From the NCBI GenBank assembly GCA_023266575.1, contig JAHFPV010000004.1, positions 62,001 to 126,000 of the forward strand: DNA of 64,000 bases, read 5' to 3'. This document shows positions 1-64,000 of the stretch, in pieces. Each line of letters opens with the position of its first letter. The first letter of the stretch is position 1. Source of the stretch: Sphingobium sp. (GTDB lineage: Bacteria; Pseudomonadota; Alphaproteobacteria; Sphingomonadales; Sphingomonadaceae). A program made the position numbers and the translations under genes. A model generated the notes under the pieces. The model was given only the letters and a program-made list of their open reading frames with translations. It was not told the DNA's origin and ran no database searches.

Positions 1-1
1 G

Positions 2-64
2 ACCGTCGGAGTGAACCTGTTGATCGACGCAATCGGCTTTTCGGGCAAGGGGAAAGGCCGATGA
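2..64 (+). CDS. ABC transporter permease, C-terminal end (partial)
   Basis: Only the last 20 codons lie in the window. The frame reads TVGVNLLIDAIGF and then a basic tail before TGA at 62-64. Hydrophobic ends of this type close the DppC/OppC permeases of peptide importers. Its stop overlaps the start of the fused ATPase gene (ATGA), which is the main support. Inference: inner-membrane permease of the same dipeptide/oligopeptide-type importer. Confidence 0.6.
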   Translation, partial: TVGVNLLIDAIGFSGKGKGR

Positions 65-1869
65 GTGAGGCTCCTCACGTCGAGGTAAAAGGCCTGACCG
101 TCACCGCGCGCAATGCGGCGGGGGAGATATTCCCGATCGTCAGCGGCATTGATTTTGCGTTGCAACGCGGCGAAGTGCTGGCGCTGATCGGCGAGAGCGG
201 ATCGGGCAAGACGACGATCGCGCTCACCCTGCTGGGCCATGCGCGGCCCGGCGCGACGATTGCAGGCGGATCGATCCGCGTGGGCGAGCGTGACCTGACC
301 AAGCTGGATCGCAGCGCGCTGGCGCAACTGCGCGGCAATCGCATCGCCTATATCGCGCAGAGCGCGGCGTCCGCCTTCAACCCGTCGCGCACTATCATGG
401 ATCAGGTGATCGAACCCGCGCTGATCCATGACCTGATGCCGCGTGCGCAGGCGGAGACCAAGGCGGTCGAGCTGTTCCGCGCGCTCGCTTTGCCCTTTCC
501 CGACACGATCGGCGCGCGCTATCCGCATCAATTGTCCGGCGGGCAGTTGCAGCGGCTGATGGCGGCGATGGCGCTGATCACTGACCCCGAACTGGTGATA
601 TTGGATGAGCCGACCACGGCGCTGGACGTAACCACGCAGATCGAGGTGCTGCGCGCATTCAAGGCGGTGGTGCTGGAACGCGGCGCGACGGCCATCTATG
701 TGTCGCATGATCTGGCGGTCGTCGCCCAGATGGCGGACCAGATTGTGGTGCTGAGCCAGGGACGCATCCGCGAGGCCGGGGCGGCAGCGCAGATCCTCCA
801 CGCGCCTGCCGACGACTATACCAAAACGCTGATGGCGGCGGCGCGGCCCGCGATCCGCCCAGCGCCCGAAAAAATCGCCCTGCCCGCTGCGCCGCTGCTG
901 GAAATTCGTGGGCTGACGGCGGGTTATGGCAAGATCGGCAAGGACGGCCGACCGCGCATTCCGGTGTTGCGCGACATCAACCTGACGATCGAGCGCGGCG
1001 CGACCTTAGGCGTGATCGGCGAAAGCGGGTCGGGCAAATCGACCATCGCGCGGGTCATCGCCGGGTTGCTGCCGCCCGCCAGCGGGCAAGTGCTGCTGGA
1101 TGGTGAGGCTCTGCCGCCGGGGTTGCAGGGGCGCAGCCGCGACCAGTTTCGCCGGGTGCAGCTGGTATTCCAGAATGCCGACACGGCGCTTAATCCCGCG
1201 CATAGCGTCGGGCGGATATTGGCGCGACCGCTGGCCTTTTACCATGGCCTGAAAGGCAATGCTGCGCGGATGCGGGTGCTGGAGTTGCTGGACCTTATTC
1301 GCCTGCCAGCGACGCTGATCGACCGACCGATCGGCGGCCTGTCGGGTGGACAGAAGCAGCGGATCAATCTGGCGCGCGCGCTCGCGGCCGATCCGCAGCT
1401 GATCCTGTGCGACGAGGTGACGTCGGCGCTCGATACGGTAGTCGGTGCGGCGATATTGGAGCTGATGGCGGAGTTGCGCCGGGAATTGGGTATCGCGACC
1501 ATGTTCATCAGCCATGACATTTCGACGGTGCGGGCGATTTGCGACGACATCCTCGTCCTTTATTCCGGCACGATGGTGGAGACGGGACCGCGCGCCGCTT
1601 TCGGGGTTGCGCCCTTCCATCCTTACACCGACCTGCTGATCGGGTCCGTGCCGGAAATGCGCGCGGGCTGGCTGGAGGAAAGCCATGCCGGGGCCGCGCC
1701 ACCGCCGATCGGGGAGACAGGCGATCATCCCGACCTGTGCCGTTTCCAGCCGCGTTGCGCCGCGCGGGTGGATGGGCTGTGCAACACCACCCCCCCGCCC
1801 CGCCGCCCGCTGGCTAAGGGCAGCCAGATATTGTGCCATCATGGAGATGAAAGCTTGTGTCCCTTATGA
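61..1869 (+). CDS. Fused double ATPase of a dipeptide/oligopeptide-type ABC importer
   Basis: Energises uptake of peptides or peptide-like solutes (opines, amino-acid conjugates) in the cytoplasm. Two complete ABC cassettes are fused in 602 residues, like DppD plus DppF. The first Walker A (GESGSGKTT) is near residues 44-52, with LSGGQLQR and LVILDEPTTALD following. The second GESGSGKST is near residue 320, followed by LSGGQKQR and LILCDEVTSALD. The C-terminus carries the oligopeptide-family tail (HPYTDLL, CRFQPRCAARVDGLC). It overlaps the permease upstream and the ferredoxin-like gene downstream by ATGA, so import and the oxidase genes look co-transcribed. The substrate is not visible from sequence. 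Confidence 0.93.
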   Translation: MSEAPHVEVKGLTVTARNAAGEIFPIVSGIDFALQRGEVLALIGESGSGKTTIALTLLGHARPGATIAGGSIRVGERDLTKLDRSALAQLRGNRIAYIAQSAASAFNPSRTIMDQVIEPALIHDLMPRAQAETKAVELFRALALPFPDTIGARYPHQLSGGQLQRLMAAMALITDPELVILDEPTTALDVTTQIEVLRAFKAVVLERGATAIYVSHDLAVVAQMADQIVVLSQGRIREAGAAAQILHAPADDYTKTLMAAARPAIRPAPEKIALPAAPLLEIRGLTAGYGKIGKDGRPRIPVLRDINLTIERGATLGVIGESGSGKSTIARVIAGLLPPASGQVLLDGEALPPGLQGRSRDQFRRVQLVFQNADTALNPAHSVGRILARPLAFYHGLKGNAARMRVLELLDLIRLPATLIDRPIGGLSGGQKQRINLARALAADPQLILCDEVTSALDTVVGAAILELMAELRRELGIATMFISHDISTVRAICDDILVLYSGTMVETGPRAAFGVAPFHPYTDLLIGSVPEMRAGWLEESHAGAAPPPIGETGDHPDLCRFQPRCAARVDGLCNTTPPPRRPLAKGSQILCHHGDESLCPL

Positions 1870-2171
1870 GCCGCTTCGTTCGTCTGGGCGAAACCGATCG
1901 CCCCGCCATCACCGTGCATGTCGATGGTGCGCCCGTCGAGGCGTTGGAGGGTGACACGTTGATGGTCGCGCTGCTGAGCCAGGGCGGCGTGCTGCGCCAG
2001 TCGGAGTTCGGACCGGAGAAGCGGGCGGGTTTCTGTCTGATGGGCGCGTGCCAGGATTGCTGGGTATGGACCGAAAGTGGCGACCGCCTGCGCGCCTGTT
2101 CGACACTGGCGGCATCGGGCCAGCGCATATTGACGAGCCAGCCGGGGGCATCATGGTCGAACCACGCATAA
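1866..2171 (+). CDS. (2Fe-2S)-binding small subunit of a three-part amino-acid/opine dehydrogenase (HcnA-like)
   Basis: A 101-residue plant-type ferredoxin-fold subunit. Its cysteines follow the family pattern: CLMGACQDC, then RAC about ten residues later. Such subunits pair with an FAD/NAD-type subunit and a D-amino-acid-oxidase-like subunit in HcnABC (cyanide synthase), opine oxidases and D-hydroxyproline dehydrogenase, passing electrons to the membrane chain. I chose the ATG at 1866, which makes an ATGA overlap with the ATPase stop; a GTG at 1857 is in frame but less likely. The next gene starts inside its last codons. Confidence 0.85.
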   Translation: MSRFVRLGETDRPAITVHVDGAPVEALEGDTLMVALLSQGGVLRQSEFGPEKRAGFCLMGACQDCWVWTESGDRLRACSTLAASGQRILTSQPGASWSNHA

Positions 2172-3538
2172 TCCCCAGGGTAGTTATCGTCGGGGCCGGA
2201 CCAGCGGGGACACGCGCGGCGGAGGCCTGTGTGCAGGCGGGGGTGCGCCCGATCGTGCTGGACGAGGGGCGGCGCGATGGGGGGCAGATTTATCGCCGCC
2301 AGCCCGACAATTTCACCCGGCCCTATGCCAAGCTTTACGGCAGCGAAGCCGGGCGGGCGCAGGCACTGCACGAGACGTTCGACGGGCTGAAGGGCGCGGT
2401 CGATTATCGGCCTGAAACATTGGTGTGGAACATCGCGGGCGGGCATATCTGGACAGCGAGCCAGACATATGCGGACACGCTGCCGTTCGATGCGCTGTTG
2501 CTCTGCACCGGGGCGACCGACCGGTTGATGCCGGTCAAGGGTTGGCAGTTCGCGGGCAGCTACAGCCTGGGCGGGGCGCAGGTGGCGCTCAAGAGCCAAG
2601 CGGTGTCGATCGGACACAAGGTCGTGTTCATGGGATCGGGACCGCTGCTGTATCTTGTCGCCAGCCAATATGTCGAGGCGGGGGCCAATGTCGTCGCAGT
2701 GCTGGATACCGCGCACTATAGCGCGCGGATCAAGGCGTTGCCCGATCTGCTGGCGGTGCCGTCCGTATTGTGGAACGGCGTGGCGCTGACGATGAAATTG
2801 AAGCGCGCGGGGGTGGCAGTGCATAATGGCATCAAGCCATTGGAAATAAAAGGTAATGCTGACAGCGGCGTGAGCGGCGTCCGCTTTCGCACGGGGGCGG
2901 GTGCCGAGCAGGAAATTATCTGCGACGCGGTGGCGATGGGGCATCATTTGCGGCCCGAAACCCAGCTGGCAGATCTGGCGCGCTGTGCTTTCGCCTTCGA
3001 TCCCGGCACCCGGCAATGGCTGCCGAAGCGGGACGGCGATGGGCGGTCGAGCGTGGCGGGCGTCTATCTGGCGGGCGATGGCGCGAAGATATTGGGCGCG
3101 CGGTCCGCGGAAGCCAGCGGGCGGCTGGCGGCGCTGGCAGCACTGGGCGATCTGGGGCTGCCCGTCGACAAGGGCGAGATGGCGTCGCTGCGCGGCGATG
3201 TCGGCACCTATGCGAAATTTGCGCGGGGACTGGCGAAGGCTTTTCCGTGGCCTTCAGAACAAGCATCGCAATTGCCGGACGACGCCATATTGTGCCGGTG
3301 CGAGGGAGTGACGGCGGGCGACCTGCGCGGTGTGATGCGTGAGACGGGCGCGAAGGAAGCGAACCGGGCCAAGGCGTTCAGCCGGGTCGGCATGGGACGC
3401 TGCCAGGGGCGTTATTGCGGGCTGGCAGCGGCGGAGCTGATCGCGGCGGAAGCCGGCGTGCCGGTCGAGCAGGTCGGGCGGTTGCGCGGCCAGGCACCGG
3501 TCAAGCCGCTGACCATCGCTATCGGGGAAGAACAATGA
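2153..3538 (+). CDS. FAD/NAD(P)-dependent oxidoreductase subunit (HcnB/OoxA-like)
   Basis: A 461-residue pyridine-nucleotide-disulfide-type flavoprotein. It begins RVVIVGAGPAGTRAAEA (FAD Rossmann fold), has a second nucleotide fold around VFMGSGPLLYL, and ends in a BFD-like [2Fe-2S] module with CRC and then CQGRYC about 33 residues later. This is the large-subunit layout of HcnB, OoxA and the alpha subunit of D-hydroxyproline dehydrogenase. The ATG at 2153 overlaps the upstream subunit by 19 bp; a longer frame from 2048 lacks family-like sequence. It probably relays electrons from the catalytic flavoprotein encoded next. Confidence 0.88.
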   Translation: MVEPRIIPRVVIVGAGPAGTRAAEACVQAGVRPIVLDEGRRDGGQIYRRQPDNFTRPYAKLYGSEAGRAQALHETFDGLKGAVDYRPETLVWNIAGGHIWTASQTYADTLPFDALLLCTGATDRLMPVKGWQFAGSYSLGGAQVALKSQAVSIGHKVVFMGSGPLLYLVASQYVEAGANVVAVLDTAHYSARIKALPDLLAVPSVLWNGVALTMKLKRAGVAVHNGIKPLEIKGNADSGVSGVRFRTGAGAEQEIICDAVAMGHHLRPETQLADLARCAFAFDPGTRQWLPKRDGDGRSSVAGVYLAGDGAKILGARSAEASGRLAALAALGDLGLPVDKGEMASLRGDVGTYAKFARGLAKAFPWPSEQASQLPDDAILCRCEGVTAGDLRGVMRETGAKEANRAKAFSRVGMGRCQGRYCGLAAAELIAAEAGVPVEQVGRLRGQAPVKPLTIAIGEEQ

Positions 3539-4671
3539 GCGCTGCCAGCGACGTCATCATCGTGGGCGGCGGGCTGATGGGATCATCGGCGGCCCTGTTC
3601 CTGCGCGGCCATGGCCTGTCGGTCACCCTGCTGGAAACCGACCTGATCGGGCGGCAGGCGAGCGGCACCAATTTCGGCAATGTCCGGCGGCAAGGGCGAC
3701 CCATCCACCAGTTGCCTTTGGCCAATCGCGCCATCGCCATCTGGCGTCAATCGCGCGAACTGCTGGGGGCGGATGTCGAATATCTCCAGTCCGGGCATAT
3801 CCGGGTCTGTTACCGCGAGCGGCCCGAACTGGTGGGGTCGATGGAGGACTATGCCGCCAAGGCGCGCGAGGAAGGGTTGGAGCTGGAATTGCTGAGCGGC
3901 AATGCGCTGCGCGACAAATTCCCCTTTTTCGGGCCGGACGTGCTGGCCGGTTCCTATTCGGCGACAGACGGTCATGCCAATCCACGGCTGGCCGCGCCTG
4001 CCTTTGCGCGGGCAGCGGCGCGGCTGGGCGCGGTGATCCATGAAAATACGAAGATTGTGGACGCGCAGAAGGTCGGCGAAGATTTCATCGTTACTGCGGT
4101 CGATGGGCGGACATTCCGCGCACCCATCCTGCTGGTGACGGCAGGGGCGTGGGGCAATGCGCTGTCGTCGCAATTTGGCGAGCCGGTGCCGATCACGCCC
4201 AAAGGCCCGAATATGAGCGTGACCGAGCCGGTCCCCTACGGCATCCTGCCCGCCATAGGGGTGATGACCCCGATCGAGGAGGAGACGGTCTATTTCCGGC
4301 AGGTCGCGCGCGGCAATATCGTGCTGGGCGGCAGCACGCGGGGACCATCCTTCCCCGACCAGTATCGTGCCTATGTCGAACCGCAGAATACGCTGAGCCA
4401 GTTGAAGCATATAAGGCGGCTGGCCCCGTCGTTGGGGAAGCTCAACATCATCCGCGTCTGGTCCGGGATCGAAGGCTATATGCCCGACAGCCAGCCAGTG
4501 ATGGGGCCGAGCGCGACGACCAGCGGGCTTTATTATGCGTTCGGCTTTTCCGGGTCGGGATTTCAGATCGGGCCGGGCGTGGGCGAAACGATGGCGGAGG
4601 TCATCGCCAAGGGCGCGACCGACATTCCGATCGCGCCCTATCGCATCGAACGCTTCGCCACGCCGACCTGA
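3535..4671 (+). CDS. FAD-dependent amino-acid oxidase/dehydrogenase subunit (HcnC/OoxB-like)
   Basis: Catalytic D-amino-acid-oxidase-type flavoprotein of 378 residues. The N-terminus DVIIVGGGLMGSSAALFL is the ADP-binding fold. The C-terminal GLYYAFGFSGSGFQIGPGVGE is the typical DAO/glycine-oxidase ending. It likely oxidises the C-N bond of an imported opine, imino acid or N-substituted amino acid, handing electrons to the two iron-sulfur subunits upstream. The ATG at 3535 overlaps the previous stop (ATGA). Alternatives within the family are glycine, sarcosine or D-hydroxyproline as substrate; none can be selected from sequence. Confidence 0.87.
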   Translation: MSAASDVIIVGGGLMGSSAALFLRGHGLSVTLLETDLIGRQASGTNFGNVRRQGRPIHQLPLANRAIAIWRQSRELLGADVEYLQSGHIRVCYRERPELVGSMEDYAAKAREEGLELELLSGNALRDKFPFFGPDVLAGSYSATDGHANPRLAAPAFARAAARLGAVIHENTKIVDAQKVGEDFIVTAVDGRTFRAPILLVTAGAWGNALSSQFGEPVPITPKGPNMSVTEPVPYGILPAIGVMTPIEEETVYFRQVARGNIVLGGSTRGPSFPDQYRAYVEPQNTLSQLKHIRRLAPSLGKLNIIRVWSGIEGYMPDSQPVMGPSATTSGLYYAFGFSGSGFQIGPGVGETMAEVIAKGATDIPIAPYRIERFATPT

Positions 4672-4758
4672 CAACGATTGCCGATTGCGCGCCATCCTCT
4701 ATAAGCGGGAGTCCAGACGGGCCGGAACCACGCCGCCCCGCCTGTGCCGGGGGGCAAG

Positions 4759-7700
4759 ATGGAGCAACAAGGCAGCCGGGCTGCGGCCGGGGGTGACAGC
4801 ACTCTACGCGGGGGACGTTTCGCGCCGCGCGCGGTGATGCTGAATGCCGGACTGGCGCTGGTCTATTGTGTGGTCGGATGGCTGGGCCTGAAAATGGCGA
4901 TCCCGCCCGGCTATGCAACTTTGATCTGGCCAGCATCGGGCGTTGCGGTGTCCGCGATCCTGATTTTCGGGCGGGCGCTTTGGCCGGGCGTTGCGGTCGG
5001 TGCGTTCGTCGTCAATGCCGCGATCGGCATGATGAGACTGGAGACAGCGGGCCTGCCGCTGATCCTGTCCAACGCGCTGTGCATCGCAATCGGATCAACA
5101 TTGCAGGCGCTGATCGCGGGCAGCATCGTGCGCGTCCGGTTCGGGACGCCCATCCGGCTGACATCGGCCTACGATATTGCGTTGCTGGCAGCGCTCATCT
5201 GTCCCCTCGCCTGTGTAGTCGCGCCAACCGTCGGCGTCGCCACGCTCTACCTGAACCACACCATCCCTGCCGCCGCCATCAGTGAAAGCTGGGCGACATG
5301 GTGGGCGGGCGACCTGCTGGGGGTGCTGATCGTCACCCCCGTCATCATGCTCAGCCCCTGGAAGGGATGGCGGATATTGTGGCGCGACGAGCCGATCGCC
5401 CATTACACCGCGACGATGAGCGCGGTCATGATGGTCATGATGGTCATGATCGGCGGCACGTTGACCGCGTGGAAGGTCACATCCGAATTTGTCCATGACC
5501 GTAACCAGGCCAGCTTCGCTGTGCTGGCGCGTGAGAATGAGCGGGCATTGCGATACCGGCTGGAAGCCTATGCTCGCAGTCTGGACGGCGCAGCTGCGCT
5601 GTTCGCTGCGTCGGACGACATTACCCCGGAGGATTGGCGTGCCTATGTCGCGGCGCTGGACATGGGCGCATTCCTGCCCGGCCTGAACGGCATTGGCTAT
5701 ATCCGCCCCGTGACGCCCGCGACGCTGCAAGCGTTTCAGCAGGGACAGGCGTGGCGCTTCCCCGGCTATCGCATCCATCCCGACAGCAGGGCTGTGCTGC
5801 GCGGCGTGATCGCCCAGATCGAACCGATCGCGGCCAACCGCGCAGCCATGGGGCTGGACATATTGGCCGAGGCCCGGCGGCGATCCGCCGCTCTGCATGC
5901 GCGGGACACCGGCAAGGCAACGATCACCCGGCGCATCATATTGGTCCAGGATGCGCAGCAGCGCCCCGGCTTCCTGCTGTTGCGACCGCTTTATCGGCCT
6001 GGTCTGCCCCATGCGACCGTTGACCAGCGGCGTAAGGGACTGATCGCATGGGTCTATGCGCCGTTCATCGCCAGCCGCCTGATGGAAGGGTTGACGCAAA
6101 GTCAGGGCCGGTCGCTCGACATCCATATTTTCGATGGTCCGGTGACGGACGATGACGACACTATCTATGCCAGCGCCGCCAAAGACGATCATGAGCCGCG
6201 ATATAGCGTAACCCGCACGCTGTTGCTGATGGAACAAAGATGGACGGTGCGCTGGACCAGCACGCCCCAGTTTGAAGGGAGCGTATCGACCAGCGAAGGC
6301 TGGCTGGTGCTGGTCTGCGGACTGGCGATTAGCTGGATATTCGGCATATTGGCGCTGTCCTACATCCGGCGTGAGACATATGCGCTGCGGCAGGTGGCGA
6401 TCAAGACCAGCGAGTTGATGGAACGCGAGGCGGGCCTCCAGCGCGCGGTCGGCGCGCTGGAGGAAAGCGAGCGGCATTTTTCCGCGCTCGCCAGCCTGTC
6501 GCCCGCCGGGATTTTCCGCACCGACGATCTGGGTTTCTGCAATTTCGCCAATGACGCCTGGCTGAAAACCACCGGCCTCTCGCGCAACGCAGTGATGGGC
6601 GTGGGGTGGATGGCGGCGATCCATCCCCATGACCGGGAGAAGATCCGCACGCAATGGCGGTCCGCTATGTCGCAGGGGCTGACATGGCGGGTGGAATTGC
6701 GCTTTTGCCACAGCGATGGCGGCATTTGCTGGGTTGACCTGATCTGCGGCCCGGAGGTCGATGCGCAGGGCCAGCTGATTGGCCTGATCGGGGTTGGCAC
6801 CGACATCAGCCGGCGTAAGGAGTTGGAACAGGAAAATGAAACCGCGCTGGTGCGCGCCGAACAGGCCGCCAATGCCAAGGCCGTTTTCCTGGCGAATATG
6901 AGCCATGAAATCCGCACGCCGATGAACGGTGTGATCGGCTTTACCGAATTGCTGTTGCAGGACGAGCCGCGCCACGCACAGCGCGCCAAGCTGGAACTGA
7001 TCCTGGAATCCAGCCAGTCGATGATGGAGTTGTTGAACGACATATTGGATTTTTCACGGATCGAAGCGGGCCAGATGGTGCTGGAACCCGAACCGGTAAA
7101 CCTGCAGAAAAAATTGCAGGCGAGCGTTGCCGCGCTTCGTGCGCTGGCCGAGCGCAAGGGGCTGCCGGTATCCATCATAGTCGATCCAGCATTACCCCAG
7201 ATGATATTGTGCGACCGGCTGCGGCTGCGCCAGATCATCGTCAACCTGCTGGCCAATGCGATCAAGTTCACCCATGATGGGCATATCACCATCCGGGCGA
7301 TCAAGCTGCCCGGCGCTATGCTGCGCGTAGAGGTGGAGGATACCGGCATCGGCATTGCCCGTGACCGGCAGACCGCGATCTTTCAGGAGTTTGTGCAGGC
7401 GCATGGGGCGGCGGCGCAGCGCCATGGCGGATCGGGGCTTGGCCTGGCGATATGCGATCAGCTGGCGCGGCTCATGGGCGGGCACATATTGCTGCGCAGC
7501 GATCTGGGTGAAGGCACGATTGTCGCGCTTGAAATACCCTTGGTGCTAGCGCAGGGTGAAGCGGCAACACCGGTTCCCTCTGCCCTGCCCCCACCGGTCA
7601 GAGCCGCCATGGCGCGCCGCATCCTGCTGGTCGAGGATCATGACATCAACCAGTTGCTGGTGTCCGAGATGCTGGAGCGGCTGGGCCATGACGTCGCGAT

Positions 7701-8331
7701 CGCAGCCAATGGTGTCGAGGCGATCGCCATGGTGAGCGATGCCCATGCGCGGGGATTGCCCTATGCGCTGGTACTGATGGACCTGCGTATGCCGCGCATG
7801 GACGGGCTGAGCGCAGCGCGCAAGTTGCGAAGGCGGGGCTACAGCGCCGATCAGCTGCCGATCATCGCGATCAGCGCGAACGCCTATGCAGACGACATCG
7901 CCGCCTGTCTGGATGCCGGGATGCAGGGCCATGTCGCCAAACCAGTCAGGATGGCGGATTTGCAGGCGGTGCTGGAGCCATGGTTGCGCGCAAATAACGA
8001 CCATCGGGTGGTGGATGGACCGACACCATCACTAGCCCCGTCACCACGGCTGGCCCACATGTATCGCGAACGGCTAGACAATATCGCCAAGCAATTTGCC
8101 AGCGCCGCCGCGCCCGATGGCCTGACCAGCGAGGCCAAGGCGCAGCTGCGCACCGCGATGCACCAGCTGGCCGGGACCGCTGGCCTGTTCGAGAATGTGA
8201 CGACCGCCAGCGCTATGCGAGAGCTTTACGAGGCACTGGATAGCTGGTCCGACGCGCAATGGCCGCAACAGATTCGCGAGGCCGCCGATCGATTCGCCAC
8301 GATCACAGCGCAGGCGAACCGGGTGATGTAA
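4759..8331 (+). CDS. MASE1-CHASE-PAS hybrid sensor histidine kinase with receiver and Hpt domains
   Basis: Membrane hybrid kinase of about 1190 residues. The first 250 residues are a multi-helix MASE1 sensor (IWPASGVAVS). Next comes a CHASE-type periplasmic part (near residues 270-510) closed by another membrane helix. A PAS domain (near 570-690) precedes HisKA, with NMSHEIRTPMNG and phospho-His716. The ATPase domain holds GSGLGLAICDQLA. A receiver has VLMDLRMP with Asp1008, and a C-terminal Hpt has HQLAGTAG with His1135. ATG 4759 follows a GGGGGC stretch; a GTG at 4744 is possible. The terminal Hpt suggests phosphotransfer to a separate regulator, plausibly the one encoded next. Confidence 0.92.
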   Translation: MEQQGSRAAAGGDSTLRGGRFAPRAVMLNAGLALVYCVVGWLGLKMAIPPGYATLIWPASGVAVSAILIFGRALWPGVAVGAFVVNAAIGMMRLETAGLPLILSNALCIAIGSTLQALIAGSIVRVRFGTPIRLTSAYDIALLAALICPLACVVAPTVGVATLYLNHTIPAAAISESWATWWAGDLLGVLIVTPVIMLSPWKGWRILWRDEPIAHYTATMSAVMMVMMVMIGGTLTAWKVTSEFVHDRNQASFAVLARENERALRYRLEAYARSLDGAAALFAASDDITPEDWRAYVAALDMGAFLPGLNGIGYIRPVTPATLQAFQQGQAWRFPGYRIHPDSRAVLRGVIAQIEPIAANRAAMGLDILAEARRRSAALHARDTGKATITRRIILVQDAQQRPGFLLLRPLYRPGLPHATVDQRRKGLIAWVYAPFIASRLMEGLTQSQGRSLDIHIFDGPVTDDDDTIYASAAKDDHEPRYSVTRTLLLMEQRWTVRWTSTPQFEGSVSTSEGWLVLVCGLAISWIFGILALSYIRRETYALRQVAIKTSELMEREAGLQRAVGALEESERHFSALASLSPAGIFRTDDLGFCNFANDAWLKTTGLSRNAVMGVGWMAAIHPHDREKIRTQWRSAMSQGLTWRVELRFCHSDGGICWVDLICGPEVDAQGQLIGLIGVGTDISRRKELEQENETALVRAEQAANAKAVFLANMSHEIRTPMNGVIGFTELLLQDEPRHAQRAKLELILESSQSMMELLNDILDFSRIEAGQMVLEPEPVNLQKKLQASVAALRALAERKGLPVSIIVDPALPQMILCDRLRLRQIIVNLLANAIKFTHDGHITIRAIKLPGAMLRVEVEDTGIGIARDRQTAIFQEFVQAHGAAAQRHGGSGLGLAICDQLARLMGGHILLRSDLGEGTIVALEIPLVLAQGEAATPVPSALPPPVRAAMARRILLVEDHDINQLLVSEMLERLGHDVAIAANGVEAIAMVSDAHARGLPYALVLMDLRMPRMDGLSAARKLRRRGYSADQLPIIAISANAYADDIAACLDAGMQGHVAKPVRMADLQAVLEPWLRANNDHRVVDGPTPSLAPSPRLAHMYRERLDNIAKQFASAAAPDGLTSEAKAQLRTAMHQLAGTAGLFENVTTASAMRELYEALDSWSDAQWPQQIREAADRFATITAQANRVM

Positions 8332-8447
8332 CGCTAACATAGGTTGTAGGCCAGATTTAGTCCCCGCCTGAAACAATGTTCTGCCGGATTTGCCCCTTAG
8401 AGCGCTTGATGGCGGGATGCGGTTGGGTTAGCGCACGTATATAACAA
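8332..8447 (+). promoter_or_regulatory. Intergenic leader upstream of the response regulator gene
   Basis: A 116-bp gap follows the kinase stop and ends in an AT-rich stretch (ACGTATATAACAAATG) at the regulator start. It is long for this operon-dense region and could hold a separate promoter. No confident -35/-10 pair was assigned. Confidence 0.3.
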
Positions 8448-9122
8448 ATGTTTAACAGGGCTGGGGTCGGCGTGATACATAAGGTTTATGTCGTCGATGA
8501 CGACGAACTAACGTGCGTCGCATTGCGCGACATGCTCGAAATCGTGCCGGGGGTCGATGTCGAGATATTTGCATCAGGCAATGATTTCCTGGACGCCATG
8601 CCGGTCGCTGGCGGGCTGTTGCTGATGGATGTCTATATGCCCGGCCTTGACGGTTTTGAGACGATCGCAAAACTGGAAACGAAGCGCAGCCATTTTCCCA
8701 CCATCATGATGTCGGGCCGGGGCGAAATCCGCCAGGCGGTGCAGGCGATGAAAATGGGCGCGATCGACTATCTGGAAAAGCCGTGCCAGCCCCACACCCT
8801 TTATGCGGCGGTCAAGGCCGGGCTGGACCAGCTGAAAACGGTGCTGGATGACCAGAGCGCCAGCGCCGACGCGCAGCAGCGCATCGCCAGCCTGACCGAT
8901 CGGGAAAGCGAGCTGCTGCGGCTGCTGGTCAGCGGCATGACCAACAAGGACGCGGCCGAGCAGATGGCGATCAGCGTGCGGACCGCAGAAGCCCATCGCG
9001 CAAAGATGATGCTGAAGCTGGGCGCGGACAATTTTACCGACGTCATGCGGCTGGCCTATGCGTCTGGCTTTGCGACGCTGAACCCGGACAATGGCGCGTC
9101 ACCGGCGCTGCAACAGGCTTAA
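8448..9122 (+). CDS. FixJ/NarL-family response regulator (receiver plus LuxR-type HTH)
   Basis: Cytoplasmic transcription regulator of 224 residues. The receiver begins KVYVVDDDE, has the phospho-acceptor in LLMDVYMP (Asp61) and the conserved Lys in YLEKPCQP. The C-terminal LuxR-type HTH starts LTDRESELLRLLVSGMTNKDAAE and ends ISVRTAEAHRAKMM, as in FixJ. It lies between the hybrid kinase and the pilus operon, so it is a good candidate output of the first and regulator of the second. The start could be ATG 8448 or GTG 8472, the latter preceded by a GGGG stretch. A perfect palindrome lies just after its stop. Confidence 0.9.
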   Translation: MFNRAGVGVIHKVYVVDDDELTCVALRDMLEIVPGVDVEIFASGNDFLDAMPVAGGLLLMDVYMPGLDGFETIAKLETKRSHFPTIMMSGRGEIRQAVQAMKMGAIDYLEKPCQPHTLYAAVKAGLDQLKTVLDDQSASADAQQRIASLTDRESELLRLLVSGMTNKDAAEQMAISVRTAEAHRAKMMLKLGADNFTDVMRLAYASGFATLNPDNGASPALQQA

Positions 9123-9129
9123 CGTTGCG

Positions 9130-9147
9130 GTAAGCATTTATGCTTAC
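9130..9147. promoter_or_regulatory. Perfect palindrome, candidate operator or short terminator before the pilus operon
   Basis: GTAAGCAT-TT-ATGCTTAC is an exact 8-bp inverted repeat with a 2-bp centre, 8 bp after the regulator stop and 33 bp before the first pilin-like start. No T-run follows, which favours a protein-binding site over an intrinsic terminator. Dimeric LuxR-type regulators bind dyads of this size. Binding is inferred only. Confidence 0.5.
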
Positions 9148-9180
9148 GTATTTATACCAATTCGCAGGCACAACGGCGAT

Positions 9181-9690
9181 ATGCGGGATGGCAGCATCAT
9201 TTCATACCCCTTGATGCGGGTCACCCTGTTCGCCGGAGCCATGGCTTGTTCCAGCCTTGCCATGGGTCATACAGCGAATGCCGCCTCCGGCGGTGCGGCG
9301 GTGACGATCTTGCGATCGTTATCGGCGACCCAGGAAGAATCGCTCGATTTCGGGCGCATTCTTCCTGCGGCGCAGGACGGAATCGTGACGGTGCGGCCTG
9401 ATGGCGGGACCGAATGTAGCGGCGCCATGCTGTGCCTGGGTGAGCGACAGCCTGCATTGTTCCGGCTGACCGGCGCGGACGTGCCACTGGCGGTGTCGAT
9501 CGACCCGGTGGTCGCGATGACGGGGCCGGATGCAGCGCGCCTGATGGTGACATTGTTGCCGTCCGGGCCGGTGGCGATGGCGAGTCCGACCGGGTCCCCC
9601 TATGCCGTAGGCGGGCAGATGATCGTGACGGCAGGAACGCCGCCGGGCAGCTATGCCGGGCAATATAATATTAGCTTCGAATATCAGTAA
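9181..9690 (+). CDS. DUF4402 pilin-like protein (first)
   Basis: Secreted 169-residue protein with a hydrophobic signal ending near AANAASGG. The mature part begins with VTILRSLSATQEESLDFGRIL and ends YAGQYNISFEYQ. This N- and C-terminal pairing is the DUF4402 signature, related to spore-coat-U-like fimbrial subunits. One cysteine pair (TECSGAMLC) is present. Start ATG 9181 is used; ATG 9214 is also plausible because the signal peptide lies after it. With two paralogues, a chaperone and an usher downstream it is probably a structural or tip subunit of the pilus. Confidence 0.8.
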   Translation: MRDGSIISYPLMRVTLFAGAMACSSLAMGHTANAASGGAAVTILRSLSATQEESLDFGRILPAAQDGIVTVRPDGGTECSGAMLCLGERQPALFRLTGADVPLAVSIDPVVAMTGPDAARLMVTLLPSGPVAMASPTGSPYAVGGQMIVTAGTPPGSYAGQYNISFEYQ

Positions 9691-9825
9691 CTTATACTAA
9701 AATCCGCGACCCTTCATATGGTTAATGGCGGCTTTACCATGCCCATTAGCCTTAGATAGACGGACATTTCCTATCAATGCCCTTGTCGGAGCTGGAATGC
9801 CGACGCAACTCAAGGGGTATATGAC

Positions 9826-10332
9826 ATGACCAACAAATCCGTTCAGGCCCTTGGCCTGACTGCCATGCTGTTTGCAGGCGTTGCGCTCTCGATCGAACCG
9901 GCTCATGCCGCATCCGCCACAGGCGATGCGACGGTTAAGATCCTGCGCGCCATCACCGTCACGAAATCGTCGGACCTGGACTTTGGCAAGATCGTGCCGT
10001 CGGCCGCTGCTGCGACTGTCGCCATCGCCGAAGACAATAGCCGTGTCTGCGGCAGCGGCCTGTCCTGCTTCGGCACGACCACCGCGGGCGCCTTTGCCGT
10101 CGTCGGCACGGCGAATGAAACCGTGACCGTCGCGATCGACAATCCGTCGATCACCCTGACTGATGGCGGATCGAACAGCATGGCGGTAGCGCTGGCGACG
10201 ACGACGTCGGCGATGACCCTGTCTGGCACGGGTGATGGCAGCTTCAAGGTGGCTGGCACGCTGAATGTCGGCGCCAATCAGGCGGCTGGCACCTATTCGG
10301 GCCAATATGCGGTCTCGGTTTCCTATCAGTAA
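9826..10332 (+). CDS. DUF4402 pilin-like protein (second; candidate major subunit)
   Basis: A 168-residue secreted protein: signal peptide to AHA near residue 28, then VKILRAITVTKSSDLDFGKI and a C-terminal YSGQYAVSVSYQ. Like its neighbours it has one central cysteine pair (CGSGLSC). The mature protein is rich in Ala, Thr and Val, as expected of a fibre subunit. It has its own 135-bp leader, an AAGGGG ribosome site before ATG 9826, and a GC hairpin right after the stop. That arrangement is typical of a highly expressed major pilin. The two paralogues on either side would then be minor or tip subunits. Confidence 0.83.
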   Translation: MTNKSVQALGLTAMLFAGVALSIEPAHAASATGDATVKILRAITVTKSSDLDFGKIVPSAAAATVAIAEDNSRVCGSGLSCFGTTTAGAFAVVGTANETVTVAIDNPSITLTDGGSNSMAVALATTTSAMTLSGTGDGSFKVAGTLNVGANQAAGTYSGQYAVSVSYQ

Positions 10333-10349
10333 GATCATGGTCGGCAGGG

Positions 10350-10367
10350 GCGGCACCCAGGTGCCGC
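10350..10367 (+). terminator. GC hairpin after the candidate major pilin gene
   Basis: GCGGCACC-CA-GGTGCCGC forms a perfect 8-bp stem in the 72 bp between the second and third DUF4402 genes. No T-run follows, so it may be an mRNA-stabilising or attenuating structure rather than a full terminator. It would favour the upstream pilin over distal genes. Confidence 0.5.
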
Positions 10368-10404
10368 ACCCATGCCGTGCCGATGCCAGAGGGAGGACAG
10401 GGTG

Positions 10405-10872
10405 ATGCGTGCAATGTCCGCTATGGCGGCGATTGCCCTGAGCCTGTCCCCCCTGCCCGGAAATTTTGCCCATGCCGACACGCGCAAATCTGCGCCGATT
10501 GTCGAGGCGGCCACCGACATCAGCTTCGGGATGGTGGCAGCCAGCACGACCGGCGGCACGATCGAACTGACGCCATCGGGCGTCGCGCGCTGCACCGCCG
10601 GGCTGCAATGCCTGGGCGGCGAGCGGGCCGGGCTATTCTATGTCACCGGGCCGAAAGACTATATGGTCGGCATAGTGCTGGCCCCTGCCCGCCTGACCAA
10701 TGGACGCGGCAATAGCCTGTTGGCCCTTCCCAAAGCGTCGCAATCGACGATGGTTTTGGACCCTGGCAAGCGCAAGAATCAGTTTAGCGTCGGCGGCAAG
10801 CTGACCCTGTCAGCGGCACAGCCCGAAGGCGCATATACGGGCAGCTATGAGGTGATCGTCGAATATTTCTGA
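10405..10872 (+). CDS. DUF4402 pilin-like protein (third, diverged)
   Basis: A 155-residue secreted protein with a signal peptide ending near FAHA. It keeps the DUF4402 framework (ATDISFGMVAAS near the N-terminus, YTGSYEVIVEYF at the end) and a cysteine pair (RCTAGLQC), but lacks the usual VKILRPI-like first strand. It is more diverged than the other two and is a candidate adaptor or tip subunit. ATG 10405 follows GGGAGGA by 7 bp; a GTG at 10402 directly precedes it. A hairpin lies downstream. Confidence 0.75.
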   Translation: MRAMSAMAAIALSLSPLPGNFAHADTRKSAPIVEAATDISFGMVAASTTGGTIELTPSGVARCTAGLQCLGGERAGLFYVTGPKDYMVGIVLAPARLTNGRGNSLLALPKASQSTMVLDPGKRKNQFSVGGKLTLSAAQPEGAYTGSYEVIVEYF

Positions 10873-10885
10873 CCCACACCCGGCA

Positions 10886-10906
10886 TGGTTAGCGAGTTGC
10901 TAACCA
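10886..10906 (+). terminator. Terminator-like hairpin after the third DUF4402 gene
   Basis: TGGTTAGC-GAGTT-GCTAACCA gives an 8-bp perfect stem followed closely by ATTTTC. It lies between the pilin group and the chaperone gene, with 65 bp left before the chaperone ATG. It probably causes partial termination, lowering chaperone and usher expression relative to pilins. Confidence 0.5.
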
Positions 10907-10970
10907 ATTTTCGTCATCCCTGCCCTTTGCGGCCCGCTGGACACGACGCCGCTGACATGGGGTAGATATT

Positions 10971-11789
10971 ATGAAACGCACAATGATGATGGTGGCGATG
11001 GCCGCCATCCATGCCCTTGCGCCAACCGTGGCACAAGCCGCCGCAGGCGACCTGCTGGTTGCGCCGACCCGCCTGATCATGAGCGCCAATAGCGGCGGCG
11101 AAGTGGTGGTCAACAATAGCGGCGACAAGGCGACGACCTACCGAATATCGCTGGTGCTGCGGAAAATGACAGAGCAGGGCACGATCGAATCGGTCGATGA
11201 AGCAACGGCGTCGCAGCGGGACGCCGCCGCGCTGGACCTGATCACCTACGCCCCGCGCAAGATCACGCTCGCGCCGCAGCAATCGCAGACGGTGCGGATC
11301 GGCGTGCGGGTGCCACCGACCATGCCGGGCGGCGAATATCGCGCGCATCTGCTGTTCCGTGCGGTCCCCGACGTGGCCGATGCCGCCGCGCCAGTCCCCG
11401 CGGGCGATGGCATGTCGATCAGCCTGACACCCATTTATGGCGTGACCATTCCCGTCATCGTGCGCGTGGGCGAACCGAAAGGCAGCGCCAGCCTGAACAA
11501 CGCGCGGTTGAGCGTGCAGGACGGGCAGGCGCAGCTGGACGTGGACCTGATGCGTGCGGGTGACCGATCCGTCTATGGCACGCTGGAATTGATGCAGGCC
11601 GACGGCAAGACCGCGATCGCCACGATCAAGGGGATCGCCGCCTATCCCGAAGTGGCGCAGCGGCACATCATGCTGCCCATCGACAAGGCGGCGCTGGCGC
11701 GGGCGACCGGGCCGCTCAAGGTGCGGTTCGTGGAGACCGATCCGGCGGCGGGCGGCGCAGTGAGCGAAACCGCCGTGGCGCGGCCCTGA
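10971..11789 (+). CDS. Periplasmic fimbrial chaperone (PapD-like)
   Basis: A 272-residue periplasmic protein with a signal peptide ending AQA near residue 23. The first immunoglobulin-like domain shows the chaperone pattern: LLVAPTRLIMSA, VVVNNSGDKATTYRISLVL and PRKITLAPQQSQTVRIGVRVP, the last being the G1-strand region that complements pilin subunits. A PGGEYRAHLLFRAVP stretch matches the F-G region of alternative-class chaperones. Neighbours (DUF4402 subunits and usher) support the role. It delivers subunits to the usher encoded 24 bp downstream. Confidence 0.87.
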   Translation: MKRTMMMVAMAAIHALAPTVAQAAAGDLLVAPTRLIMSANSGGEVVVNNSGDKATTYRISLVLRKMTEQGTIESVDEATASQRDAAALDLITYAPRKITLAPQQSQTVRIGVRVPPTMPGGEYRAHLLFRAVPDVADAAAPVPAGDGMSISLTPIYGVTIPVIVRVGEPKGSASLNNARLSVQDGQAQLDVDLMRAGDRSVYGTLELMQADGKTAIATIKGIAAYPEVAQRHIMLPIDKAALARATGPLKVRFVETDPAAGGAVSETAVARP

Positions 11790-11813
11790 CACCAAGCCAA
11801 GGGTCCAGACCCC

Positions 11814-14465
11814 ATGAACGCGCAGCCCCGGCTGTGGCGTGTCCTGCTGTCATGTCTGCTGGTCCTGCTGCTGTTGCGCGCGGGTCCAGCGATGGCGGCG
11901 GCCGCGCCGCTGTCTCCCGACGACGCGCTGCTGTTAGACGCGCGGGTCGGATCGCTGTCCGTCGGCAATGGCATACGCGGCTTTGCGGTCGAGGATGCCA
12001 TCTGCCTGGATCTGGGCGATGTGATAGACGCGCTGAAAATTGCGCTGGTGCCGAGCGAGGACAAGCGCCGGGCGGAGGGCTGGGCATTTGATGAGGCGCG
12101 GCACATCGCCATCGACCGCGATACCGGCGAGGCGCGGTTCGGGACGGAATATATGCGGCTGGCCGCGGGCGACATCCATGACAGCCGGTCGGGATGGTGC
12201 GTTGGCACCGATGCGCTGGGCCGGTGGCTGGGCGTCACGTTCGACGCCGACACGACCAACGCGATCCTGACGATAACATCCCCTGCGCCCCTGCCCATCG
12301 AAGCGGCGTTGCGCCGGACAGCGGCGGCAGAACGACTGGCGACCAAGGCGCAGCCGCAGACGGCGGGGCTGGAACGGCGCGCCTTTCCCTATCGGCTATG
12401 GCGTATGCCCGCGCTGGATGCGTCTCTGTCCGCCGGATGGCAGCGCGACGCAAAGGGCGCGCAGCTGCGGACGACGCGCTATGAAATGCTGGCCGCGGGC
12501 GAACTGGCCTATGCGTCGGCTGAAGCGCGGCTCGCATCCGATGCGCGCGGGATGCCAGACAGCGTGCGGTTGCGGCTCTATCGGGCCGATCCTGACGGGG
12601 AATTGCTGGGTCCGGTGGCAGCGACGCAGGCGGCGGTCGGAGATGTGGACAGCTTTGCCGTGCCGCTGGTCGCCGGGTCCGCCAGCGGGCGCGGCATGTC
12701 CCTGACAAACCGGCCGCTCGATGCCATTGGCGAATTTGACAAGGTAGCGCTGACTGGTCTTTTGCCGCTGGGGTGGGACGCGGAACTCTATCGCAACGGG
12801 GAGTTGTTGCGCGTGGTCCCCGGCGATGCGGCGGGGCGCTATGCCTTTCGCGATGTCGCCCTGCGCCATGGCGTCAATGTGCTGGAAGTCGTGCGCTATG
12901 GCCCGCAGGGACAGGTTCGGCGCGAACGACTGGTCTATAATATTGCGGCGCAATCGCCGGGGCCGGGCGAAACCTGGTGGTCCACCACTATCGTGCAGGG
13001 TAATCATGACCTGCTGCGATTTGGCACCAGCCGCCAGACCCCGTCGTCGGGATGGCGCGGCAGTGTGGGGGTGGACCATGGACTGGGCCGGGGGACGTCG
13101 ATCGGCGCAGCGGTCGTGCGTGCGCCTTCGTCCGCCGGCAGCGCCGATTTTGCCCATCTCAATATGCGCGGCGGGCTAGCCGGGATGCTGGGGGAATTGT
13201 CCTGGGCCGGGCGCAGGGGCGGCGGATCGGCGATGCGGGCGTCTGTCGTCGGTGATCTGTTCAAGACCAGCATCGCGGTGGAAGCGGTGCATAATCGCGG
13301 GCTGCGATCCGAGCGGATGGACCCGGCGCTGCGGTCCTCGGTCGGGATTGCACTGGACAGGCCGGTTCATGCTGGGGGGCTGATATTGCCGCTGCATTTC
13401 GACCTGCGATCGACCCGGCAGCGGAGCGGACAGGGCGTTGAGGCAAACGGGCGCCTGTCCGTGGCGACACGCAGCGTCGCGGCAGGCCTGGTCGGCGGAT
13501 GGAGCCGCTTCCGGTCAAGCGACGGAATCACGCGCGACAATGCGACGGCGGGGCTGCTGGTGAGCGGGCGGGCGGGCAAGATCAGATTGCGTGGTGAGGT
13601 CCATTGGCGGCTGACGCCCGATCCGGCGCTGTTGGGGGTGCAACTGACCGCCAACCGGGCGCTGGGCGCTTCGGACATGGTGCAGATTTCCGCCAATTAT
13701 GCAGCGACCGAGCGAAAATTTGCGATCGATGCCGCCTATGCGCGCGATTTCGGCCCGGCGGCGCTGACGCTGAACCTGTCGGGCGACAGCCGCCGGGCAG
13801 TGGCGATCGGGCTGGGGCTGACGTTCAGCGTCGGTCCGGGTGGTGACGGGCGGTTCGGGCGAGTGCGTTCAGCATCGCAGGCGCGCGGCGGCGGGCTGCT
13901 GGTGCGGGCCTTTCACGATCTGGACGGCAATGGCCGGCGCGATGCGGGTGAGCCACACTTTGCCGATTCGGTCGGCGTGCTGGTGAATGACATGCCGCTG
14001 CCCGCACGGCTGCGCGATGAGGCGGAACGGGACGTGGAGCTGGACGGGCTGAGCCCCGCGACCCCGGTCAAGATCGCGCTGGACGAAGCATCGCTGTCCG
14101 ATCCGTTCGATATACCAAGCAATCCTGGCATCCTGGTCACCCCGCGTGCGGGGTTGCGCGAGGTCGTCGAGTTGGGCGTGTCGCCCTCCGCCTCGGTCGA
14201 GGGAATGCTGGCGATGGACGGACGGGCGCTGGCAGGAGAGACGATGGAATTGCTGACGATGGACGGGACGAGCGCCTATCGCGCCCGCACGGAGTTTGAC
14301 GGCATGTTCAGTTTCGAACGGGTCCGCTATGGCCGCTACCGGTTGAAGGTGGCGCAGGGCCGTCACCCCCAGGTCGAGCAGATCGTCGAGCTGGGTCAGG
14401 CACGCAGCATGGTGCGGCTGGGCGTGATCGACGTGCGCGCGGCGGCGCAATTGGCCGCGCGCTGA
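11814..14465 (+). CDS. Outer-membrane usher of a DUF4402-type pilus
   Basis: An 883-residue secreted protein with a signal peptide (to AMA near residue 29). An N-terminal domain (near 40-165) includes WCVGTDALGRWLGVTFD, which resembles stalk-like domains of non-enteric ushers. Residues 200-720 are beta-rich with usher features: WDAELYRNGELLRV and GRYAFRDVALRHGVNVLEVVRYGPQG, the plug/pre-barrel type sequence. The C-terminus carries a DLDGNGRRDAGEP segment and a carboxypeptidase-regulatory-like fold (FDGMFSFERVRYGRYRLKV). This matches the TcfC/alternative usher layout rather than PapC. Its stop abuts the stop of the convergent aldehyde dehydrogenase gene. Confidence 0.82.
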   Translation: MNAQPRLWRVLLSCLLVLLLLRAGPAMAAAAPLSPDDALLLDARVGSLSVGNGIRGFAVEDAICLDLGDVIDALKIALVPSEDKRRAEGWAFDEARHIAIDRDTGEARFGTEYMRLAAGDIHDSRSGWCVGTDALGRWLGVTFDADTTNAILTITSPAPLPIEAALRRTAAAERLATKAQPQTAGLERRAFPYRLWRMPALDASLSAGWQRDAKGAQLRTTRYEMLAAGELAYASAEARLASDARGMPDSVRLRLYRADPDGELLGPVAATQAAVGDVDSFAVPLVAGSASGRGMSLTNRPLDAIGEFDKVALTGLLPLGWDAELYRNGELLRVVPGDAAGRYAFRDVALRHGVNVLEVVRYGPQGQVRRERLVYNIAAQSPGPGETWWSTTIVQGNHDLLRFGTSRQTPSSGWRGSVGVDHGLGRGTSIGAAVVRAPSSAGSADFAHLNMRGGLAGMLGELSWAGRRGGGSAMRASVVGDLFKTSIAVEAVHNRGLRSERMDPALRSSVGIALDRPVHAGGLILPLHFDLRSTRQRSGQGVEANGRLSVATRSVAAGLVGGWSRFRSSDGITRDNATAGLLVSGRAGKIRLRGEVHWRLTPDPALLGVQLTANRALGASDMVQISANYAATERKFAIDAAYARDFGPAALTLNLSGDSRRAVAIGLGLTFSVGPGGDGRFGRVRSASQARGGGLLVRAFHDLDGNGRRDAGEPHFADSVGVLVNDMPLPARLRDEAERDVELDGLSPATPVKIALDEASLSDPFDIPSNPGILVTPRAGLREVVELGVSPSASVEGMLAMDGRALAGETMELLTMDGTSAYRARTEFDGMFSFERVRYGRYRLKVAQGRHPQVEQIVELGQARSMVRLGVIDVRAAAQLAAR

Positions 14466-14483
14466 TCAAAATTCGATCAGCGC
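14459..14483. terminator. Bidirectional hairpin formed by the 3' ends of two convergent genes
   Basis: GCGCTGATC-AAAATTC-GATCAGCGC is a perfect 9-bp inverted repeat with a 7-nt loop. The usher stop (TGA 14463-14465) and the aldehyde dehydrogenase stop (reverse TGA 14466-14468) both lie in the left arm, so the genes meet with zero spacing. A hairpin forms on either strand, making a shared terminator encoded in the last codons. Confidence 0.6.
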
Positions 14484-15938
14484 CACCTTGGTCTTGAGGT
14501 TGGCGACATAGGCTTCGCGGCCCAGATCCTTGCCGATGCCCGATTGTTTGAAACCGCCGGTGGGGAGGATGAAATCGTTGCTGCGGCCATAGCGGTTGAC
14601 CCAGACGGTGCCGGCCTCCAGCGCGCGGGTGGCGCGCAGCGCGCGGTTAAGGTCGCCAGTATGGACGCCAGCGGCCAGCCCATAGGCGCTGTCATTGGCC
14701 AGCGCATAGGCTTCGCCTTCGTCCGCGAAGGTCTGGACCGTCAGCACGGGTCCGAAAATCTCGCCCTGCACCGCTTCGCTATGCTGCGCAGCATTTTGCA
14801 GCAAAGTCGGCTGGAAATAGCTGCCATCCTGCGGCGCGGTAGCGCGGGTGCCGCCGGTCAGCACTTGCGCGCCATCAGCCACGGCACGCTGGACGATGCC
14901 GTCGATCCGGTTGAGCTGGCCTTCCGAAATGATCGGGCCAAGCGTGCTGTCGCTGGCCCAGGTCGGTCCCGCCTTGTGCGCGGCGAAGGCGCGCATGATG
15001 CGGTCGATCACCTGATCGGCCACCTTGTCCTGCACCAGCAGGCGCGATCCGGCGACACAAACCTGGCCAGCGTTGAGCGTGATCGCGCGCGCGACGATGG
15101 CCGATGCCTTGTCCAGCCCTGCGTCGGCAAAGATGATCTGCGGGCTTTTGCCGCCCAGTTCCAGCGTCACCGGCTTTGGCCCGGTCTGGGCGCAGGCGGT
15201 CATGATCGCCGCGCCCGTGGCGGTCGATCCGGTGAAGGTGACCTTGGCGACTTCAGGCCGCCGCACCAGCGGATCGCCGACCTGGCGCCCGTCGCCCTGC
15301 ACGATGTTGAAGATGCCAGCGGGCAGCCCGGCCTCGATCGCCAGTTCAGCCAGGCGCACGATGCTGAAGGGCGTCATTTCGGAGGGCTTCAACACGATGC
15401 TGTTACCCGCCGCGATCGCGGGCGCGATCTTCCATGCGGCCATCACCAGCGGCAGGTTCCACGGCGCGATCGCCGCGACCACGCCATAGGGTTCGTGGAT
15501 GGTAAGGCCCAGCTTGTCCGGCGTGGTCGCCGCGACTTCGCCGCCAATCTTGTCCGCCCATTCGGCAAAGAAGCGGACGGTTTCGGCCGTGTAGCTGACG
15601 TCCCAGGCGCGGATTTCGTGGATCATCCGAGTGGAACCGAGCGCCTCCAAGGGCGCCAGCACCTCCATGTCCGCCTCAATGAGGTCGGCCCAGCGGCGCA
15701 GCACCCGCATCCGACCGCGCGGATCGGTCTGCGCCCAGCCGCTGCTCTTGTAGGCGCGCTGGGCGTCCTCGCCCGCTTGCGCCAATTGCGCGTCATCCAC
15801 GCTGTCGAGATCGGCATAGACCCGCCCGTCAGAGGGACGCCGCACCGGGATCGCCTGCCCGCGCCCGACAACGCGCCGCCCGCCGATGAAATTGCTGCCC
15901 TGCGGCAAGGCGATCAGATCGGGGTTGAAAATGTCCAT
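14466..15938 (-). CDS. Aldehyde dehydrogenase (PuuC/betaine-aldehyde type)
   Basis: NAD(P)-dependent oxidation of an aldehyde to its acid in the cytoplasm; 490 residues, normal for the family. The Rossmann region has AAIAPWNLPLVMAAWK and a Lys in VLKPSEMTP. The catalytic pair is ELGGKSPQIIF (Glu) and NAGQVCVAGSR (Cys), and EIFGPVL follows. ATG 15938 is chosen because AAGGAG precedes it; an ATG at 15956 lies just upstream. Sequence style fits gamma-glutamyl-aminobutyraldehyde, betaine aldehyde or similar aminoaldehydes, which agrees with the aminotransferase and semialdehyde dehydrogenase nearby. The exact substrate is unproven. Confidence 0.85.
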   Translation of the reverse strand: MDIFNPDLIALPQGSNFIGGRRVVGRGQAIPVRRPSDGRVYADLDSVDDAQLAQAGEDAQRAYKSSGWAQTDPRGRMRVLRRWADLIEADMEVLAPLEALGSTRMIHEIRAWDVSYTAETVRFFAEWADKIGGEVAATTPDKLGLTIHEPYGVVAAIAPWNLPLVMAAWKIAPAIAAGNSIVLKPSEMTPFSIVRLAELAIEAGLPAGIFNIVQGDGRQVGDPLVRRPEVAKVTFTGSTATGAAIMTACAQTGPKPVTLELGGKSPQIIFADAGLDKASAIVARAITLNAGQVCVAGSRLLVQDKVADQVIDRIMRAFAAHKAGPTWASDSTLGPIISEGQLNRIDGIVQRAVADGAQVLTGGTRATAPQDGSYFQPTLLQNAAQHSEAVQGEIFGPVLTVQTFADEGEAYALANDSAYGLAAGVHTGDLNRALRATRALEAGTVWVNRYGRSNDFILPTGGFKQSGIGKDLGREAYVANLKTKVALIEF

Positions 15939-16144
15939 GGCGCGGCTCTCCTTCATGCAGGCAGGATGACAGAATATGGATCGCGCGCGGCATGTGTTGC
16001 AGTTGCGCGGGAAAATCTGCGCGATAATCTTCCAAAATCAGGGCGAAGGCAGCAGCCAATGCTTGGACACGCCGATTAAGCTTGCCCCAAGTGATTCCTA
16101 ATCAGGGCAGGCGGACAACCCTTTTCCGCCGGGGAGCAAGACGC
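15939..16144. promoter_or_regulatory. Divergent promoter region between aldehyde dehydrogenase and acetyltransferase genes
   Basis: About 206 bp separates two divergent starts and must hold promoters for both directions. An AAGGAG for the minus-strand gene and GGGGAGCAAG for the plus-strand gene mark its ends. No operator was identified; the nearby Lrp/AsnC regulator is a candidate ligand. Confidence 0.35.
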
Positions 16145-17002
16145 ATGGCGACAGGCATAGAGGCGATGGTGGACCTGCGGGCGATGACCGTGGACGATCT
16201 GACCGCCGCGCACGCGCTTTCCAGCGAGCAGAAATGGCCGCACCGGATCGAGGATTGGGACATGCTGCTCAGCCTTGGCTTTGGCTATGTGGCGGAACGC
16301 GACGGGGAAGTCATCGGCACGGCCATGGCGTGGCTTTACGGGACCAACGCCGCGACGCTTGGCATGGTGATCGTCTCGCCCGCCGCCCAGGGCATGGGGC
16401 TGGGCCGTCGGCTGATGGAGGCGGTGATGGCCGACCTTGGCGATCGCACGATCCTGCTCAACGCCACCGATGAGGGCGCGCCGCTCTATCGCAAACTGGG
16501 GTTTGAGAGCATCGGCCCGGTGTTCCAGCATCAGGGCGCGGCCTTTGCGGTGCCGGTCGCCGAACTGATCCCCGACGAACGGGTACGACCGCTGGGGGCC
16601 AAGGATATGCCGACGCTTCATGCGCTGGCGCGGCGGGCCAGCGGCATGAACCGCGATGCGCTGCTCGATGCGCTGGTGCCGGGCGCGCAGGGCGTGGTGC
16701 TGACGCGCGCCAACGAGCCGGTGGGCTTTGCCTTGTTTCGCCGCTTCGGGCGCGGCTATGTCGTCGGGCCGACCGTAGCGCCGGACACTGGTGGCGCGAA
16801 GGCGCTGATTTCGCATTGGCTGGGTTCCAACAGCGGCATTTTCTGTCGGCTCGACGTGCCGGAGGAAAGCGCACTGTGCAGCTGGCTCGATGAACTGGGC
16901 CTGCCCTGCGTCGGCCGGGTGATGCGCATGGTGCGCGGCCCGATGCCGCAGACCGACCCTTCGATCAAAGTCTTTTCCCTCACGACACAGGCGCTCGGAT
17001 GA
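16145..17002 (+). CDS. GNAT-family N-acetyltransferase
   Basis: A 285-residue cytoplasmic protein. The N-terminal half is a GNAT acetyl-CoA fold: GYVAERDGEVIGTAMAW (beta4), LGMVIVSPAAQGMGLGRRLM (motif A with Q-x-x-G-L-G) and APLYRKLGFESIG (motif B). The C-terminal half (from about 140) resembles the second domain of YitH/HolE-like acetyltransferases and includes AQGVVLTRANEPVGFALFRRFGRG. ATG 16145 follows GGGGAGCAAG. It overlaps the semialdehyde dehydrogenase gene by ATGA, so it may modify an amine or amino acid in the same pathway. The acceptor substrate is unknown. Confidence 0.8.
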   Translation: MATGIEAMVDLRAMTVDDLTAAHALSSEQKWPHRIEDWDMLLSLGFGYVAERDGEVIGTAMAWLYGTNAATLGMVIVSPAAQGMGLGRRLMEAVMADLGDRTILLNATDEGAPLYRKLGFESIGPVFQHQGAAFAVPVAELIPDERVRPLGAKDMPTLHALARRASGMNRDALLDALVPGAQGVVLTRANEPVGFALFRRFGRGYVVGPTVAPDTGGAKALISHWLGSNSGIFCRLDVPEESALCSWLDELGLPCVGRVMRMVRGPMPQTDPSIKVFSLTTQALG

Positions 17003-18462
17003 CCCTTTCCCTTTCCAACACCGCCCTTTTCGTCGAGCGCGCCTTTATTGGCGGCGCGTGGGTCGGCGCGGCGTCCGGCGCGACCGTGCCGGTGGATAAT
17101 CCCGCGACCGGCGCAATCATCGGCACCGTGCCCGATTGCAGCGCGGCTGATACGCAGGCGGCCATCGATGCGGCCGAGGCCGCCTTCCCGGCGTGGAAGG
17201 CGCGGACGGCGGGCGATCGCGCCGCCGTGCTGGAGCGGTGGCACGCGCTGGTGTTGGCCAATGTCGCCGACCTTGGCCGGATCATGACCGCCGAACAGGG
17301 CAAGCCGATCGCTGAGGCCGAGGGCGAAATTCGCTACGCCGCAAGCTTCATCAAATGGTTTGCCGAGGAAGCCCGGCGGATCGAGGGTGGCATCATCCCC
17401 GCGCCCGAAGCCAATCGCCGGATATTGGTGATGAAGGAACCGGTCGGCGTGTCCGCCGCGATCACGCCGTGGAATTTCCCTGCCGCGATGATCACGCGCA
17501 AATGCGCGCCTGCGCTGGCGGCTGGTTGCCCGGTGGTGGTGAAGCCGTCTGAACTCACCCCCTATAGCGCGCTGGCGATGGCGAAGCTGGCGGAGGAAGC
17601 GGGTTTTCCGGCAGGGGTTTTCAACGTCGTGACTGGCCTTCCCACCGCGATCGGCGGGACGCTGACCGCGAGTCCCGTGGTGCGCAAATTATCCTTCACC
17701 GGATCGACCCGCGTCGGCGCGCTGCTGATGCGGCAATGCGCCGACACGATCAAGCGGGTCAGCTTCGAACTGGGCGGCAATGCGCCGCTGATCGTGTTCG
17801 ATGACGCCGACATCGACCTGGCCGTCGCCAGCACGATGGTCAGCAAATTCCGCAATGCCGGGCAAACCTGCGTCTGCGCCAACCGCATATTGGTGCAGGA
17901 CAGCGTCTATGACCAGTTTGCCGAGAAACTGGCGAAAGCCGTGTCGGCGCTGACCGTGGCGCCCGGCGATATCCCCGGCAGCACGATCGGTCCGCTGATC
18001 AACGCCGCCGCCGCCGACAAGGTGAAGGCGCATATTGACGACGCCTTGTCGCACGGCGCGGCTTTGTTTGCGCAGGCACCGGAGGGCGCAACGGGTGAAC
18101 GCTTTGCCCGCCCGGTGGTGCTGACCGGTGCGACGCGCGACATGCGGCTGGCGGAGGAGGAAACGTTCGGCCCGGTCGCGCCTTTGTTCCGCTTTGCCCA
18201 TGAGGATGAAGCGATCGAGCTGGCCAATGCGACCAGCTATGGCCTGGCCAGCTATTTCTACACCGAGAATCTGCACCGCGCTTTCCGCGTGGCAGAACGG
18301 CTGGAGGCGGGCATGGTGGCGCTCAACAGCGGGTCGATCGCGATGGAGGTCGCGCCGTTTGGCGGGGTCAAGATGTCCGGCCTGGGCCGTGAGGGCGCCC
18401 ATGCGGGGATCGAGGAATATCTGGAAACCAAGGCATTCCATATCGCCGGGCTGAAACTTTAG
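16999..18462 (+). CDS. gabD: NAD(P)-dependent succinate-semialdehyde dehydrogenase-type enzyme
   Basis: Oxidises succinate semialdehyde (or a close omega-oxo acid) to the dicarboxylate, the last step of GABA-type catabolism. 487 residues with TREQGKP-like MTAEQGKPIAEAEGEI, AAITPWNFPAAMITRK, VVKPSELTP, catalytic Glu in FELGGNAPLIVFDDAD and catalytic Cys in NAGQTCVCANR, as in GabD. It ends MEVAPFGGVKMSGLGREGAHAGIEEYLETK in the family manner. It overlaps the acetyltransferase gene by ATGA. The class III aminotransferase downstream could supply the semialdehyde. A second GabD-like gene lies at 53.6 kb. Confidence 0.88.
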   Translation: MTLSLSNTALFVERAFIGGAWVGAASGATVPVDNPATGAIIGTVPDCSAADTQAAIDAAEAAFPAWKARTAGDRAAVLERWHALVLANVADLGRIMTAEQGKPIAEAEGEIRYAASFIKWFAEEARRIEGGIIPAPEANRRILVMKEPVGVSAAITPWNFPAAMITRKCAPALAAGCPVVVKPSELTPYSALAMAKLAEEAGFPAGVFNVVTGLPTAIGGTLTASPVVRKLSFTGSTRVGALLMRQCADTIKRVSFELGGNAPLIVFDDADIDLAVASTMVSKFRNAGQTCVCANRILVQDSVYDQFAEKLAKAVSALTVAPGDIPGSTIGPLINAAAADKVKAHIDDALSHGAALFAQAPEGATGERFARPVVLTGATRDMRLAEEETFGPVAPLFRFAHEDEAIELANATSYGLASYFYTENLHRAFRVAERLEAGMVALNSGSIAMEVAPFGGVKMSGLGREGAHAGIEEYLETKAFHIAGLKL

Positions 18463-18470
18463 GCCACATC

Positions 18471-18547
18471 CGTTCGCCCTGAGCCTGTCGAAGGGTCGTA
18501 CTGCACTTCAAGAAAGAACAGGGCTTCGACAGGCTCAGCCCAAACGG
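18471..18547. repeat. Sphingomonad-type palindromic repeat
   Basis: Two arms, CTGAGCCTGTCGAAG (18479-18493) and CTTCGACAGGCTCAG (18524-18538), form a perfect 15-bp stem with weaker pairing outside (GTTCGCC against the CCCAAACG side). From general knowledge, near-identical palindromes are frequent between sphingomonad genes. It lies 8 bp after the semialdehyde dehydrogenase stop and may act as a terminator. Confidence 0.7.
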
Positions 18548-18556
18548 GAGTTTTTT

Positions 18557-19627
18557 ATGACCCGCAACTATACCATCTCCGTTATCCCCGGCGACGGCAT
18601 TGGCAAGGAAGTGATGCCCGAAGGCATCCGCGTGCTGGAGCGGGCGGCGAGCCTGTACGGCTTCACCATCGCGCAAAAGTGGCAGAATTTCGCCTGCTGC
18701 GATTATTATGCCAAGCATGGCCAGATGATGCCGGACGACTGGAAGGCACAGATCGGCAAGCCTGACGCCATCTTCTTTGGCGCAGTCGGCTGGCCCAACA
18801 CGGTGCCGGATCACATTTCGCTATGGGGATCGCTGCTCCAGTTCCGGCGCGAATATGATCAATATGTCAATCTGCGCCCCGTGCGCCTGATGCCCGGCGT
18901 CCCCTGCCCGCTCGTGGGGCGTGAGCCGGGCGACATTGATTTCTGGGTCGTGCGCGAAAATACCGAAGGCGAATATAGCTCGGTCGGCGGCAAGATGTTT
19001 CCCGGCACCGACCGTGAGATCGTCATCCAGGAAACGGTGATGACCCGGCACGGCACCGACCGGGTGCTGCGCTATGCGTTCGATCTAGCCGCCACGCGCG
19101 ACCGCAAGCATGTTACCTCCGCGACCAAGTCCAACGGCATCGCCATCACCATGCCCTGGTGGGACGAACGGGTGGAGGAGATGGCCAAAAATTACCCGAC
19201 CGTCACCCATGACAAATATCATATCGACATTCTGACCGCGCAATTCGTGCTGAACCCCGACCGGTTCGACGTCGTGGTCGCGTCCAATCTGTTCGGCGAT
19301 ATCTTGTCGGACCTTGGCCCGGCCTGCACCGGCACGATCGGCGTCGCGCCGTCAGGCAATATCAACCCGGACGGCACCCACCCTTCGCTGTTCGAGCCGG
19401 TCCATGGCTCTGCGCCCGACATTGCAGGCAAAGGCATCGCCAATCCGGTCGGCCAGATCTGGTCGGCGGCGATGATGCTGGAGCATCTGGGCGAGGCGGA
19501 CGCCGCTGCCGCGATCATGCGCGCGGTCGAAACCGTGCTCGCGGAACCCGGCCTGCGCACCGGCGACCTCAAAGGCAAAGCCAATACCGAGCAATGCGGC
19601 AAGGCGATTGCTGACGCCTTGACCTGA
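18557..19627 (+). CDS. ttuC: Tartrate/D-malate dehydrogenase-type beta-decarboxylating dehydrogenase
   Basis: Member of the isocitrate/isopropylmalate dehydrogenase family, 356 residues. It starts YTISVIPGDGIGKEVMPEG and has FWVVRENTEGEYSSVGG and VVASNLFGDILSDLGPACTG (metal-binding Asp residues). It ends its cofactor loop with HPSLFEPVHGSAPDIAGKGIANPVGQIWSAAMML, characteristic of TtuC/DmlA. The GAVGWPNTVPDHISLWG segment fits tartrate dehydrogenase rather than LeuB. It acts on tartrate or D-malate with NAD and a divalent metal. It sits in an amine/organic-acid block and is followed by a strong terminator. Confidence 0.85.
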   Translation: MTRNYTISVIPGDGIGKEVMPEGIRVLERAASLYGFTIAQKWQNFACCDYYAKHGQMMPDDWKAQIGKPDAIFFGAVGWPNTVPDHISLWGSLLQFRREYDQYVNLRPVRLMPGVPCPLVGREPGDIDFWVVRENTEGEYSSVGGKMFPGTDREIVIQETVMTRHGTDRVLRYAFDLAATRDRKHVTSATKSNGIAITMPWWDERVEEMAKNYPTVTHDKYHIDILTAQFVLNPDRFDVVVASNLFGDILSDLGPACTGTIGVAPSGNINPDGTHPSLFEPVHGSAPDIAGKGIANPVGQIWSAAMMLEHLGEADAAAAIMRAVETVLAEPGLRTGDLKGKANTEQCGKAIADALT

Positions 19628-19634
19628 CCTCAGG

Positions 19635-19659
19635 CGGCGCAGCATAATATGCTGCGCCG
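19635..19659 (+). terminator. Intrinsic terminator after the tartrate dehydrogenase-type gene
   Basis: CGGCGCAGC-ATAATAT-GCTGCGCCG gives a 9-bp GC stem (the symmetry continues into the loop) followed by TTTC. It begins 8 bp after the stop codon. Aminotransferase transcription probably starts anew beyond it. Confidence 0.7.
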
Positions 19660-19750
19660 TTTCGCTAATACGGCCAGACACAGGCCCGCAACCGGCCAGA
19701 TTGAGACTTTCCCGCTGCGGCACAAGGATAGGCTGCATCCCATAACCACC

Positions 19751-21154
19751 ATGGCGAGCACCCCGACGATGCACCAATCCAACCGATCCTTGCTGGACAT
19801 CGACCGCGATCATTTGATCCATTCGGTCACATCCTTCCGTGCCCATGAAGCGCGCGGCGCAACCATGCTGCAAAGCGGCAAGGGCATGTGGCTGACCGAT
19901 ATGGACGGGCGCGAGGTGCTGGATGCCTTTGCCGGGCTATGGTGCGTCAATGTGGGTTACGGGCAGGACAGCATTGTCGAGGCCGCGGCGGAACAGATGC
20001 GCCGTCTGCCCTATGCGACGGGCTATTTCCATTTCGGTTGCGAGCCTGCCGCGCGGCTGGCGGAGCGGCTGGTCGCCCTGTCGCCAGAGGGGCTGGACCA
20101 TGTCTATTTCACGCTGGGCGGGTCGGACGCGGTGGACAGCGCGATCCGCTATATCACGCACTATTATAATGCGATCGGCAAGCCGACCAAGAAACAGTGC
20201 ATCGCGCTGGAGCGGGGCTATCATGGGTCGAGCAGCACGGGCGCGGGGCTGACGGCGCTTGCCAATTTCCATCGCAATTTCGATCTGCCGCTGCGCTGGC
20301 AGCATCATATCGCGTCGCCCTATCCCTATCGCAGCGATCTGGAGGGTGATGACGCCGCCATCATTGCCCGGTCGGTGCAGCAGTTGAAAGACAAGGTTGC
20401 GGAACTGGGGGCAGACAATGTCGCGGCCTTCTTCTGCGAACCGATCCAGGGGTCAGGCGGCGTCATCGTGCCGCCGGTCGGCTGGCTCAAGGCCATGCGG
20501 CAGGCGTGCGATGATCTGGACATATTGCTGGTCGCCGATGAGGTCATCACGGCGTTCGGGCGCACCGGGCCGATGTTCGCCTGCGAAGCCGAGGATGTGA
20601 CGCCCGACCTGATGACCGTCGCCAAGGGACTGACCGCCGGTTATGTGCCGATGGGCGCGGTGCTGATGTCGGACAAAGTCTATCAGGGCATTGCCGATGG
20701 CGCGGCGGCCGATGTCGTCATCGGCCATGGCGCGACCTATTCTGGTCATCCGGTGAGCGCGGCGGTGGGGCTGGAAGTGCTGCGCCTCTATACCGAGGGC
20801 GGGATTTTGGCTAACGGGCAGAAGGTCGCGGCGCGCTTCGACGCGGGTCTTACGGACATGGCCGATCATCCGCTGGTCGGCGACACGCGCGGGCGCGGGC
20901 TGCTGGGCGCGATCGAACTGGTCGCGAACAAGGGGACCAAGGCGCGGTTCGACCCGGCGCTGAAAGTCGCCGACCGTCTGTTCAACGATGGCTATGCCAA
21001 TGGCGTCATTTTCCGTGCCTTTGCCGACAATATCATCGGCCTCGCCCCGGCGCTGTGCGCGACGGACGCAGAGATGGACGAGATATTCGCGCGCATCAGG
21101 AAAACACTCGACGGCTTGCTCGAACAGGCCGATATTCGAGCGGCGCTGGGATAA
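19751..21154 (+). CDS. Class III (omega) aminotransferase
   Basis: PLP-dependent transfer of an omega-amino group to pyruvate or a 2-oxo acid; 467 residues, typical of class III. Features: MDGREVLDAFAGLWCVNVGYG, YFTLGGSDAVDSAIRY, YHGSSSTGAG, ILLVADEVITAFGRTG (PLP-contacting Asp) and TVAKGLTAGYVPMGAV, whose Lys forms the Schiff base. Such enzymes act on putrescine, beta-alanine, GABA or similar amines. The neighbouring semialdehyde dehydrogenase fits an amine to aldehyde to acid route. ATG 19751 is used; ATG 19769 is also possible and neither has a strong ribosome site. An Lrp/AsnC regulator lies 20 bp downstream. Confidence 0.88.
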   Translation: MASTPTMHQSNRSLLDIDRDHLIHSVTSFRAHEARGATMLQSGKGMWLTDMDGREVLDAFAGLWCVNVGYGQDSIVEAAAEQMRRLPYATGYFHFGCEPAARLAERLVALSPEGLDHVYFTLGGSDAVDSAIRYITHYYNAIGKPTKKQCIALERGYHGSSSTGAGLTALANFHRNFDLPLRWQHHIASPYPYRSDLEGDDAAIIARSVQQLKDKVAELGADNVAAFFCEPIQGSGGVIVPPVGWLKAMRQACDDLDILLVADEVITAFGRTGPMFACEAEDVTPDLMTVAKGLTAGYVPMGAVLMSDKVYQGIADGAAADVVIGHGATYSGHPVSAAVGLEVLRLYTEGGILANGQKVAARFDAGLTDMADHPLVGDTRGRGLLGAIELVANKGTKARFDPALKVADRLFNDGYANGVIFRAFADNIIGLAPALCATDAEMDEIFARIRKTLDGLLEQADIRAALG

Positions 21155-21174
21155 ATATAAGGGGGAACAAGGAC

Positions 21175-21669
21175 ATGTTGGGCGGACCCAGACTGGACAG
21201 GATCGACCTGAAAATCCTGACGCAGCTTCAGCAGTCGGGCCGGATCACCAATGTCGAGCTGGCCGATGCGGTCGGCCTGTCCCCCAGCCCCTGCCTTACC
21301 CGCGTGAAACGGCTGGAGAAAGCGGGCTATATCACCGGCTATGGCGCGCATATCAATCTGCACAAGCTGGGCGAATTTCTGACCGTCTTTACCGAAGTAA
21401 CGCTGAGCGAACATCGGTCGGGCGACTTTTCCCGGTTCGAGACGCGCATCCGCAAGCTGGACGAGATTGTCGAATGTCATCTGGTCAGCGGCGGATATGA
21501 TTATCTACTGAAATTCGTGACCCGCGGCGTCGGCCATTATCAGTCGATCATCGAGGGGATGCTGGAAAGCGATTACGGCATCGAAAAATATTTCAGCTAT
21601 GTCGTGATCAAATCGCCCTTCATCAAACATCATTATCCGATCCAGCATCTGTTCGGCGAGCAACGATAA
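21175..21669 (+). CDS. Lrp/AsnC-family transcriptional regulator
   Basis: A 164-residue DNA-binding regulator. The N-terminal HTH reads LDRIDLKILTQLQQSGRITN and VGLSPSPCLTRVKRLEKAGYI, the classic Lrp motif. The C-terminal RAM domain includes IVECHLVSGGYDYLLKF for ligand binding and oligomerisation. ATG 21175 follows AAGGGGGAACAAGG. It probably senses an amino acid or amine and controls the aminotransferase and amidohydrolase genes that flank it. The hydrolase starts 4 bp after its stop. Confidence 0.92.
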   Translation: MLGGPRLDRIDLKILTQLQQSGRITNVELADAVGLSPSPCLTRVKRLEKAGYITGYGAHINLHKLGEFLTVFTEVTLSEHRSGDFSRFETRIRKLDEIVECHLVSGGYDYLLKFVTRGVGHYQSIIEGMLESDYGIEKYFSYVVIKSPFIKHHYPIQHLFGEQR

Positions 21670-21673
21670 TTTC

Positions 21674-22822
21674 ATGACCGACATCACCGACCTGATCGAT
21701 CCGCTTGTGGCCTTCCGTCGCGACATTCATGCGCACCCGGAACTGGGCTTTTGCGAACATCGCACCGCCGGGCGCATTGCCGAGCAATTGCGCGCGCTGG
21801 GGCTGGAGGTGCATGAGGGGATCGGGCGGACCGGCGTGGTCGGCGTGCTGCGCAACGGAACGTCAGGGCGGAGCATCGGGCTCCGCGCGGACATGGACGC
21901 GCTGCCGATCGAGGAGCAAACCAACCTGCCATGGGCCAGCAAGACGCCCGGCACCTTCCATGGCTGTGGCCATGACGGGCATGTCGCGATGCTGCTGGGC
22001 GCTGCGCAGCAGCTGACGCGCAGCCGGAATTTCGACGGGACGGTCAACTTCTTCTTCCAGCCCGCCGAAGAGGGACAGGGCGGTGCGCGCGAAATGGTGA
22101 AGGAGGGACTGTTCGAGCGTTTCCCCTGCGACCGGGTGTTCGGGTTGCACAACTGGCCAGACCTGCCAGCGGGTATGATCGCGACCCGGCCCGGCCCGAT
22201 CATGGGGGCGGCGGACAAGTTCGAGATCGTCCTGGAAGGGCGCGGCGGCCATGCGGCGATCCCGCAGGATACGCCGGACGCGATTTTGGCGGCGGCCAGC
22301 CTTGTGACGCAGATGAACGCGATCCTATCGCGGCGGATCGCGCCGACCGCATCTGCCGTGCTGTCGATCACGCAAATCCATGGCGGGCATACGCATAATG
22401 TGATCCCGGCAGAGGTCCGCATTGGCGGAACGGTGCGGACGTTCGACCCGGCGGTACAGGACAAGATCGAAGCGTCGATCCGCGAAATCGCGGCCGGCGT
22501 GGCGCTGGCCAACGGGCTAAGCGCGAGTGTCGATTATCAGCGCTACTATCCCGCGACGATCAACGATGCGGAGGCGGCGCAGGAGGCGCTGGATGCCGCG
22601 GCGACCGTCGGCATCGCGCAACTGGCGCCCGATCCGGCCTTCACGTCGGAGGATTTCGCCTTCATGCTGCAAGCGTGCAAAGGCGCCTATATCTGGCTGG
22701 GGCAGGCCAAGCCGGACGGCGGCCCGCCGCTGCATAACCCGCATTATGATTTCAACGATGATGTGCTGGGGCTGGGTATCCGGCTGCACGTCGCGTTGGT
22801 TGAGCGGCATTTGGCGATTTAA
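21674..22822 (+). CDS. M20-family amidohydrolase (hippurate/N-acyl-amino-acid type)
   Basis: Zinc-type hydrolase of 382 residues that removes acyl groups from amino acids or related amides in the cytoplasm. Metal-site motifs are visible: RRDIHAHPELGFCEHRTA, GLRADMDALPIEEQ, HGCGHDGHVAMLLGAA and QPAEEGQGGAREMVKEG; GLHNWPDLPAG follows. A dimerisation domain lies near 185-300 (GRGGHAAIPQ). The HippO/AmaA-like layout and the adjoining aminotransferase suggest it frees an amino compound that is then transaminated. The substrate is inferred only from family. Confidence 0.9.
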   Translation: MTDITDLIDPLVAFRRDIHAHPELGFCEHRTAGRIAEQLRALGLEVHEGIGRTGVVGVLRNGTSGRSIGLRADMDALPIEEQTNLPWASKTPGTFHGCGHDGHVAMLLGAAQQLTRSRNFDGTVNFFFQPAEEGQGGAREMVKEGLFERFPCDRVFGLHNWPDLPAGMIATRPGPIMGAADKFEIVLEGRGGHAAIPQDTPDAILAAASLVTQMNAILSRRIAPTASAVLSITQIHGGHTHNVIPAEVRIGGTVRTFDPAVQDKIEASIREIAAGVALANGLSASVDYQRYYPATINDAEAAQEALDAAATVGIAQLAPDPAFTSEDFAFMLQACKGAYIWLGQAKPDGGPPLHNPHYDFNDDVLGLGIRLHVALVERHLAI

Positions 22823-22863
22823 CGCCACGTCCGTTCGTTTGGAGCGGCGGAGTGTTCATCTTG

Positions 22864-23781
22864 TCAAAACCAGAAACGCACACCCATAACCAGACTCGTG
22901 GCCGACGCACTCTCCCCCGCCGCGCGCGCATAACGCGCCGTATCGCCCAGCTTGCGTTCCCAATGGACGCCGACATAGGGCGCAAATTCGCGGGCAAATT
23001 CGTAGCGCAGGCGCAGGCCCAGTTCGATGTCGGAGACGCCCGACCCGATACCCAGTTCCGGCACATCCTGTGCAGCGATATTCATTTCGGCGGCGGGTTG
23101 CAGGATCAGGCGCTGGGTAATGCGCTGGTCATAGCTGCCCTCCAGCCGCAGATGGGCGTCGCCCTTGTCGGACAGGAATGCCTGCGCGCCGACCTCGAAC
23201 CAGTAAGGTGCGAGGCCTTCGATACCGACGACCGCATAGGTACGCTGGGGTTGCGGACGGAAATCCTGTCGCACGCCCGCCTCGACATTGAACCAGGGGT
23301 TGAGCGCCCGGCTGTAGAGCGCCTGTATTTCCGCGCTTTCAAGCGGGCCGCCGACTTCGCCCTCCCCTTCCGTTTTGAACGCGAAGCGGTTGATGTCACC
23401 GCCGAACCAGCCTTCCCCTTCCCAGGCATAGCCATTCGCGCCCTTGTGCGCGCGATATTCCAGGCGATCGAGCATCAGTTGCGAGAAGCTCATGCCGCCG
23501 CTTTCCTTGATCATCGCGGCGCGGGCGCGGGCCATGGTGGCGGCGGGGTAGAAGGCTTCGGCGGCATGATCCGTCGGGATTGGCGGGGCAACGCCCTGCG
23601 GCACGCTGTCGTCGATTGCGGGCATGGCGTGACCGGCATGGGGGTCGGCTGGAACTTCGCCCACAGACGGCATAGTTTTCTGATTTTGTTCTTTATTATC
23701 AAAAACTTCGTGGTCGTGAATCTCTTGTCCTATGGCGGGCGTGGCGAGTAGCAGGGTCGCGGCGGCGATCAGGCGCATCAT
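22864..23781 (-). CDS. copB: Copper resistance protein B (outer membrane)
   Basis: A 305-residue exported protein of the CopB/PcoB family. The signal peptide ends near AIG, and a His/Met-containing linker (IHDHE, DPHAGHAMPA) can bind copper. The C-terminal 200 residues form the CopB barrel: SFSQLMLDRLEYR, GYAWEGEGWFGGD, ESAEIQALYSRAL and a final aromatic strand (VMGVRFWF). It probably sequesters or exchanges copper at the outer membrane with CopA. ATG 23781 overlaps the CopA stop by ATGA. A frame running further upstream is not signal-like. Confidence 0.93.
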   Translation of the reverse strand: MMRLIAAATLLLATPAIGQEIHDHEVFDNKEQNQKTMPSVGEVPADPHAGHAMPAIDDSVPQGVAPPIPTDHAAEAFYPAATMARARAAMIKESGGMSFSQLMLDRLEYRAHKGANGYAWEGEGWFGGDINRFAFKTEGEGEVGGPLESAEIQALYSRALNPWFNVEAGVRQDFRPQPQRTYAVVGIEGLAPYWFEVGAQAFLSDKGDAHLRLEGSYDQRITQRLILQPAAEMNIAAQDVPELGIGSGVSDIELGLRLRYEFAREFAPYVGVHWERKLGDTARYARAAGESASATSLVMGVRFWF

Positions 23782-25517
23782 GCCGCGTCCTCCCCGTGGC
23801 GAACCATGACGACGCGCATCATCCCTGTGTGCATGTGCATCAGCATATGACAATGGAACGCCCAGTCGCCCAGCGCGTCAGCGGTCAGATCGAAACTGAT
23901 CTTGCCGCCGGGCAACACATTGACCGTATGCTTGCGCGGATTATGTGCCGCATCCTCCCCGGTCAGCAGCTGAAAGAAATGGCCGTGGATATGGATGGGG
24001 TGCGGCATCATCGTGTCGTTGATGAGCGTGACGCGCACCCGCTCCATATGGCGGAAGGCGATGGGGTCCGCGCCGTCGGACAGCTTCACCCCGTCGAACG
24101 ACCACATATAGCGTTCCATATTGGCGGTCAGGTGAATGTCGATCGAGCGGGTCGGGGTGCGCGTATCCTCATTGGGTTCGAGCGCGCGCAGATCGGCATA
24201 GGTCAGCACGCGATGATCGACATCCTCCAGTCCCGTGGGTCGGTCGGCGGTGCGATCGGCGGGCATGGAGGAAAGCGTCGCCACCCCCGGTCCCATCGGC
24301 ACATTGGGCGCGACCGAGGGGTCGAGCATCTTCATGCTATGGCCGGACATGCTGTCATTGGCGGGTTGGGACAGGTCGATCACGCCCCCCTGCCCCATGT
24401 CCATGCCGGACATGTCCATCCCCATATCCTTCATGGTCAGCAGCGGCCGGGCGCGCAGCGCGGGGATCGGCGCGACCATGCCGATTTGCGGCGCCAGCGT
24501 CGCGCGGACAAGGCCGGAACGGTCGATGGCTTCGGCGATCAGGGCATAGGCGGTGGCGTCGGTCGGCTGGACGATCACGTCATAGGTTTCGGCGATGCCG
24601 ATCTGGAACTCGTCGGTCTCGACCGGCTGGACATGCTGGCCGTCGCACTGGACCACGGTCATTGCCAGGCCCGGCAGGCGCACGTTGAAATTGGTCATGG
24701 CCGACGCATTGATGATGCGCATCCGCACGCGCTCGCCCGGCGTGAACAGCCCGGTCCAGTTTTCCGCCGTGCCATGGCCGTTGACCAGGAAACTGTAGGT
24801 GGAGCCGGTGACATCCGAAATATCGGTCGGGTCCATCCGCATCTTGCCCCAGTCGATCCGGTCCTTGAGGGGCTGGTCTTTGCCCTTGAGCAGACCGACC
24901 AGCGTCTGGCGCTGCATATTATAATAGCCGCCCGATTGTTTCAGGCGCGTCAATTGCACATGGGGGTGGACCGGCGACCAGTCGGACAGGACGATCACAT
25001 GCTCGCGCGTAGCCTGCACCGGATCGGTCCCAGCAGGGTCGATGACGATCGGGCCATAATGACCCATCGCCTCCTGCATCCCCGAATGGCTGTGATACCA
25101 GTAGGTGCCGGACTGGCGGATCGGGAATTCATAGGTGAAAGTCTCACCCGGCGCGATGCCGGGGAAGCTGACGCCGGGCACGCCGTCCATCTGGAAGGGG
25201 ACGATTAGGCCGTGCCAGTGGATCGACGTATCTTCTTTCAACTTGTTGGTCACGGAGAGGCGGACATTCTGCCCTTCGCGCAGCCGGATCAGCGGCGCAG
25301 GGACGGTGCCGTTAATGGTAATGGCATGGGCGGAGCGGCCCCCGGTCGCGAAATGGCTGTCGGCGACGGTCAGCGCGATGCTTTCACCCGACAGGACGCC
25401 CGGCGCGGGATGCAGGCCATGGGTGCCGCTTTGCGCCCAAGCGGGGAAGGCGTTGGCGAGGCTGAGGGCAGCCGCGCTTTTGAACAGGGTGCGGCGGTCG
25501 AGAGTCAGGTTGGTCAT
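23778..25517 (-). CDS. copA: Multicopper oxidase, copper resistance protein A
   Basis: Periplasmic copper oxidase of 579 residues with a Tat-type leader (DRRTLFKSAAALSLANAFPA). Copper ligands are visible: HWHG at 100-103, YHSHSG at 141-146, HPIHIHGH near the end and HCH-x3-H-x4-M at 555-566, giving the type 1 ligands C556, H561 and M566. A Met-rich segment (MGMDMSGMDMGQGG) is the usual CopA copper-binding region. It oxidises Cu(I) and lowers periplasmic toxicity. It lies 6 bp after the sigma factor gene, in the order sigma module, copA, copB. Confidence 0.96.
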   Translation of the reverse strand: MTNLTLDRRTLFKSAAALSLANAFPAWAQSGTHGLHPAPGVLSGESIALTVADSHFATGGRSAHAITINGTVPAPLIRLREGQNVRLSVTNKLKEDTSIHWHGLIVPFQMDGVPGVSFPGIAPGETFTYEFPIRQSGTYWYHSHSGMQEAMGHYGPIVIDPAGTDPVQATREHVIVLSDWSPVHPHVQLTRLKQSGGYYNMQRQTLVGLLKGKDQPLKDRIDWGKMRMDPTDISDVTGSTYSFLVNGHGTAENWTGLFTPGERVRMRIINASAMTNFNVRLPGLAMTVVQCDGQHVQPVETDEFQIGIAETYDVIVQPTDATAYALIAEAIDRSGLVRATLAPQIGMVAPIPALRARPLLTMKDMGMDMSGMDMGQGGVIDLSQPANDSMSGHSMKMLDPSVAPNVPMGPGVATLSSMPADRTADRPTGLEDVDHRVLTYADLRALEPNEDTRTPTRSIDIHLTANMERYMWSFDGVKLSDGADPIAFRHMERVRVTLINDTMMPHPIHIHGHFFQLLTGEDAAHNPRKHTVNVLPGGKISFDLTADALGDWAFHCHMLMHMHTGMMRVVMVRHGEDAA

Positions 25518-25523
25518 GCCCCT

Positions 25524-26099
25524 TCATACGCGGGGCGGCGCGTCATCCCTCAAACTTTCCGACAATTTTGCCCGCGCGCGATAAAGGCGGGTTTCGACCG
25601 CTTTTTCGGTGAGGCCCAGCGCCGCGGCGGTGTCCGCCTGGCTCATCGCCTCGATCGTGCGCAGCAACAGGACGTCCTTCAACGCAGAAGGCAGCGCGGC
25701 GATGGCGGCGTTGATGCGGGTAAGGGCCGCCTGCGATTGCAGCGCCTGTTCCGGGTCGGGCGCGGCGTCGGCAATGTCGCCCGCTTCGTCGATCGGGCGC
25801 GCAAAGGCGAAGAAGCGCCGCACCGCGCGACGACGGCCCCAGTCGCGGCATTTGTTGAGCGTGATCCGCGCGATCCAGCTGCGAAAGGGGCGCGCGCCAT
25901 CATAGCGGGCCAGCGCGGCGAAGGCGGCGACGAACACCTCCTGCGTGATGTCGAGCGCTTCGTCGCCATCACCGACATGGCCGCGGGCGAGACGCCACAC
26001 AGCATCGCGATGCCGCCGCATCAGCGCGGCATAGGCCTCCTGATGCCCGGCCAGCGCCCGCGCGGCCAGCGCCCTGTCATCGGGTTCGGCTACGTTCAC
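25524..26099 (-). CDS. ECF-family RNA polymerase sigma factor (CnrH-like)
   Basis: A 191-residue sigma-70 family ECF factor. Region 2 spans about residues 25-90 (DEALDITQEVFVAAFAAL, PFRSWIARITLNKCRD). Region 4 spans about 125-180 (LPSALKDVLLLRTIEAMSQADTAAAL, then TEKAVETRLYRARAKL). The upstream genes encode a CnrX-like sensor and a small one-helix membrane protein in CnrY position, as in the nickel/cobalt CnrYXH module. Here it lies directly before copA-copB, suggesting copper-responsive autoregulation. ATG 26099 overlaps the sensor stop (ATGA). Confidence 0.9.
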   Translation of the reverse strand: MNVAEPDDRALAARALAGHQEAYAALMRRHRDAVWRLARGHVGDGDEALDITQEVFVAAFAALARYDGARPFRSWIARITLNKCRDWGRRRAVRRFFAFARPIDEAGDIADAAPDPEQALQSQAALTRINAAIAALPSALKDVLLLRTIEAMSQADTAAALGLTEKAVETRLYRARAKLSESLRDDAPPRV

Positions 26100-26536
26100 C
26101 GGGGGGCGGGCTGGGTCAGTGCCTTGACGACGGCGGCGTCGAACTGCGCCGCCTGGTCGGGACGCAGCACCGCGCGCATCGCGAAAATATGCTGGAGCGT
26201 CTCCTTTTGCAGCGCGCCCATGACATGATGGGTGCGGTCCACGGCTTGGCCGACTTGCGGGCCATAGCCATGTTCCGCCGCAATCGCCTGCGCCAGCCGC
26301 GCATTGTCGGCGCGCATTTCCGCCTCCAGCGCTTCGCGGCGGATGGCAAAGGCGGCTTCGAGCGCGTGGATGCGCTGTTCCTGCGCGGCGTCGAGCGTCA
26401 GCTTTTCATGCAGCAGCGCATGGACTTCGCTTTCGACGCGGGGCGGTGGCGCGATCCAGACGCGCGCGACCAGCACCGCCGCCAGCGCGGCGGCGAAGGC
26501 GACTAGCGCGACGAGCAGATAGCGCTTCAGGCTCAT
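26096..26536 (-). CDS. Periplasmic heavy-metal sensor (CnrX-like)
   Basis: A 146-residue protein with an N-terminal membrane anchor (YLLVALVAFAAALAAVLVARVW) and a long helical periplasmic domain. The pattern SEVHALLHEKLTLDAAQEQRI, ALEAAFAIRREALEAEMRADNARL and a second His pair (THHVMGALQKETLQHIFAMRAVL, in segments) matches CnrX/ZraP-like metal-binding hairpins. His, Glu and Met residues available for metal are visible. Family knowledge: metal binding releases the sigma factor through the CnrY-like partner. It overlaps both neighbours by ATGA, indicating translational coupling. Confidence 0.85.
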   Translation of the reverse strand: MSLKRYLLVALVAFAAALAAVLVARVWIAPPPRVESEVHALLHEKLTLDAAQEQRIHALEAAFAIRREALEAEMRADNARLAQAIAAEHGYGPQVGQAVDRTHHVMGALQKETLQHIFAMRAVLRPDQAAQFDAAVVKALTQPAPR

Positions 26537-26787
26537 TGGCCGAGCAGGCGCGAGGGCGCATAATCCGACATGCCGATCGGCGCAGCTTGCGCGGGCGCTG
26601 ACGGCACGATGCTGCCGGCCCAGCCGATGCCGAGCGCCAGCAGACCGGCCAGCATCATGCTGCGCCGCGCCATGCCCCGTTCGCGGCGGCGGGCAACGCC
26701 CTGCATCACCACGCCGTCCATCTGCTCCAGCCGGGCGTCGACCGGCATCGCCCGTATCTGCCCCAGCAACTGATCGAGATCACTCAT
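26533..26787 (-). CDS. Small single-helix membrane protein, probable CnrY-like anti-sigma factor
   Basis: An 84-residue protein. The N-terminal 45 residues are cytoplasmic-like and charged (LDQLLGQIRAMPVDARLEQM, then RRRERGMARRS). One membrane helix follows (MMLAGLLALGIGWAGSIV) with a short periplasmic tail. Size, topology and gene order (before the CnrX-like sensor and the sigma factor) match CnrY, which sequesters CnrH. Sequence similarity alone would be weak, so the anti-sigma role rests largely on context. ATG 26787 lies 9 bp after GGAG; upstream ATGs at 26808 and 26802 are in frame. Confidence 0.7.
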   Translation of the reverse strand: MSDLDQLLGQIRAMPVDARLEQMDGVVMQGVARRRERGMARRSMMLAGLLALGIGWAGSIVPSAPAQAAPIGMSDYAPSRLLGQ

Positions 26788-26934
26788 CTGCACATACTCC
26801 ATCCTCATCGCGGCATACGCGCGGCGCGCGCTTATCCCTCACCCGATGGCCCAGGAAAAAATCATGCACCCGCTATGAGGGGTCGGGCAAGTCGATGCGT
26901 AATATCCCGTAACCGCCATCATGGAGAAGCCCCG
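26788..26934. promoter_or_regulatory. Divergent promoter region between the sigma module/copAB and copCD
   Basis: The 147-bp gap separates the minus-strand anti-sigma start from the plus-strand copC start. It should hold promoters for both copper operons. No -35/-10 could be assigned confidently, and ECF promoters are hard to recognise without a consensus for this sigma. If the sigma factor is autoregulatory, its binding motif should be here and may face both ways. Confidence 0.45.
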
Positions 26935-27315
26935 ATGTCCCGTTTCCTGACCGCCGCCATCGCCCTGTCGATCGCCATCCTGCCCGGAGCCGCTCTGGCC
27001 CATAGCAAACTGTTGTCATCCAGCCCTGCCGCGAATGCGACGGTCGCCAAGCCGACCAAGCTGACGCTCACTTTTTCCGAGACATTCCTGGGGCCGCTTT
27101 CGGGCATCGATCTGGTCATGACCGGGATGCCGGGCATGAGCGATCATGCGCCAATGCCGATCAAGGGGTTCAAGACCGTGGTGGCGCCCGACGGCAAGAC
27201 GATGATCGTCACCCTGCCCCGCGCTTTGCCCGCCGGCAGCTATGACCTGAAATGGCATATTGTCGGCGCCGATCAGCACAAGATGGAAGGCGGCTATAGC
27301 TTCAAGGTCAAGTAA
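26935..27315 (+). CDS. copC: Periplasmic copper-binding protein CopC
   Basis: A 126-residue periplasmic protein. A signal peptide ends at ALA before the copper-coordinating mature N-terminus HSKLLSSSPAANATV. The fold features TKLTLTFSETFLGPLSGIDL and the closing QHKMEGGYSFKVK are standard for CopC. A Met-containing loop (TGMPGMSDHAPM) is present. It binds copper and hands it to the membrane partner CopD encoded 6 bp later. ATG 26935 is preceded by a GGAGAAG ribosome site; longer in-frame starts lack a signal sequence. Confidence 0.93.
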   Translation: MSRFLTAAIALSIAILPGAALAHSKLLSSSPAANATVAKPTKLTLTFSETFLGPLSGIDLVMTGMPGMSDHAPMPIKGFKTVVAPDGKTMIVTLPRALPAGSYDLKWHIVGADQHKMEGGYSFKVK

Positions 27316-27321
27316 GCCGTC

Positions 27322-28182
27322 ATGGACGGGGGGATGCCGGCACCCATGCTGCTACTGGCGCGCTTTGGCCTGATGGCCGACCTTGCCCTGCTCATGGGCC
27401 TGCCGCTTTTCTGGTGGGCGATGGGCATGGCGGGGCAGCGCGCGCTGCTGGTGGCGCTGGCGTTGGGCGGCATGGCGCTGTCGGCGCTGTGGCTGCTGGC
27501 GAGCGCAGCGAGCATGACCGGCACCCCGTTGCTGCCGCCCGACTGGGCGACGGCAGAGATTTTGCTGACGATGACGCCGATCGGCCCGGTGCTGGCGGTG
27601 CGCGGCATAGCTTTGCTCGCCGCGCTAGGCTTGGCTGTGGTCGGGCGGGATCGCTGGGTGCTGATCCCGGCCGCCATTGCCGCCGCGACGATTGCCTGGA
27701 CCGGCCATGCCGGGGCAACCGAAAATGTCGCGGGCAGCGTCCATCGCGCCGCCGACGTCGCGCATATCTGGGCCGCATCGGGGTGGATCGGCGCGCTGGC
27801 GGCGTTGCTGCACGCCGTGACGATGCACCGTCCGAATGTCGAACGGATCGCGGTGATGCTGGCGAAATTTTCGCTGCTGGGAACCGTGTTTGTCGCCACT
27901 TTGGTCGTGACTGGGGTGGTCAACAGCCTGATGATCGTGGGCGTGGCCGATCTGCCTGCGTTGGTGAGCAGCCGCTATGGCTGGCTGCTGGGCGCGAAGC
28001 TGGTTCTGTTCGGCGGGATGCTGGGGCTGGCGGCGCTCAATCGCTGGCGGTTGACCCCGGCACTGGAGCGGGGTGACAGCGCAATTGCCGCGCTGCGTCT
28101 CTCATTGATGCTGGAGACGGGCGCGGCGATCGGGATTCTGGTGCTGGTGGCCTGGCTGGGGACGCTCGATCCGATGGCCTGA
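27322..28182 (+). CDS. copD: Copper resistance membrane protein CopD
   Basis: A 286-residue inner-membrane protein with about eight hydrophobic helices, typical for CopD. Conserved features include TGHAGATENVAGSVHRAADVAH in the middle (His residues for copper) and HIWAASGWIGALAALLHAV, followed by FVATLVVTGVVNSLM. It imports or relays copper from CopC. The pair copC-copD diverges from the sigma-copA-copB operon and probably shares its regulation. The start is ATG 27322; internal ATGs soon after are possible. Confidence 0.9.
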   Translation: MDGGMPAPMLLLARFGLMADLALLMGLPLFWWAMGMAGQRALLVALALGGMALSALWLLASAASMTGTPLLPPDWATAEILLTMTPIGPVLAVRGIALLAALGLAVVGRDRWVLIPAAIAAATIAWTGHAGATENVAGSVHRAADVAHIWAASGWIGALAALLHAVTMHRPNVERIAVMLAKFSLLGTVFVATLVVTGVVNSLMIVGVADLPALVSSRYGWLLGAKLVLFGGMLGLAALNRWRLTPALERGDSAIAALRLSLMLETGAAIGILVLVAWLGTLDPMA

Positions 28183-28186
28183 GCCA

Positions 28187-28894
28187 TCAGGCCGGGCGGT
28201 AGATCGCATACACCTTCTTGACGTGAACCTGGCTGTCCCAACTGCACGATGCGCCCTGTTCGACCAGGAAGATGTCGCCTTTGCCAAACGTCCCTGCCGC
28301 ACCCGCGCCATCGACGAAGGTGACGCTGCCATCGAGCAGATACATCAGCTCATAATGGCGGTAGGCCATGGAGCGGCGGTGATAGGGGGTGGAATCCCAG
28401 GTGCCGCAGACAAATTCGCCGTCAGCCGAGCGATAGTCGGTGAAATTGCGGCAGGACGGGGTCGGTCCGACCAGCAGTTCAGCCAGCGGCGCGCCTGACG
28501 GTTCGAGCGACGCGCTGGTGTGGATCGGAATGATCGCACCGTCGGCGGCAGACCCACCGGTGCGGCGCACGAACAGCAGGCGCGCGTCGGCGGTGCTGGT
28601 CCAGCCAAAACGTGCGCCTTCGCACAGGACGATGCTGTCACCTTCGTTGAGCGTGCGCTGATCAATCTGCACGCTGCCCGATTCAACAATGACAAATTCG
28701 TCGGCGGGCATCGCTGCGACCGACCCGCTGCCCTGCGGCAGAGCGATCAGGCCGATCGTCACCGGGCCTTCGGGTTGGGGCAGCACAGCGCGGGCGGATA
28801 GGAAGGCGTCGCCCTCCCCTGCCCCGACCGTCACCCCCGCCGCCCAGGCGCGCAGATCGACGAAGGAACGGGTGGCGGTCTGGCTGGTCGTCAT
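28187..28894 (-). CDS. Two-domain cupin protein (DUF861/EutQ-like)
   Basis: A 235-residue cytoplasmic protein built from two cupin repeats. The first has EFVIVESGSVQIDQRTLNEG and the second HYELMYLLDGSVTFVDGAG with KGDIFLVEQG, the classic cupin motif 1 and 2 pairs. The C-terminal half (GTWDSTPYHRRSMAYRHYEL) resembles Cupin_3 proteins. These include ureidoglycine aminohydrolase and EutQ-like enzymes, but no function is certain. ATG 28894 follows GAGGGA. It ends 4 bp from copD, convergently, and shows no clear pathway link to its neighbours. Confidence 0.75.
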   Translation of the reverse strand: MTTSQTATRSFVDLRAWAAGVTVGAGEGDAFLSARAVLPQPEGPVTIGLIALPQGSGSVAAMPADEFVIVESGSVQIDQRTLNEGDSIVLCEGARFGWTSTADARLLFVRRTGGSAADGAIIPIHTSASLEPSGAPLAELLVGPTPSCRNFTDYRSADGEFVCGTWDSTPYHRRSMAYRHYELMYLLDGSVTFVDGAGAAGTFGKGDIFLVEQGASCSWDSQVHVKKVYAIYRPA

Positions 28895-29004
28895 GCTGGC
28901 TTCCCTCAAGAAATTTGCGGCAAGCTAGCGCGATGCGGGCGGCAGGTTGCACCAAGCGCGCGTCAGCGAAGCGCGAATGGTGCCGTTTGCCTCCGCCGGG
29001 ACGT

Positions 29005-31518
29005 TCAAAGCTGCCGTAGGGCGCTGGCCGGACGCACCGACAGGAGCGGGATCGACCCGGCCAGACCAATGCCCAGCGTCAGCAGCGCGCCACCGACCAG
29101 CGTCGCCAGCACGACCAGCCAGTCGGGCGACCAGCTGAATTCGAAAATCTGGACGATCACGAACCAGGCCGCGCCGGACCCCAGCGCCAGCGCGACCAGC
29201 GCCAGCATCGTGGCGAGCAGGCCATATTCGAGCGCCTGCCCGCCCAGCAACTGCGCGCGGGTTGCACCCAGCGTTTTCAATATCACGCTGTCATAGCTGC
29301 GCGCCTGGCGCGAGGCGGCGATCGCGCCGACCAGCACGGCGATGCCCGCCAGAATAGCGACCGAAGCGGCTGCAACGATGGCGGCGGACATTTGCGTCAT
29401 GATCGCGCCAACCTGCGCGATAACCTCGCCCACCGCGATCACCGACACGCCGGGGAAAGCGGCGAGCAGGTCGCGAGTGACGGCGCTATCGTGGCGCGTG
29501 TCCATGGTGATGGTCGCAGCCAGGCTATGCGGCGCGGCGGAGACGATGCCGGGGGAGAATACGAGGATATAGTTGAAGCCCATCGTCTCCCAGTTGATCT
29601 TGCGCAGGGAGGTAATGCGCGCGGTGATTTCGCGCCCCAGCAGGCTGACGGTCAATGTGTCGCCGACGCCGATGTTGAGGATTTTCGCGGCTTCCGCGTC
29701 GAAGGAAACGAGCGGTGGCCCGGCATAATCGGCAGGCCACCATTGCCCCGCGACCAGTTCGCTGCCCTGCGGCAGGGTGGCGCTATAGGTGACGCCGCGC
29801 TCTCCGCGCAGGAACCATGCACCTTCGGGTGGCTCCCTCAGGTCGGCGACGCGCTGATTGCCATAGGCGACGATCGTGCCGCGCAGGGCGGGGACGATAT
29901 TGAACCGCGCGTCGGGCGCCTGTTTGCGCACGATGGTGCGGAAACGATCCGCTTGCTCCGATGGGATATCCAGCACGAACTGGGCCGGGGCGGTCTTTGG
30001 CACGACATTGCGGATTTCACTGTCCAGGCTGGTCTGGATACCTGCCAGCGTCACGAACAGGGTGAGCGCCAGGCCAAGCGCGACGATCAGTGCGGCGGTC
30101 TGCGCGCCGGGGCGGTGGAGATTGGCCAGCGCCAGACGCAGCAAGGGCCGTCGCGGGCGCGGCGCGCGCAGAGCGATCTGGCGCACGCCCCAACCGATAC
30201 CGAGCAGGAGCAGCAGCACCGTCGCAGTCGCGCCCAGCACGGCGGCGGAGAAAAGCAGTTCGCGCGCCGTACCGAGCGCCAGCGCCACCAGCAATGCGCC
30301 AGCCGCTGCCATGGCGAGAATCGTGCGCCGGTCGATGCCGTGGCGCGGATCAACCACGCCGCGAAAGATGAGCGCGGCGGGCTGGGTCCGGGCGCGGGCA
30401 AGCGGCGGCAGGGTGAAGAGGAAGGCGATCAGCAGGCCATAGGCAGCGCTGGTGACGAGAGGCAAAGGATGAAGGCGAAAGCCGGGGCTGACCGGCAGCA
30501 CATCGCCCGCCAGCGCGACGATCGCAGAGGGCAAAAGCGCGCCCACCGCCAGACCGCAGGCGATACCCAGCAGCGCGATGCAGCCAATCTGGAGCAGGTA
30601 GATGCGGGCAATGTCGCTGGACGTCGCGCCCAGCACCTTGAAGGTCGCGATGCCGGGGCGTTTCAAAGCGAGATAGGAAGCGACGCCATTGCTGACGCCG
30701 ATGCCCGCGATCACCAGTGCGGCGAGGCCGATCAGCGAGAGAAATTGCCCCATGCGCACGATGAAGCGGCTGGCGCCGGGAGCCGCCCGATCGCGATCCT
30801 TAAACTCCCAACCCGCCGACGGATATTGCTTTTCCAGATCCTCCCGCACCGCCTGCGCGTCTGCTCCAGCGGGCAGGCGCAGGCGATATTTGCTGTCATA
30901 AAGGCTGCCCGGCTGGATCAGGCCAGTGCGGCGCAGCCCATCAAGCGAGACGATCGCCACCGGACCAAGGGTAAAGCCCTCGCCCAACCGATCAGGTTCG
31001 TCGGCGATGATCGCGGCGATGGTGAAGGTGGCAGTGCCATAGACCAGCCGGTCGCCGGGCCTGACATTCAGCCGGTCGGCCAATGCAGGGCCGATGAGGA
31101 TGCTGTCGGGCGCTAATGGCGCGCGATAGGTTCCACCTTGCAAAGCCAGCGTGCCATAGAGCGGATAGGCATTATCCACGCCCTTGAGTTCGGTCAGCAC
31201 GGCCGGTCCGTCGGCTCGTTCGCCCCGCGCCATCGCGCGCAGGCGGATGGTTTCGCTTAATGTGCCAAGGCGGCGGAAGGCCGCTTTGTCGCCCTCCCCC
31301 GCTTCGCGCTGGGTCATGGCTATTTCGACGTCACCGCCCAGCAACCCCTGCCCGCGTTCACTGAGTTCCTGCGTGATCGCCGACGTCAGGCTGCCAATCG
31401 CGGCCAGCGTGGCGACACCCAGGAACAGGCAGAGGAACAGCAGCCGCAATCCCCGGAACCGGCCCAGAAGGTCGCGCCGGGCGATGCGCCAGCTTGTCGC
31501 CCAATCAAGCGCCTTCAC
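29005..31518 (-). CDS. ybbP: ABC transporter permease of the FtsX/YbbP family
   Basis: An 837-residue inner-membrane protein with the FtsX/MacB-type architecture duplicated: a leading helix (LFLCLFLGVATLAAIGSLTSAI), a large periplasmic part, then two groups of helices and a last three-helix set ending SIPLLSVRPASALRQL. This length and layout match YbbP, which works with YbbA and the esterase TesA. It probably extracts hydrophobic molecules from the inner membrane rather than importing solutes. The start is GTG 31518, giving a GTGA overlap with the ATPase stop; sequence further upstream is not family-like. Confidence 0.88.
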   Translation of the reverse strand: MKALDWATSWRIARRDLLGRFRGLRLLFLCLFLGVATLAAIGSLTSAITQELSERGQGLLGGDVEIAMTQREAGEGDKAAFRRLGTLSETIRLRAMARGERADGPAVLTELKGVDNAYPLYGTLALQGGTYRAPLAPDSILIGPALADRLNVRPGDRLVYGTATFTIAAIIADEPDRLGEGFTLGPVAIVSLDGLRRTGLIQPGSLYDSKYRLRLPAGADAQAVREDLEKQYPSAGWEFKDRDRAAPGASRFIVRMGQFLSLIGLAALVIAGIGVSNGVASYLALKRPGIATFKVLGATSSDIARIYLLQIGCIALLGIACGLAVGALLPSAIVALAGDVLPVSPGFRLHPLPLVTSAAYGLLIAFLFTLPPLARARTQPAALIFRGVVDPRHGIDRRTILAMAAAGALLVALALGTARELLFSAAVLGATATVLLLLLGIGWGVRQIALRAPRPRRPLLRLALANLHRPGAQTAALIVALGLALTLFVTLAGIQTSLDSEIRNVVPKTAPAQFVLDIPSEQADRFRTIVRKQAPDARFNIVPALRGTIVAYGNQRVADLREPPEGAWFLRGERGVTYSATLPQGSELVAGQWWPADYAGPPLVSFDAEAAKILNIGVGDTLTVSLLGREITARITSLRKINWETMGFNYILVFSPGIVSAAPHSLAATITMDTRHDSAVTRDLLAAFPGVSVIAVGEVIAQVGAIMTQMSAAIVAAASVAILAGIAVLVGAIAASRQARSYDSVILKTLGATRAQLLGGQALEYGLLATMLALVALALGSGAAWFVIVQIFEFSWSPDWLVVLATLVGGALLTLGIGLAGSIPLLSVRPASALRQL

Positions 31519-32216
31519 GCCGCGCGATCCGAAACGATCCGCCCGTCGCGCATCTCTACGATCCGGCCGCAACGGTCGGCCAGCGCCGGATCATGGGTGA
31601 TGATGACGAGCGTTGCGCCCGCCGCCCGCTGCCGATCGAACAGCAGGTCCATGATGGTGACGCCGGTGGTCGCGTCGAGATTGCCGGTCGGTTCGTCGGC
31701 GAACAGGATGGTCGGGCGCGGCGCGACGGCGCGGGCGATGGCGACGCGCTGCTGTTCGCCGCCCGACAATTGAGCGGGATAATGGTCCAGCCTGTGGCCA
31801 AGCCCGACGGCGCGCAATTCATCGGCGGCGCGGGCGAACGCATCGGCTTCCCTCGCCAGTTCCAGCGGCACGGCGACATTCTCCAGCGCGGTCATGGTGG
31901 GGAGCAGGTGGAAGCTTTGCAGCACGATGCCGATGCGCCCGCGCCGGGCGCGGGCCAGCGCATCCTCGTCCAGCGCGCCAAAATCGACCCCGCCAATATG
32001 CACGTCCCCGCCGCTCGCCCGCTCCAGCCCGCACAAGACCGCCATCAACGAGCTTTTGCCCGAACCTGAAGCGCCCAATATGGCGATGCTTTCGCCGCGC
32101 AGCAGGGTAAGATCAACGCCCTTCAAAATCTCGACGGGCGCATCGCTTGTGCCAAGCGAGAGGGTGACATTGTGCGCGCGGATCGCGATAGTGGCCGGAT
32201 CGATGGGCATGTGCAT
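31515..32216 (-). CDS. ybbA: ABC transporter ATP-binding protein YbbA (LolD-like)
   Basis: A 233-residue ATPase partner of YbbP. Walker A is GASGSGKSS, the signature LSGGEQQRVAIARAVA, and Walker B ILFADEPTGNLD, the LolD/MacB-type cassette; the H-loop is VIITHDPALA. ATG 32216 follows AAGGAGCG at about ten bases. Its start codon overlaps the start codon of the divergent esterase gene, so any promoter must lie inside the esterase coding region. Gene order ybbP-ybbA with divergent tesA is the same as in Escherichia coli. Confidence 0.9.
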   Translation of the reverse strand: MHMPIDPATIAIRAHNVTLSLGTSDAPVEILKGVDLTLLRGESIAILGASGSGKSSLMAVLCGLERASGGDVHIGGVDFGALDEDALARARRGRIGIVLQSFHLLPTMTALENVAVPLELAREADAFARAADELRAVGLGHRLDHYPAQLSGGEQQRVAIARAVAPRPTILFADEPTGNLDATTGVTIMDLLFDRQRAAGATLVIITHDPALADRCGRIVEMRDGRIVSDRAA

Positions 32217-32940
32217 GAAGAAGGAGCGCTCCTTGGCGGGCAGATTTTTGCAATATGGGGCGCTGGCGCTGTTTGTCCAACTGGCTTGCGCCTGTTCGGA
32301 CAAGGCACCGCCCCCGCCCCCGGTCGCCAACAGCGCCGACGGCACGTCGGCTTCCAAGCCAACCGCTGCGCCGGTGGCCGATGGCAAGCTGGTCGTGGCG
32401 TTCGGCGACAGCCTCTATGCGGGCTATAATCTGGATCAGGGTAAGGGGCTGGCCCCGGTGCTGGAGCTGGCTTTGGCCGCGAAGGGCATGAAGGCGCAGG
32501 TCGTCAATGCCGGCGTGTCGGGCGATACCAGCGCGGCGGGTCTGGCGCGCCTGGCCTTCACGCTGGACGGGCTGGCGCGCAAGCCTGACCTGATACTGGT
32601 GGGGCTGGGCGGCAACGACATGCTGCGTGGCCTAAGCCCGGAGGCGACGCGGGACAATCTCGACGCGATCCTGGCTGAACTCAAGAAGCGCGGCATCCCC
32701 GTGCTGCTGACCGGCATGTTGGCGTCGCCCAATATGGGGCCGGACTACGCCGCCGCCTTCAACCCGATCTTCCCGGCGCTGGCGAAGAAATATGACGCAG
32801 CGCTCTATCCCTTCATGCTCGACGGGGTGATCGGCAATCGGGCGCTGCAACTGCCCGACGGCATCCACCCCAATGACAAGGGGGTCATGGTCATCGTGGG
32901 CAAGCTGGCACCCATTGTTGAGGGGAAATTGCGTGCCTGA
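32215..32940 (+). CDS. tesA: Periplasmic arylesterase/lysophospholipase TesA-type (GDSL/SGNH hydrolase)
   Basis: A 241-residue exported SGNH hydrolase. The leader LFVQLACACSD looks like a lipoprotein signal, followed by a Pro-rich linker. Block I is VVAFGDSLYAGYNL (catalytic Ser), block III LVGLGGNDMLRGL, and block V DGIHPNDKG (Asp and His). This is the TesA/multifunctional esterase pattern. It likely hydrolyses acyl chains presented by the YbbAP transporter encoded divergently. ATGs at 32203, 32209 and 32215 are in frame; 32215 (MKKERS) gives the usual basic signal start. Confidence 0.88.
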   Translation: MKKERSLAGRFLQYGALALFVQLACACSDKAPPPPPVANSADGTSASKPTAAPVADGKLVVAFGDSLYAGYNLDQGKGLAPVLELALAAKGMKAQVVNAGVSGDTSAAGLARLAFTLDGLARKPDLILVGLGGNDMLRGLSPEATRDNLDAILAELKKRGIPVLLTGMLASPNMGPDYAAAFNPIFPALAKKYDAALYPFMLDGVIGNRALQLPDGIHPNDKGVMVIVGKLAPIVEGKLRA

Positions 32941-33976
32941 TATGATCCGCGTCGGGCTGGTGGGCTATGGCCCCGCTGGCCGTATCTTCCATACGCCGTT
33001 GCTGCGTGCCGTTCCGGCGATGGCGCTGACCAGCATCAGCACCAGCAAAGCCGATGAAGTCGCCGCGCTTGATCCAGCCATCCGCTGTGTCGCGACTGCC
33101 GCGGAGATTTTCGCCGATCCCGCCATCGATCTGGTGGTGATTGCGACGCCCAGTGCGACCCATGCACCGCTGGCTGCCGAAGCGCTGCGGGCGGGCAAGC
33201 ATGTCGTCGTGGATAAGCCCTTCGCGTTGACGCTGGCCGAAGCGCAGGATCTGGCGGCGCTGGCAGCCCAATGCGGCAAACAGCTGGCGGTGTTCCACAA
33301 CCGGCGGTTCGACAGCGATTTTCGCAGCATCCGCGCGGCGATCGAGGAGGGCGTGGTCGGGCGGGTCACCCATTTCGAATCGCATTTCGACCGGTTCCGG
33401 CCAGAGATACGCGACCGCTGGCGCGAGGATGGGTCGCCGGGGTCGGGCTTGTGGCTCGATCTGGGACCGCATCTGGTGGATCAGGCACTGGCGCTGTTCG
33501 GACGCCCTGATGCGGTCAGCGCAGACTTTGCTGCGCTGCGCGACGGCGCGGTATCGGACGACTGGGCGCATGTCGTGCTGCGCTACCCGCAGATGCGGGT
33601 GGTGCTGCACGCCAGCCTGACCGTGCCGGGGGCCGAGGCCGGCGGCAGCCCGCGCTTCATCGTTCATGGCACCAGCGGCACGTTGATCAAGCGGTTGCTC
33701 GATCCGCAGGAAGCGCAGCTGGTTGCAGGATTGCGACCGGGCGATAGCGGCTGGGGCGTCGATCCTGATCCGCTGGAAATCTATGATGGGCAGGGCGGGA
33801 TGACGACGCGCCCGGCGCTGCTGGGGTGCCAGGAACGCTTCTACGCGCAGGTCGCCGCTGCGATCCGGTCCGGCGGCCCTTTACCCACGCCGGTGGAGGA
33901 CGCGCTTGCGGTGCAGGCGGTGATCGAAACGGCGCAACGTTCCGCCAGCGAAGGCCGCTGCCTGCCGCTCCCCTGA
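32933..33976 (+). CDS. Gfo/Idh/MocA-family oxidoreductase
   Basis: A 347-residue NAD(P)-dependent oxidoreductase acting on a sugar or polyol-like substrate. The Rossmann start is IRVGLVGYGPAGRIFHTPLL, and the family motif EKP appears here as GKHVVVDKPFAL, with the catalytic-type region WLDLGPHLVDQAL. It is close to the YdgJ subgroup. GTG 32933 is chosen because AGGGGA lies 6 bp upstream; it overlaps the tesA stop. ATG 32942 is the alternative. The substrate is unknown, and the link to tesA may be only transcriptional. Confidence 0.82.
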   Translation: MPDMIRVGLVGYGPAGRIFHTPLLRAVPAMALTSISTSKADEVAALDPAIRCVATAAEIFADPAIDLVVIATPSATHAPLAAEALRAGKHVVVDKPFALTLAEAQDLAALAAQCGKQLAVFHNRRFDSDFRSIRAAIEEGVVGRVTHFESHFDRFRPEIRDRWREDGSPGSGLWLDLGPHLVDQALALFGRPDAVSADFAALRDGAVSDDWAHVVLRYPQMRVVLHASLTVPGAEAGGSPRFIVHGTSGTLIKRLLDPQEAQLVAGLRPGDSGWGVDPDPLEIYDGQGGMTTRPALLGCQERFYAQVAAAIRSGGPLPTPVEDALAVQAVIETAQRSASEGRCLPLP

Positions 33977-34060
33977 TAAAATCGCCCCCGCGCCAAACCG
34001 GCGCGAAGCTGGCCAAGAGCGCGGCATCGGGTTACGGGTCAAGGCGGGATCAAGGAAAGG

Positions 34061-34780
34061 ATGAGCGTGGCGACAGCCGACGATGACGCACCGCTGCACC
34101 GACGGCATCTGGCCGCCAAGGCGACCGAGCAGTTGCGCGACATCATATTGGCGCAGCCGCCCCAGACCCAGATTGGCGCGCTGCCCGACATCGCCAAATT
34201 GCTGGGCGTGGGCATCGCCACGGTGCAGCAGGTCGCCCGCGTGCTGGAACATGAGGGGCTGCTGGAAGTGCGCCGGGGTCCGGGCGGGGGCTATTTCGGC
34301 ACGCGGCCCGATGTCGCGGCGCTCGAACGGTCGGTCGCGGCCTATTTGCGGGTGCGCGGGTCGGATGCCTATGAAGCGCTGGAGATGATGACGCTGCTCG
34401 ATTGCGAGCTGATGCCCGCCGCCGCCACATGCGATGACGCTGCGCTGCATCGGGCGCTGGCGACGCTGGCCAAGCGGGTGGATCAATGCGCGGATGGCGG
34501 CGCGCGGCTGTTGTTCGAGGATGACCTGCACGATATCCTGTTCCGCATGGTCGACCGGCCACTGATCGAGCTGCTCGCCCGCGTCAGTATGCGCTATTAT
34601 CGCAGCGCGCCGATCGCACCGATTTTCGACGGCGCGGAGGGGTTTGCGGCGTGGCGGCAGTGGCGCAGCGGTATCATCGATGCCATCGTCCGCCGCGATC
34701 CCGAACTCGCCCGGTTTGAAGCGGAGCGGCACCGGCGCAGCCTGTTGCAGCGGCTGCGCCAGGCGATCGCGGCGGGCTGA
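34061..34780 (+). CDS. GntR/FadR-type transcriptional regulator
   Basis: A 239-residue regulator. The N-terminal winged helix reads KATEQLRDIILAQPPQ and LPDIAKLLGVGIATVQQVARVL, with EHEGLLEVRRGPGGGYFGTRP as the wing. The C-terminal helical domain (from about 95) is FCD-like but short, with EMMTLLDCELMPAAATC and DLHDILFRMV. Its ligand and targets are not visible. It is separated by one base from the convergent DUF1552 gene, so it does not obviously belong to that operon. Confidence 0.82.
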   Translation: MSVATADDDAPLHRRHLAAKATEQLRDIILAQPPQTQIGALPDIAKLLGVGIATVQQVARVLEHEGLLEVRRGPGGGYFGTRPDVAALERSVAAYLRVRGSDAYEALEMMTLLDCELMPAAATCDDAALHRALATLAKRVDQCADGGARLLFEDDLHDILFRMVDRPLIELLARVSMRYYRSAPIAPIFDGAEGFAAWRQWRSGIIDAIVRRDPELARFEAERHRRSLLQRLRQAIAAG

Positions 34781-34781
34781 T

Positions 34782-36122
34782 TCACGCCATCAGCGCCGAT
34801 ACCGGCTTGTTGGTTTCCATGCTGTCGGTCCCCCATGTATCGACCGGCACACCCATCAACTGCTGCAATGTCAGGCCGACGCGGCTGACCGGTGTGCCTT
34901 CGCCTGCAATGTGCAGACCGGTTTTCATCCGTCCGCCTGCCGACCCGGCGGTCATCATCGGGATATTGTCGATGGTGTGGAATTTGGCGAATTCGGTTTC
35001 GCTATGCGCAAAGACGAGCGTGTTATCGAGCAGGGTCCGGTCCCCTTCCTGCACCGCGTCCAGCGCCTTGATGAAATAGGTCCAGGCTTCCATGCATTTG
35101 TTGACGTAGAAGGTGACCTCCGGCTGATAGCCCAGGCGATTGTCCATCACCTCCTCATGGGTCAGCTGATGATGGGTGATGGTGCTGCCGATGCGGGTCA
35201 GCGACGATGCACCATTGTTGAAATTCATGTTGAACACCCGGACATTGTCGCACGCCAGCGCCATGACCAGCAGGTCGGTCATCACCTGATGATTGGCCAT
35301 GACATTTTCGATTTCCGCATTGACCGGGCGGTCGGCGACGGATTGCGGCACGACGCAGCTTTGCATCGGTTCGGGCTTGGTCAGCTGCACGTCGAGCTGC
35401 TTTTCCAGCTGGCGCACCGACGTGAAATATTGGTCGAGTTTCTGCCGATCCGCCGCGCCCAGTCGCGCGTTGAGCGCCTGTCGCTGGTCCGCGACGCCCG
35501 ACAACACGCTGCGCCGGGCGAGCAGCGCTGGATCAGGGGTGAAGGTCGCACTGTTGGGATCGCGGAAATCGGGACCGAAGATACGGGTGTAGAGCGCGGC
35601 GGGGGAGACTTCAGCCGGGTTGAGATTGCCATTGCCGCGCCCCGACAGCGAGTTGCGCGGGTCGCCCGTCGCCGACAGTTCGAGTGAACGGAAGCGGGTG
35701 CGGGTGCCGATGACGTCACCGATCGCCACGTCGAAGGAGGGCGCGGGCAGTCCCCGGTCGGACGCAATCGCCATGCCGGTGCGGATGCCGATGCCGCCGC
35801 TGATATGCGGCAGGTTGGGCTTGCCATCCAGCGGCAGGCTGAAATCGCCAAGAATGTTGATCTTGTGCTTGAGCGGCGCAATCGCGGCCAGTTCTTCCTT
35901 CAGGTCATAGTCCGCGCCGATCTTGCTGGGATACCAGCGGGGCGGATTGACCCCCAGACCCCAGAACCAGGTGCCAAAGCGCACCGGCACCGGGGCGCCG
36001 GTCGCGGCCATCGCTGCGCCATTACCGTCCAGAAATGCGTCAAGCAGCGGCAGGCCGACCGCGACCGCCATGCCGTTGACCATGCCGCGCAACGCGGTGC
36101 GGCGGTTCAGGGTGAAGCTCAT
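34782..36122 (-). CDS. DUF1552 protein, Tat-exported
   Basis: A 446-residue exported protein with a twin-arginine leader (LNRRTALRGMVNGMAVAVG). Typical DUF1552 sequence follows: WFWGLGVNPPRWYP, LKHKINILGDFSLPLDGKPN and HISGGIGIRTG; the C-terminal part has NTLVFAHSETEFAKFHTIDNIPM and GGRMKTGLHI. The family is known from planctomycetes and various proteobacteria as partner of DUF1592-type cytochrome-like proteins, but its reaction is not established. It is last in a seven-gene operon and overlaps the DUF1592 gene by ATGA. Tat export suggests folding or cofactor binding in the cytoplasm. Confidence 0.9.
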   Translation of the reverse strand: MSFTLNRRTALRGMVNGMAVAVGLPLLDAFLDGNGAAMAATGAPVPVRFGTWFWGLGVNPPRWYPSKIGADYDLKEELAAIAPLKHKINILGDFSLPLDGKPNLPHISGGIGIRTGMAIASDRGLPAPSFDVAIGDVIGTRTRFRSLELSATGDPRNSLSGRGNGNLNPAEVSPAALYTRIFGPDFRDPNSATFTPDPALLARRSVLSGVADQRQALNARLGAADRQKLDQYFTSVRQLEKQLDVQLTKPEPMQSCVVPQSVADRPVNAEIENVMANHQVMTDLLVMALACDNVRVFNMNFNNGASSLTRIGSTITHHQLTHEEVMDNRLGYQPEVTFYVNKCMEAWTYFIKALDAVQEGDRTLLDNTLVFAHSETEFAKFHTIDNIPMMTAGSAGGRMKTGLHIAGEGTPVSRVGLTLQQLMGVPVDTWGTDSMETNKPVSALMA

Positions 36123-37804
36123 GGATGGACTCCTGTGCGGGTGGTCATGGCGATTTGGGGTGCAGCGAGCGGCGTAGCGGCGATGCGATAGGCCTGCGGC
36201 ATGGTGGCGACGCGCAGGAAGAGCGACGCAATGCGATAGCCATCCTTGGCAAAATCCTGCTCGATCCCGCCCGCCAATCCACCGTTATCCTCCGGCACGC
36301 GGCCAGTGGCATATTGGAAGGCGCGGCCTGCGACACATTCGGTGGTGGACTTGCTGGCGGCGAGCGCCTTGCCCAGGCCGACATTGCCCTGGAACGCGAC
36401 CCCTTCGAACAGGCCCGCCGTGTCGATCGGCGCGCCATTCTCGCGCGGGCGAAAGGCACCGATGCCATCGAATTTTTCGAGCGGCAGGCCGAGCGGATCG
36501 GTGATCCTGTGGCAGGCGGCGCAGACCGGGTCGCTGTTATGCGCGGTCAGGCGCATCTTGGCGGTCGGCATGGCGGTGCTGGTCACGTCCTGCACCGCGG
36601 TGAAATTGACGTTGCCGGGCGGGTTGGGGACGGGTTGGCACAGCAATAATTCACGGACCGCCCGGCCACGCAGGGTCGGCGAACTGCGCCCCGAATGGGC
36701 GTAGAGCGCCAGGAACCCCGCCTGGCCCAACAGACCCGCCCGGTCATCACCCAGCGCAAATTCATACGGCACCCAGCCCTGCGTCGATGTGACCTTCGCC
36801 TGATAGAGCGGCCCCAGCGCGCGGTTGATGAAGGTGCGGCGGGTGGTGAACAGGTCGCGATAATCGCCCTTCTGCGTCACCAATTGATCGACGATCATCC
36901 GCAGCATCTGTTCCGACAAAGCCGACGCGACATCGGGGTTGAAGCGGGGATAGACGATCTGATCCTTGGCCATTTCGTCGAACTTCTCGAACAACAGCAT
37001 GTCGGCGAAGAAGGCGCGCACGCCATCCTCCAGCCGGGGGGAGCGGACCATGCGCCCGGCGATGGCCGCCAGTTGCGCCGGGTCGGTCAGCTGGCCCTGC
37101 TCCGCCGCCTTCAGCAGCGCTTCATTGGGCGTCGTGTTCCACATCAGGAAGCTCAGCCGCGATGCGCGCGCCAGATTGTCGAGCCGCAGGCCACCGAGAC
37201 TTTCGGGGTCGGGTTCAGCGCTTTCCACAACATAGAGGAAATGCGGCGACACCAGCATGGCGGCCAGCCCCAGTTCCAGCCCCTTGTGGAAAGAGCCGCT
37301 CGATTCCGTCGCCTTGCCTGCCATCATGACATAGGCCGCGACTTCCTCCTGCGTCATCGGACGACGGAAGAGATAGCGGCCCACCGGCACCAAAACGCGC
37401 GCGGCGCAATCGGGATCGGGAGCCGCCGCGTCGCGTGGCGCGCAATCCATGAACTGGGCGCGATGGTCGGCATCGAATATCTGCGCCGCGATCGCACGGG
37501 CCATGGCATCAAACTGTTCAAGACCTGCGGGCGAAATGGTGGAGGATGCCGCGCCGGTCGCGATCAGTTCATGCACCGGGCGCACGATCGGCTCGAACCG
37601 GCCCGCCACGCGGATGTCGGGGCCGAATATGTCGGCGATGCTGTTGCGATATTGCGCTTCGGTCAGGCGGCGCATCGTGACGATCTGGCCGAGCGGTTCC
37701 TTGAGCGGAGCAAAAGAAGGCTCAGCCGATGCACTATGCGGCGCTTTTTCCGCCGAGCAGGCGGTCAGACCCAGCGCGACAATGAGGGAGAGCGCACGGA
37801 TCAT
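36119..37804 (-). CDS. DUF1592-type multidomain protein with a C-terminal haem-binding motif
   Basis: A 561-residue exported protein; LGLTACSAEK at the N-terminus looks like a lipobox. Domains in order appear to be DUF1587-like (MRRLTEAQYRNSIADIFG), DUF1595/1592-like (YLFRRPMTQEEVAAYV, RASRLSFLMWNTTPNEALL), DUF1588-like (RAGLLGQAGFLALYAHSGRS) and DUF1585-like (CVAGRAFQYATGRV). A CxxCH motif (PVCAACHRITDPLG) suggests one covalent c-type haem. Together with DUF1552 this forms a recurrent uncharacterised pair. Its neighbours encode electron carriers, which supports a redox role. Cellular location: periplasm or outer membrane, inferred. Confidence 0.88.
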   Translation of the reverse strand: MIRALSLIVALGLTACSAEKAPHSASAEPSFAPLKEPLGQIVTMRRLTEAQYRNSIADIFGPDIRVAGRFEPIVRPVHELIATGAASSTISPAGLEQFDAMARAIAAQIFDADHRAQFMDCAPRDAAAPDPDCAARVLVPVGRYLFRRPMTQEEVAAYVMMAGKATESSGSFHKGLELGLAAMLVSPHFLYVVESAEPDPESLGGLRLDNLARASRLSFLMWNTTPNEALLKAAEQGQLTDPAQLAAIAGRMVRSPRLEDGVRAFFADMLLFEKFDEMAKDQIVYPRFNPDVASALSEQMLRMIVDQLVTQKGDYRDLFTTRRTFINRALGPLYQAKVTSTQGWVPYEFALGDDRAGLLGQAGFLALYAHSGRSSPTLRGRAVRELLLCQPVPNPPGNVNFTAVQDVTSTAMPTAKMRLTAHNSDPVCAACHRITDPLGLPLEKFDGIGAFRPRENGAPIDTAGLFEGVAFQGNVGLGKALAASKSTTECVAGRAFQYATGRVPEDNGGLAGGIEQDFAKDGYRIASLFLRVATMPQAYRIAATPLAAPQIAMTTRTGVHP

Positions 37805-38931
37805 TGTTGCGCCACCTTGGTCGCGGGCGGGGTATCATTGACGAAGGCGGGAATGGCCCCCGCCTCCATCGCGCTGGAGATACGACGGCACTGGCCGGTC
37901 GCCGGATCGCGATCGCCATCGGCCAGCTTCTTGAGCGCCGCATACATGGCGGCGCAGTCATAGCCCGCCGTCGTGGCCGCCCCTTCCCCGCCGATCGAGG
38001 CGCTGGCCATGATATCCCAGATTGGCTGGTAACCACCGACCAGTCCTTTAAGCGACCCGTCCGGCTGGAAGGTCAGACGCAGGCGCGCCTTGGTCATGTC
38101 ATATTCGGTGCGCTTGCCGCGAATGTCGCGTTCGGACCCCTGCCCCCAGGTCTGGCGCAGGCGGATTTGGGCCGGATCGGTCATCAACACGCCGTCGACG
38201 ATGCGGCCTTTCAGCACATTGCGATGCTGCGCATTGGCAACGACGGTGTAGCTGGCGTCGCGCATGAAATTTTGCTTGGAATCGACGACTGCGCGATCCT
38301 CGCTATTGGCGTAGATCACGCTGACGTCGGGATCGTCCTGCAAACTGTCCACGCCGGTCAGCAGAAGCACCTGTGTATGTTCGCCACTGACGAGAAACTG
38401 GGTCAGCCCGCGCACAATGTCGCCGCCGGTGCCATCGACCCCGCGCCACGTCCGCACGCAGCCCATGGCGCGCCATGTCTGGTTGTCCACTCCGGTCTGG
38501 CCCGTGGGGCTCGTGAAGGGTTCATGGCCGCAACCGTCCGCGTCCGCGCCTTCGTCCAGATCCAGTCCCTGCGCGACCTTTCCCTGCACAATGCGCTGGG
38601 GCGGGCGATCGAACAACGCCGGGTGGGTGCAGATATTGGTCCCCTGCGGCCCGAAGGCGTATCCGGTCCATCGCTTGGTCAGCTCCGCTTCGTTCGGCTT
38701 TTCCAGCAGGCGCAGCCGTTCTGCGGGTGCCTGGGTCTGGAGATAATTCTCTCGCAGCGTGGCGGCGAGGCCGTCCGGGCAGTCCTGCGCGCCCTGATGG
38801 ATAGCGGGCGCGAAATGGGTGAAAACAAAGCCTAGCTCGCCATTGGCGGGCGGCGCGGGCAAGGCCTGTGCCTGCGCGATCGGGGCGAGGAAGCTTGCCG
38901 TGCATAGGGCTGCGATCCTGTAGGCGATCAT
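37801..38931 (-). CDS. Secreted protein of unknown function between cytochrome-type and DUF1592 genes
   Basis: I do not recognise this 376-residue protein. It has a clear signal peptide (IAALCTASFLAPIAQAQA). The mature part is soluble, with at least six cysteines (QDCPDG, NICTHP, DGCGHEP, MGCVRT, YDCAAM, GQCRRI) and an acidic stretch (GLDLDEGADADGCGHEP). Repeated phrases such as VDGVLMTDPAQIRL and LKGLVGGYQPIWDIM suggest a large beta-rich domain. ATG 38931 follows AAGGAG. It overlaps the DUF1592 gene by ATGA, so it is likely part of the same exported complex or pathway. Confidence 0.72.
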   Translation of the reverse strand: MIAYRIAALCTASFLAPIAQAQALPAPPANGELGFVFTHFAPAIHQGAQDCPDGLAATLRENYLQTQAPAERLRLLEKPNEAELTKRWTGYAFGPQGTNICTHPALFDRPPQRIVQGKVAQGLDLDEGADADGCGHEPFTSPTGQTGVDNQTWRAMGCVRTWRGVDGTGGDIVRGLTQFLVSGEHTQVLLLTGVDSLQDDPDVSVIYANSEDRAVVDSKQNFMRDASYTVVANAQHRNVLKGRIVDGVLMTDPAQIRLRQTWGQGSERDIRGKRTEYDMTKARLRLTFQPDGSLKGLVGGYQPIWDIMASASIGGEGAATTAGYDCAAMYAALKKLADGDRDPATGQCRRISSAMEAGAIPAFVNDTPPATKVAQQ

Positions 38932-38945
38932 GATGCTCTCCTTCA

Positions 38946-39719
38946 TCAGGGGTTCAACGCCACGCCGTCGGCGGGCACGGGCTGGCGCGGGGCGGCGCGA
39001 TAGACGGGCTTGCCGCGATAGACCCATTGCGCGGATTCGGCGGTCTGGCGGACGCTCCATTGCCCCACGCTCCGCCGCGCCATGCCGGTGGAATGCGGAC
39101 TCCAGCCGCAGGGATCGGCGCAGTCTGCGGATTTCGGCCTGAACAGCCAGTTGCCCTGCGCATCGGCCAGCATATAGGCACCATCGACCAGCCGCGCGGT
39201 GACATCGGGCGGCGCGACCAGCTTGGGCGGCGGCGGCAGATATTTGAGGCTATTCCACAAATAGCCGTCCGCTCCGTCATGCTCGGTCGATCCGGGACGA
39301 GCATCTTTTCGCGTGAACACCAGATGGACCTTCTTATAGACCCATTGCGGCCCGGCCGGTCCTTCCATCACCGTCCAGTCGGGGTTGTCCGACGCTGGTT
39401 TCGTCGCCGCCACTTCCTGACGCGGTCCACCAAAGGCGCGCGGGACAGGGGAGATCGGCACGCCGCGTGGGGCCAACAATGGCTCCCATTGGGTCAGGCA
39501 AGCGCCGCTGCAATAAAGGGCGGGCTGTCCGGTTCGGCCGGTCGCGGCACGCATATCCATGCCATAAAGGGTGAAGCCGCGCCGGTCGGTATAGACGCGC
39601 GCCTTGACCGAAATGCCGCGCGGAAAATGATCGGCCGCCGCAACTGGAATGTCGAGGTCAGCCGCCTGCGCCCAGAGCGGTGCGGGGAAGAAAGCCAGCA
39701 GGATAAGCGCGCGACGCAT
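38946..39719 (-). CDS. Secreted protein with two PF03640-like repeats
   Basis: A 257-residue exported protein (signal to WAQA). Two repeats resemble the COG4315/PF03640 secreted repeat. The first is VYTDRRGFTLYGMD, then CSGACLTQWEPLLAP, closed by PQWVYKKVHLVF. The second is ARLVDGAYMLADAQGNWLF, then CADPCGWSP, closed by AQWVYRGKPVYRA. Such repeats are usually single, in small secreted or lipoproteins of unknown role. The paired cysteines in each repeat could bind a metal or form disulfides. It overlaps the cytochrome gene by one base (TGATG). Function is unknown; context is electron transfer. Confidence 0.72.
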   Translation of the reverse strand: MRRALILLAFFPAPLWAQAADLDIPVAAADHFPRGISVKARVYTDRRGFTLYGMDMRAATGRTGQPALYCSGACLTQWEPLLAPRGVPISPVPRAFGGPRQEVAATKPASDNPDWTVMEGPAGPQWVYKKVHLVFTRKDARPGSTEHDGADGYLWNSLKYLPPPPKLVAPPDVTARLVDGAYMLADAQGNWLFRPKSADCADPCGWSPHSTGMARRSVGQWSVRQTAESAQWVYRGKPVYRAAPRQPVPADGVALNP

Positions 39720-40171
39720 CAGCGCTTGTCCTCGACCCGGAAGCTGCGGTGGCAGGTCGCGCAACTGCCGCCCAGCGCCTTGGCCGCGATCCGCATTTTC
39801 GCCACGTCGCCGCTGCCTGCGACGCCGGCAAAGGCATTGGCCTGCGCGACGAAGCCGTCCTGCGCCTTTTTGAAGGCGGGTGCCTGGCTCCAGATTTCGG
39901 CCTTCGCCGCTGTCTTTACACCGGGGCGCGGGCCGCTGCCCGCCGGGAACCAGCCGACATGCTGGCGCGCATAATCGCGAATCTGGCGCGCGGAAATCTG
40001 CACTACATAAAGCTGCGGACTGCCCGATTTCAGCTCGTCATTGATATTCTTGAACGCCGCACCGACTTCGCGGAAGCCCGCGATCCGGGTCGCGACGATA
40101 TCGCCGGGCGCAGCGATCAGCGGCGATGTGAGCAGGGCTGCAAAACCGGCTGCGATCAGGAATTTCCGCAT
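39719..40171 (-). CDS. Cytochrome c556/c'-type protein
   Basis: A 150-residue periplasmic cytochrome. It has a signal peptide to AAP, then a helical body starting IVATRIAGFREVGAAFKNI, with the haem site near the C-terminus in GGSCATCHRSFR (CxxCH). This position of the motif and the four-helix size are typical of class II cytochromes (c' and c556). It probably carries electrons in the periplasm. It is third in the operon, after HiPIP and cytochrome b561 genes, so an electron path from b561 to soluble carriers is plausible. Confidence 0.87.
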   Translation of the reverse strand: MRKFLIAAGFAALLTSPLIAAPGDIVATRIAGFREVGAAFKNINDELKSGSPQLYVVQISARQIRDYARQHVGWFPAGSGPRPGVKTAAKAEIWSQAPAFKKAQDGFVAQANAFAGVAGSGDVAKMRIAAKALGGSCATCHRSFRVEDKR

Positions 40172-40190
40172 GGTCTATCCTTTCTTGGGT

Positions 40191-40847
40191 TCAGAGCGCA
40201 GGTTCGGCAAAGAGCCACCAGGCGAGTGCCGCCGACAGCGACAGCGCGACGAGCAATGCCAATGGTCCGGCCCGGCGCATCGCCATCGGCGCTTGGGCGG
40301 CGGTGCTGCCTGTCACCATCGGTCCGATCAGGTTGCGCCTTCGCACCACGAGGTAGAACAGGACCGCCAGCACATGCAGCACGATGAGCGCTTGCAGCAC
40401 GGTGAAGCAGACCCCGTGGATGGCGGAGGCCAACCGCCCCTGATCGAAATCGACAAGGTGGGAAAGCGGCCCGGACTCGATGCCGTCTATGTCGACCGCA
40501 AACAGCCCGCTCACCACCTGCGTGCCTAATATCGCCAGCATCGCGACGACGCTCCAGCCGCCCAGCGGGTTATGGCCGACGCTGGCAGGTGCCTGCTTAT
40601 CGGCCAGATAGGCGCGGATGGCGCGCGGGCCTTTCAAGAAATAGGCAAAACGCGCCGTGTCGGAGCCAACCACGCCCCAGATCAGGCGGAAGGCGATGAG
40701 GAACAACACCGCCTGCCCCGACAGGCGATGCCAGTCCATGCGGTAATTTTCCGCGCTCCACCAGGAAAAGCCGATCAGCACGACCAGCGCCCAGTGGAAC
40801 AGGCGGACGGGCAAGTCCCAGACGAACTGGCGCGGCGCGCGCGTCAT
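40191..40847 (-). CDS. Cytochrome b561-type membrane protein
   Basis: A 218-residue inner-membrane dihaem b-type cytochrome. His ligands are visible in PVRLFHWALVVLIGF, DWHRLSGQAVLFLIAF and in the LQALIVLHVLAVLFYL helix, with a further His in AIHGVCFTV. Four core helices plus a fifth C-terminal one (LALLVALSLSAALAWWLF) are predicted. Such proteins move electrons between the quinone pool and periplasmic carriers. It lies 5 bp after the HiPIP gene and 19 bp before the c556-type gene, consistent with a dedicated membrane link for this operon. Confidence 0.9.
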   Translation of the reverse strand: MTRAPRQFVWDLPVRLFHWALVVLIGFSWWSAENYRMDWHRLSGQAVLFLIAFRLIWGVVGSDTARFAYFLKGPRAIRAYLADKQAPASVGHNPLGGWSVVAMLAILGTQVVSGLFAVDIDGIESGPLSHLVDFDQGRLASAIHGVCFTVLQALIVLHVLAVLFYLVVRRRNLIGPMVTGSTAAQAPMAMRRAGPLALLVALSLSAALAWWLFAEPAL

Positions 40848-40852
40848 CGCGA

Positions 40853-41155
40853 TCAGCCCTTCTTCGCCCAGCTGTCACACACGCCATTGGCCGGAACAAT
40901 GCCGCCGCTCAGCAATGCGCATTGGCCGCAATCCGCGCCCTTGCCGGTGAAGAAGGCGCAGGTCGCGCAATGTTTGGCAGGATCAGGCGCGGGGGATTTG
41001 AAGCCGAGCGACTTGCGCATACTCTTCTGCGCTGCGGACAGGGTGGCAGGATCGGCACAGGACGCCGCATGGGCCTGAGCAGCGATCGCCAATGGCGCGA
41101 TAGCGACCAGCCCCAATATGGTCCGGCGTGTCAGCATCCCATCGCTATCCGGCAT
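40853..41155 (-). CDS. High-potential iron-sulfur protein (HiPIP)
   Basis: A 100-residue periplasmic [4Fe-4S] electron carrier. The Tat-type leader is LTRRTILGLVAIAPLAIAA, standard for HiPIPs. Mature cysteines follow the family order: HCATCAFF, GADCGQCALL and ANGVCDSWAKK, with aromatic residues around the last one. One cysteine more than the usual four is present (DCGQC). ATG 41155 has GGAG 7 bp upstream. It is the first gene of the operon that ends with DUF1552 and probably the soluble carrier for the whole system. Confidence 0.9.
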   Translation of the reverse strand: MPDSDGMLTRRTILGLVAIAPLAIAAQAHAASCADPATLSAAQKSMRKSLGFKSPAPDPAKHCATCAFFTGKGADCGQCALLSGGIVPANGVCDSWAKKG

Positions 41156-41351
41156 AACCCTGTCTCCTGCATCGGGCCGGTCGAGCGGCCTCTATGCGCA
41201 AGGCTTTAGCAGATGGGGTGCCGACTAATTTGTCTGCGTTGACACAGAGGGACGAAAAGGCGGGCGTCAATGTCCCTGCGATGGCTGTCACGCCACAATT
41301 GAATCGCCACCGGAAAAGACCGACAAGAGGAGCCAAGAGAGGAAAGCCGCC
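41156..41351. promoter_or_regulatory. Divergent promoter region between the HiPIP operon and a two-component system
   Basis: A 196-bp gap separates the minus-strand HiPIP start from the plus-strand regulator start. It should hold promoters for both. A TTGACA at 41239-41244 resembles a -35 element, but no matching -10 was found at normal spacing. Sharing this control region makes the response regulator a candidate controller of the redox operon. Confidence 0.4.
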
Positions 41352-42080
41352 ATGTCGGACGTCGAAGCCCCCGCCCGCCCCCGGCTGCTGATCGTCGATG
41401 ACGATCCGGCGCTCCGCACGCTGATCCGCGATTTCCTGATCGCGCAGGGCTATGATGTGGATGAGGCGGAGGATGGGCGCTCCATGCGCGCAGCGCTGGC
41501 GCGACAGGCGGCCGATATCGTCATCCTCGACGTGATGATGCCGGGCGAGGACGGGCTGTCGCTGGCCCGGACGCTATCGGACACCGCCGATGTCGGGATC
41601 ATCATGGTGTCGGCGCTGGGGACGGAGACGGACCGGATCACAGGGCTGGAGGGCGGCGCCGACGATTATCTGCCAAAGCCCGTGTCGCCGCGCGAACTGC
41701 TCGCCCGCATCCGCGCGCTGGAACGGCGGCGGCGACCGGTTGCGGGCGGCAACGCCGACGCGACCGCCCATTATCAGTTTGACGGCTGGCGGCTGGACCC
41801 GGTGCGCCGGGTCTTGCGCGATCCGGGCGGGATCATCATCGGCCTGTCGGAGGGCGAATTTGGCCTGCTGCTGACCTTCATCGAAAAGCCGCAGCAGATA
41901 TTGAACCGCGACCAGCTACTGGAACTGGCGCGCGGCGAGGATAGCGATGCCTTTGACCGCGCGATCGACACGCAGGTCAGCCGGTTGCGGCGGAAACTGG
42001 GCACCCGCGCCCATGGCGAAATCATCCGAACGGTGCGCAGCGAAGGCTATATTTTCCTGCCGATGGTCACACGCGCATGA
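41352..42080 (+). CDS. OmpR/PhoB-family response regulator
   Basis: A 242-residue regulator. The receiver starts RLLIVDDDPALRTLI, the phospho-acceptor is in VILDVMMPGEDG (Asp60), and the conserved Lys is in DDYLPKPVSPREL. A winged-helix effector domain follows from about 140 (LSEGEFGLLLTFIEKPQQILNRD, split across helices; VSRLRRKL; TVRSEGYIF). GAGGAAAG precedes ATG 41352. It overlaps its kinase gene by ATGA and diverges from the HiPIP-DUF1552 operon, which it may control. Confidence 0.93.
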   Translation: MSDVEAPARPRLLIVDDDPALRTLIRDFLIAQGYDVDEAEDGRSMRAALARQAADIVILDVMMPGEDGLSLARTLSDTADVGIIMVSALGTETDRITGLEGGADDYLPKPVSPRELLARIRALERRRRPVAGGNADATAHYQFDGWRLDPVRRVLRDPGGIIIGLSEGEFGLLLTFIEKPQQILNRDQLLELARGEDSDAFDRAIDTQVSRLRRKLGTRAHGEIIRTVRSEGYIFLPMVTRA

Positions 42081-43414
42081 TGATGCGTCTGCGCCAATGG
42101 GCCAACTCGATCCACGCCCATATGCTGGCAATGGCATTTGGCGTGATCGCCACGTTGACGCTGTTCAGCCTGTCGATCCTGTTCCTGATCCACCCATCCG
42201 AAAAAACGCCCGTATCCATTTATGAAATTTCCCGCCTGATGCGCGGCCAGCCGATTTTGCGCGACGCGCCGGTACTGCACATTCGCACACAGACAAGCGC
42301 TCCCCGCGCGATGACCGACCCCAGCGAAAGACTGCTCGCCAGAATGCTGGCGGACAGGTTGCGGCTCCCGCCCGCTCATGTCCTGCTGTATCTGAACGAC
42401 GGCGATCAGAAACGATATGACCAGTTCAACCGCGAAATCGCGCTCTACGGACGCGATGGACAGGTCGATCCATTCATCGTCGGCACCTTCACCGCTGCGG
42501 CCCGGCAGCCATCGGGCCAATGGCGCATCGTGACGCGGGAAGCGCGCGCGCCCGGCACGATCTGGAACCTGACCGGGCAGGATACGCTGTTGTTCGGGCT
42601 GCTCTTCATCATCCCGCTCAGCATGTGGTTCAGCGCGCGGCTGACCCGACCGATCCGCAGCTTCGCCGCAGCGGCCGAACGGATGGGGGCAGGCAATGAG
42701 GCAGCGCCGGTCCCGGTCGAAGGGCCGACCGAAATCCGCATGGCGGCCCGGTCGATCAACGACATGCAGGCACGTATCGCGCGGTTCGTGCAGGAACGGA
42801 CATCGGTGGTCGGCGCAATCGCCCATGACTTGCGGACACCTCTATCCCGCCTTCACTTCCACCTTGCCGCAGCGCCAGACCCGATCCGCACCGCCGCGCA
42901 GGAGGAAATTCGTCAGATGGAGCAACTCATCAGCACCACGCTGGACTTTGTCGACAATGAAAGCCGCCCGCGCGTGATGGAGCCGCTGGACCTTGGCCTG
43001 CTGGTCGAGGGGCTGGTCGATGATTTTGCCGATATGGGCAAGCCGGTCACCATCGCCGAAGTCGCGCCCATCACCATCCAGGGCGACATGATCCTGCTGC
43101 GGCGGCTGTTCGCCAACCTGATCGACAATGCCGTCAAATATGGCGACGCCGCCCACGTCACGGTGCGAACGCAGGGCATGATGGCAGTGGTCGAGGTGGC
43201 CGATAATGGCCCCGGCATGAGCCAGGACCACTTGGCCCGCGCGTTCGAACCGTTTTTCCGCGGCGAACCCTCCCGCAACCGGCGCACCGGCGGGGTGGGC
43301 CTTGGCCTCTCCATCGTCCAGTCAGCGGCGCAGGCCCATGGCGGCCATGTCATACTGGCAAGCCAGGCCAAAGGCGGCCTGCGCGCCAGCGTCTATTTGC
43401 CGCTACCTGGTTAA
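42077..43414 (+). CDS. Sensor histidine kinase, partner of the OmpR-type regulator
   Basis: A 445-residue membrane kinase. Helix 1 is near residues 15-38, a periplasmic sensor of about 130 residues follows, then helix 2 (LFGLLFIIPLSMWFSARL). A HAMP segment (LTRPIRSFAAAAERMG) leads to HisKA with GAIAHDLRTPLSRL (His250). The ATPase domain has LFANLIDNAVKYG, VADNGPGM and GGVGLGLSIVQSAAQAHGG. No extra domains. Its stop codon shares the palindrome TTAA (43411-43414) with the stop of the convergent next gene. Confidence 0.92.
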   Translation: MMMRLRQWANSIHAHMLAMAFGVIATLTLFSLSILFLIHPSEKTPVSIYEISRLMRGQPILRDAPVLHIRTQTSAPRAMTDPSERLLARMLADRLRLPPAHVLLYLNDGDQKRYDQFNREIALYGRDGQVDPFIVGTFTAAARQPSGQWRIVTREARAPGTIWNLTGQDTLLFGLLFIIPLSMWFSARLTRPIRSFAAAAERMGAGNEAAPVPVEGPTEIRMAARSINDMQARIARFVQERTSVVGAIAHDLRTPLSRLHFHLAAAPDPIRTAAQEEIRQMEQLISTTLDFVDNESRPRVMEPLDLGLLVEGLVDDFADMGKPVTIAEVAPITIQGDMILLRRLFANLIDNAVKYGDAAHVTVRTQGMMAVVEVADNGPGMSQDHLARAFEPFFRGEPSRNRRTGGVGLGLSIVQSAAQAHGGHVILASQAKGGLRASVYLPLPG

Positions 43415-44583
43415 GCGGGCTTTTTGGGCAACTCCACCTCGCCCTTGGCGGTCGCCAGCGTCACGCCGACCTGATTCATCAACCGACATTCCACCTGCAC
43501 CATGTGGCACCCTTCCTCATCGACAAATTTGTCGAGGATGGAGCCGCTCGTCACCGTGATGTCGCCAGTCAGGGCGGGACCGCGATAGTTGCAGGCGGAA
43601 TGGCGCACCATGCCCCACTCGCCTGCCCAGCCCGCGAAATAGTCCGTGATCCAAGCCCCCATCGACGCGCCATAGCCATAGCCGCGCGGCATCCCGATGA
43701 AGCGTGCCCAGCGCGGGAACAGATGCCCGCGTGACGGGCCGATATAGGCACCGTCGGTAAATTCGGGATTGATCGCCTCCATCACCGGGTCATTTTCATG
43801 CCCCGCCATTTCCTTGACGAAGCCCAGCGCTTCCATGTCGAGATCGGTGCGGCGATGGGTGCCGCCCCATTGGGTGAACATATAGGCGCGCCATTCGGTG
43901 GTGAAGGACACGATCGAGTGGGGACCGATCACCCGCTGCGGCAAGGCCGCGCCGACCACCACATCATCCCACCAGCGCCGGTCATGGCCCAGATCGTGCA
44001 GCATCTGGATCCATTCCATCTTGCGCACTTCCAGCGTTTCCAGCTCATCGTCGGTCCAGACCGGATCGTCAAAGCCATCGGTCGGCGCATTATTCTTGCC
44101 CGCCGCCTGATTGTAGCGGATCGTGGTGGAACGCTGTTTGGCGATCAGGTCGCCGTCATGATTATAGTAGAAATTGTCGCCGCGCTGGAAACAGGTAGGC
44201 CCAGCGAATTTGGTGTCCTTGACCATGTAGTCGAACGGAATTCGCTCGTTCCAGATGCGGTCGCCACCCTTCATGCGGGGGCCATAAAACCACCACTCGT
44301 CGCCACCGAACAGCAAATGGCTGTTGGGGATGCTGCCCACGCAGGCGGGCGCGGAGCCATGGGCGCAATCCATGGTGACGGCGAAACTTTGCGGCGCAAC
44401 CAGCCCGCCCCAGCGGCTTTGCGCGGCATAGCCTGCATCATAATGGAGCCGGTTGGGGTAGCGCATCCCCTGCACCCAGCGGCGAATATCGCTATTGGCG
44501 ATCGGCTCCACCATGCGGGCAGGCTGGATCGGCTTGCCCAGATATTGGTCGATATCCGAACAATCGAGCGTCGGGCTGGTCAT
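43411..44583 (-). CDS. MaoC-like/FAS1-type dehydratase family protein (double hot-dog)
   Basis: A 390-residue cytoplasmic protein with two probable hot-dog halves, as in fused MaoC or FAS1-like dehydratases. The N-terminal half has RYPNRLHYDAGYAAQSRWGG and GLVAPQSFAVTMDC; the C-terminal half has FIGMPRGYGYGASMGAWITDYF and DITVTSGSILDKFVDEEG, with VECRLMNQVGVTLATAKGEVEL at the end. Such proteins hydrate or dehydrate acyl-CoA or related intermediates in ring-degradation pathways. The length is above the usual 150 for a single domain. An AraC-type regulator lies upstream on the same strand. Confidence 0.72.
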   Translation of the reverse strand: MTSPTLDCSDIDQYLGKPIQPARMVEPIANSDIRRWVQGMRYPNRLHYDAGYAAQSRWGGLVAPQSFAVTMDCAHGSAPACVGSIPNSHLLFGGDEWWFYGPRMKGGDRIWNERIPFDYMVKDTKFAGPTCFQRGDNFYYNHDGDLIAKQRSTTIRYNQAAGKNNAPTDGFDDPVWTDDELETLEVRKMEWIQMLHDLGHDRRWWDDVVVGAALPQRVIGPHSIVSFTTEWRAYMFTQWGGTHRRTDLDMEALGFVKEMAGHENDPVMEAINPEFTDGAYIGPSRGHLFPRWARFIGMPRGYGYGASMGAWITDYFAGWAGEWGMVRHSACNYRGPALTGDITVTSGSILDKFVDEEGCHMVQVECRLMNQVGVTLATAKGEVELPKKPA

Positions 44584-44694
44584 GTCTCTCTCCTGTCATG
44601 CGTCTGCCGTCGCGACGTGGCGGGTCGGCGGAATTGCGATGGAGACTAGCAGCGGCCCCAAGGCAGCTGCTTGACGGATTTGGACAGTGTAAGC

Positions 44695-45708
44695 TTAGCC
44701 GCGTGCCGCCGCGCGGATCGCGGTGGGCGCAGCACCCAGCCATAAATGGCAACTACGGGTCAGCACCGACTGTTCGGCAAAGCCCAGCTTCTCCGAAATG
44801 ACCATGACGTCCAGATCGGTCTGGCGCAGATAATAAAGCAGCATGTCGCGCCGCACCTCATCCTTGATCGTCTGGAAGGCGGTGCCTTCCGCGCGCAACC
44901 GGCGATGCAGGGTGCGCGGGTGCAGGCCAAGCTGCACGGCGACCTGCGCATTGGAACAATCGCCGACGCCCAGCCCCTGCATGATCAGGCCGCGCACCTG
45001 CGCGTGCAACGGGGGATGATGATCAGGGAAATGCGTGCGGATATAGGCGGTCACGGCGCTCAGCGCATCGGCGTCCGGCGCGACAATCGGGCAGGTCATG
45101 TCCCGGTCAGCGAAGCTGATGCCATCCTCGCTCTGGCCGAAATGCACAGGACAACCGAAATGGCGGCGATAGAGGGGAAGCGGCGAGAGCGGTTGATGTC
45201 GGAAATGGACCCGGCGCGCGCGGGCGCGACTGCCCGTCAGGTCCATCGCGGTCAAATGCCCCAGCAGCAATATCTGCTCCATCGCCTGCGCCCGGTCGGG
45301 CATGGCGTCTAGCAAGATGTCATGGCCGACAAACACATGACGGACTGACGGGAAACGGCGTAGCCAGAGCCGCGCGGCCAGGCTGTGGGCATAGCTGTGG
45401 CGGCTGGCATAATCGAGCGCATCGCCCAGCGTCGTCGAGTTGCGCATCGCCTGCCCCAGCGGCCCGAACATCGCGCCGCCGCGTTGACGCAGGGCCAGGC
45501 GCAGGCCGAAATCGGGACGGTCCAACGCCCCAGCGCTATGTTCCAGCAACAGGACCAACTGACGATAACCGATGCTGGGGTCCGCCGGATCAAGCCCGGC
45601 TTGATGCAACAGCAGGACAGGATCGCCCCCCAGATCGCGCACCAATTCAGGGTAGAAGCGCAACAGGCGGGCATGGACGGCCTCGAACGGATCGCTCCTC
45701 TCGGTCAT
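44695..45708 (-). CDS. AraC-family transcriptional regulator (arabinose-binding-like N-domain)
   Basis: A 337-residue regulator. The N-terminal part (PSIGYRQLVLLLEHSA, DFGLRLALRQRGGAMFGPLGQA) matches the PF12625-type domain of catabolic AraC regulators. The C-terminal two-HTH domain begins about residue 230 (SNAQVAVQLGLHPRTLHRRL, then VISEKLGFAEQSVLTRSCHLWLGAAP). It sits between the hot-dog protein gene and the divergent SnoaL-like gene, so it probably activates both catabolic units in response to a pathway compound. The effector is not identifiable from sequence. Confidence 0.88.
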   Translation of the reverse strand: MTERSDPFEAVHARLLRFYPELVRDLGGDPVLLLHQAGLDPADPSIGYRQLVLLLEHSAGALDRPDFGLRLALRQRGGAMFGPLGQAMRNSTTLGDALDYASRHSYAHSLAARLWLRRFPSVRHVFVGHDILLDAMPDRAQAMEQILLLGHLTAMDLTGSRARARRVHFRHQPLSPLPLYRRHFGCPVHFGQSEDGISFADRDMTCPIVAPDADALSAVTAYIRTHFPDHHPPLHAQVRGLIMQGLGVGDCSNAQVAVQLGLHPRTLHRRLRAEGTAFQTIKDEVRRDMLLYYLRQTDLDVMVISEKLGFAEQSVLTRSCHLWLGAAPTAIRAAARG

Positions 45709-45817
45709 GATGATCCCCTCCGGCGGTGCCGCGGTGATGATGCGCTCCTGTCCAGATTCGTCAAGCCAATCACCACGCCGACGCGCGATAATCGCGGGAA
45801 CGAAGGAGAGGATGGAA

Positions 45818-46369
45818 ATGCCCGACGATGCGGCGGCGTGGCGGTTTTCGCACGACCGGCAGCAGATCAGCGACTGTCTGGCGCGGCTGGCGCGGGGTGA
45901 GGACCGGCGCGACGCAGCCTTGATCAGTGCCAGCTTCTGGCCGGATGCGACGACGGACTATGGCATATTCGCGGGCGATTTTGCCGCCTATCTCGCCTGG
46001 GTGGTGCCGGGGTCGGATGCCATCGCAGTGACTCAGCATATATTGGGACAAAGCCATGTCGTTTTGGAGGGCGACAGCGCGCGGGTCGAAACCCAGGTCA
46101 GCGCCTATCACCGCATCGATGCGGGCGAAGGCGCTCGTGATGTGTGGCTGGGCGGTCGCTATCTGGATGAGATGGAACGGCGCGCGGACGAGTGGCGGAT
46201 CATTCGCCGCATCATGGTCTATGACTGGTTCCGCGATGATGGCCCCGCGGTCGACTGGTCGCAGGGGCTGATGGGCATGGCGTTCAGCGGTCCGGACTTT
46301 ACCGGCCGCGCCCAGGGCGATGTCAGTGAAACCTTCTTCGCGGGCCGTGATCGAGATAATGAGGAGTAG
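45818..46369 (+). CDS. SnoaL/NTF2-like protein (first)
   Basis: A 183-residue alpha-beta barrel protein of the SnoaL-like superfamily. It has the helix ISDCLARLARGEDRRDAALI, the strand FWPDATTDYG and later ARVETQVSAYHRI, LGGRYLDEMERRADEWRI. Members include scytalone-dehydratase-like and ring-isomerising enzymes, but many have no known activity. ATG 45818 is preceded by AAGGAG at 9 bp; ATG 45812 is too close. It is 6 bp upstream of an SDR gene and resembles the protein encoded at 47247, indicating duplication within one catabolic operon. Confidence 0.75.
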   Translation: MPDDAAAWRFSHDRQQISDCLARLARGEDRRDAALISASFWPDATTDYGIFAGDFAAYLAWVVPGSDAIAVTQHILGQSHVVLEGDSARVETQVSAYHRIDAGEGARDVWLGGRYLDEMERRADEWRIIRRIMVYDWFRDDGPAVDWSQGLMGMAFSGPDFTGRAQGDVSETFFAGRDRDNEE

Positions 46370-46375
46370 CACGGG

Positions 46376-47257
46376 ATGGGACAGCTGACAGGCAAGGTGG
46401 CCGTCGTCACCGGCGCAAGCCGGGGGATCGGCAAGGGCATTGCGCTCGCGTTGGCGGAGCAGGGCGCGACCGTCTATGTGACGGGCCGCACTGTGAAAGA
46501 CGGCGATCACGCTCTGCCCGGCACGGTCGGCGAGACGGCGACGCAATGCGATGCGCGCGGAGGCCAGGGCATCGCTGTCGCAGTCGATCATGGCGATGAC
46601 GCCCAAGTCGCCGCACTGTTCGATCGCGTGGCGCAGGAGCAGGGTCGGCTCGATATTCTGGTCAACAACGCCTTCGCACTGCCGGAGGATCTGACCACCC
46701 CCCTGCCCTTCTGGGAAAAGCCGCTGTCCAATTGGGAGATGGTGGATGTGGGGGTGCGGTCCAACTTCACCGCCGCCTGGCACGCGGCAAAGATCATGAC
46801 GCCGCAGCGATCAGGCTTGATTGTCGCGGTTTCGGGCTATGTCGGGGTCACCTATACTTATGGTACGGTGTTCGGCACCTGCAAATCGGCCGTGGACCGG
46901 ATGGCGCGGGACATGGCGATCGAACTGGAACCGCATAATGTCGCCTCGCTCTCGCTGTGGCAGGGGCTGACCTTCACCGAGCGGGCCAACCGCAATCTGG
47001 CGGCCAACCCTGCCATGAAGAGCCGTACCGTCACCAATCCGCTGGTCGGCTGCTCGCCCGAATTTCCAGGCCTCGTCATCGCTGCGCTGGCGGTCGATCC
47101 AGCGATCATGGAGCGGTCGGGCGGCACCTTCATCACCGCCGAGGTCGCGCAGGACTATGGTATTGCCGATATCGACGGGAAGATCATCCCGTCGCTGCGG
47201 GCCGAACGCGGATCGCCGATCTGGCGCCCCATCAAGGAGTCCGGCCATGGACACTGA
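46376..47257 (+). CDS. SDR-family protein with Phe at the catalytic Tyr position
   Basis: A 293-residue Rossmann-fold protein of the DHRS1-like SDR group. The cofactor motif is VVTGASRGIGKGIA and the NNA motif is LVNNAFALP. Where SDRs have Ser and Y-x3-K, this protein has Ser153 but F-G-T-C-K with Phe166 and Lys170. The spacing (13 residues from Ser) shows that Phe replaces the catalytic Tyr. It may be non-catalytic, use another acid, or act on a substrate that supplies the proton. It is flanked by two SnoaL-like genes and overlaps the second by 11 bp. Confidence 0.85.
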   Translation: MGQLTGKVAVVTGASRGIGKGIALALAEQGATVYVTGRTVKDGDHALPGTVGETATQCDARGGQGIAVAVDHGDDAQVAALFDRVAQEQGRLDILVNNAFALPEDLTTPLPFWEKPLSNWEMVDVGVRSNFTAAWHAAKIMTPQRSGLIVAVSGYVGVTYTYGTVFGTCKSAVDRMARDMAIELEPHNVASLSLWQGLTFTERANRNLAANPAMKSRTVTNPLVGCSPEFPGLVIAALAVDPAIMERSGGTFITAEVAQDYGIADIDGKIIPSLRAERGSPIWRPIKESGHGH

Positions 47258-47807
47258 TCGTATCGCCCGCCTCGACGCGCTGCTCGACCGGCAAGACATC
47301 GCCGACTGCATCGCCCGCTTTGCCCGCGGCATGGACCGGTTCGACCGAGCGCTGTTCCTGTCGGCCTTCCACCCCGACGCCACCATCGCTGCCGGGCCAT
47401 TTGTCGGGGAACCCGCGCCACTCTATGACTGGGCGACGGGCCTGCATGAGACCGGGCAGGAGGCCACTCATCATATTCTCCTAAACCAGACGATCGACAT
47501 TGACGGCGACACCGCGCATGTCGAAACCTATTATCTGTTCGTTGGCCGCAATCGCGACGCCAGCAACTGGATCGCGGGCGGGCGCTATCTCGACCGGATG
47601 GAGCGACGCAACGGCGCGTGGAAGATCGCGCTGCGCAGTAATGTCATCGAATGGTCAGGGCTGGTCCCCACCCTCCCCCTGCCCTTTGCCGACTGGCCGG
47701 GGATCGACGCGAATGGCGTGTCGGCCCGCGACAGAAGCGATCCGTCCTATCAACGCCCCTTGGTCAATTATCGCCCTGCCCATATACCCGCAATGGAGCA
47801 TGATTAG
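47247..47807 (+). CDS. SnoaL/NTF2-like protein (second)
   Basis: A 186-residue SnoaL-like protein. Its opening RLDALLDRQDIADCIARFARG, with FHPDATIAAGPFVG and later HVETYYLFVGR, GGRYLDRMERRNGAWKI, parallels the first SnoaL-like protein, so the two are probably paralogues. ATG 47247 has AAGGAG upstream and lies inside the last codons of the SDR gene. Catalysis is likely on a cyclic or enolic intermediate, inferred from family and operon. The replication region of the replicon starts directly after it. Confidence 0.77.
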   Translation: MDTDRIARLDALLDRQDIADCIARFARGMDRFDRALFLSAFHPDATIAAGPFVGEPAPLYDWATGLHETGQEATHHILLNQTIDIDGDTAHVETYYLFVGRNRDASNWIAGGRYLDRMERRNGAWKIALRSNVIEWSGLVPTLPLPFADWPGIDANGVSARDRSDPSYQRPLVNYRPAHIPAMEHD

Positions 47808-47820
47808 GCCCGAAACACAG

Positions 47821-47908
47821 CGTGTTATCACGTCGCATCCGACGTGGTTTCAGAACCGCTCCAGCGTGTTTTCAGGTCCGATCGGACGTGGGATCGGTTT
47901 TGCCTACC
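47821..47908. repeat. Iteron-like direct repeats, 22-bp period
   Basis: Repeat starts are at 47821, 47843, 47865 and 47887, each exactly 22 bp apart. The third reads CGTGTTTTCAGGTCCG; the first and second differ at a few positions (CGTGTTATCACGTCG, CGTGGTTTCAGAACCG), and the fourth is degenerate (CGTGGGATCGGTTTTG). Two helical turns between copies is the usual arrangement for Rep-bound iterons. Related single copies flank repA on its other side. Confidence 0.65.
47829..47846. repeat. Inverted repeat spanning the first two iteron-like copies
   Basis: CACGTCG-CATC-CGACGTG has perfect 7-bp arms with a 4-bp centre. It lies inside the 22-bp repeat array upstream of parA. Candidate roles are a ParA autoregulation operator or a parS-like partition site. 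Neither is shown by sequence alone. Confidence 0.45.
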
Positions 47909-48252
47909 CCTGCCCGACTCATGGAAATGGGCGGAGAAAAGCAGCGCGGACCAAGCCCTAACCCTGCTAATCCCAGAATAAATCTCTAAGCCGACAGCGC
48001 GGCGTGACAGATCAAAACGGCTCAAGGTTGGCCATCCATCTCAATCAGAGCATCAGAGTTGAGGTTGATAGGCTATCAAGACGCTCCAAACCCATCCGCT
48101 GCGACCCGACACCAAGGTTATGGTTTGGCGATATCGCAATGCAACAAGTCGGTATTATCGACGACTCTCACCGCTGGTTTGACTTTCGAGGCAAAATAGG
48201 CGCATTAAACGCCAACCAATTTACTGCCCATGATTCGGCGATGCGAGGCACC

Positions 48253-49443
48253 ATGTCGTTTACAGTCAACACACTGCGTAACGTCACCACAGCCTGCCAG
48301 CAAATGCGCGATCATATCAAGACGATCGTGTTCCGGCCGGACAATCACAAGACGCTCGATATCACTTTCGGCCCGACAGTCGCCGCCGAACTGATCGGCC
48401 GGACCCCCGAAGCGCTGGCCAAGGCGGAAGCCAAAGGCCGCCTGCCCCAGCCCAAGCAACTGCCTAACGGCCGCCGCTACTACACGCTGGAGGATCTGAC
48501 ACAGATTCGCACCGCGCTTGGCATACAGGTGGGCAAGCAGCCAGACGAAGATGCGGTCGTGCTGGCAGTGCAGAATTTCAAGGGCGGGGTCGGCAAAAGC
48601 ACGATCACCAAGCATCTGGCCGACTATCTCGCCCTGCACGGGTACAGCGTGCTGGTGATCGACTGCGACCCGCAGGCCTCCACCACAACGATGTTCGACA
48701 TCCAGCCCGAAACGCTGATCGATGACGAACAGACGCTGGGTGCGTTCCTCTCGCCCCGCAGCACCTTCAGCGATTTTTCGCAAACGATCCGCGACACGCC
48801 ATGGCCGACGATCAAGATCGTGCCGTCCAGCCTGGGGCTGCAGGACGCCGAATGGGATCTGACCGCGACCCTTCGCGAAGGCGGACAGGCCGTGCGCGAA
48901 GGCTTGCAGGCGCTGCGTATCGGCATTGCCAGCGTGACCAAGGATTTCGACATCATCCTGCTCGACCCGCCGCCAGCCATGGGCTTTCTGGGTCTCAACG
49001 TCATGGCCGCGGCAACCGGCCTGCTGATCCCGGTGCCTGCGCGTCAGCTCGACTATCTCTCGACCATCCATTTCATGGACACGATCGCGGACAATATCGA
49101 GATTCTCGAAGAAAATGGCACGCCGGTGGACTATGGCTTCATCCGAGTGGTCTGCTCCGCCTTCTCGCCCAGCAAGCCGGGTGAGAATGATATGTGGCGG
49201 ATCATGCAGGCTACCTATGCCGGGCTGCTGCTGGGGCAACCGATCCTGGCGTCGGAGGAAATCAAGAACGCTACCCAGGCGTTCCGCTCCATCTATGAAT
49301 CCAAACCGTCCGCCTCGCACCAGACCTATACGCGCTGCCGCGACAATCTAGACGCGGTCTTTGCCGAGGTCGAGCAGCAGATCCGCCAGCAATGGCCATC
49401 GACCAGCCTGACCGCTGACGCCAGCGTGGGTGTTGCCGCATGA
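48253..49443 (+). CDS. parA: Partition ATPase ParA
   Basis: A 396-residue plasmid partition ATPase of the ParA type with an N-terminal regulatory domain. The N-terminal about 115 residues include a MerR-like or HTH-like segment (AELIGRTPEALAKAEAKGRLP and NGRRYYTLEDLTQIR). The deviant Walker A is QNFKGGVGKSTITKHLADYL, then VIDCDPQASTT and ILLDPPPAMGFL. It moves the replicon DNA with ParB and probably represses its own promoter. ATG 48253 is chosen as the first start giving family-like sequence; ATG 48241 is next. It overlaps parB by ATGA. Confidence 0.93.
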   Translation: MSFTVNTLRNVTTACQQMRDHIKTIVFRPDNHKTLDITFGPTVAAELIGRTPEALAKAEAKGRLPQPKQLPNGRRYYTLEDLTQIRTALGIQVGKQPDEDAVVLAVQNFKGGVGKSTITKHLADYLALHGYSVLVIDCDPQASTTTMFDIQPETLIDDEQTLGAFLSPRSTFSDFSQTIRDTPWPTIKIVPSSLGLQDAEWDLTATLREGGQAVREGLQALRIGIASVTKDFDIILLDPPPAMGFLGLNVMAAATGLLIPVPARQLDYLSTIHFMDTIADNIEILEENGTPVDYGFIRVVCSAFSPSKPGENDMWRIMQATYAGLLLGQPILASEEIKNATQAFRSIYESKPSASHQTYTRCRDNLDAVFAEVEQQIRQQWPSTSLTADASVGVAA

Positions 49444-50459
49444 GCCGCCGGTCCCTGATCAGCGAAGCACTGGCCGCCTCGCTCAACGATCCTGCCCCCG
49501 CGCCCGTCCCGGCGAGCGATGCCAATCCTGCGGCTCCGCGCCCCAATTTCACCAACAAACGGCTGGAAGCCTTTGGTGAGGCGGCGCGGATCGTCAAACG
49601 CCCGACGATCCGATTGAAGCCGTCGGAATGTTCGATCTGGTCGGGCAATGCGCGCGACTATTCGCTGCTCGATGAAAATCGTCTGCGCAGCCTGATCGAT
49701 TCTATCCTGGCCGAGGGCGGCAATCGCATCCCCGCCGTGGTGCGCCGCACGCCGCAGGGCGAACTGCCCTATGAACTGGTCACCGGCACGCGGCGGCACT
49801 GGGCGATCGCCTGGCTCAACGCTAATCATTACCCCGACATCGAACTGATCGCGATCATCGAGGATCTGGACGATGAAGCAGCCTTCCGCCTGGCCGATAT
49901 CGAAAATCGCGAGCGGGAGGATATTTCCGATCTCGAACGCGGGGCGAACTACAAGGCGGCGGTCGATCGCTTCTATGGCGGCGTTCAGTTGCGCATGGCC
50001 GAGCGGCTCAAAATCTCCAAGTCGCAGCTGTCGCGCTATATTGCGCTCACCGAAATCCCGCCCCTGCTGGTCAGCGCCTTTCACTCGCCGATGGACCTTC
50101 AGGCCAAATATGCCGAGAAACTCCTGCCCCTGCTGCGTGATCCTACCGCACGCGCCAAGCTGGAGGCCGCGGCTGATCAGATCGCGTCGGAACAGAGCTT
50201 TCGCCGGTCTGGTGATGAACCGCCCATAGCCGGTTCGGAAGTGCTGGCGCGCCTGCTCAAGGCTGTAACTACCAAGGGCCGGGTGCAGAAGGCGACGATC
50301 GCAGCTGCGGACGGCGCGACGGTTGGGCAGGTCGACAAGGACCAGCAGAAACTTTTGACGCTGACGCTGATGCCATCCGACCTGTCGACCGACGATATAT
50401 TGGCGGCGCTCCGCCCGGTGATCGAGCAGGCGAAGATCATGCGGGCACGGCGGCGCTAG
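49440..50459 (+). CDS. parB: Partition protein ParB
   Basis: A 339-residue DNA-binding partner of ParA. The ParB N-domain shows LDENRLRSLIDSILAEGGNR, then VTGTRRHWAIAWL, the box II-type nuclease-like or CTPase motif. The central HTH is VQLRMAERLKISKSQLSRYI. The C-terminus from about 270 is a probable dimerisation domain. It binds a centromere-like site on the replicon; candidates are the inverted repeat and iteron-like motifs near parA. It overlaps parA by ATGA and is followed by an AT-rich 100-bp gap before repA. Confidence 0.93.
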   Translation: MSRRSLISEALAASLNDPAPAPVPASDANPAAPRPNFTNKRLEAFGEAARIVKRPTIRLKPSECSIWSGNARDYSLLDENRLRSLIDSILAEGGNRIPAVVRRTPQGELPYELVTGTRRHWAIAWLNANHYPDIELIAIIEDLDDEAAFRLADIENREREDISDLERGANYKAAVDRFYGGVQLRMAERLKISKSQLSRYIALTEIPPLLVSAFHSPMDLQAKYAEKLLPLLRDPTARAKLEAAADQIASEQSFRRSGDEPPIAGSEVLARLLKAVTTKGRVQKATIAAADGATVGQVDKDQQKLLTLTLMPSDLSTDDILAALRPVIEQAKIMRARRR

Positions 50460-50559
50460 GGCCAAGGGATGAAAAGCTAAAAAATCTTCTTTTATTGTTA
50501 TATTTCAGAATGTTATCGCAATTTTCCCCCTGGAGGGAATACGGGACGGGACCGATAGG
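50460..50559. promoter_or_regulatory. AT-rich gap between parB and repA
   Basis: This 100-bp stretch is much richer in A and T than its surroundings (TTTTATTGTTATATTTCAG and TGTTATCGCAATTTT). It contains TTTCAGAAT, similar to the core of the iteron-like motif but without its CGTG. It may carry the repA promoter, a control site, or part of an origin melting region. Confidence 0.4.
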
Positions 50560-51810
50560 GTGGAGATTGAGGGCGAACTCAAGACGGCGCTGAAAGAGCG
50601 CAAGGTCCAGTTCGAAATGTTCTTCACCCTGCCTGATTTCAGCGACATTTCGTTGCGTGATTATCAGGAAACGATGCAGCGCCCCTTCTTCAGCCTGTCG
50701 AAGCGCAAGCGCATCAAGCCCATCGATTATACCAGTCCCGACAAGTCGGTGAGCGTCCATGTCTCACCCAATCCCGCCTATGGCATGGCGACGATCTGGG
50801 ACGCGGACATCATGATCTACCTTGCCTCCCATCTCAACGAATTGCGCGAACGCGGGGCCAATGATCTGTCGCCTGTGATCCGGCTCCAACCTGGCGATCT
50901 GCTCAAACGCATCTGCTGGGGGACGAGCGGCCGCGCCTATGAGCGGCTGGTCAATGCGCTGGACCGGCTTCAAGCGACGACGATCAAGACCAACATCCGC
51001 GCCAGTGCCAAGAGTCGCGAGACAACTTTCTCCTGGATCGACAGCTATACGCATCTGGTCGACGAACGCACTCAACGGTCGTTGGGCATGGAAATCACTT
51101 TGTCCAAATGGTTCTTTGACGGGGTGATGGACAAGCGCAACGTGCTATCGATTTCACCGCTCTATTTCGAGATTACCAGTGGTTTGGGCAAATGGCTCTA
51201 TCGCGCCTCGCGCAAACATGCCGGAGGCAATGGCGCGGAAGGCTTTACCATCGGTTTCGAGACGCTGCACCAGAAGAGCGGCAGCGAGAGCCTCTATCCC
51301 GTTTTCAAACGCAAACTGCTGGATCTTGCGCGCGTCAATGACCTGCCTGATATCAGTCTGGAAGTGATTGACGGCGATGGCCCACGCCCCAAGATGAAAA
51401 TGGTGATGCGGCGGCATCTGAGTGAGCGGGCGAGAACAAGGCGACAGGCCGCCCTCCCCTCCCCGGCCCAGCACGATCAGGATATGGTCGATCCGCGTCT
51501 GGCGCTGGGTATGATTTCCAGTCTGTCCAAAGGAATGCGGGTCAGCACGGATGACGCGCCGCGACGTGTGATCGGAACGCCACCTGCGCGCCGATCCGAT
51601 GCTGCTGCCCGTACGATCTCCAGCAGAATGATCGACGCTGAAATTTATTCCGCCATTCGCGCCGACTTCCCTGGTTGGGACTATAACGAGCTGCTGCGCC
51701 GCTTCGACGCATTTCTTGGGGCTAATCCCTCAGAATTGCCGCGCAACTATTCCAAGCGCTTCTATGGCTTCGTCAAGGAACATCACCGGCGCAATAAATA
51801 TCGCCTGTGA
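50560..51810 (+). CDS. repA: Replication initiator RepA (RPA family)
   Basis: A 416-residue initiator of the RPA (PF10134-type) family found on alphaproteobacterial, especially sphingomonad, plasmids. Family features are SKRKRIKPIDYTSPDKSVSV, MATIWDADIMIYLASHLNEL and ALDRLQATTIKTNIRA. A second winged-helix-like part spans about 190-290 (YFEITSGLGKWLYRASRKH, FTIGFETLHQKSG). The start is a GTG at 50560 with a poor ribosome site, which may limit expression; ATG 50617 would cut the family region. Together with parAB it marks a self-replicating secondary replicon. Confidence 0.92.
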   Translation: MEIEGELKTALKERKVQFEMFFTLPDFSDISLRDYQETMQRPFFSLSKRKRIKPIDYTSPDKSVSVHVSPNPAYGMATIWDADIMIYLASHLNELRERGANDLSPVIRLQPGDLLKRICWGTSGRAYERLVNALDRLQATTIKTNIRASAKSRETTFSWIDSYTHLVDERTQRSLGMEITLSKWFFDGVMDKRNVLSISPLYFEITSGLGKWLYRASRKHAGGNGAEGFTIGFETLHQKSGSESLYPVFKRKLLDLARVNDLPDISLEVIDGDGPRPKMKMVMRRHLSERARTRRQAALPSPAQHDQDMVDPRLALGMISSLSKGMRVSTDDAPRRVIGTPPARRSDAAARTISSRMIDAEIYSAIRADFPGWDYNELLRRFDAFLGANPSELPRNYSKRFYGFVKEHHRRNKYRL

Positions 51811-52340
51811 TCATAGGTCGGCGCTGATGCAGAACGCGTGACATGAACGTGTTTTTAGAATCGCGCTTTGGAAAAGGTTTTAGCAGTTGCGCCGGTGTCA
51901 TTTCGGTCTGATGGCTCTTGCCTACAGGCACCCAGCCCGCTCAAACGCCGCAGATGCTTGCCTTTCGCACAACGCGATACTCGTCGTCAGAATTGGTGTT
52001 CCGAAAATGAACACGCCGCATCAGTGATTTTGAAAACACGTCGAGTCGACACTTGCACAATGCTGTTAGTTAAATTGTGCCAGCGGACTTTGCCCACAAG
52101 GCAGCAGAATTCCTTCGCCCATGGACGCATTATGTCCGGCACACTGAATTCAACGTGTTTTCAGATTCGTGCGCTCTAATCGAACGACATCGCTTGTGCG
52201 TAGTTTCAAAAACGCGAACAAAAGACGAAAATGGCAGAAATGGCCCTGTGAGCCTCTTGGAGCGCATCTGGCCGCTCGGCATATCTCAGGTCACCGTCCG
52301 CCCGAAATGGCGCTCAGAGAGGCTCTGGCGCGGCGTCATT
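51811..52340. other. Non-coding region after repA with dispersed iteron-like motifs
   Basis: A 530-bp stretch without a convincing gene; possible frames start with rare codons and lack known domains. It holds several copies of the motif seen before parA: 51848 (CGTGTTTTTAGAATCG, plus strand), 52026-52040 (minus strand), 52154 (CGTGTTTTCAGATTCG, plus strand) and a weaker minus-strand copy at 52203-52216. They are in both orientations and irregularly spaced. It is a candidate origin or copy-number control region. Confidence 0.5.
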
Positions 52341-53363
52341 TTACGGCTCATCAGACCAAAAATCGTCCATCAGCCAATCTGGCCGCCCATGCGGACGCTG
52401 TGGGACGAATGGCGTCATGCTGACGGGCAAGGCATAACTGCGGTAGCTAGCCTGCCCGGACTGCTCGATCAGCAACCCTTCGTCCACTGCGATGGTCAAT
52501 AATTTGATCGCGCCCGCTGATGTCAGACCTAATGCCTTGGCCACAGAGCCGCTCGATATGCGTGGATGGGCCATGGCTAGACGCAGCACATCCTTCAACC
52601 GACCCGGCCGCCGCCGCCGCTCGACATGCTGCGCCGCCCGCCAGGCATAGGCGCGCAACCGCGTTTCCAGATCGAGATGGGTGCGTGCGCCTATGCTGAT
52701 CGCGTCGAGCCAGAGCCAATCCAGTCGGTCGCCCGTCGCCCGCTTCCATGCAGTTCCAGCGCTGTTCAGCCCCAGCGCGATCAATCCTCCAGCAGAGCCG
52801 GTCCATCGCCCCGGACCCCAACGATCGCCGATCAGCAGGCTGGCGACAAGATCGCCCTGCCCGATTGGCGCATGACGTCGCCAGAGCTGGAACAGTTGCG
52901 CGCCATGGAGCAGGGGCGGGGAGGGGGGGAGTGCCGCGACATCGCGCTGCCATGCAGCAACAGCTAGTAGAATGTCCGCCATATCGCGCCCTGACTGCAA
53001 GGCAGAAGCCGGATCAGTCCCGATCGGCGGGACCACGCCAAGCCAGCGCAGCACCGCCAAGCCGTCATTAAGTAGTGCATCGAGTGTAATCGGTGCGCCG
53101 ACGGCCTGCCGCCAATGACTGAGATCAAAGGCAGAAGTCGAGACAGCACCACGGCCGTCGATCGTAAAATCCTGATCATTGACAGGGCTATTGTCGATCC
53201 GCGCCAGAGCTTGCCGTTCCGCAATAAGCGTGCGAATCCTCCAGGGATAGCGAACCGGGCTGAGCCTGCGCCGCTCCTCCAGCCGTTCCAGCGCCCCTTG
53301 CGCTTCGGCATAGGCAAGGATTAGCCTGTTTCGGCGGTCGAAGCGCGGATCAGCGGGTTGCAT
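52341..53363 (-). CDS. Plasmid-associated HTH protein (DUF1612/RHE_PE00001-like)
   Basis: A 340-residue protein found typically beside alphaproteobacterial plasmid replication genes. The N-terminus has LAYAEAQGALERLEERRRLSP and TLIAERQALARID, the middle YA-rich helices, and the C-terminus a helix-turn-helix (ISSGSVAKALGLTSAGAIKLL). It is similar in layout to DUF1612 family proteins, whose role is not established; a Fic-like or recombinase-accessory role has no support here. It faces repA from the other side and has a strongly AT-rich upstream region. Confidence 0.65.
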   Translation of the reverse strand: MQPADPRFDRRNRLILAYAEAQGALERLEERRRLSPVRYPWRIRTLIAERQALARIDNSPVNDQDFTIDGRGAVSTSAFDLSHWRQAVGAPITLDALLNDGLAVLRWLGVVPPIGTDPASALQSGRDMADILLAVAAWQRDVAALPPSPPLLHGAQLFQLWRRHAPIGQGDLVASLLIGDRWGPGRWTGSAGGLIALGLNSAGTAWKRATGDRLDWLWLDAISIGARTHLDLETRLRAYAWRAAQHVERRRRPGRLKDVLRLAMAHPRISSGSVAKALGLTSAGAIKLLTIAVDEGLLIEQSGQASYRSYALPVSMTPFVPQRPHGRPDWLMDDFWSDEP

Positions 53364-53585
53364 AGCGGCAATTTCACCAAATATATTGGATAGAATAAAT
53401 TATATAAAACAATGACCTTATGAGTTAGATTAAACAATATACTCTATATAGCAAGTCCACTCCTATGCCACCTCTCGTGGGCCGACCGCCCATCGCTGGG
53501 TCGATCCTTCATCGCCCGCGTTGACGCATAGCCACGCGGTGGCCAAACCACCGTCCATGTTGCCACCCGCCCGAAAGCTGACATC
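53364..53585. promoter_or_regulatory. AT-rich divergent region beside the DUF1612-like gene
   Basis: A 222-bp gap between the minus-strand DUF1612-like gene and the plus-strand aldehyde dehydrogenase gene. The part at 53375-53455 is very AT-rich (ATATATTGG, TAAATTATATAAAAC, TACTCTATATAG) against a GC-rich background. It probably holds promoters in both directions and may be curved or low-melting DNA linked to the origin. No dyad of convincing length was found. Confidence 0.4.
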
Positions 53586-55034
53586 ATGACCATCGCCCTT
53601 GCCGATCCATCGCTGCTCCGCGACCAGTGCCTGATCGACGGCGCCTGGACCGGGGTGCCGACCATTCCCGTGACCGACCCGGCGACCGGCGCGACCATCG
53701 CCTCGATCCCCGATCTGGGCGTGAGCGATACCCACGCTGCCATCGCCGCTGCCGATGCGGCGCTTCCGGCATGGCGGGCGAAAACAGCGGCGGAGCGCGC
53801 ACGTATCCTGCGCCGCTGGTTCGACCTGCTGATCGCGCATCAGGATGACCTGGCCATGATCCTGACCCGCGAACAGGGCAAGGCGCTGGCCGAGGCCAAA
53901 GGCGAGATCGCCTATGCCGCCAGCTTCGTCGAATGGTTCGCGGAAGAAACCAAGCGCGTCTATGGCGAGATCATCCCGTCCCACCGCGCCGACAGCCGCA
54001 TCGTCGTCATCAAACAGCCGGTCGGCGTCGTCGCCGCGATCACCCCCTGGAACTTCCCCGCCGCGATGATCACGCGCAAGGCCGCCCCGGCGCTGGCGGC
54101 GGGCTGCACCATGGTGCTGAAACCTGCGACCCAAACCCCGCTGACCGCGCTTGCGCTGGCCGTGCTGGCGGAGCGGGCAGGGGTGCCGGCGGGGGTGTTC
54201 AATGTCGTTACGGGATCGTCACGCATTATCGGCGGCGAACTCACCGCCAATCCGCTGGTGCGCAAACTGAGCTTCACGGGATCGACCGAGGTCGGCCGCA
54301 CATTGATGGCGCAGTGCGCGCCGACCATGAAGAAATTGTCGATGGAACTGGGCGGCAATGCGCCCTTCATCGTCTTTGCCGACGCCGATCTCGATGCCGC
54401 AGTCGAAGGGGCAATAGCGTCCAAATATCGCAACAGCGGCCAGACCTGTGTGTGCGTCAACCGCATCTTCGTCCAGCGCGAAATAGCCCCGGCTTTCGAA
54501 CAGAAACTGACCGAAGCCGTCGCAAAGCTTAAAGTGGGACCTGGCACCGATGCGGGTGTCACCCAGGGACCGCTGATCGATGACAAGGCCGTCGAGAAGG
54601 TCGAGGAGCATGTCGCCGACGCCCTGAACAAAGGCGCGCGGCTGGTCAGCGGCGGGCGTCGCCATGCGCTGGGCCACAGCTTCTACGAACCGACCATCAT
54701 TGCAGGCTGCACCCCCGCGATGGCGCTGGCCAGCGAAGAAACATTCGGCCCGCTCGCCGCGCTCTTCACCTTCGATACGGAGGAAGAGGTGATCGCGATG
54801 GCCAATGATACTGAGGTTGGGCTGGCCGGCTATTTCTACACGCGCGATCTGGCGCGCGCCTGGCGGGTAGGGGAGGCACTGGAGGTTGGCATGGTCGGCA
54901 TCAACACCGGGCTGATCTCGACCGAGGTCGCGCCGTTTGGCGGCATCAAGCAATCGGGCATGGGCCGCGAAGGATCGCGCCATGGTATCGAGGATTATGT
55001 CGAGATCAAATATATGTGCATGGCGGGCATCTAG
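53586..55034 (+). CDS. NAD(P)-dependent semialdehyde dehydrogenase (GabD-like)
   Basis: A 482-residue aldehyde dehydrogenase of the succinate-semialdehyde type. Motifs: REQGKALAEAKGEIAYAASF, AAITPWNFPAAMITRK, catalytic Glu in MELGGNAPFIVFADAD, catalytic Cys in NSGQTCVCVNR, and the closing EVAPFGGIKQSGMGREGSRH. It parallels the enzyme at 17.0 kb but is not identical. In this catabolic block it may oxidise a ring-cleavage-derived semialdehyde rather than succinate semialdehyde itself. The next SDR gene begins 24 bp downstream. Confidence 0.87.
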   Translation: MTIALADPSLLRDQCLIDGAWTGVPTIPVTDPATGATIASIPDLGVSDTHAAIAAADAALPAWRAKTAAERARILRRWFDLLIAHQDDLAMILTREQGKALAEAKGEIAYAASFVEWFAEETKRVYGEIIPSHRADSRIVVIKQPVGVVAAITPWNFPAAMITRKAAPALAAGCTMVLKPATQTPLTALALAVLAERAGVPAGVFNVVTGSSRIIGGELTANPLVRKLSFTGSTEVGRTLMAQCAPTMKKLSMELGGNAPFIVFADADLDAAVEGAIASKYRNSGQTCVCVNRIFVQREIAPAFEQKLTEAVAKLKVGPGTDAGVTQGPLIDDKAVEKVEEHVADALNKGARLVSGGRRHALGHSFYEPTIIAGCTPAMALASEETFGPLAALFTFDTEEEVIAMANDTEVGLAGYFYTRDLARAWRVGEALEVGMVGINTGLISTEVAPFGGIKQSGMGREGSRHGIEDYVEIKYMCMAGI

Positions 55035-55058
55035 GCGGGATCAGAGAAGGGTAGGGCG

Positions 55059-55730
55059 ATGGCAGGCATAGTAGCGGTTACGGGCGCGGCGGGTGCATTG
55101 GGACGCAAGGCGGTCGAGATATTGAGCGCTGCGGGGTGGAGCGTGGTCGGTATCGACCTCGGCGATGTAGCGCCCGATGGCGTTGCATTGGCGCTCGGCG
55201 GCGTGGACCTGACCGATGAGGCGGCTATGACCACAGCGGCCGCGCGGATCGAAGGCGAGCTTGGACGGCTCGACGGGCTGGTCAATATCGCGGGCGGTTT
55301 CGCTTGGGAAACCGTGGCGGATGGCAGCGTCGCGACATGGGACAGGCTCTATGCCATGAACGTCCGCACCGCCCTGATCGCCAGCCGCGCGCTGTTGCCG
55401 CTATTGCGCGCCAATCAGGGGGCGATCGTCAACATCGGCGCGGCGGCATCGGTCAAGGCTGGGGCGGGGATGGGTGCCTATGCCGCATCCAAGTCCGGCG
55501 TCGCGCGCCTGACCGAGGCCCTGGCCGAGGAACTGAAGGACGAAGGCGTGCGCGTGAACGCCATCTTGCCGAGCATCCTCGACACGCCCGCCAACCGCGC
55601 CGACATGCCGGACGCGGATTATGCGAAATGGGTGTCGCCCGCGCAGCTTGCGGGCGTGGTGGCTTTTCTGCTGTCGGCAGACGCCACGCCGATCACAGGC
55701 GCGCTGATCCCGGTAACGGGGCGGGTGTAA
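55059..55730 (+). CDS. Short-chain dehydrogenase/reductase
   Basis: A compact SDR of 223 residues. The cofactor motif is VAVTGAAGALGRKAVEIL, with Asp at the end of beta2 (VGIDLGD) suggesting NAD. The NAG-type motif appears as LVNIAGGFAW, and the catalytic set includes Ser/Ala in NIGAAASVKAGAGMG and Y-A-A-S-K. The Ser position is Ala-rich and hard to place, so activity is not guaranteed. It lies in the same direction as the semialdehyde dehydrogenase and probably belongs to that operon. Confidence 0.85.
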   Translation: MAGIVAVTGAAGALGRKAVEILSAAGWSVVGIDLGDVAPDGVALALGGVDLTDEAAMTTAAARIEGELGRLDGLVNIAGGFAWETVADGSVATWDRLYAMNVRTALIASRALLPLLRANQGAIVNIGAAASVKAGAGMGAYAASKSGVARLTEALAEELKDEGVRVNAILPSILDTPANRADMPDADYAKWVSPAQLAGVVAFLLSADATPITGALIPVTGRV

Positions 55731-55733
55731 TGC

Positions 55734-56579
55734 TTACCCCGCCTGCCGGTCTGCAAAGGCGAACACCGCGTCGTTGAATGCATCATTGGCGTCGCCCGCC
55801 ACCATATGGTGGGCGCCGTCGATATGGACATAGTCGGCGTGCGGCACCATTTCCATGAAGGCCCGCGCGCCTTCTTCGGTGACGATACGGCTGCGCCCGC
55901 CCCGGATCAGCAGTGTGGGGATGGTCAGGCCACGCGCCGCGCTTTCCATCACGGTTGGTCCCTCGGCATGTTGCTTCACGTCCGCGCCCATCGACATGAA
56001 GGCCGGGTCCCAATGCCAGTACCAGCGATCACCCCGCTGGCGCAGATTCTTGGCCAGCCCCTTGCTGCTGCGCGGCTTGTCGCGATGGGGGAGATAGGCG
56101 GACACGGCGTCCGCTGCCTCCTCAATCGAGGCGAAGCCGTCCGCACCCGCGCTCATGAAAGCTATCACCTCGTTCGCGCCTTCCATGTCGACATGGGCGG
56201 TAATGTCCACCAGCACCAGCGCGCGCAGTGCAGTCGGGTCCGCCGCCGCCACCATCATCCCGACGATGCCGCCCAGCGACGCGCCCACCACCACCGGCGG
56301 TCGCTCCAACTGCGTCAGCACGGCGCGCAGATCGTCGGCAAACAGGTCGAGATCATAGCGCCCGTCCGGCGACCAATCGCTGTCGCCATGGCCGCGCAAA
56401 TCCAGGCTGATCGCGCGAAAACCATGCCGCGCGGCCTCCACCAGCGCCTTGCCCCAACTTTGCCGCGTCTGCCCGCTGCCATGCAGAAACAATAAAGGTT
56501 GCCCGTCCACAGGGCCGGTCGCATCGGCAGCCAGGTCCAGGCCTGCGCCGCGCAGGGTCAGTCGTTCGATCGCGCTCAT
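55734..56579 (-). CDS. Alpha/beta hydrolase
   Basis: A 281-residue alpha/beta hydrolase. The oxyanion region is LLFLHGSGQTRQSWGKAL, the strand RAISLDLRGHGDSD is typical, the nucleophile elbow is GASLGGIVG (Ser), and the His is in HIDGAHHMVAGD. It probably cleaves an ester, lactone or C-C bond of a ring-cleavage product; a lactone from the Baeyer-Villiger enzyme encoded nearby would be a logical substrate. It is followed on the same strand by an SDR gene (upstream in transcription) and shares no overlap with it. Confidence 0.87.
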   Translation of the reverse strand: MSAIERLTLRGAGLDLAADATGPVDGQPLLFLHGSGQTRQSWGKALVEAARHGFRAISLDLRGHGDSDWSPDGRYDLDLFADDLRAVLTQLERPPVVVGASLGGIVGMMVAAADPTALRALVLVDITAHVDMEGANEVIAFMSAGADGFASIEEAADAVSAYLPHRDKPRSSKGLAKNLRQRGDRWYWHWDPAFMSMGADVKQHAEGPTVMESAARGLTIPTLLIRGGRSRIVTEEGARAFMEMVPHADYVHIDGAHHMVAGDANDAFNDAVFAFADRQAG

Positions 56580-56589
56580 GGCACTGGCT

Positions 56590-57435
56590 TTACGCCTTTA
56601 TCGCCGCGCGGAAATCCTCATTCTTCAGGAACAGCGACGTATTGTCCGCCCCCAAATGGGTCCATTTCAGGTTCAGCCCGCCATCGACAAGGATGGTCTG
56701 CCCGGTGATATAGCTCGACAGGTCGGACAGCAGGAAAGCGATGGCCCCGGCCTGCTCCTCCGGCTGGGCGCGGCGGCCCATGGCGATGGCGGCCTGATCG
56801 CGGGCGACATCCTCGTCAATATAGGCACCCGATCCCGGCGTGATCGTGGTGCCGGGGGCCACCGTGTTGACGCGAATATTGTCGAGCGCCAACTCGGTCG
56901 CCAGCGTGCGCGTCGCTGCAACGATCGCCGCCTTCGCCGTGCCATAGGCGATATGATAGGGGGCCGTGTTCAGCCCGCTGATCGAGGACACGCCAACGAT
57001 CGCGCCCGGATTGCCCCGCGCGCGCAGCTCCCGCGCCACCGCCTGGCTCATGAAGAACATCGTTTCCAGATTTTGCTCGAACAGCGCGCGCCAGTCCGCC
57101 CGCGTCACCCGTTCCGCCCGCATCCAGGTCTGCGGCGCGGCCCCGCCTGCGACATTGGCCAAGCCATAGAGGGTGCCGGGCGCGGCCAGCGCCGCCTCCA
57201 TCACCTTCGACACACCCTCGTCCGTGCCAACGTCGGCAATCACCGGCACAATCGCCAACCCTTCCGCAATCAGCGGCGCGATATGCGCGTCGAACTTGGC
57301 CTGCGTCCGTCCGGCGGCGATCACGGTGGCACCCGCCTGCGCCAGCATCCTGGTCGTCGCGGTGCCGATGCCGCCGCCGGCGGCGCCGGTGACGATGATC
57401 GTGCGCCCCTCAAAACTCATTAGCGGTTGCGCCAT
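56590..57435 (-). CDS. Short-chain dehydrogenase/reductase
   Basis: A 281-residue classical SDR: IIVTGAAGGGIGTATTRML (cofactor), AGRTQAK, NVAGGAAP, Ser in VGVSSISGLNTAPYHI, and Y-G-T-A-K. Catalytic residues are complete. ATG 57435 has GAGAGGA about 8 bp upstream; a longer reading frame is unlikely. It is transcribed just ahead of the hydrolase gene and diverges from the monooxygenase gene. It probably oxidises an alcohol to the ketone that the Baeyer-Villiger enzyme uses, inferred from order only. Confidence 0.87.
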   Translation of the reverse strand: MAQPLMSFEGRTIIVTGAAGGGIGTATTRMLAQAGATVIAAGRTQAKFDAHIAPLIAEGLAIVPVIADVGTDEGVSKVMEAALAAPGTLYGLANVAGGAAPQTWMRAERVTRADWRALFEQNLETMFFMSQAVARELRARGNPGAIVGVSSISGLNTAPYHIAYGTAKAAIVAATRTLATELALDNIRVNTVAPGTTITPGSGAYIDEDVARDQAAIAMGRRAQPEEQAGAIAFLLSDLSSYITGQTILVDGGLNLKWTHLGADNTSLFLKNEDFRAAIKA

Positions 57436-57601
57436 GCTCTGTCCTCTCATTCTCTTGTCGGTCGCGGTTCTAGCGCGAGGCGAGGCGGGCAAAACAGGGG
57501 CGGCGCGAAAAGATCGCCACAGCGCTAACCGGGCGCTCTGCGTTGCAAATGAACAGTAGTGTTGATTAACTCCCGGCAACGATCGAATCCATGGAGCGGA
57601 T
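57436..57601. promoter_or_regulatory. Divergent promoter region, SDR/hydrolase versus monooxygenase operon
   Basis: A 166-bp gap with divergent starts on both sides. A TTGCAA at about 57543 and GTTGATTAAC downstream might form plus-strand promoter elements at a poor match. No operator was identified. No regulator gene is adjacent; the AraC-type gene at 44.7 kb is the nearest catabolic regulator. Confidence 0.35.
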
Positions 57602-59431
57602 ATGAGTTGCAAGCCCACGCGGACGCCAGCGCCCGATACATTCGATATCCCTGCGCTGCGCGAAAAATATCGCGAGGAGCGCGACAAGCGGCTGCGCGGC
57701 GACGGGCAGGGGCAATATCAGCCCACGACCGACGACACGACCCACAGCTATGACGAGGATCCCCATCAGCCCGTCGTTCCGCGCGATCGGATCGTCGAGG
57801 AACTGGACGTGCTGGTGCTGGGCGCGGGCTTTGCCGGCGTGCTGGCGAGCTATCATCTGACCAAACAGGGCGTCACCAATTTCCGCAATATCGACCATGC
57901 CGGCGACTTTGGCGGGGTCTGGTACTGGAACCGCTATCCCGGCATCCAGTGCGATAATGACGCCTATTGCTATCTGCCGCTGCTCGAAGAAACCGGCTTC
58001 ATGCCGTCCAAGAAATTCGCCGATGGCGCGGAAATTCAGGGTTATATCAAGCAGATCGCGCAGACATTCGGCTTTCACGACCGCGCCCTGTTCCACACCC
58101 TCATCACCGCGCTGAAATGGGATGAGGGCATTCAGCGCTGGCGCGTCGCCACCAGCCGGGGCGACGAATTCCGCGCCCGCTTCGTCATCATGGGCTGCGG
58201 CGTCCTCAACATGCCCAAGCTGCCGGGGATCGAAGGGATCAACCAGTATAAGGGCAAGATTTTCCACACCGCCCGCTGGGACTATGGCTATACTGGCGGC
58301 AGTTACGAAAATCCTGTGCTGGACAGGCTGGGCGACAAGCGCGTCGCCATCCTTGGCACGGGTGCCACCGCGATCCAGGCGGTGCCGCATCTCGCCCGCT
58401 ACGCCGAGCAACTCTACGTCATCCAGCGCACGCCTTCGACCGTGGACGAACGGCCCAATCCGCCGACCGATCCCGACTGGGCGGAATCGCTGCAACCGGG
58501 CTGGCAGGCGGAGCGGCAGGCCAATTTCCACCGCGCCGCGATGGAATTTTTCATGCCCGGCGAACAGGATCTGATCTGCGACATCTGGACCGAAATCGCG
58601 CGCAACCTCCACGCCGAGCTGGAAGCCGAAGGCTGGCCGCAACTCTCGCCTGAAGAATTTATGGCCCGGCGCGAAGTGGTGGATTATCGCGTCATGGAAC
58701 GGCTGCGCGCGCGCGTCGATGAGATGGTGAAGGACGAGGCGACCGCCGCCTCGCTCAAGCCTTGGTATCGTTTCCTGTGCAAGCGCCCGCTGTCCAGCAA
58801 CGATTTTTACGCGGCCTTCAACCAGCCCAATGTGAAGCTGATCGACGTCGCGGATTCGCGCGGGCTGGAACGGATGACGGAAAAGGGCTTCGTGTCGAAC
58901 GGCGTCGAATATGAAGTCGATGCGATGATCTTCGCCAGCGGTTTTGAAGTCACCAGCGACCTCAAGCGGCGCTGGGGCATCGACGTGGTGGAGGGGCGGG
59001 GCGGCCTGTCCATCTACGATCATTGGGCTGATGGTCCGCTGACCCTGCACGGCACCATGACCCATGGTTTCCCCAACCAGTTCTTCATCGGCTATATTCA
59101 GGGCGGCCTCAATGCCAGCGTCACCGAACAGTTCGGGCGGCAGGCGCAGCATATCGCCCACATCATCCATGCGACGATGGAAAAGGGCGCAAGCTCGGTC
59201 GAAACCAGCAGGGAAGCGCAGGACGCCTATGTCCAGCATTTTCACGAGGTGGAATATGACACCTCCGCTTTCCAGATCGAATGCACCCCCAGCTACTTCA
59301 CCAATGAAGGACAGGTAAAAGCCCCCTGGGCGCTGTTCCGCAGCTACGGGCCGGGCTGGGCTGCGTTCCAGACCTTGCTGGAGGAGTGGCGCGCAAAGGG
59401 CGATCTGGCGGGCATGGAGTTGCGGTCATGA
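57602..59431 (+). CDS. Flavin-dependent Baeyer-Villiger-type monooxygenase
   Basis: A 609-residue FAD/NADPH monooxygenase that inserts oxygen beside a ketone, giving an ester or lactone. The FAD fold is LDVLVLGAGFAGVLASYHL, then GDFGGVWYWNRYPG. The type I BVMO fingerprint appears as YKGKIFHTARWD (F/Y-x-G-x3-H-x3-W-P/D form). The NADPH fold is VAILGTGATAIQAVPHL, and a second conserved Asp-rich DAMIFASGFE lies later. An N-terminal extension of about 65 residues is present, as in phenylacetone monooxygenase relatives. GGAG precedes ATG 57602. Confidence 0.92.
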   Translation: MSCKPTRTPAPDTFDIPALREKYREERDKRLRGDGQGQYQPTTDDTTHSYDEDPHQPVVPRDRIVEELDVLVLGAGFAGVLASYHLTKQGVTNFRNIDHAGDFGGVWYWNRYPGIQCDNDAYCYLPLLEETGFMPSKKFADGAEIQGYIKQIAQTFGFHDRALFHTLITALKWDEGIQRWRVATSRGDEFRARFVIMGCGVLNMPKLPGIEGINQYKGKIFHTARWDYGYTGGSYENPVLDRLGDKRVAILGTGATAIQAVPHLARYAEQLYVIQRTPSTVDERPNPPTDPDWAESLQPGWQAERQANFHRAAMEFFMPGEQDLICDIWTEIARNLHAELEAEGWPQLSPEEFMARREVVDYRVMERLRARVDEMVKDEATAASLKPWYRFLCKRPLSSNDFYAAFNQPNVKLIDVADSRGLERMTEKGFVSNGVEYEVDAMIFASGFEVTSDLKRRWGIDVVEGRGGLSIYDHWADGPLTLHGTMTHGFPNQFFIGYIQGGLNASVTEQFGRQAQHIAHIIHATMEKGASSVETSREAQDAYVQHFHEVEYDTSAFQIECTPSYFTNEGQVKAPWALFRSYGPGWAAFQTLLEEWRAKGDLAGMELRS

Positions 59432-59531
59432 TCGCCGGGGGGATGATGTCACCGCGCGTCCCGCTTTCACTTGGGTCAAGCCTGTCTGTCGCGATATTCG
59501 GACGCGCGGGATCAGGATGCGAGAGGATGGC

Positions 59532-60908
59532 ATGAATAGCCCGACCAACATCGATGTGGACGATCTGACCAAGCCACTGACCTATCCGACCGAGGGGTTC
59601 CTGTCGAAGGACTATGCGGCGGCGGAGAAGGAATATCTGTGGCCAAAGGTCTGGCAGATGGCGTGCCGGGTCGAAGAATTACCGAACGTCGGCGACTGGC
59701 TTACCTATAATATCTGCGACGATTCGATCATCATCGTGCGCACCGCGCCAGACCGGCTGAAGGCCTATTTCAACGTCTGCCCGCATCGCGGCCGTCAGCT
59801 GGTCAATACGCCTGACACCGTCCATTCGGTGCGCGGCAACGGACGCAGGAATTTCATCTGCGGCTTCCACGGCTGGACCTTCGATATCGAAGGCGACAAC
59901 ACCTATATTCTCGATCCGCAGGACTGGCAGGGCGCATTGACGCCCGACTGCACCCATTTGTCGGAGGTCAAGGTCGACACATGGGGCGGCTGGGTCTGGG
60001 TCCATATGGATATGGATGCAGAGCCGCTGGACGCATTTCTGGGCGATGCCGGGCGCATATTGTCGCATTTCGAACTGGACAAGATGCGCTACAAATGGCG
60101 CAAATGGGTCGTCTATCCGGCCAACTGGAAGACCGCGCTCGAAGCGTTCATGGAACCCTATCATGTCGCTGGCACCCATAGCCAGCTGCTCGCTTATGGT
60201 GACTATTACGCCTATAGCGCCGCCTATGGCCTGCACGGCGTCAGCGGCTTCGACCAGCGCGACCCGGCCTTCAGCATGAGCCAGAGCAGCAGCGTGACTC
60301 GCGCGGGCAAGGGCGACGATCCGCGCCGCTCGACTTACGAACTGATCCGCGAAAATTACGAAACGCTCAACTATGCGGCCTCTACCGAGACGCTGGTCAA
60401 TGCCGCCAGCCGCCTGGTCGACGAACTGCCCGAAGGCACGCCGCCTGCCGATGTCATCGCCCACTGGATGAAGTCGGCCAAGGCTGACGATGCGGCGCGC
60501 GGCGTCATCTGGCCGGAAATTCCGCCCGAAATCATGTCGGAAGCGGGCCTTGCCTGGAACATCTTTCCCAACATGTCGGTGCTGCACGGGATCACCTTCG
60601 CGCTTTGCTATCGCACGCGCCCCTATGGCGACGATCCCAATATGTGCATTTTTGAATCCTACGCGATCGAGCGTTTCCCTGAAGGGGAAGAACCGCAGAC
60701 GCAATGGGACAATGCGCCCGCGACCGCCGAAGGCTGGGGCGCTGTCTTGGCGCAGGATTTTTCCAACATGGAATGGGTGCAGAAGGGGATGAAGTCGCGC
60801 GGTTTCCGCGGGCCGCTGCCCAATCCGCATCAGGAACGCAAGATCACCAATTTTCACCGCAACCTAGCCGCGTACATGGGTACGGGCGCACCGAGGCACC
60901 TGAAATGA
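59532..60908 (+). CDS. Rieske non-haem iron oxygenase alpha subunit
   Basis: A 458-residue oxygenase component. Rieske ligands are Cys83-x-His85 (CPHRG) and Cys110-x2-His113 (CGFHGW). The 24-residue distance between the pairs is longer than the usual 15-17, so a loop is inserted (NTPDTVHSVRGNG). The mononuclear iron site is in FMEPYHVAGTHSQL (two His). No small beta subunit or ferredoxin gene is adjacent, so the reductase partner is elsewhere. GAGAGGA precedes ATG 59532. It overlaps the ThDP enzyme gene by ATGA. Confidence 0.9.
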   Translation: MNSPTNIDVDDLTKPLTYPTEGFLSKDYAAAEKEYLWPKVWQMACRVEELPNVGDWLTYNICDDSIIIVRTAPDRLKAYFNVCPHRGRQLVNTPDTVHSVRGNGRRNFICGFHGWTFDIEGDNTYILDPQDWQGALTPDCTHLSEVKVDTWGGWVWVHMDMDAEPLDAFLGDAGRILSHFELDKMRYKWRKWVVYPANWKTALEAFMEPYHVAGTHSQLLAYGDYYAYSAAYGLHGVSGFDQRDPAFSMSQSSSVTRAGKGDDPRRSTYELIRENYETLNYAASTETLVNAASRLVDELPEGTPPADVIAHWMKSAKADDAARGVIWPEIPPEIMSEAGLAWNIFPNMSVLHGITFALCYRTRPYGDDPNMCIFESYAIERFPEGEEPQTQWDNAPATAEGWGAVLAQDFSNMEWVQKGMKSRGFRGPLPNPHQERKITNFHRNLAAYMGTGAPRHLK

Positions 60909-62692
60909 GCTATGACGATCCCAAGCCCGCCGCTGCCGCTGTGACCGCATCGGGCAAGCCGGGCACCCCGGTTTACAAGCGCGTCCTCGACCTGTTCGAA
61001 GCCGAAGGCATCAATACGCTGTTCGGTATTCCCGACCCGAATTTCGTCCATATGTTCCTGGAAGCGGAACGGCGCGGCTGGACCGTGGTGGCCCCGCACC
61101 ATGAAGCTGCCGCCGGCTTCATGGCCGAAGCCGCCTCGCGCATCACCGGCAAGCCCGCCGTTGCCATCGGTACGCTGGGGCCGGGCATCGCCAATATGGC
61201 GCCCGCCATCCAGTGCGCGCTGGTCGAACATTCGCCGGTCATCTTCCTGTCGGGCCAGCGCGCCCGCGTCACCGAACAGCGCGTCCGCCGTGGCCGCATC
61301 CAGTTCGTGAAGCAAATGCCGCTGTTTGAAAATTCGGTGAAATATGCCGCATCGATCGAATATGCTGACCAGACCGACGAGGTGATCCGCGAAGGCATCC
61401 GCAAGGCGATGGGCGGCACGCCCGGCCCGGTCTATATCGAATATCCCAGCCACATCATCCTGGAAGAACTGGACCTGCCCGCGCCGCTGGTGCCGGCACG
61501 CTATCGCCTGGTCAATCAGGGGGCGGACATCGACCGGGTGAAGGAAGCTGCTGACCTGATCCGTGCGGCGAAGAACCCGATCCTGCTGGTCGGCCATGGC
61601 GTCCACACCTCGCGCTCCGGCGCGGCGGTCAAGGAACTGGCGGACCTCATGAACTGCCCCGTCATCCAGACGTCTGGCGGCACCAGCTACATCAAGGGGC
61701 TGGAAGATCGCACCTTCCAATATGTATTCTCCAAGGCGTCGATCGAGGCGGTAACGGAATCCGATCTCGTCTTGGCGCTCGGCACCGAACTGGGCGAGCC
61801 GGTCCATTTCGGCAAATGGCGCTACTGGATGAAGAATGAAGCGATCCGTAAGTGGATCTATGTCGAGCAGGATCCGTCGGCGATCGGCGTCAACCGCCCG
61901 ATCGACGTGCCGCTGGTCGGCGATCTGCGCGGCGTCGTGCCGCAACTGGTCGCAGCATTGAAGGACACGCCGCGCGCACCCGCCCCGATGCTGGAAGCTT
62001 TCATGCGGGACGGTCAGGCCGAGCTGGACGAACTGGCGGCGGAATCGCTGACCAAGAGCGACGGCAGCGGCGACGTCGCCATCCACCCGGCGCGGCTGGC
62101 GGTGGAAGCGACCCAAGCCTTCCCCAAGGACGGCATCCTGATCCGCGATGGCGGCGCGGGCGTGGTGTTCCAGTGGACCTATTCGCAGTGCAAGCCCAAC
62201 GACGTCATCTGGAACCAGAATTTCGGGCATATCGGCACCGGCATCCCCTATGCCACCGGCGCGATGCTGGCGGATCGGGCAGCGACCGGGGTCAGCCGTC
62301 CCGGCATGTTGCTGACGTCGGACAGCAGCTTCATGTTCCACATCGCCGAACTGGAAGTCGCCGCACGCACCAAGCTGCCTTTGGTCTGCGTCATTGGTGT
62401 CGACAATCAATGGGGTCTGGAAGTCGGCGTGTACAAGCGCACCTTTGGCCCTGGCACCGAAGAAACCGGCACCCACTGGAGCAAGGATGTCCGGTTCGAC
62501 AAGATTGGCGAAGGCTTTGGCTGCCACGGCGAATATGTGACCCGCGCGGAGGACATCAAACCCGCCATCGAACGCGCTTATGCCAGCGGCAAGGTGGGGG
62601 TGGTCCATGTCGTGATCGACCCCAAGGCGAATTCGGAAGAAATGCCCAAATATGCCGAATTCCGTACCTGGTACGCCGAAGGCACGCAGTAA
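60905..62692 (+). CDS. Thiamine diphosphate-dependent enzyme with altered cofactor motif
   Basis: A 595-residue ThDP enzyme of the acetolactate synthase/benzoylformate decarboxylase superfamily. The catalytic Glu is in PHHEAAAGF (Glu67), with IGTLGPGIANMAPAI and a central FAD/ADP-like domain (AKNPILLVGHGVH). The C-terminal motif normally starting GDG is SDSS (Asp473), and the partner Asn position aligns by hand with Asp500 in VDNQ. Cofactor binding may still work through Asp. It likely makes or breaks a C-C bond next to a carbonyl, feeding the aldehyde dehydrogenase encoded next. Length is normal. Confidence 0.85.
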   Translation: MSYDDPKPAAAAVTASGKPGTPVYKRVLDLFEAEGINTLFGIPDPNFVHMFLEAERRGWTVVAPHHEAAAGFMAEAASRITGKPAVAIGTLGPGIANMAPAIQCALVEHSPVIFLSGQRARVTEQRVRRGRIQFVKQMPLFENSVKYAASIEYADQTDEVIREGIRKAMGGTPGPVYIEYPSHIILEELDLPAPLVPARYRLVNQGADIDRVKEAADLIRAAKNPILLVGHGVHTSRSGAAVKELADLMNCPVIQTSGGTSYIKGLEDRTFQYVFSKASIEAVTESDLVLALGTELGEPVHFGKWRYWMKNEAIRKWIYVEQDPSAIGVNRPIDVPLVGDLRGVVPQLVAALKDTPRAPAPMLEAFMRDGQAELDELAAESLTKSDGSGDVAIHPARLAVEATQAFPKDGILIRDGGAGVVFQWTYSQCKPNDVIWNQNFGHIGTGIPYATGAMLADRAATGVSRPGMLLTSDSSFMFHIAELEVAARTKLPLVCVIGVDNQWGLEVGVYKRTFGPGTEETGTHWSKDVRFDKIGEGFGCHGEYVTRAEDIKPAIERAYASGKVGVVHVVIDPKANSEEMPKYAEFRTWYAEGTQ

Positions 62693-62697
62693 AACAT

Positions 62698-62773
62698 CCT
62701 CCCCTGCAAGGGGAGGTGGCTGCGCGTAGCGCAGACGGAGGGGTGTCTCGCTATCATTGTCGAGACACCCCTC
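62698..62773. repeat. Composite palindromic intergenic element (three hairpins)
   Basis: Three perfect hairpins follow one another: CCTCCCCT-GCA-AGGGGAGG (62698-62716), CTGCGC-GTA-GCGCAG (62720-62734), and a 13-bp stem GAGGGGTGTCTCG with CGAGACACCCCTC (62738-62750 and 62761-62773). From general knowledge, sequences of this kind recur between genes in sphingomonads. It begins 5 bp after the ThDP enzyme stop and probably terminates or attenuates transcription before the aldehyde dehydrogenase. Confidence 0.65.
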
Positions 62774-62797
62774 GACTACTCCAGAGGAGGCCAATCC

Positions 62798-64000
62798 ATG
62801 CGCGACCATCTGCAATTCTACATTGACGGCCAGTGGGTCGATCCGGTCGAACCCAAAACCGCCGAGGTCATCAACCCGGCGACCGAGCAGGTTGCAGGCC
62901 ACATCGCGCTGGGTTCGACAGCGGACGTGGACAAGGCCGTCGCCGCCGCCCGCCGCGCCTTCCCCGCCTGGTCGGAAACGACGCGGGAACAGCGGCTTGA
63001 CCTGCTCCGCGCGATCCAGGCCGAATATCAGCGCCGCCTGCCTGATCTGGGCGCAGCCATCCGGGAGGAAATGGGCGCGCCATCGGGCCTGGCCAACGGT
63101 TTCCATGTCGGGCTTGGCGCAGGCCATCTCCAGACCGCCATCGAACTGCTGGAACATTTCGCGTTTGAGGAACTGCGCGGCGCGACCATGATCCGTCGCG
63201 AACCGATCGGCGTCTGCGCCCTCATTACGCCATGGAACTGGCCGATGAACCAGACCTGCGTAAAGGTCTTTCCCGCGCTCGCCACCGGCTGCACCATGAT
63301 CCTCAAACCGCCACAGCTCGCCCCCTTCTCCGCCCAGATTCTCGCCGAAATCATCGACGCGGCGGGCGTTCCCGCCGGCGTGTTCAACATGATCCAGGGC
63401 CAGGGCAGCGTCATCGGCACGGCGCTCTCGACCCATGCAGATGTCGATATGGTGAGCTTCACCGGCTCCGAACCGGTCGGCGTGCAAATCCAGAAGGATG
63501 CTGCCACCACGGTCAAGCGCGTCGGCCTGGAACTGGGCGGCAAAAGCGCGTTCATCGTACTCGACGACGCGGCGCTGGCGGACAACGTTACTGGCGCAAC
63601 CGCGGGCATGATGGGCAATAGCGGCCAGACCTGCAGCGCCGGATCGCGCCTGCTCGTTCCCGCCGGGCGTCTCGACGAAGCCCTCGCAGCGGCGAAGGCT
63701 GCGGCCGACGCCGTCACCGTCGGCGATCCGGCAGGCGATGTCGCCATGGGTCCGGTCGTGTCCAAGGCGCAGTACAACATCATTCAGGACTATATCGCCA
63801 AGGGTGTGGCCGAAGGCGCGACCCTGATTGCGGGCGGTCCCGGTCGCCCCGACGGCATCGAGCGGGGCTGGTTCGTCCGCCCGACCGTGTTCCTTGGCAC
63901 CAACGACATGGTCATCGCGCGCGAAGAGATTTTCGGCCCGGTGCTGGTCATCATTCCCTATGATGACATCGACGATGCGGTCGCCATCGCCAATGACAGC
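62798..64000 (+). CDS. Aldehyde dehydrogenase (partial, runs off the window)
   Basis: The first 401 codons are present without a stop. AGAGGAGG lies 8 bp before ATG 62798. Family motifs: YIDGQWVDPVEPK, ALITPWNWPMNQTCVKVFPAL, LKPPQLAPFSAQ, catalytic Glu in LELGGKSAFIVLDDA, catalytic Cys in NSGQTCSAGSR, and EEIFGPVLVIIPYDD near the cut. Normal length would be about 475, so roughly 70 residues are missing. It probably oxidises the aldehyde produced by the ThDP enzyme just upstream. The palindromic element between them may separate their transcripts. Confidence 0.9.
   Translation, partial: MRDHLQFYIDGQWVDPVEPKTAEVINPATEQVAGHIALGSTADVDKAVAAARRAFPAWSETTREQRLDLLRAIQAEYQRRLPDLGAAIREEMGAPSGLANGFHVGLGAGHLQTAIELLEHFAFEELRGATMIRREPIGVCALITPWNWPMNQTCVKVFPALATGCTMILKPPQLAPFSAQILAEIIDAAGVPAGVFNMIQGQGSVIGTALSTHADVDMVSFTGSEPVGVQIQKDAATTVKRVGLELGGKSAFIVLDDAALADNVTGATAGMMGNSGQTCSAGSRLLVPAGRLDEALAAAKAAADAVTVGDPAGDVAMGPVVSKAQYNIIQDYIAKGVAEGATLIAGGPGRPDGIERGWFVRPTVFLGTNDMVIAREEIFGPVLVIIPYDDIDDAVAIANDS

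Follow-up and report, generated by a model that had tools for sequence, protein, structure and literature searches.

The closest described relatives of the operon considered here are the DUF1592/DUF1552 (PSD-PSCyt3/HXXSHH) pairs of Planctomycetes and Verrucomicrobia, which have the same domains. According to PMC5615132, PSCyt2/PSCyt3 genes usually adjoin two families of unknown genes and have no assigned function, and a domain comparison puts DUF1587, 1588, 1592 and 1595 among anaerobic-respiration domains (PMC7789669). Cbp2D/CjX183 of Cellvibrio japonicus is likewise a redox protein that is exported and combines DUF1587 with c-type domains (PMC8981238), and LcoA/BcnA likewise joins a membrane b561 to an exported partner (PMC9113575). 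The operon considered here joins to the DUF1592/DUF1552 pair a third partner that is nearly constant, together with HiPIP, c' and b561.

The window, that is, the whole stretch of DNA analysed, comprises 64,000 nt of Sphingobium sp. GCA_023266575.1 (contig JAHFPV010000004.1, 62,001–126,000, forward strand), a soil-type bacterium. Seven genes at 34782..41155, all on the minus strand, were confirmed as an operon where an earlier note had placed it:

40853..41155, minus strand: HiPIP gene, 100 aa, RR-type signal; PF01355, 37 bits
40191..40847, minus strand: cytochrome b561 family gene, 218 aa; PF01292, 78 bits
39719..40171, minus strand: cytochrome c'-type class II gene (gene 3), 150 aa, CATCH near the C-terminus; PF01322 (Cytochrom_C_2), 79.9 bits
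38946..39719, minus strand: rep15 (gene 4), 257 aa, exported repeat protein, Lipoprotein_15-like, two CxxxC..W repeats
37801..38931, minus strand: U380 (gene 5), exported, family without a Pfam entry, core partner
36119..37804, minus strand: DUF1592-type gene, 561 aa, single haem motif (CAACH), lipobox as judged by eye; five Pfam domains above cut-off
34782..36122, minus strand: DUF1552 (HXXSHH family) gene, 446 aa, RR-type signal, THEE subtype; PF07586, 173.5 bits
41352..43414, plus strand: OmpR-type response regulator and histidine kinase, divergent from the operon; possible regulators

From HiPIP to DUF1552, the intergenic gaps are 5, 19, -1, 14, -4 and -4 bp (with gene 5 starting at ATG 38931, preceded by AAGGAG), in agreement with the earlier description of seven one-strand genes that overlap or lie at most 19 bp apart; the DUF1592 and DUF1552 genes are adjacent, overlap by 4 bp and have both Pfam domain sets. 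Export signals, judged by eye only, comprise two RR-type and three Sec-like starts (genes 3, 4 and 5) and one lipobox, in keeping with the earlier statement that all proteins but b561 bear export signals, two of them Tat-type. The divergent pair, which might regulate the operon, resembles EnvZ/OmpR at scores below the model cut-offs, and strong matches to both regulators lie on the strand opposite to the operon in seven relatives (L029–L033, L035 and L051). Promoter, terminator and Rfam scans yielded nothing useful.

Compared with the Planctomycetes/Verrucomicrobia pairs, U380, rep15 and HiPIP are added here. Unlike Cbp2D, the window protein has no carbohydrate-binding or YceI-like domain, and whereas LcoA is paired with BcnA, the companions of b561 here are HiPIP, c' and the U380/DUF1592/DUF1552 triad. 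The same genome also has a longer DUF1592/1552 pair (G000:C14); in contrast to this longer type, the window DUF1592 lacks an N-terminal region with an extra CxxCH. No description of the operon was found in the open-access literature. Within open-access PMC, no paper joined the terms DUF1552 and DUF1592 or paired DUF1592 with HiPIP or b561, and a search for HiPIP with sphingomonad names returned no HiPIP term among the matches listed. An operon in a cultivable Sphingobium provides a concrete redox hypothesis for DUF1592/DUF1552-type pairs, which still lack a function (PMC5615132).

The triad and its variable partners

How constant is this arrangement? Within 6 kb of DUF1552, across 79 related loci drawn from the best 80 of 446 relatives and skewed to close kin, we find DUF1592 at 79/79 loci and U380 at 76/79, together with rep15 at 50, cytochrome c' at 30, HiPIP at 26 and b561 at 23. 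Gene linkage within a core triad of U380, DUF1592 and DUF1552 is well supported. The accessories recur in many different gene orders: 14 runs consist of the bare triad, and HiPIP, c' and b561 are all absent from the commonest run, which is U380>DUF1592>DUF1552>rep15, at 11 loci. When absence was counted on the 55 of 79 loci that are fully flanked, 12 had none of rep15, HiPIP, c' and b561. HiPIP genes occur near the triad, in differing orders, in Sphingomonadales, Caulobacteraceae, Gammaproteobacteria and Myxococcales, as the records are labelled (several being MAGs). The earlier note would have counted as refutation a survey in which HiPIP and cytochromes had no link to DUF1592/1552 outside this strain, and its claim withstood this test. 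Its proposal that the pair works in periplasmic electron transfer is partly supported, but may not carry over to all such pairs, given the 12 accessory-free loci.

Mapped on the DUF1552 tree, HiPIP presence needs nine changes, at least seven of which are forced by starred branches. On the same tree b561 and c' covary (mean of 5.0 the same way versus 0.0 opposite, median p 0.0625), while the median p for HiPIP with b561 or c' is 0.25.

Genome surveys covered 147 genomes of the order (Sphingomonadales) and 398 of the phylum. Since Pfam detects HiPIP in just 3/147 genomes of the order, every one of them inside the module, the linkage of HiPIP to the module exceeds chance. Across the phylum, HiPIP occurs in 35/398 genomes and adjoins DUF1552 in the Sphingobium genome only; U380 is found in 2/398, both times about 2 kb or less from DUF1552. 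Cytochrome c' does not mark the module exclusively, and we rejected it for that use: it is present in 61/147 genomes of the order, 55 of which have no DUF1552, and three further genomes with U380 have it more than 100 kb off or on another contig. The Sphingobium genome itself has only two Cytochrom_C_2 genes, one at each of its two DUF1592/1552 loci.

Wider neighbourhoods were counted over 88 loci (L020–L107), where clusters antisense over operon genes were treated as shadow reading frames and left out. Catabolic neighbours among these loci include TonB receptors (27) and SDR proteins (29).

The encoded proteins

Motifs were counted over 80 DUF1592, 82 DUF1552, 26 HiPIP and 31 cytochrome c' homologues. 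The HiPIP scores 37 bits against a Pfam cut-off of 22 and matches PDB entry 3h31 at E 3.3e-10; its likely cluster cysteines, read off the alignment, are 63/66/79/93, and the four-Cys pattern recurs in 26/26 linked homologues. Its RR motif reads LTRRTILG by eye. The b561 profile match reaches 78 bits (cut-off 30.1).

The third gene had been taken for a c556-type cytochrome. In cytochrome c556 the sixth ligand is a Met in helix 1, whereas F33 of gene 3 aligns to residue 16 of cytochrome c', a column that holds Phe, Tyr or Leu in 30/31 homologues, Glu in one and Met in none. We therefore reject the c556 identity in favour of a c'-type, the name borne by 29/32 PDB sequences listed for this protein. 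CxxCH lies close to the C-terminus in 31/31 linked homologues and reads CATCH in the window copy.

The DUF1592-type protein consists of DUF1587/1595/1592/1588/1585 (PSD3-PSD5-PSD4-PSCyt3-PSD2), all over the Pfam cut-off, and exactly one CxxCH is present in 80/80 homologues. The lipobox of the window copy reads LTAC by eye; a crude lipobox pattern fits 26/80 homologues. A single-sequence search of the PDB gave no match.

DUF1552 begins with an RR motif, NRRTALRG by eye, of which R7 and R8 are invariant in 35 aligned sequences; these positions were used in place of RR counts (82/82 for DUF1552, 25/26 for HiPIP), which we set aside because the search pattern was open to the whole sequence, beyond the N-terminus. 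Where the family name HXXSHH gives SHH, the window motif HHQLTHEE has THEE, shared by at least 70/82 homologues, while nine give no match to the search pattern. The PDB sequence search returned only acetylcholinesterases (E 0.16 and worse). An AF2 model (pLDDT 84.1) gave 26 matches of the sulfatase/alkaline-phosphatase superfamily at E<=0.001, with TM-scores of just ~0.3–0.4, which weakly suggests that DUF1552 may have a fold of this kind. Its RR-type signal and its haem-protein neighbours set it apart from that superfamily. Sulfatases bear the signature C/S-x-P-x-R; by eye, none was seen in the window DUF1552.

Two genes had been entered as unknowns, a status that U380 keeps and gene 4 loses in part, as 14/22 aligned members of the rep15 family match PF03640 (Lipoprotein_15). 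The window copy of rep15 has no such match at E 0.01, its sole match being the SCO0930 family (E 0.0018), and no match in the PDB sequence search; C70, C74, C200 and C204 are invariant in 22 aligned sequences. U380, previously listed merely as an unknown, is the most constant partner besides DUF1592. Searches and residue numbers refer to a 380-residue reading (37804–38943), which opens four codons before the probable start ATG. The window protein has no Pfam or PDB sequence match, and 49 family members gave only five Pfam matches, each in a single member (E 0.04–0.1). Its AF2 model (pLDDT 90.6) retrieved nothing from the PDB at E<=0.001; we placed no trust in the best match (E 0.0096), which was to the sensor domain of PknI.

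Proposed function and alternatives

What could such an operon do? Because the exported proteins travel with a haem protein, an Fe-S protein and a membrane cytochrome, often in relatives too, an electron-handling machine in the cell envelope is suggested. On balance, we lean slightly towards a cell-envelope oxidoreductase module with a fixed triad core, working in the oxidative direction. Electron transfer would fall to DUF1592 as the subunit with c-type haem, in this operon a lipoprotein. DUF1552 would be a presumably metal-type subunit, Tat-exported in folded form, with an alkaline-phosphatase/sulfatase-like fold and an altered active site, while U380, exported as well, would be the third subunit of a putative complex. 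Rep15, HiPIP, c' and b561 would serve as wiring picked by lineage, in some order of carriers, linking the haem of DUF1592 via b561 to the quinone pool or via HiPIP to a high-potential acceptor. The core would oxidise a bulky organic substrate in catabolism, with electrons probably leaving through these carriers. We counted in favour of a redox module the linkage numbers, the confinement of HiPIP in the order, the rarity of U380 in the phylum, the conserved haem, Cys and RR motifs, the changes of HiPIP presence on the tree, the b561–c' covariation, the pairing of the two Cytochrom_C_2 genes, the catabolic neighbours and the domain comparison of PMC7789669. Counted against it were the accessory-free loci, the commonest run and the bare-triad runs, the median p of 0.25 for HiPIP with b561 or c', the commonness of c', HiPIP elsewhere in the phylum, HiPIP-free steroid copies, the 26/80 lipobox, the kin-biased loci and a DUF1552 fold class made up of hydrolases. 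A bolder version, which we put forward tentatively and hold with less confidence, is that the triad may be a new class of envelope oxidoreductase. It would unite a protein with c-type haem, a metalloprotein exported by Tat whose alkaline-phosphatase-type scaffold has turned to redox work, and a newly folded third subunit; HiPIP/c'/b561 would connect it lineage-specifically to the quinone pool, and steroid/saponin catabolism would be among its uses.

The same carriers might run the other way, from quinol through b561 and HiPIP/c' to the DUF1592 haem, which would reduce an O2- or peroxide-using enzyme much as CjX183, the c-type domain of Cbp2D (annotated with DUF1587), activates LPMOs in vitro (PMC8981238). 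P450 (8), Rieske (6) and PQQ-dehydrogenase (6) families near some of the 88 loci would suit such a flow, but no oxygenase family occurs near more than 8 of them, and no LPMO was found among 10 neighbour-family representatives or 10 further proteins scanned. HiPIPs, moreover, are usually high-potential carriers, a better fit to accepting electrons, and we judge reverse flow unlikely. Still less probable, in our view, is a triad that acts as a hydrolase system around a sulfatase-like DUF1552, its redox genes being co-regulated passengers of catabolic clusters: the likeness of the model to sulfatases and alkaline phosphatases, the 12 loci without accessories, GH106 in 7 of the 88 loci, and GH3 and TonB receptors beside some copies are consistent with it, yet the haem motif sits in DUF1592 itself in every homologue, and HiPIP, by Pfam, keeps to the module in the order and appears in differing gene orders.

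An envelope stress defence, wherein c' would bind NO or peroxide, b561 handle superoxide or lipid radicals, and the core repair oxidised envelope material, draws on the Burkholderia b561 LcoA and lipocalin BcnA, which protect from lipid peroxyl radicals, and on CybB, named a superoxide:ubiquinone oxidoreductase (both from PMC9113575). The c'-type identity of gene 3 and the EnvZ/OmpR-like regulators (below model cut-offs) point the same way; with identified neighbours that are catabolic, not stress-related, and a rare, patchy distribution, we nonetheless hold this reading to be very improbable.

For the oxidoreductase module, the short operon is open to deletion, and haem c, Fe-S and haem b offer spectroscopic handles. 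Some copies may act on a substrate of steroid or saponin type: steroid-type catabolic genes lie near some plasmid and Chol11 copies, most loci being without them, and the steroid-type neighbours of plasmid copies suggest the first substrates to try. The copies with such neighbours (L072 and plasmids) have c' and b561, and HiPIP was not found there. Steroid catabolism was not accepted as the general role, as matches occur in few of the 88 loci: KshA-like in one (L064), HsaA-like in one (L055) and HsaC-like in none. The main text of the tomatine paper does not mention 'cytochrome', 'TonB' or 'hypothetical'; relatives of the TomTYG46 acyl-CoA dehydrogenases are found in 3 of the 88 loci (L053, L072 and L080).

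The operon and its proteins

The window lies on contig G000:C8 of a 3.6-Mb genome. Its seven module genes run on the minus strand from 41155 to 34782. The intergenic distances are 5, 19, −1, 14, −4 and −4 bp, bearing out the earlier note's account of a one-strand array spaced by at most 19 bp or overlapping. Five of the seven have a Pfam family. The DUF1552 protein is 98% identical to that of S. terrigena EO9, and the closest relatives at the locus, among the best 80 of 446, are Sphingobium. Gene 3 encodes a class II cytochrome that had been labelled c556-type; we reject this in favour of a c'-type protein because 29 of 32 PDB sequences listed as matches are named cytochrome c' (many being variants of one protein; the others are 'cytochrome c', twice, and 'cytochrome c, class II', once) and because its F33 column lacks Met. 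F33 aligns to residue 16 of cytochrome c', the distal haem-pocket residue; of 31 linked homologues, 30 have Phe, Tyr or Leu in this column, one has Glu and none has Met.

Gene 4 (rep15) encodes a two-repeat CxxxC protein, of the Lipoprotein_15 type by way of its relatives (14 of 22 aligned members), its own score giving no match. For gene 5 (U380), no Pfam match was found, with 49 aligned members yielding five single-member matches at E 0.04–0.1, and its AF2 model (pLDDT 90.6) had no PDB fold match at E ≤ 0.001. Most of the six cysteines of the window's U380 are gone from relatives at three loci (L022, L023 and L024), the C162 column being kept, and C55 too where covered; the alignment suggests that further disulfides were lost together. 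DUF1592 homologues carry exactly one CxxCH (80/80); a lipobox, as judged by a crude pattern, is present in 26 of them. At least 70 of 82 DUF1552 homologues have THEE where the family name has SHH. The residues R7, R8, H106, D131, H318, H322, D366 and H382 are invariant across 35 DUF1552 sequences (three of the longer-pair type); these residues and an RR-type signal suggest that the protein has a metal site and is exported by Tat. The AF2 model of DUF1552 (pLDDT 84.1) matches sulfatases, LtaS and alkaline phosphatases (26 at E ≤ 0.001, TM ~0.3–0.4).

Linkage of core and accessory genes

Which of these genes travel together? We scanned GTDB contigs with a DUF1552 subtype alignment and retained the best 80 of 446 relatives (79 loci), calling family members at the loci by purpose-built profiles and score thresholds. 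The survey of DUF1552, DUF1592 and HiPIP co-occurrence proposed in the earlier note came out in favour of linkage: within 6 kb of DUF1552, DUF1592 occurred in 79 of 79 loci, U380 in 76, rep15 in 50, cytochrome c' in 30, HiPIP in 26 and b561 in 23. Two of the three loci without U380 start inside DUF1592 at a contig end (L047 and L055), and the third (L052) has a weak match (81 bits) close to one. Where at least 6 kb was available on both sides (55 loci), the counts were 55 for DUF1592, 55 for U380, 38 for rep15, 26 for c', 18 for HiPIP and 18 for b561; 26 loci had one or more of HiPIP, b561 and c', and 12 had none of the four accessories. Since the set is skewed to close kin and includes near-copies (L029–L031), the counts for neither 79 nor 55 loci are population frequencies.

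Counting from the other genes, 147 genomes of the order held U380 in four, DUF1552 in nine and a Pfam-model HiPIP in three. All three HiPIP genes sit in the module, in genomes from three families (f1, f2 and f5); random placement would put all three within the four U380 genomes with a chance of 4/518,665 (~8e-6), a figure that ignores relatedness. In the fourth U380 genome (G117), a module HiPIP that had escaped the Pfam model was recovered by BLAST (L020, E 2.4e-17), and none was found in its second module copy (L021). A second U380 copy in G001 (L023) sits at the end of a 16.5 kb contig that has no DUF1552. Across 398 genomes of the phylum, U380 occurred in two, both times ~2 kb or less from DUF1552, and HiPIP in 35, none beside DUF1552 outside the own genome. 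Seven other phylum genomes had a DUF1552 match: five lacked HiPIP, one (G422) had it on a different contig and one (G507) ~72 kb from a weak match.

Of the order's 147 genomes, 61 had cytochrome c', and 55 of these lacked DUF1552; the three U380 genomes besides the own one had it >100 kb off or on a different contig. The own genome has two Cytochrom_C_2 genes in total, one in each of its two DUF1592/DUF1552 loci, which also hold two of its five b561 genes. The second of these loci (L025, G000:C14:4000-23500) and its counterparts in relatives (L026 and L027) have a longer DUF1592/DUF1552 pair followed by c' and b561, so that a c'/b561 link is seen for both subtypes; U380 was not found in any of the three. 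Besides c' and b561, L025 shows the longer DUF1592 and an ankyrin-repeat-like gene.

Gene order and the DUF1552 tree

Gene order is highly variable between loci, with further orders beyond those tabulated.

Gene orders at the compared loci (runs of recognised genes on one strand, gaps <500 bp)
U380, DUF1592, DUF1552, rep15: 11 loci
U380, DUF1592, DUF1552: 7 loci
DUF1592, DUF1552, U380: 7 loci
HiPIP, b561, c', rep15, U380, DUF1592, DUF1552 (the window's order): 5 loci
c', rep15, U380, DUF1592, DUF1552, VOC, HiPIP, MarR: 3 loci
U380, DUF1592, DUF1552, c', b561: 3 loci
HiPIP, DUF1592, DUF1552, U380: 1 locus
DUF1592, DUF1552, HiPIP, c', U380: 1 locus

On a DUF1552 tree of 60 rows, built by a quick method and with seven long end branches flagged, HiPIP required 9 changes, of which starred branches force at least 7; shuffled labels required 17.8 (0/500 as low). 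HiPIP is thus clustered on the tree, yet repeatedly gained or lost. Changes in b561 and c' went jointly (5.0 the same way, 0.0 opposite, median p 0.0625), and HiPIP leaned the same way with b561 and with c', not significantly (median p 0.25 each). Such repeated reassembly in differing orders is what functional association predicts. Five loci labelled Vicinamibacteria or Marinimicrobia (L059, L060, L061, L075 and L105) group with Rhodospirillaceae-labelled rows and are perhaps mis-binned or transferred.

A candidate envelope oxidoreductase and its genomic settings

The best reading of the module is an envelope oxidoreductase, wherein a fixed core of U380, DUF1592 and DUF1552 would be joined to interchangeable wiring. 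HiPIPs are usually high-potential carriers; for this reason, and given the catabolic setting, we favour substrate oxidation, although b561 could serve either the oxidative or the reductive direction. The reductive alternative is real for CjX183 of Cbp2D, and one domain, DUF1587, is common to Cbp2D and a module protein. A domain comparison lists DUF1587, 1588, 1592 and 1595 among anaerobic-respiration domains, naming no function (PMC7789669), which would fit a respiratory link. No description of the module was found in the open-access literature.

Among neighbours at 88 loci (L020–L107; family names taken from representatives), SDR (29) and TonB receptors (27) are both common gene families, followed by an exported glyoxalase-fold protein (22), P450 (8), CHRD (7), GH106 (7), Rieske (6) and PQQ dehydrogenases (6). 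The small glyoxalase-fold protein (L041:11287-11829 and 21 other loci) often lies directly 3' of DUF1552, and before HiPIP in several loci. CHRD-domain proteins (Pfam for one representative) stand upstream of U380 in the MAG loci L075, L079, L086, L087 and L105.

U380 also matched 13 plasmid records, in one case with 80% or more of the query covered. Eleven are from Sphingobium with Tom- strain names, and the other two from Novosphingobium RL4 and S. herbicidovorans. TomTYG65, TomTYG72, TomTYG74 and TomMM15 are named where an alpha-tomatine study describes its isolates (PMC10653915), and we infer the same origin for the remaining seven. In TomTYG46, a run of U380, DUF1592, DUF1552, c' and b561 (L113:14425-19862) has a TonB receptor 1.5 kb and a GH3 ~12 kb upstream, and two acyl-CoA dehydrogenases 2.5–5 kb and a KshA-type Rieske protein ~8.5 kb downstream. 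Plasmid pMSHV of S. herbicidovorans carries HsaC-like, HsaA-like and KshA-type genes within ~6 kb after b561; the first two score 269 and 398 of 450 bits, both below NCBIfam equivalog cut-offs, and KshA_C lies above its Pfam cut-off. In the bile-salt degrader Chol11, one locus (L072) has acyl-CoA dehydrogenases, a TonB receptor and other neighbours in common with TomTYG46. All three copies have c' and b561, and HiPIP was found in none; of the 88 loci, one has a KshA-like gene and one an HsaA-like gene. A steroid role therefore serves as a lead for certain copies and does not extend to the HiPIP type seen in the window. At the U380 position of pMSHV (L115:4989-6334), two overlapping hypothetical proteins are annotated, the match falling in the second; the gene is possibly broken or mis-annotated.

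Within the window, ParA-like (AAA_31) and ParB-like (SopB HTH) genes at 48004-50456 and a G+C dip at 50–54 kb suggest that the contig may be a plasmid or second replicon. At 57602-60905, a monooxygenase that reaches 630 of the 1100 bits required by the pentalenolactone D synthase PtlE model is followed by a Rieske oxygenase, a putative terpenoid- or steroid-like catabolic patch.
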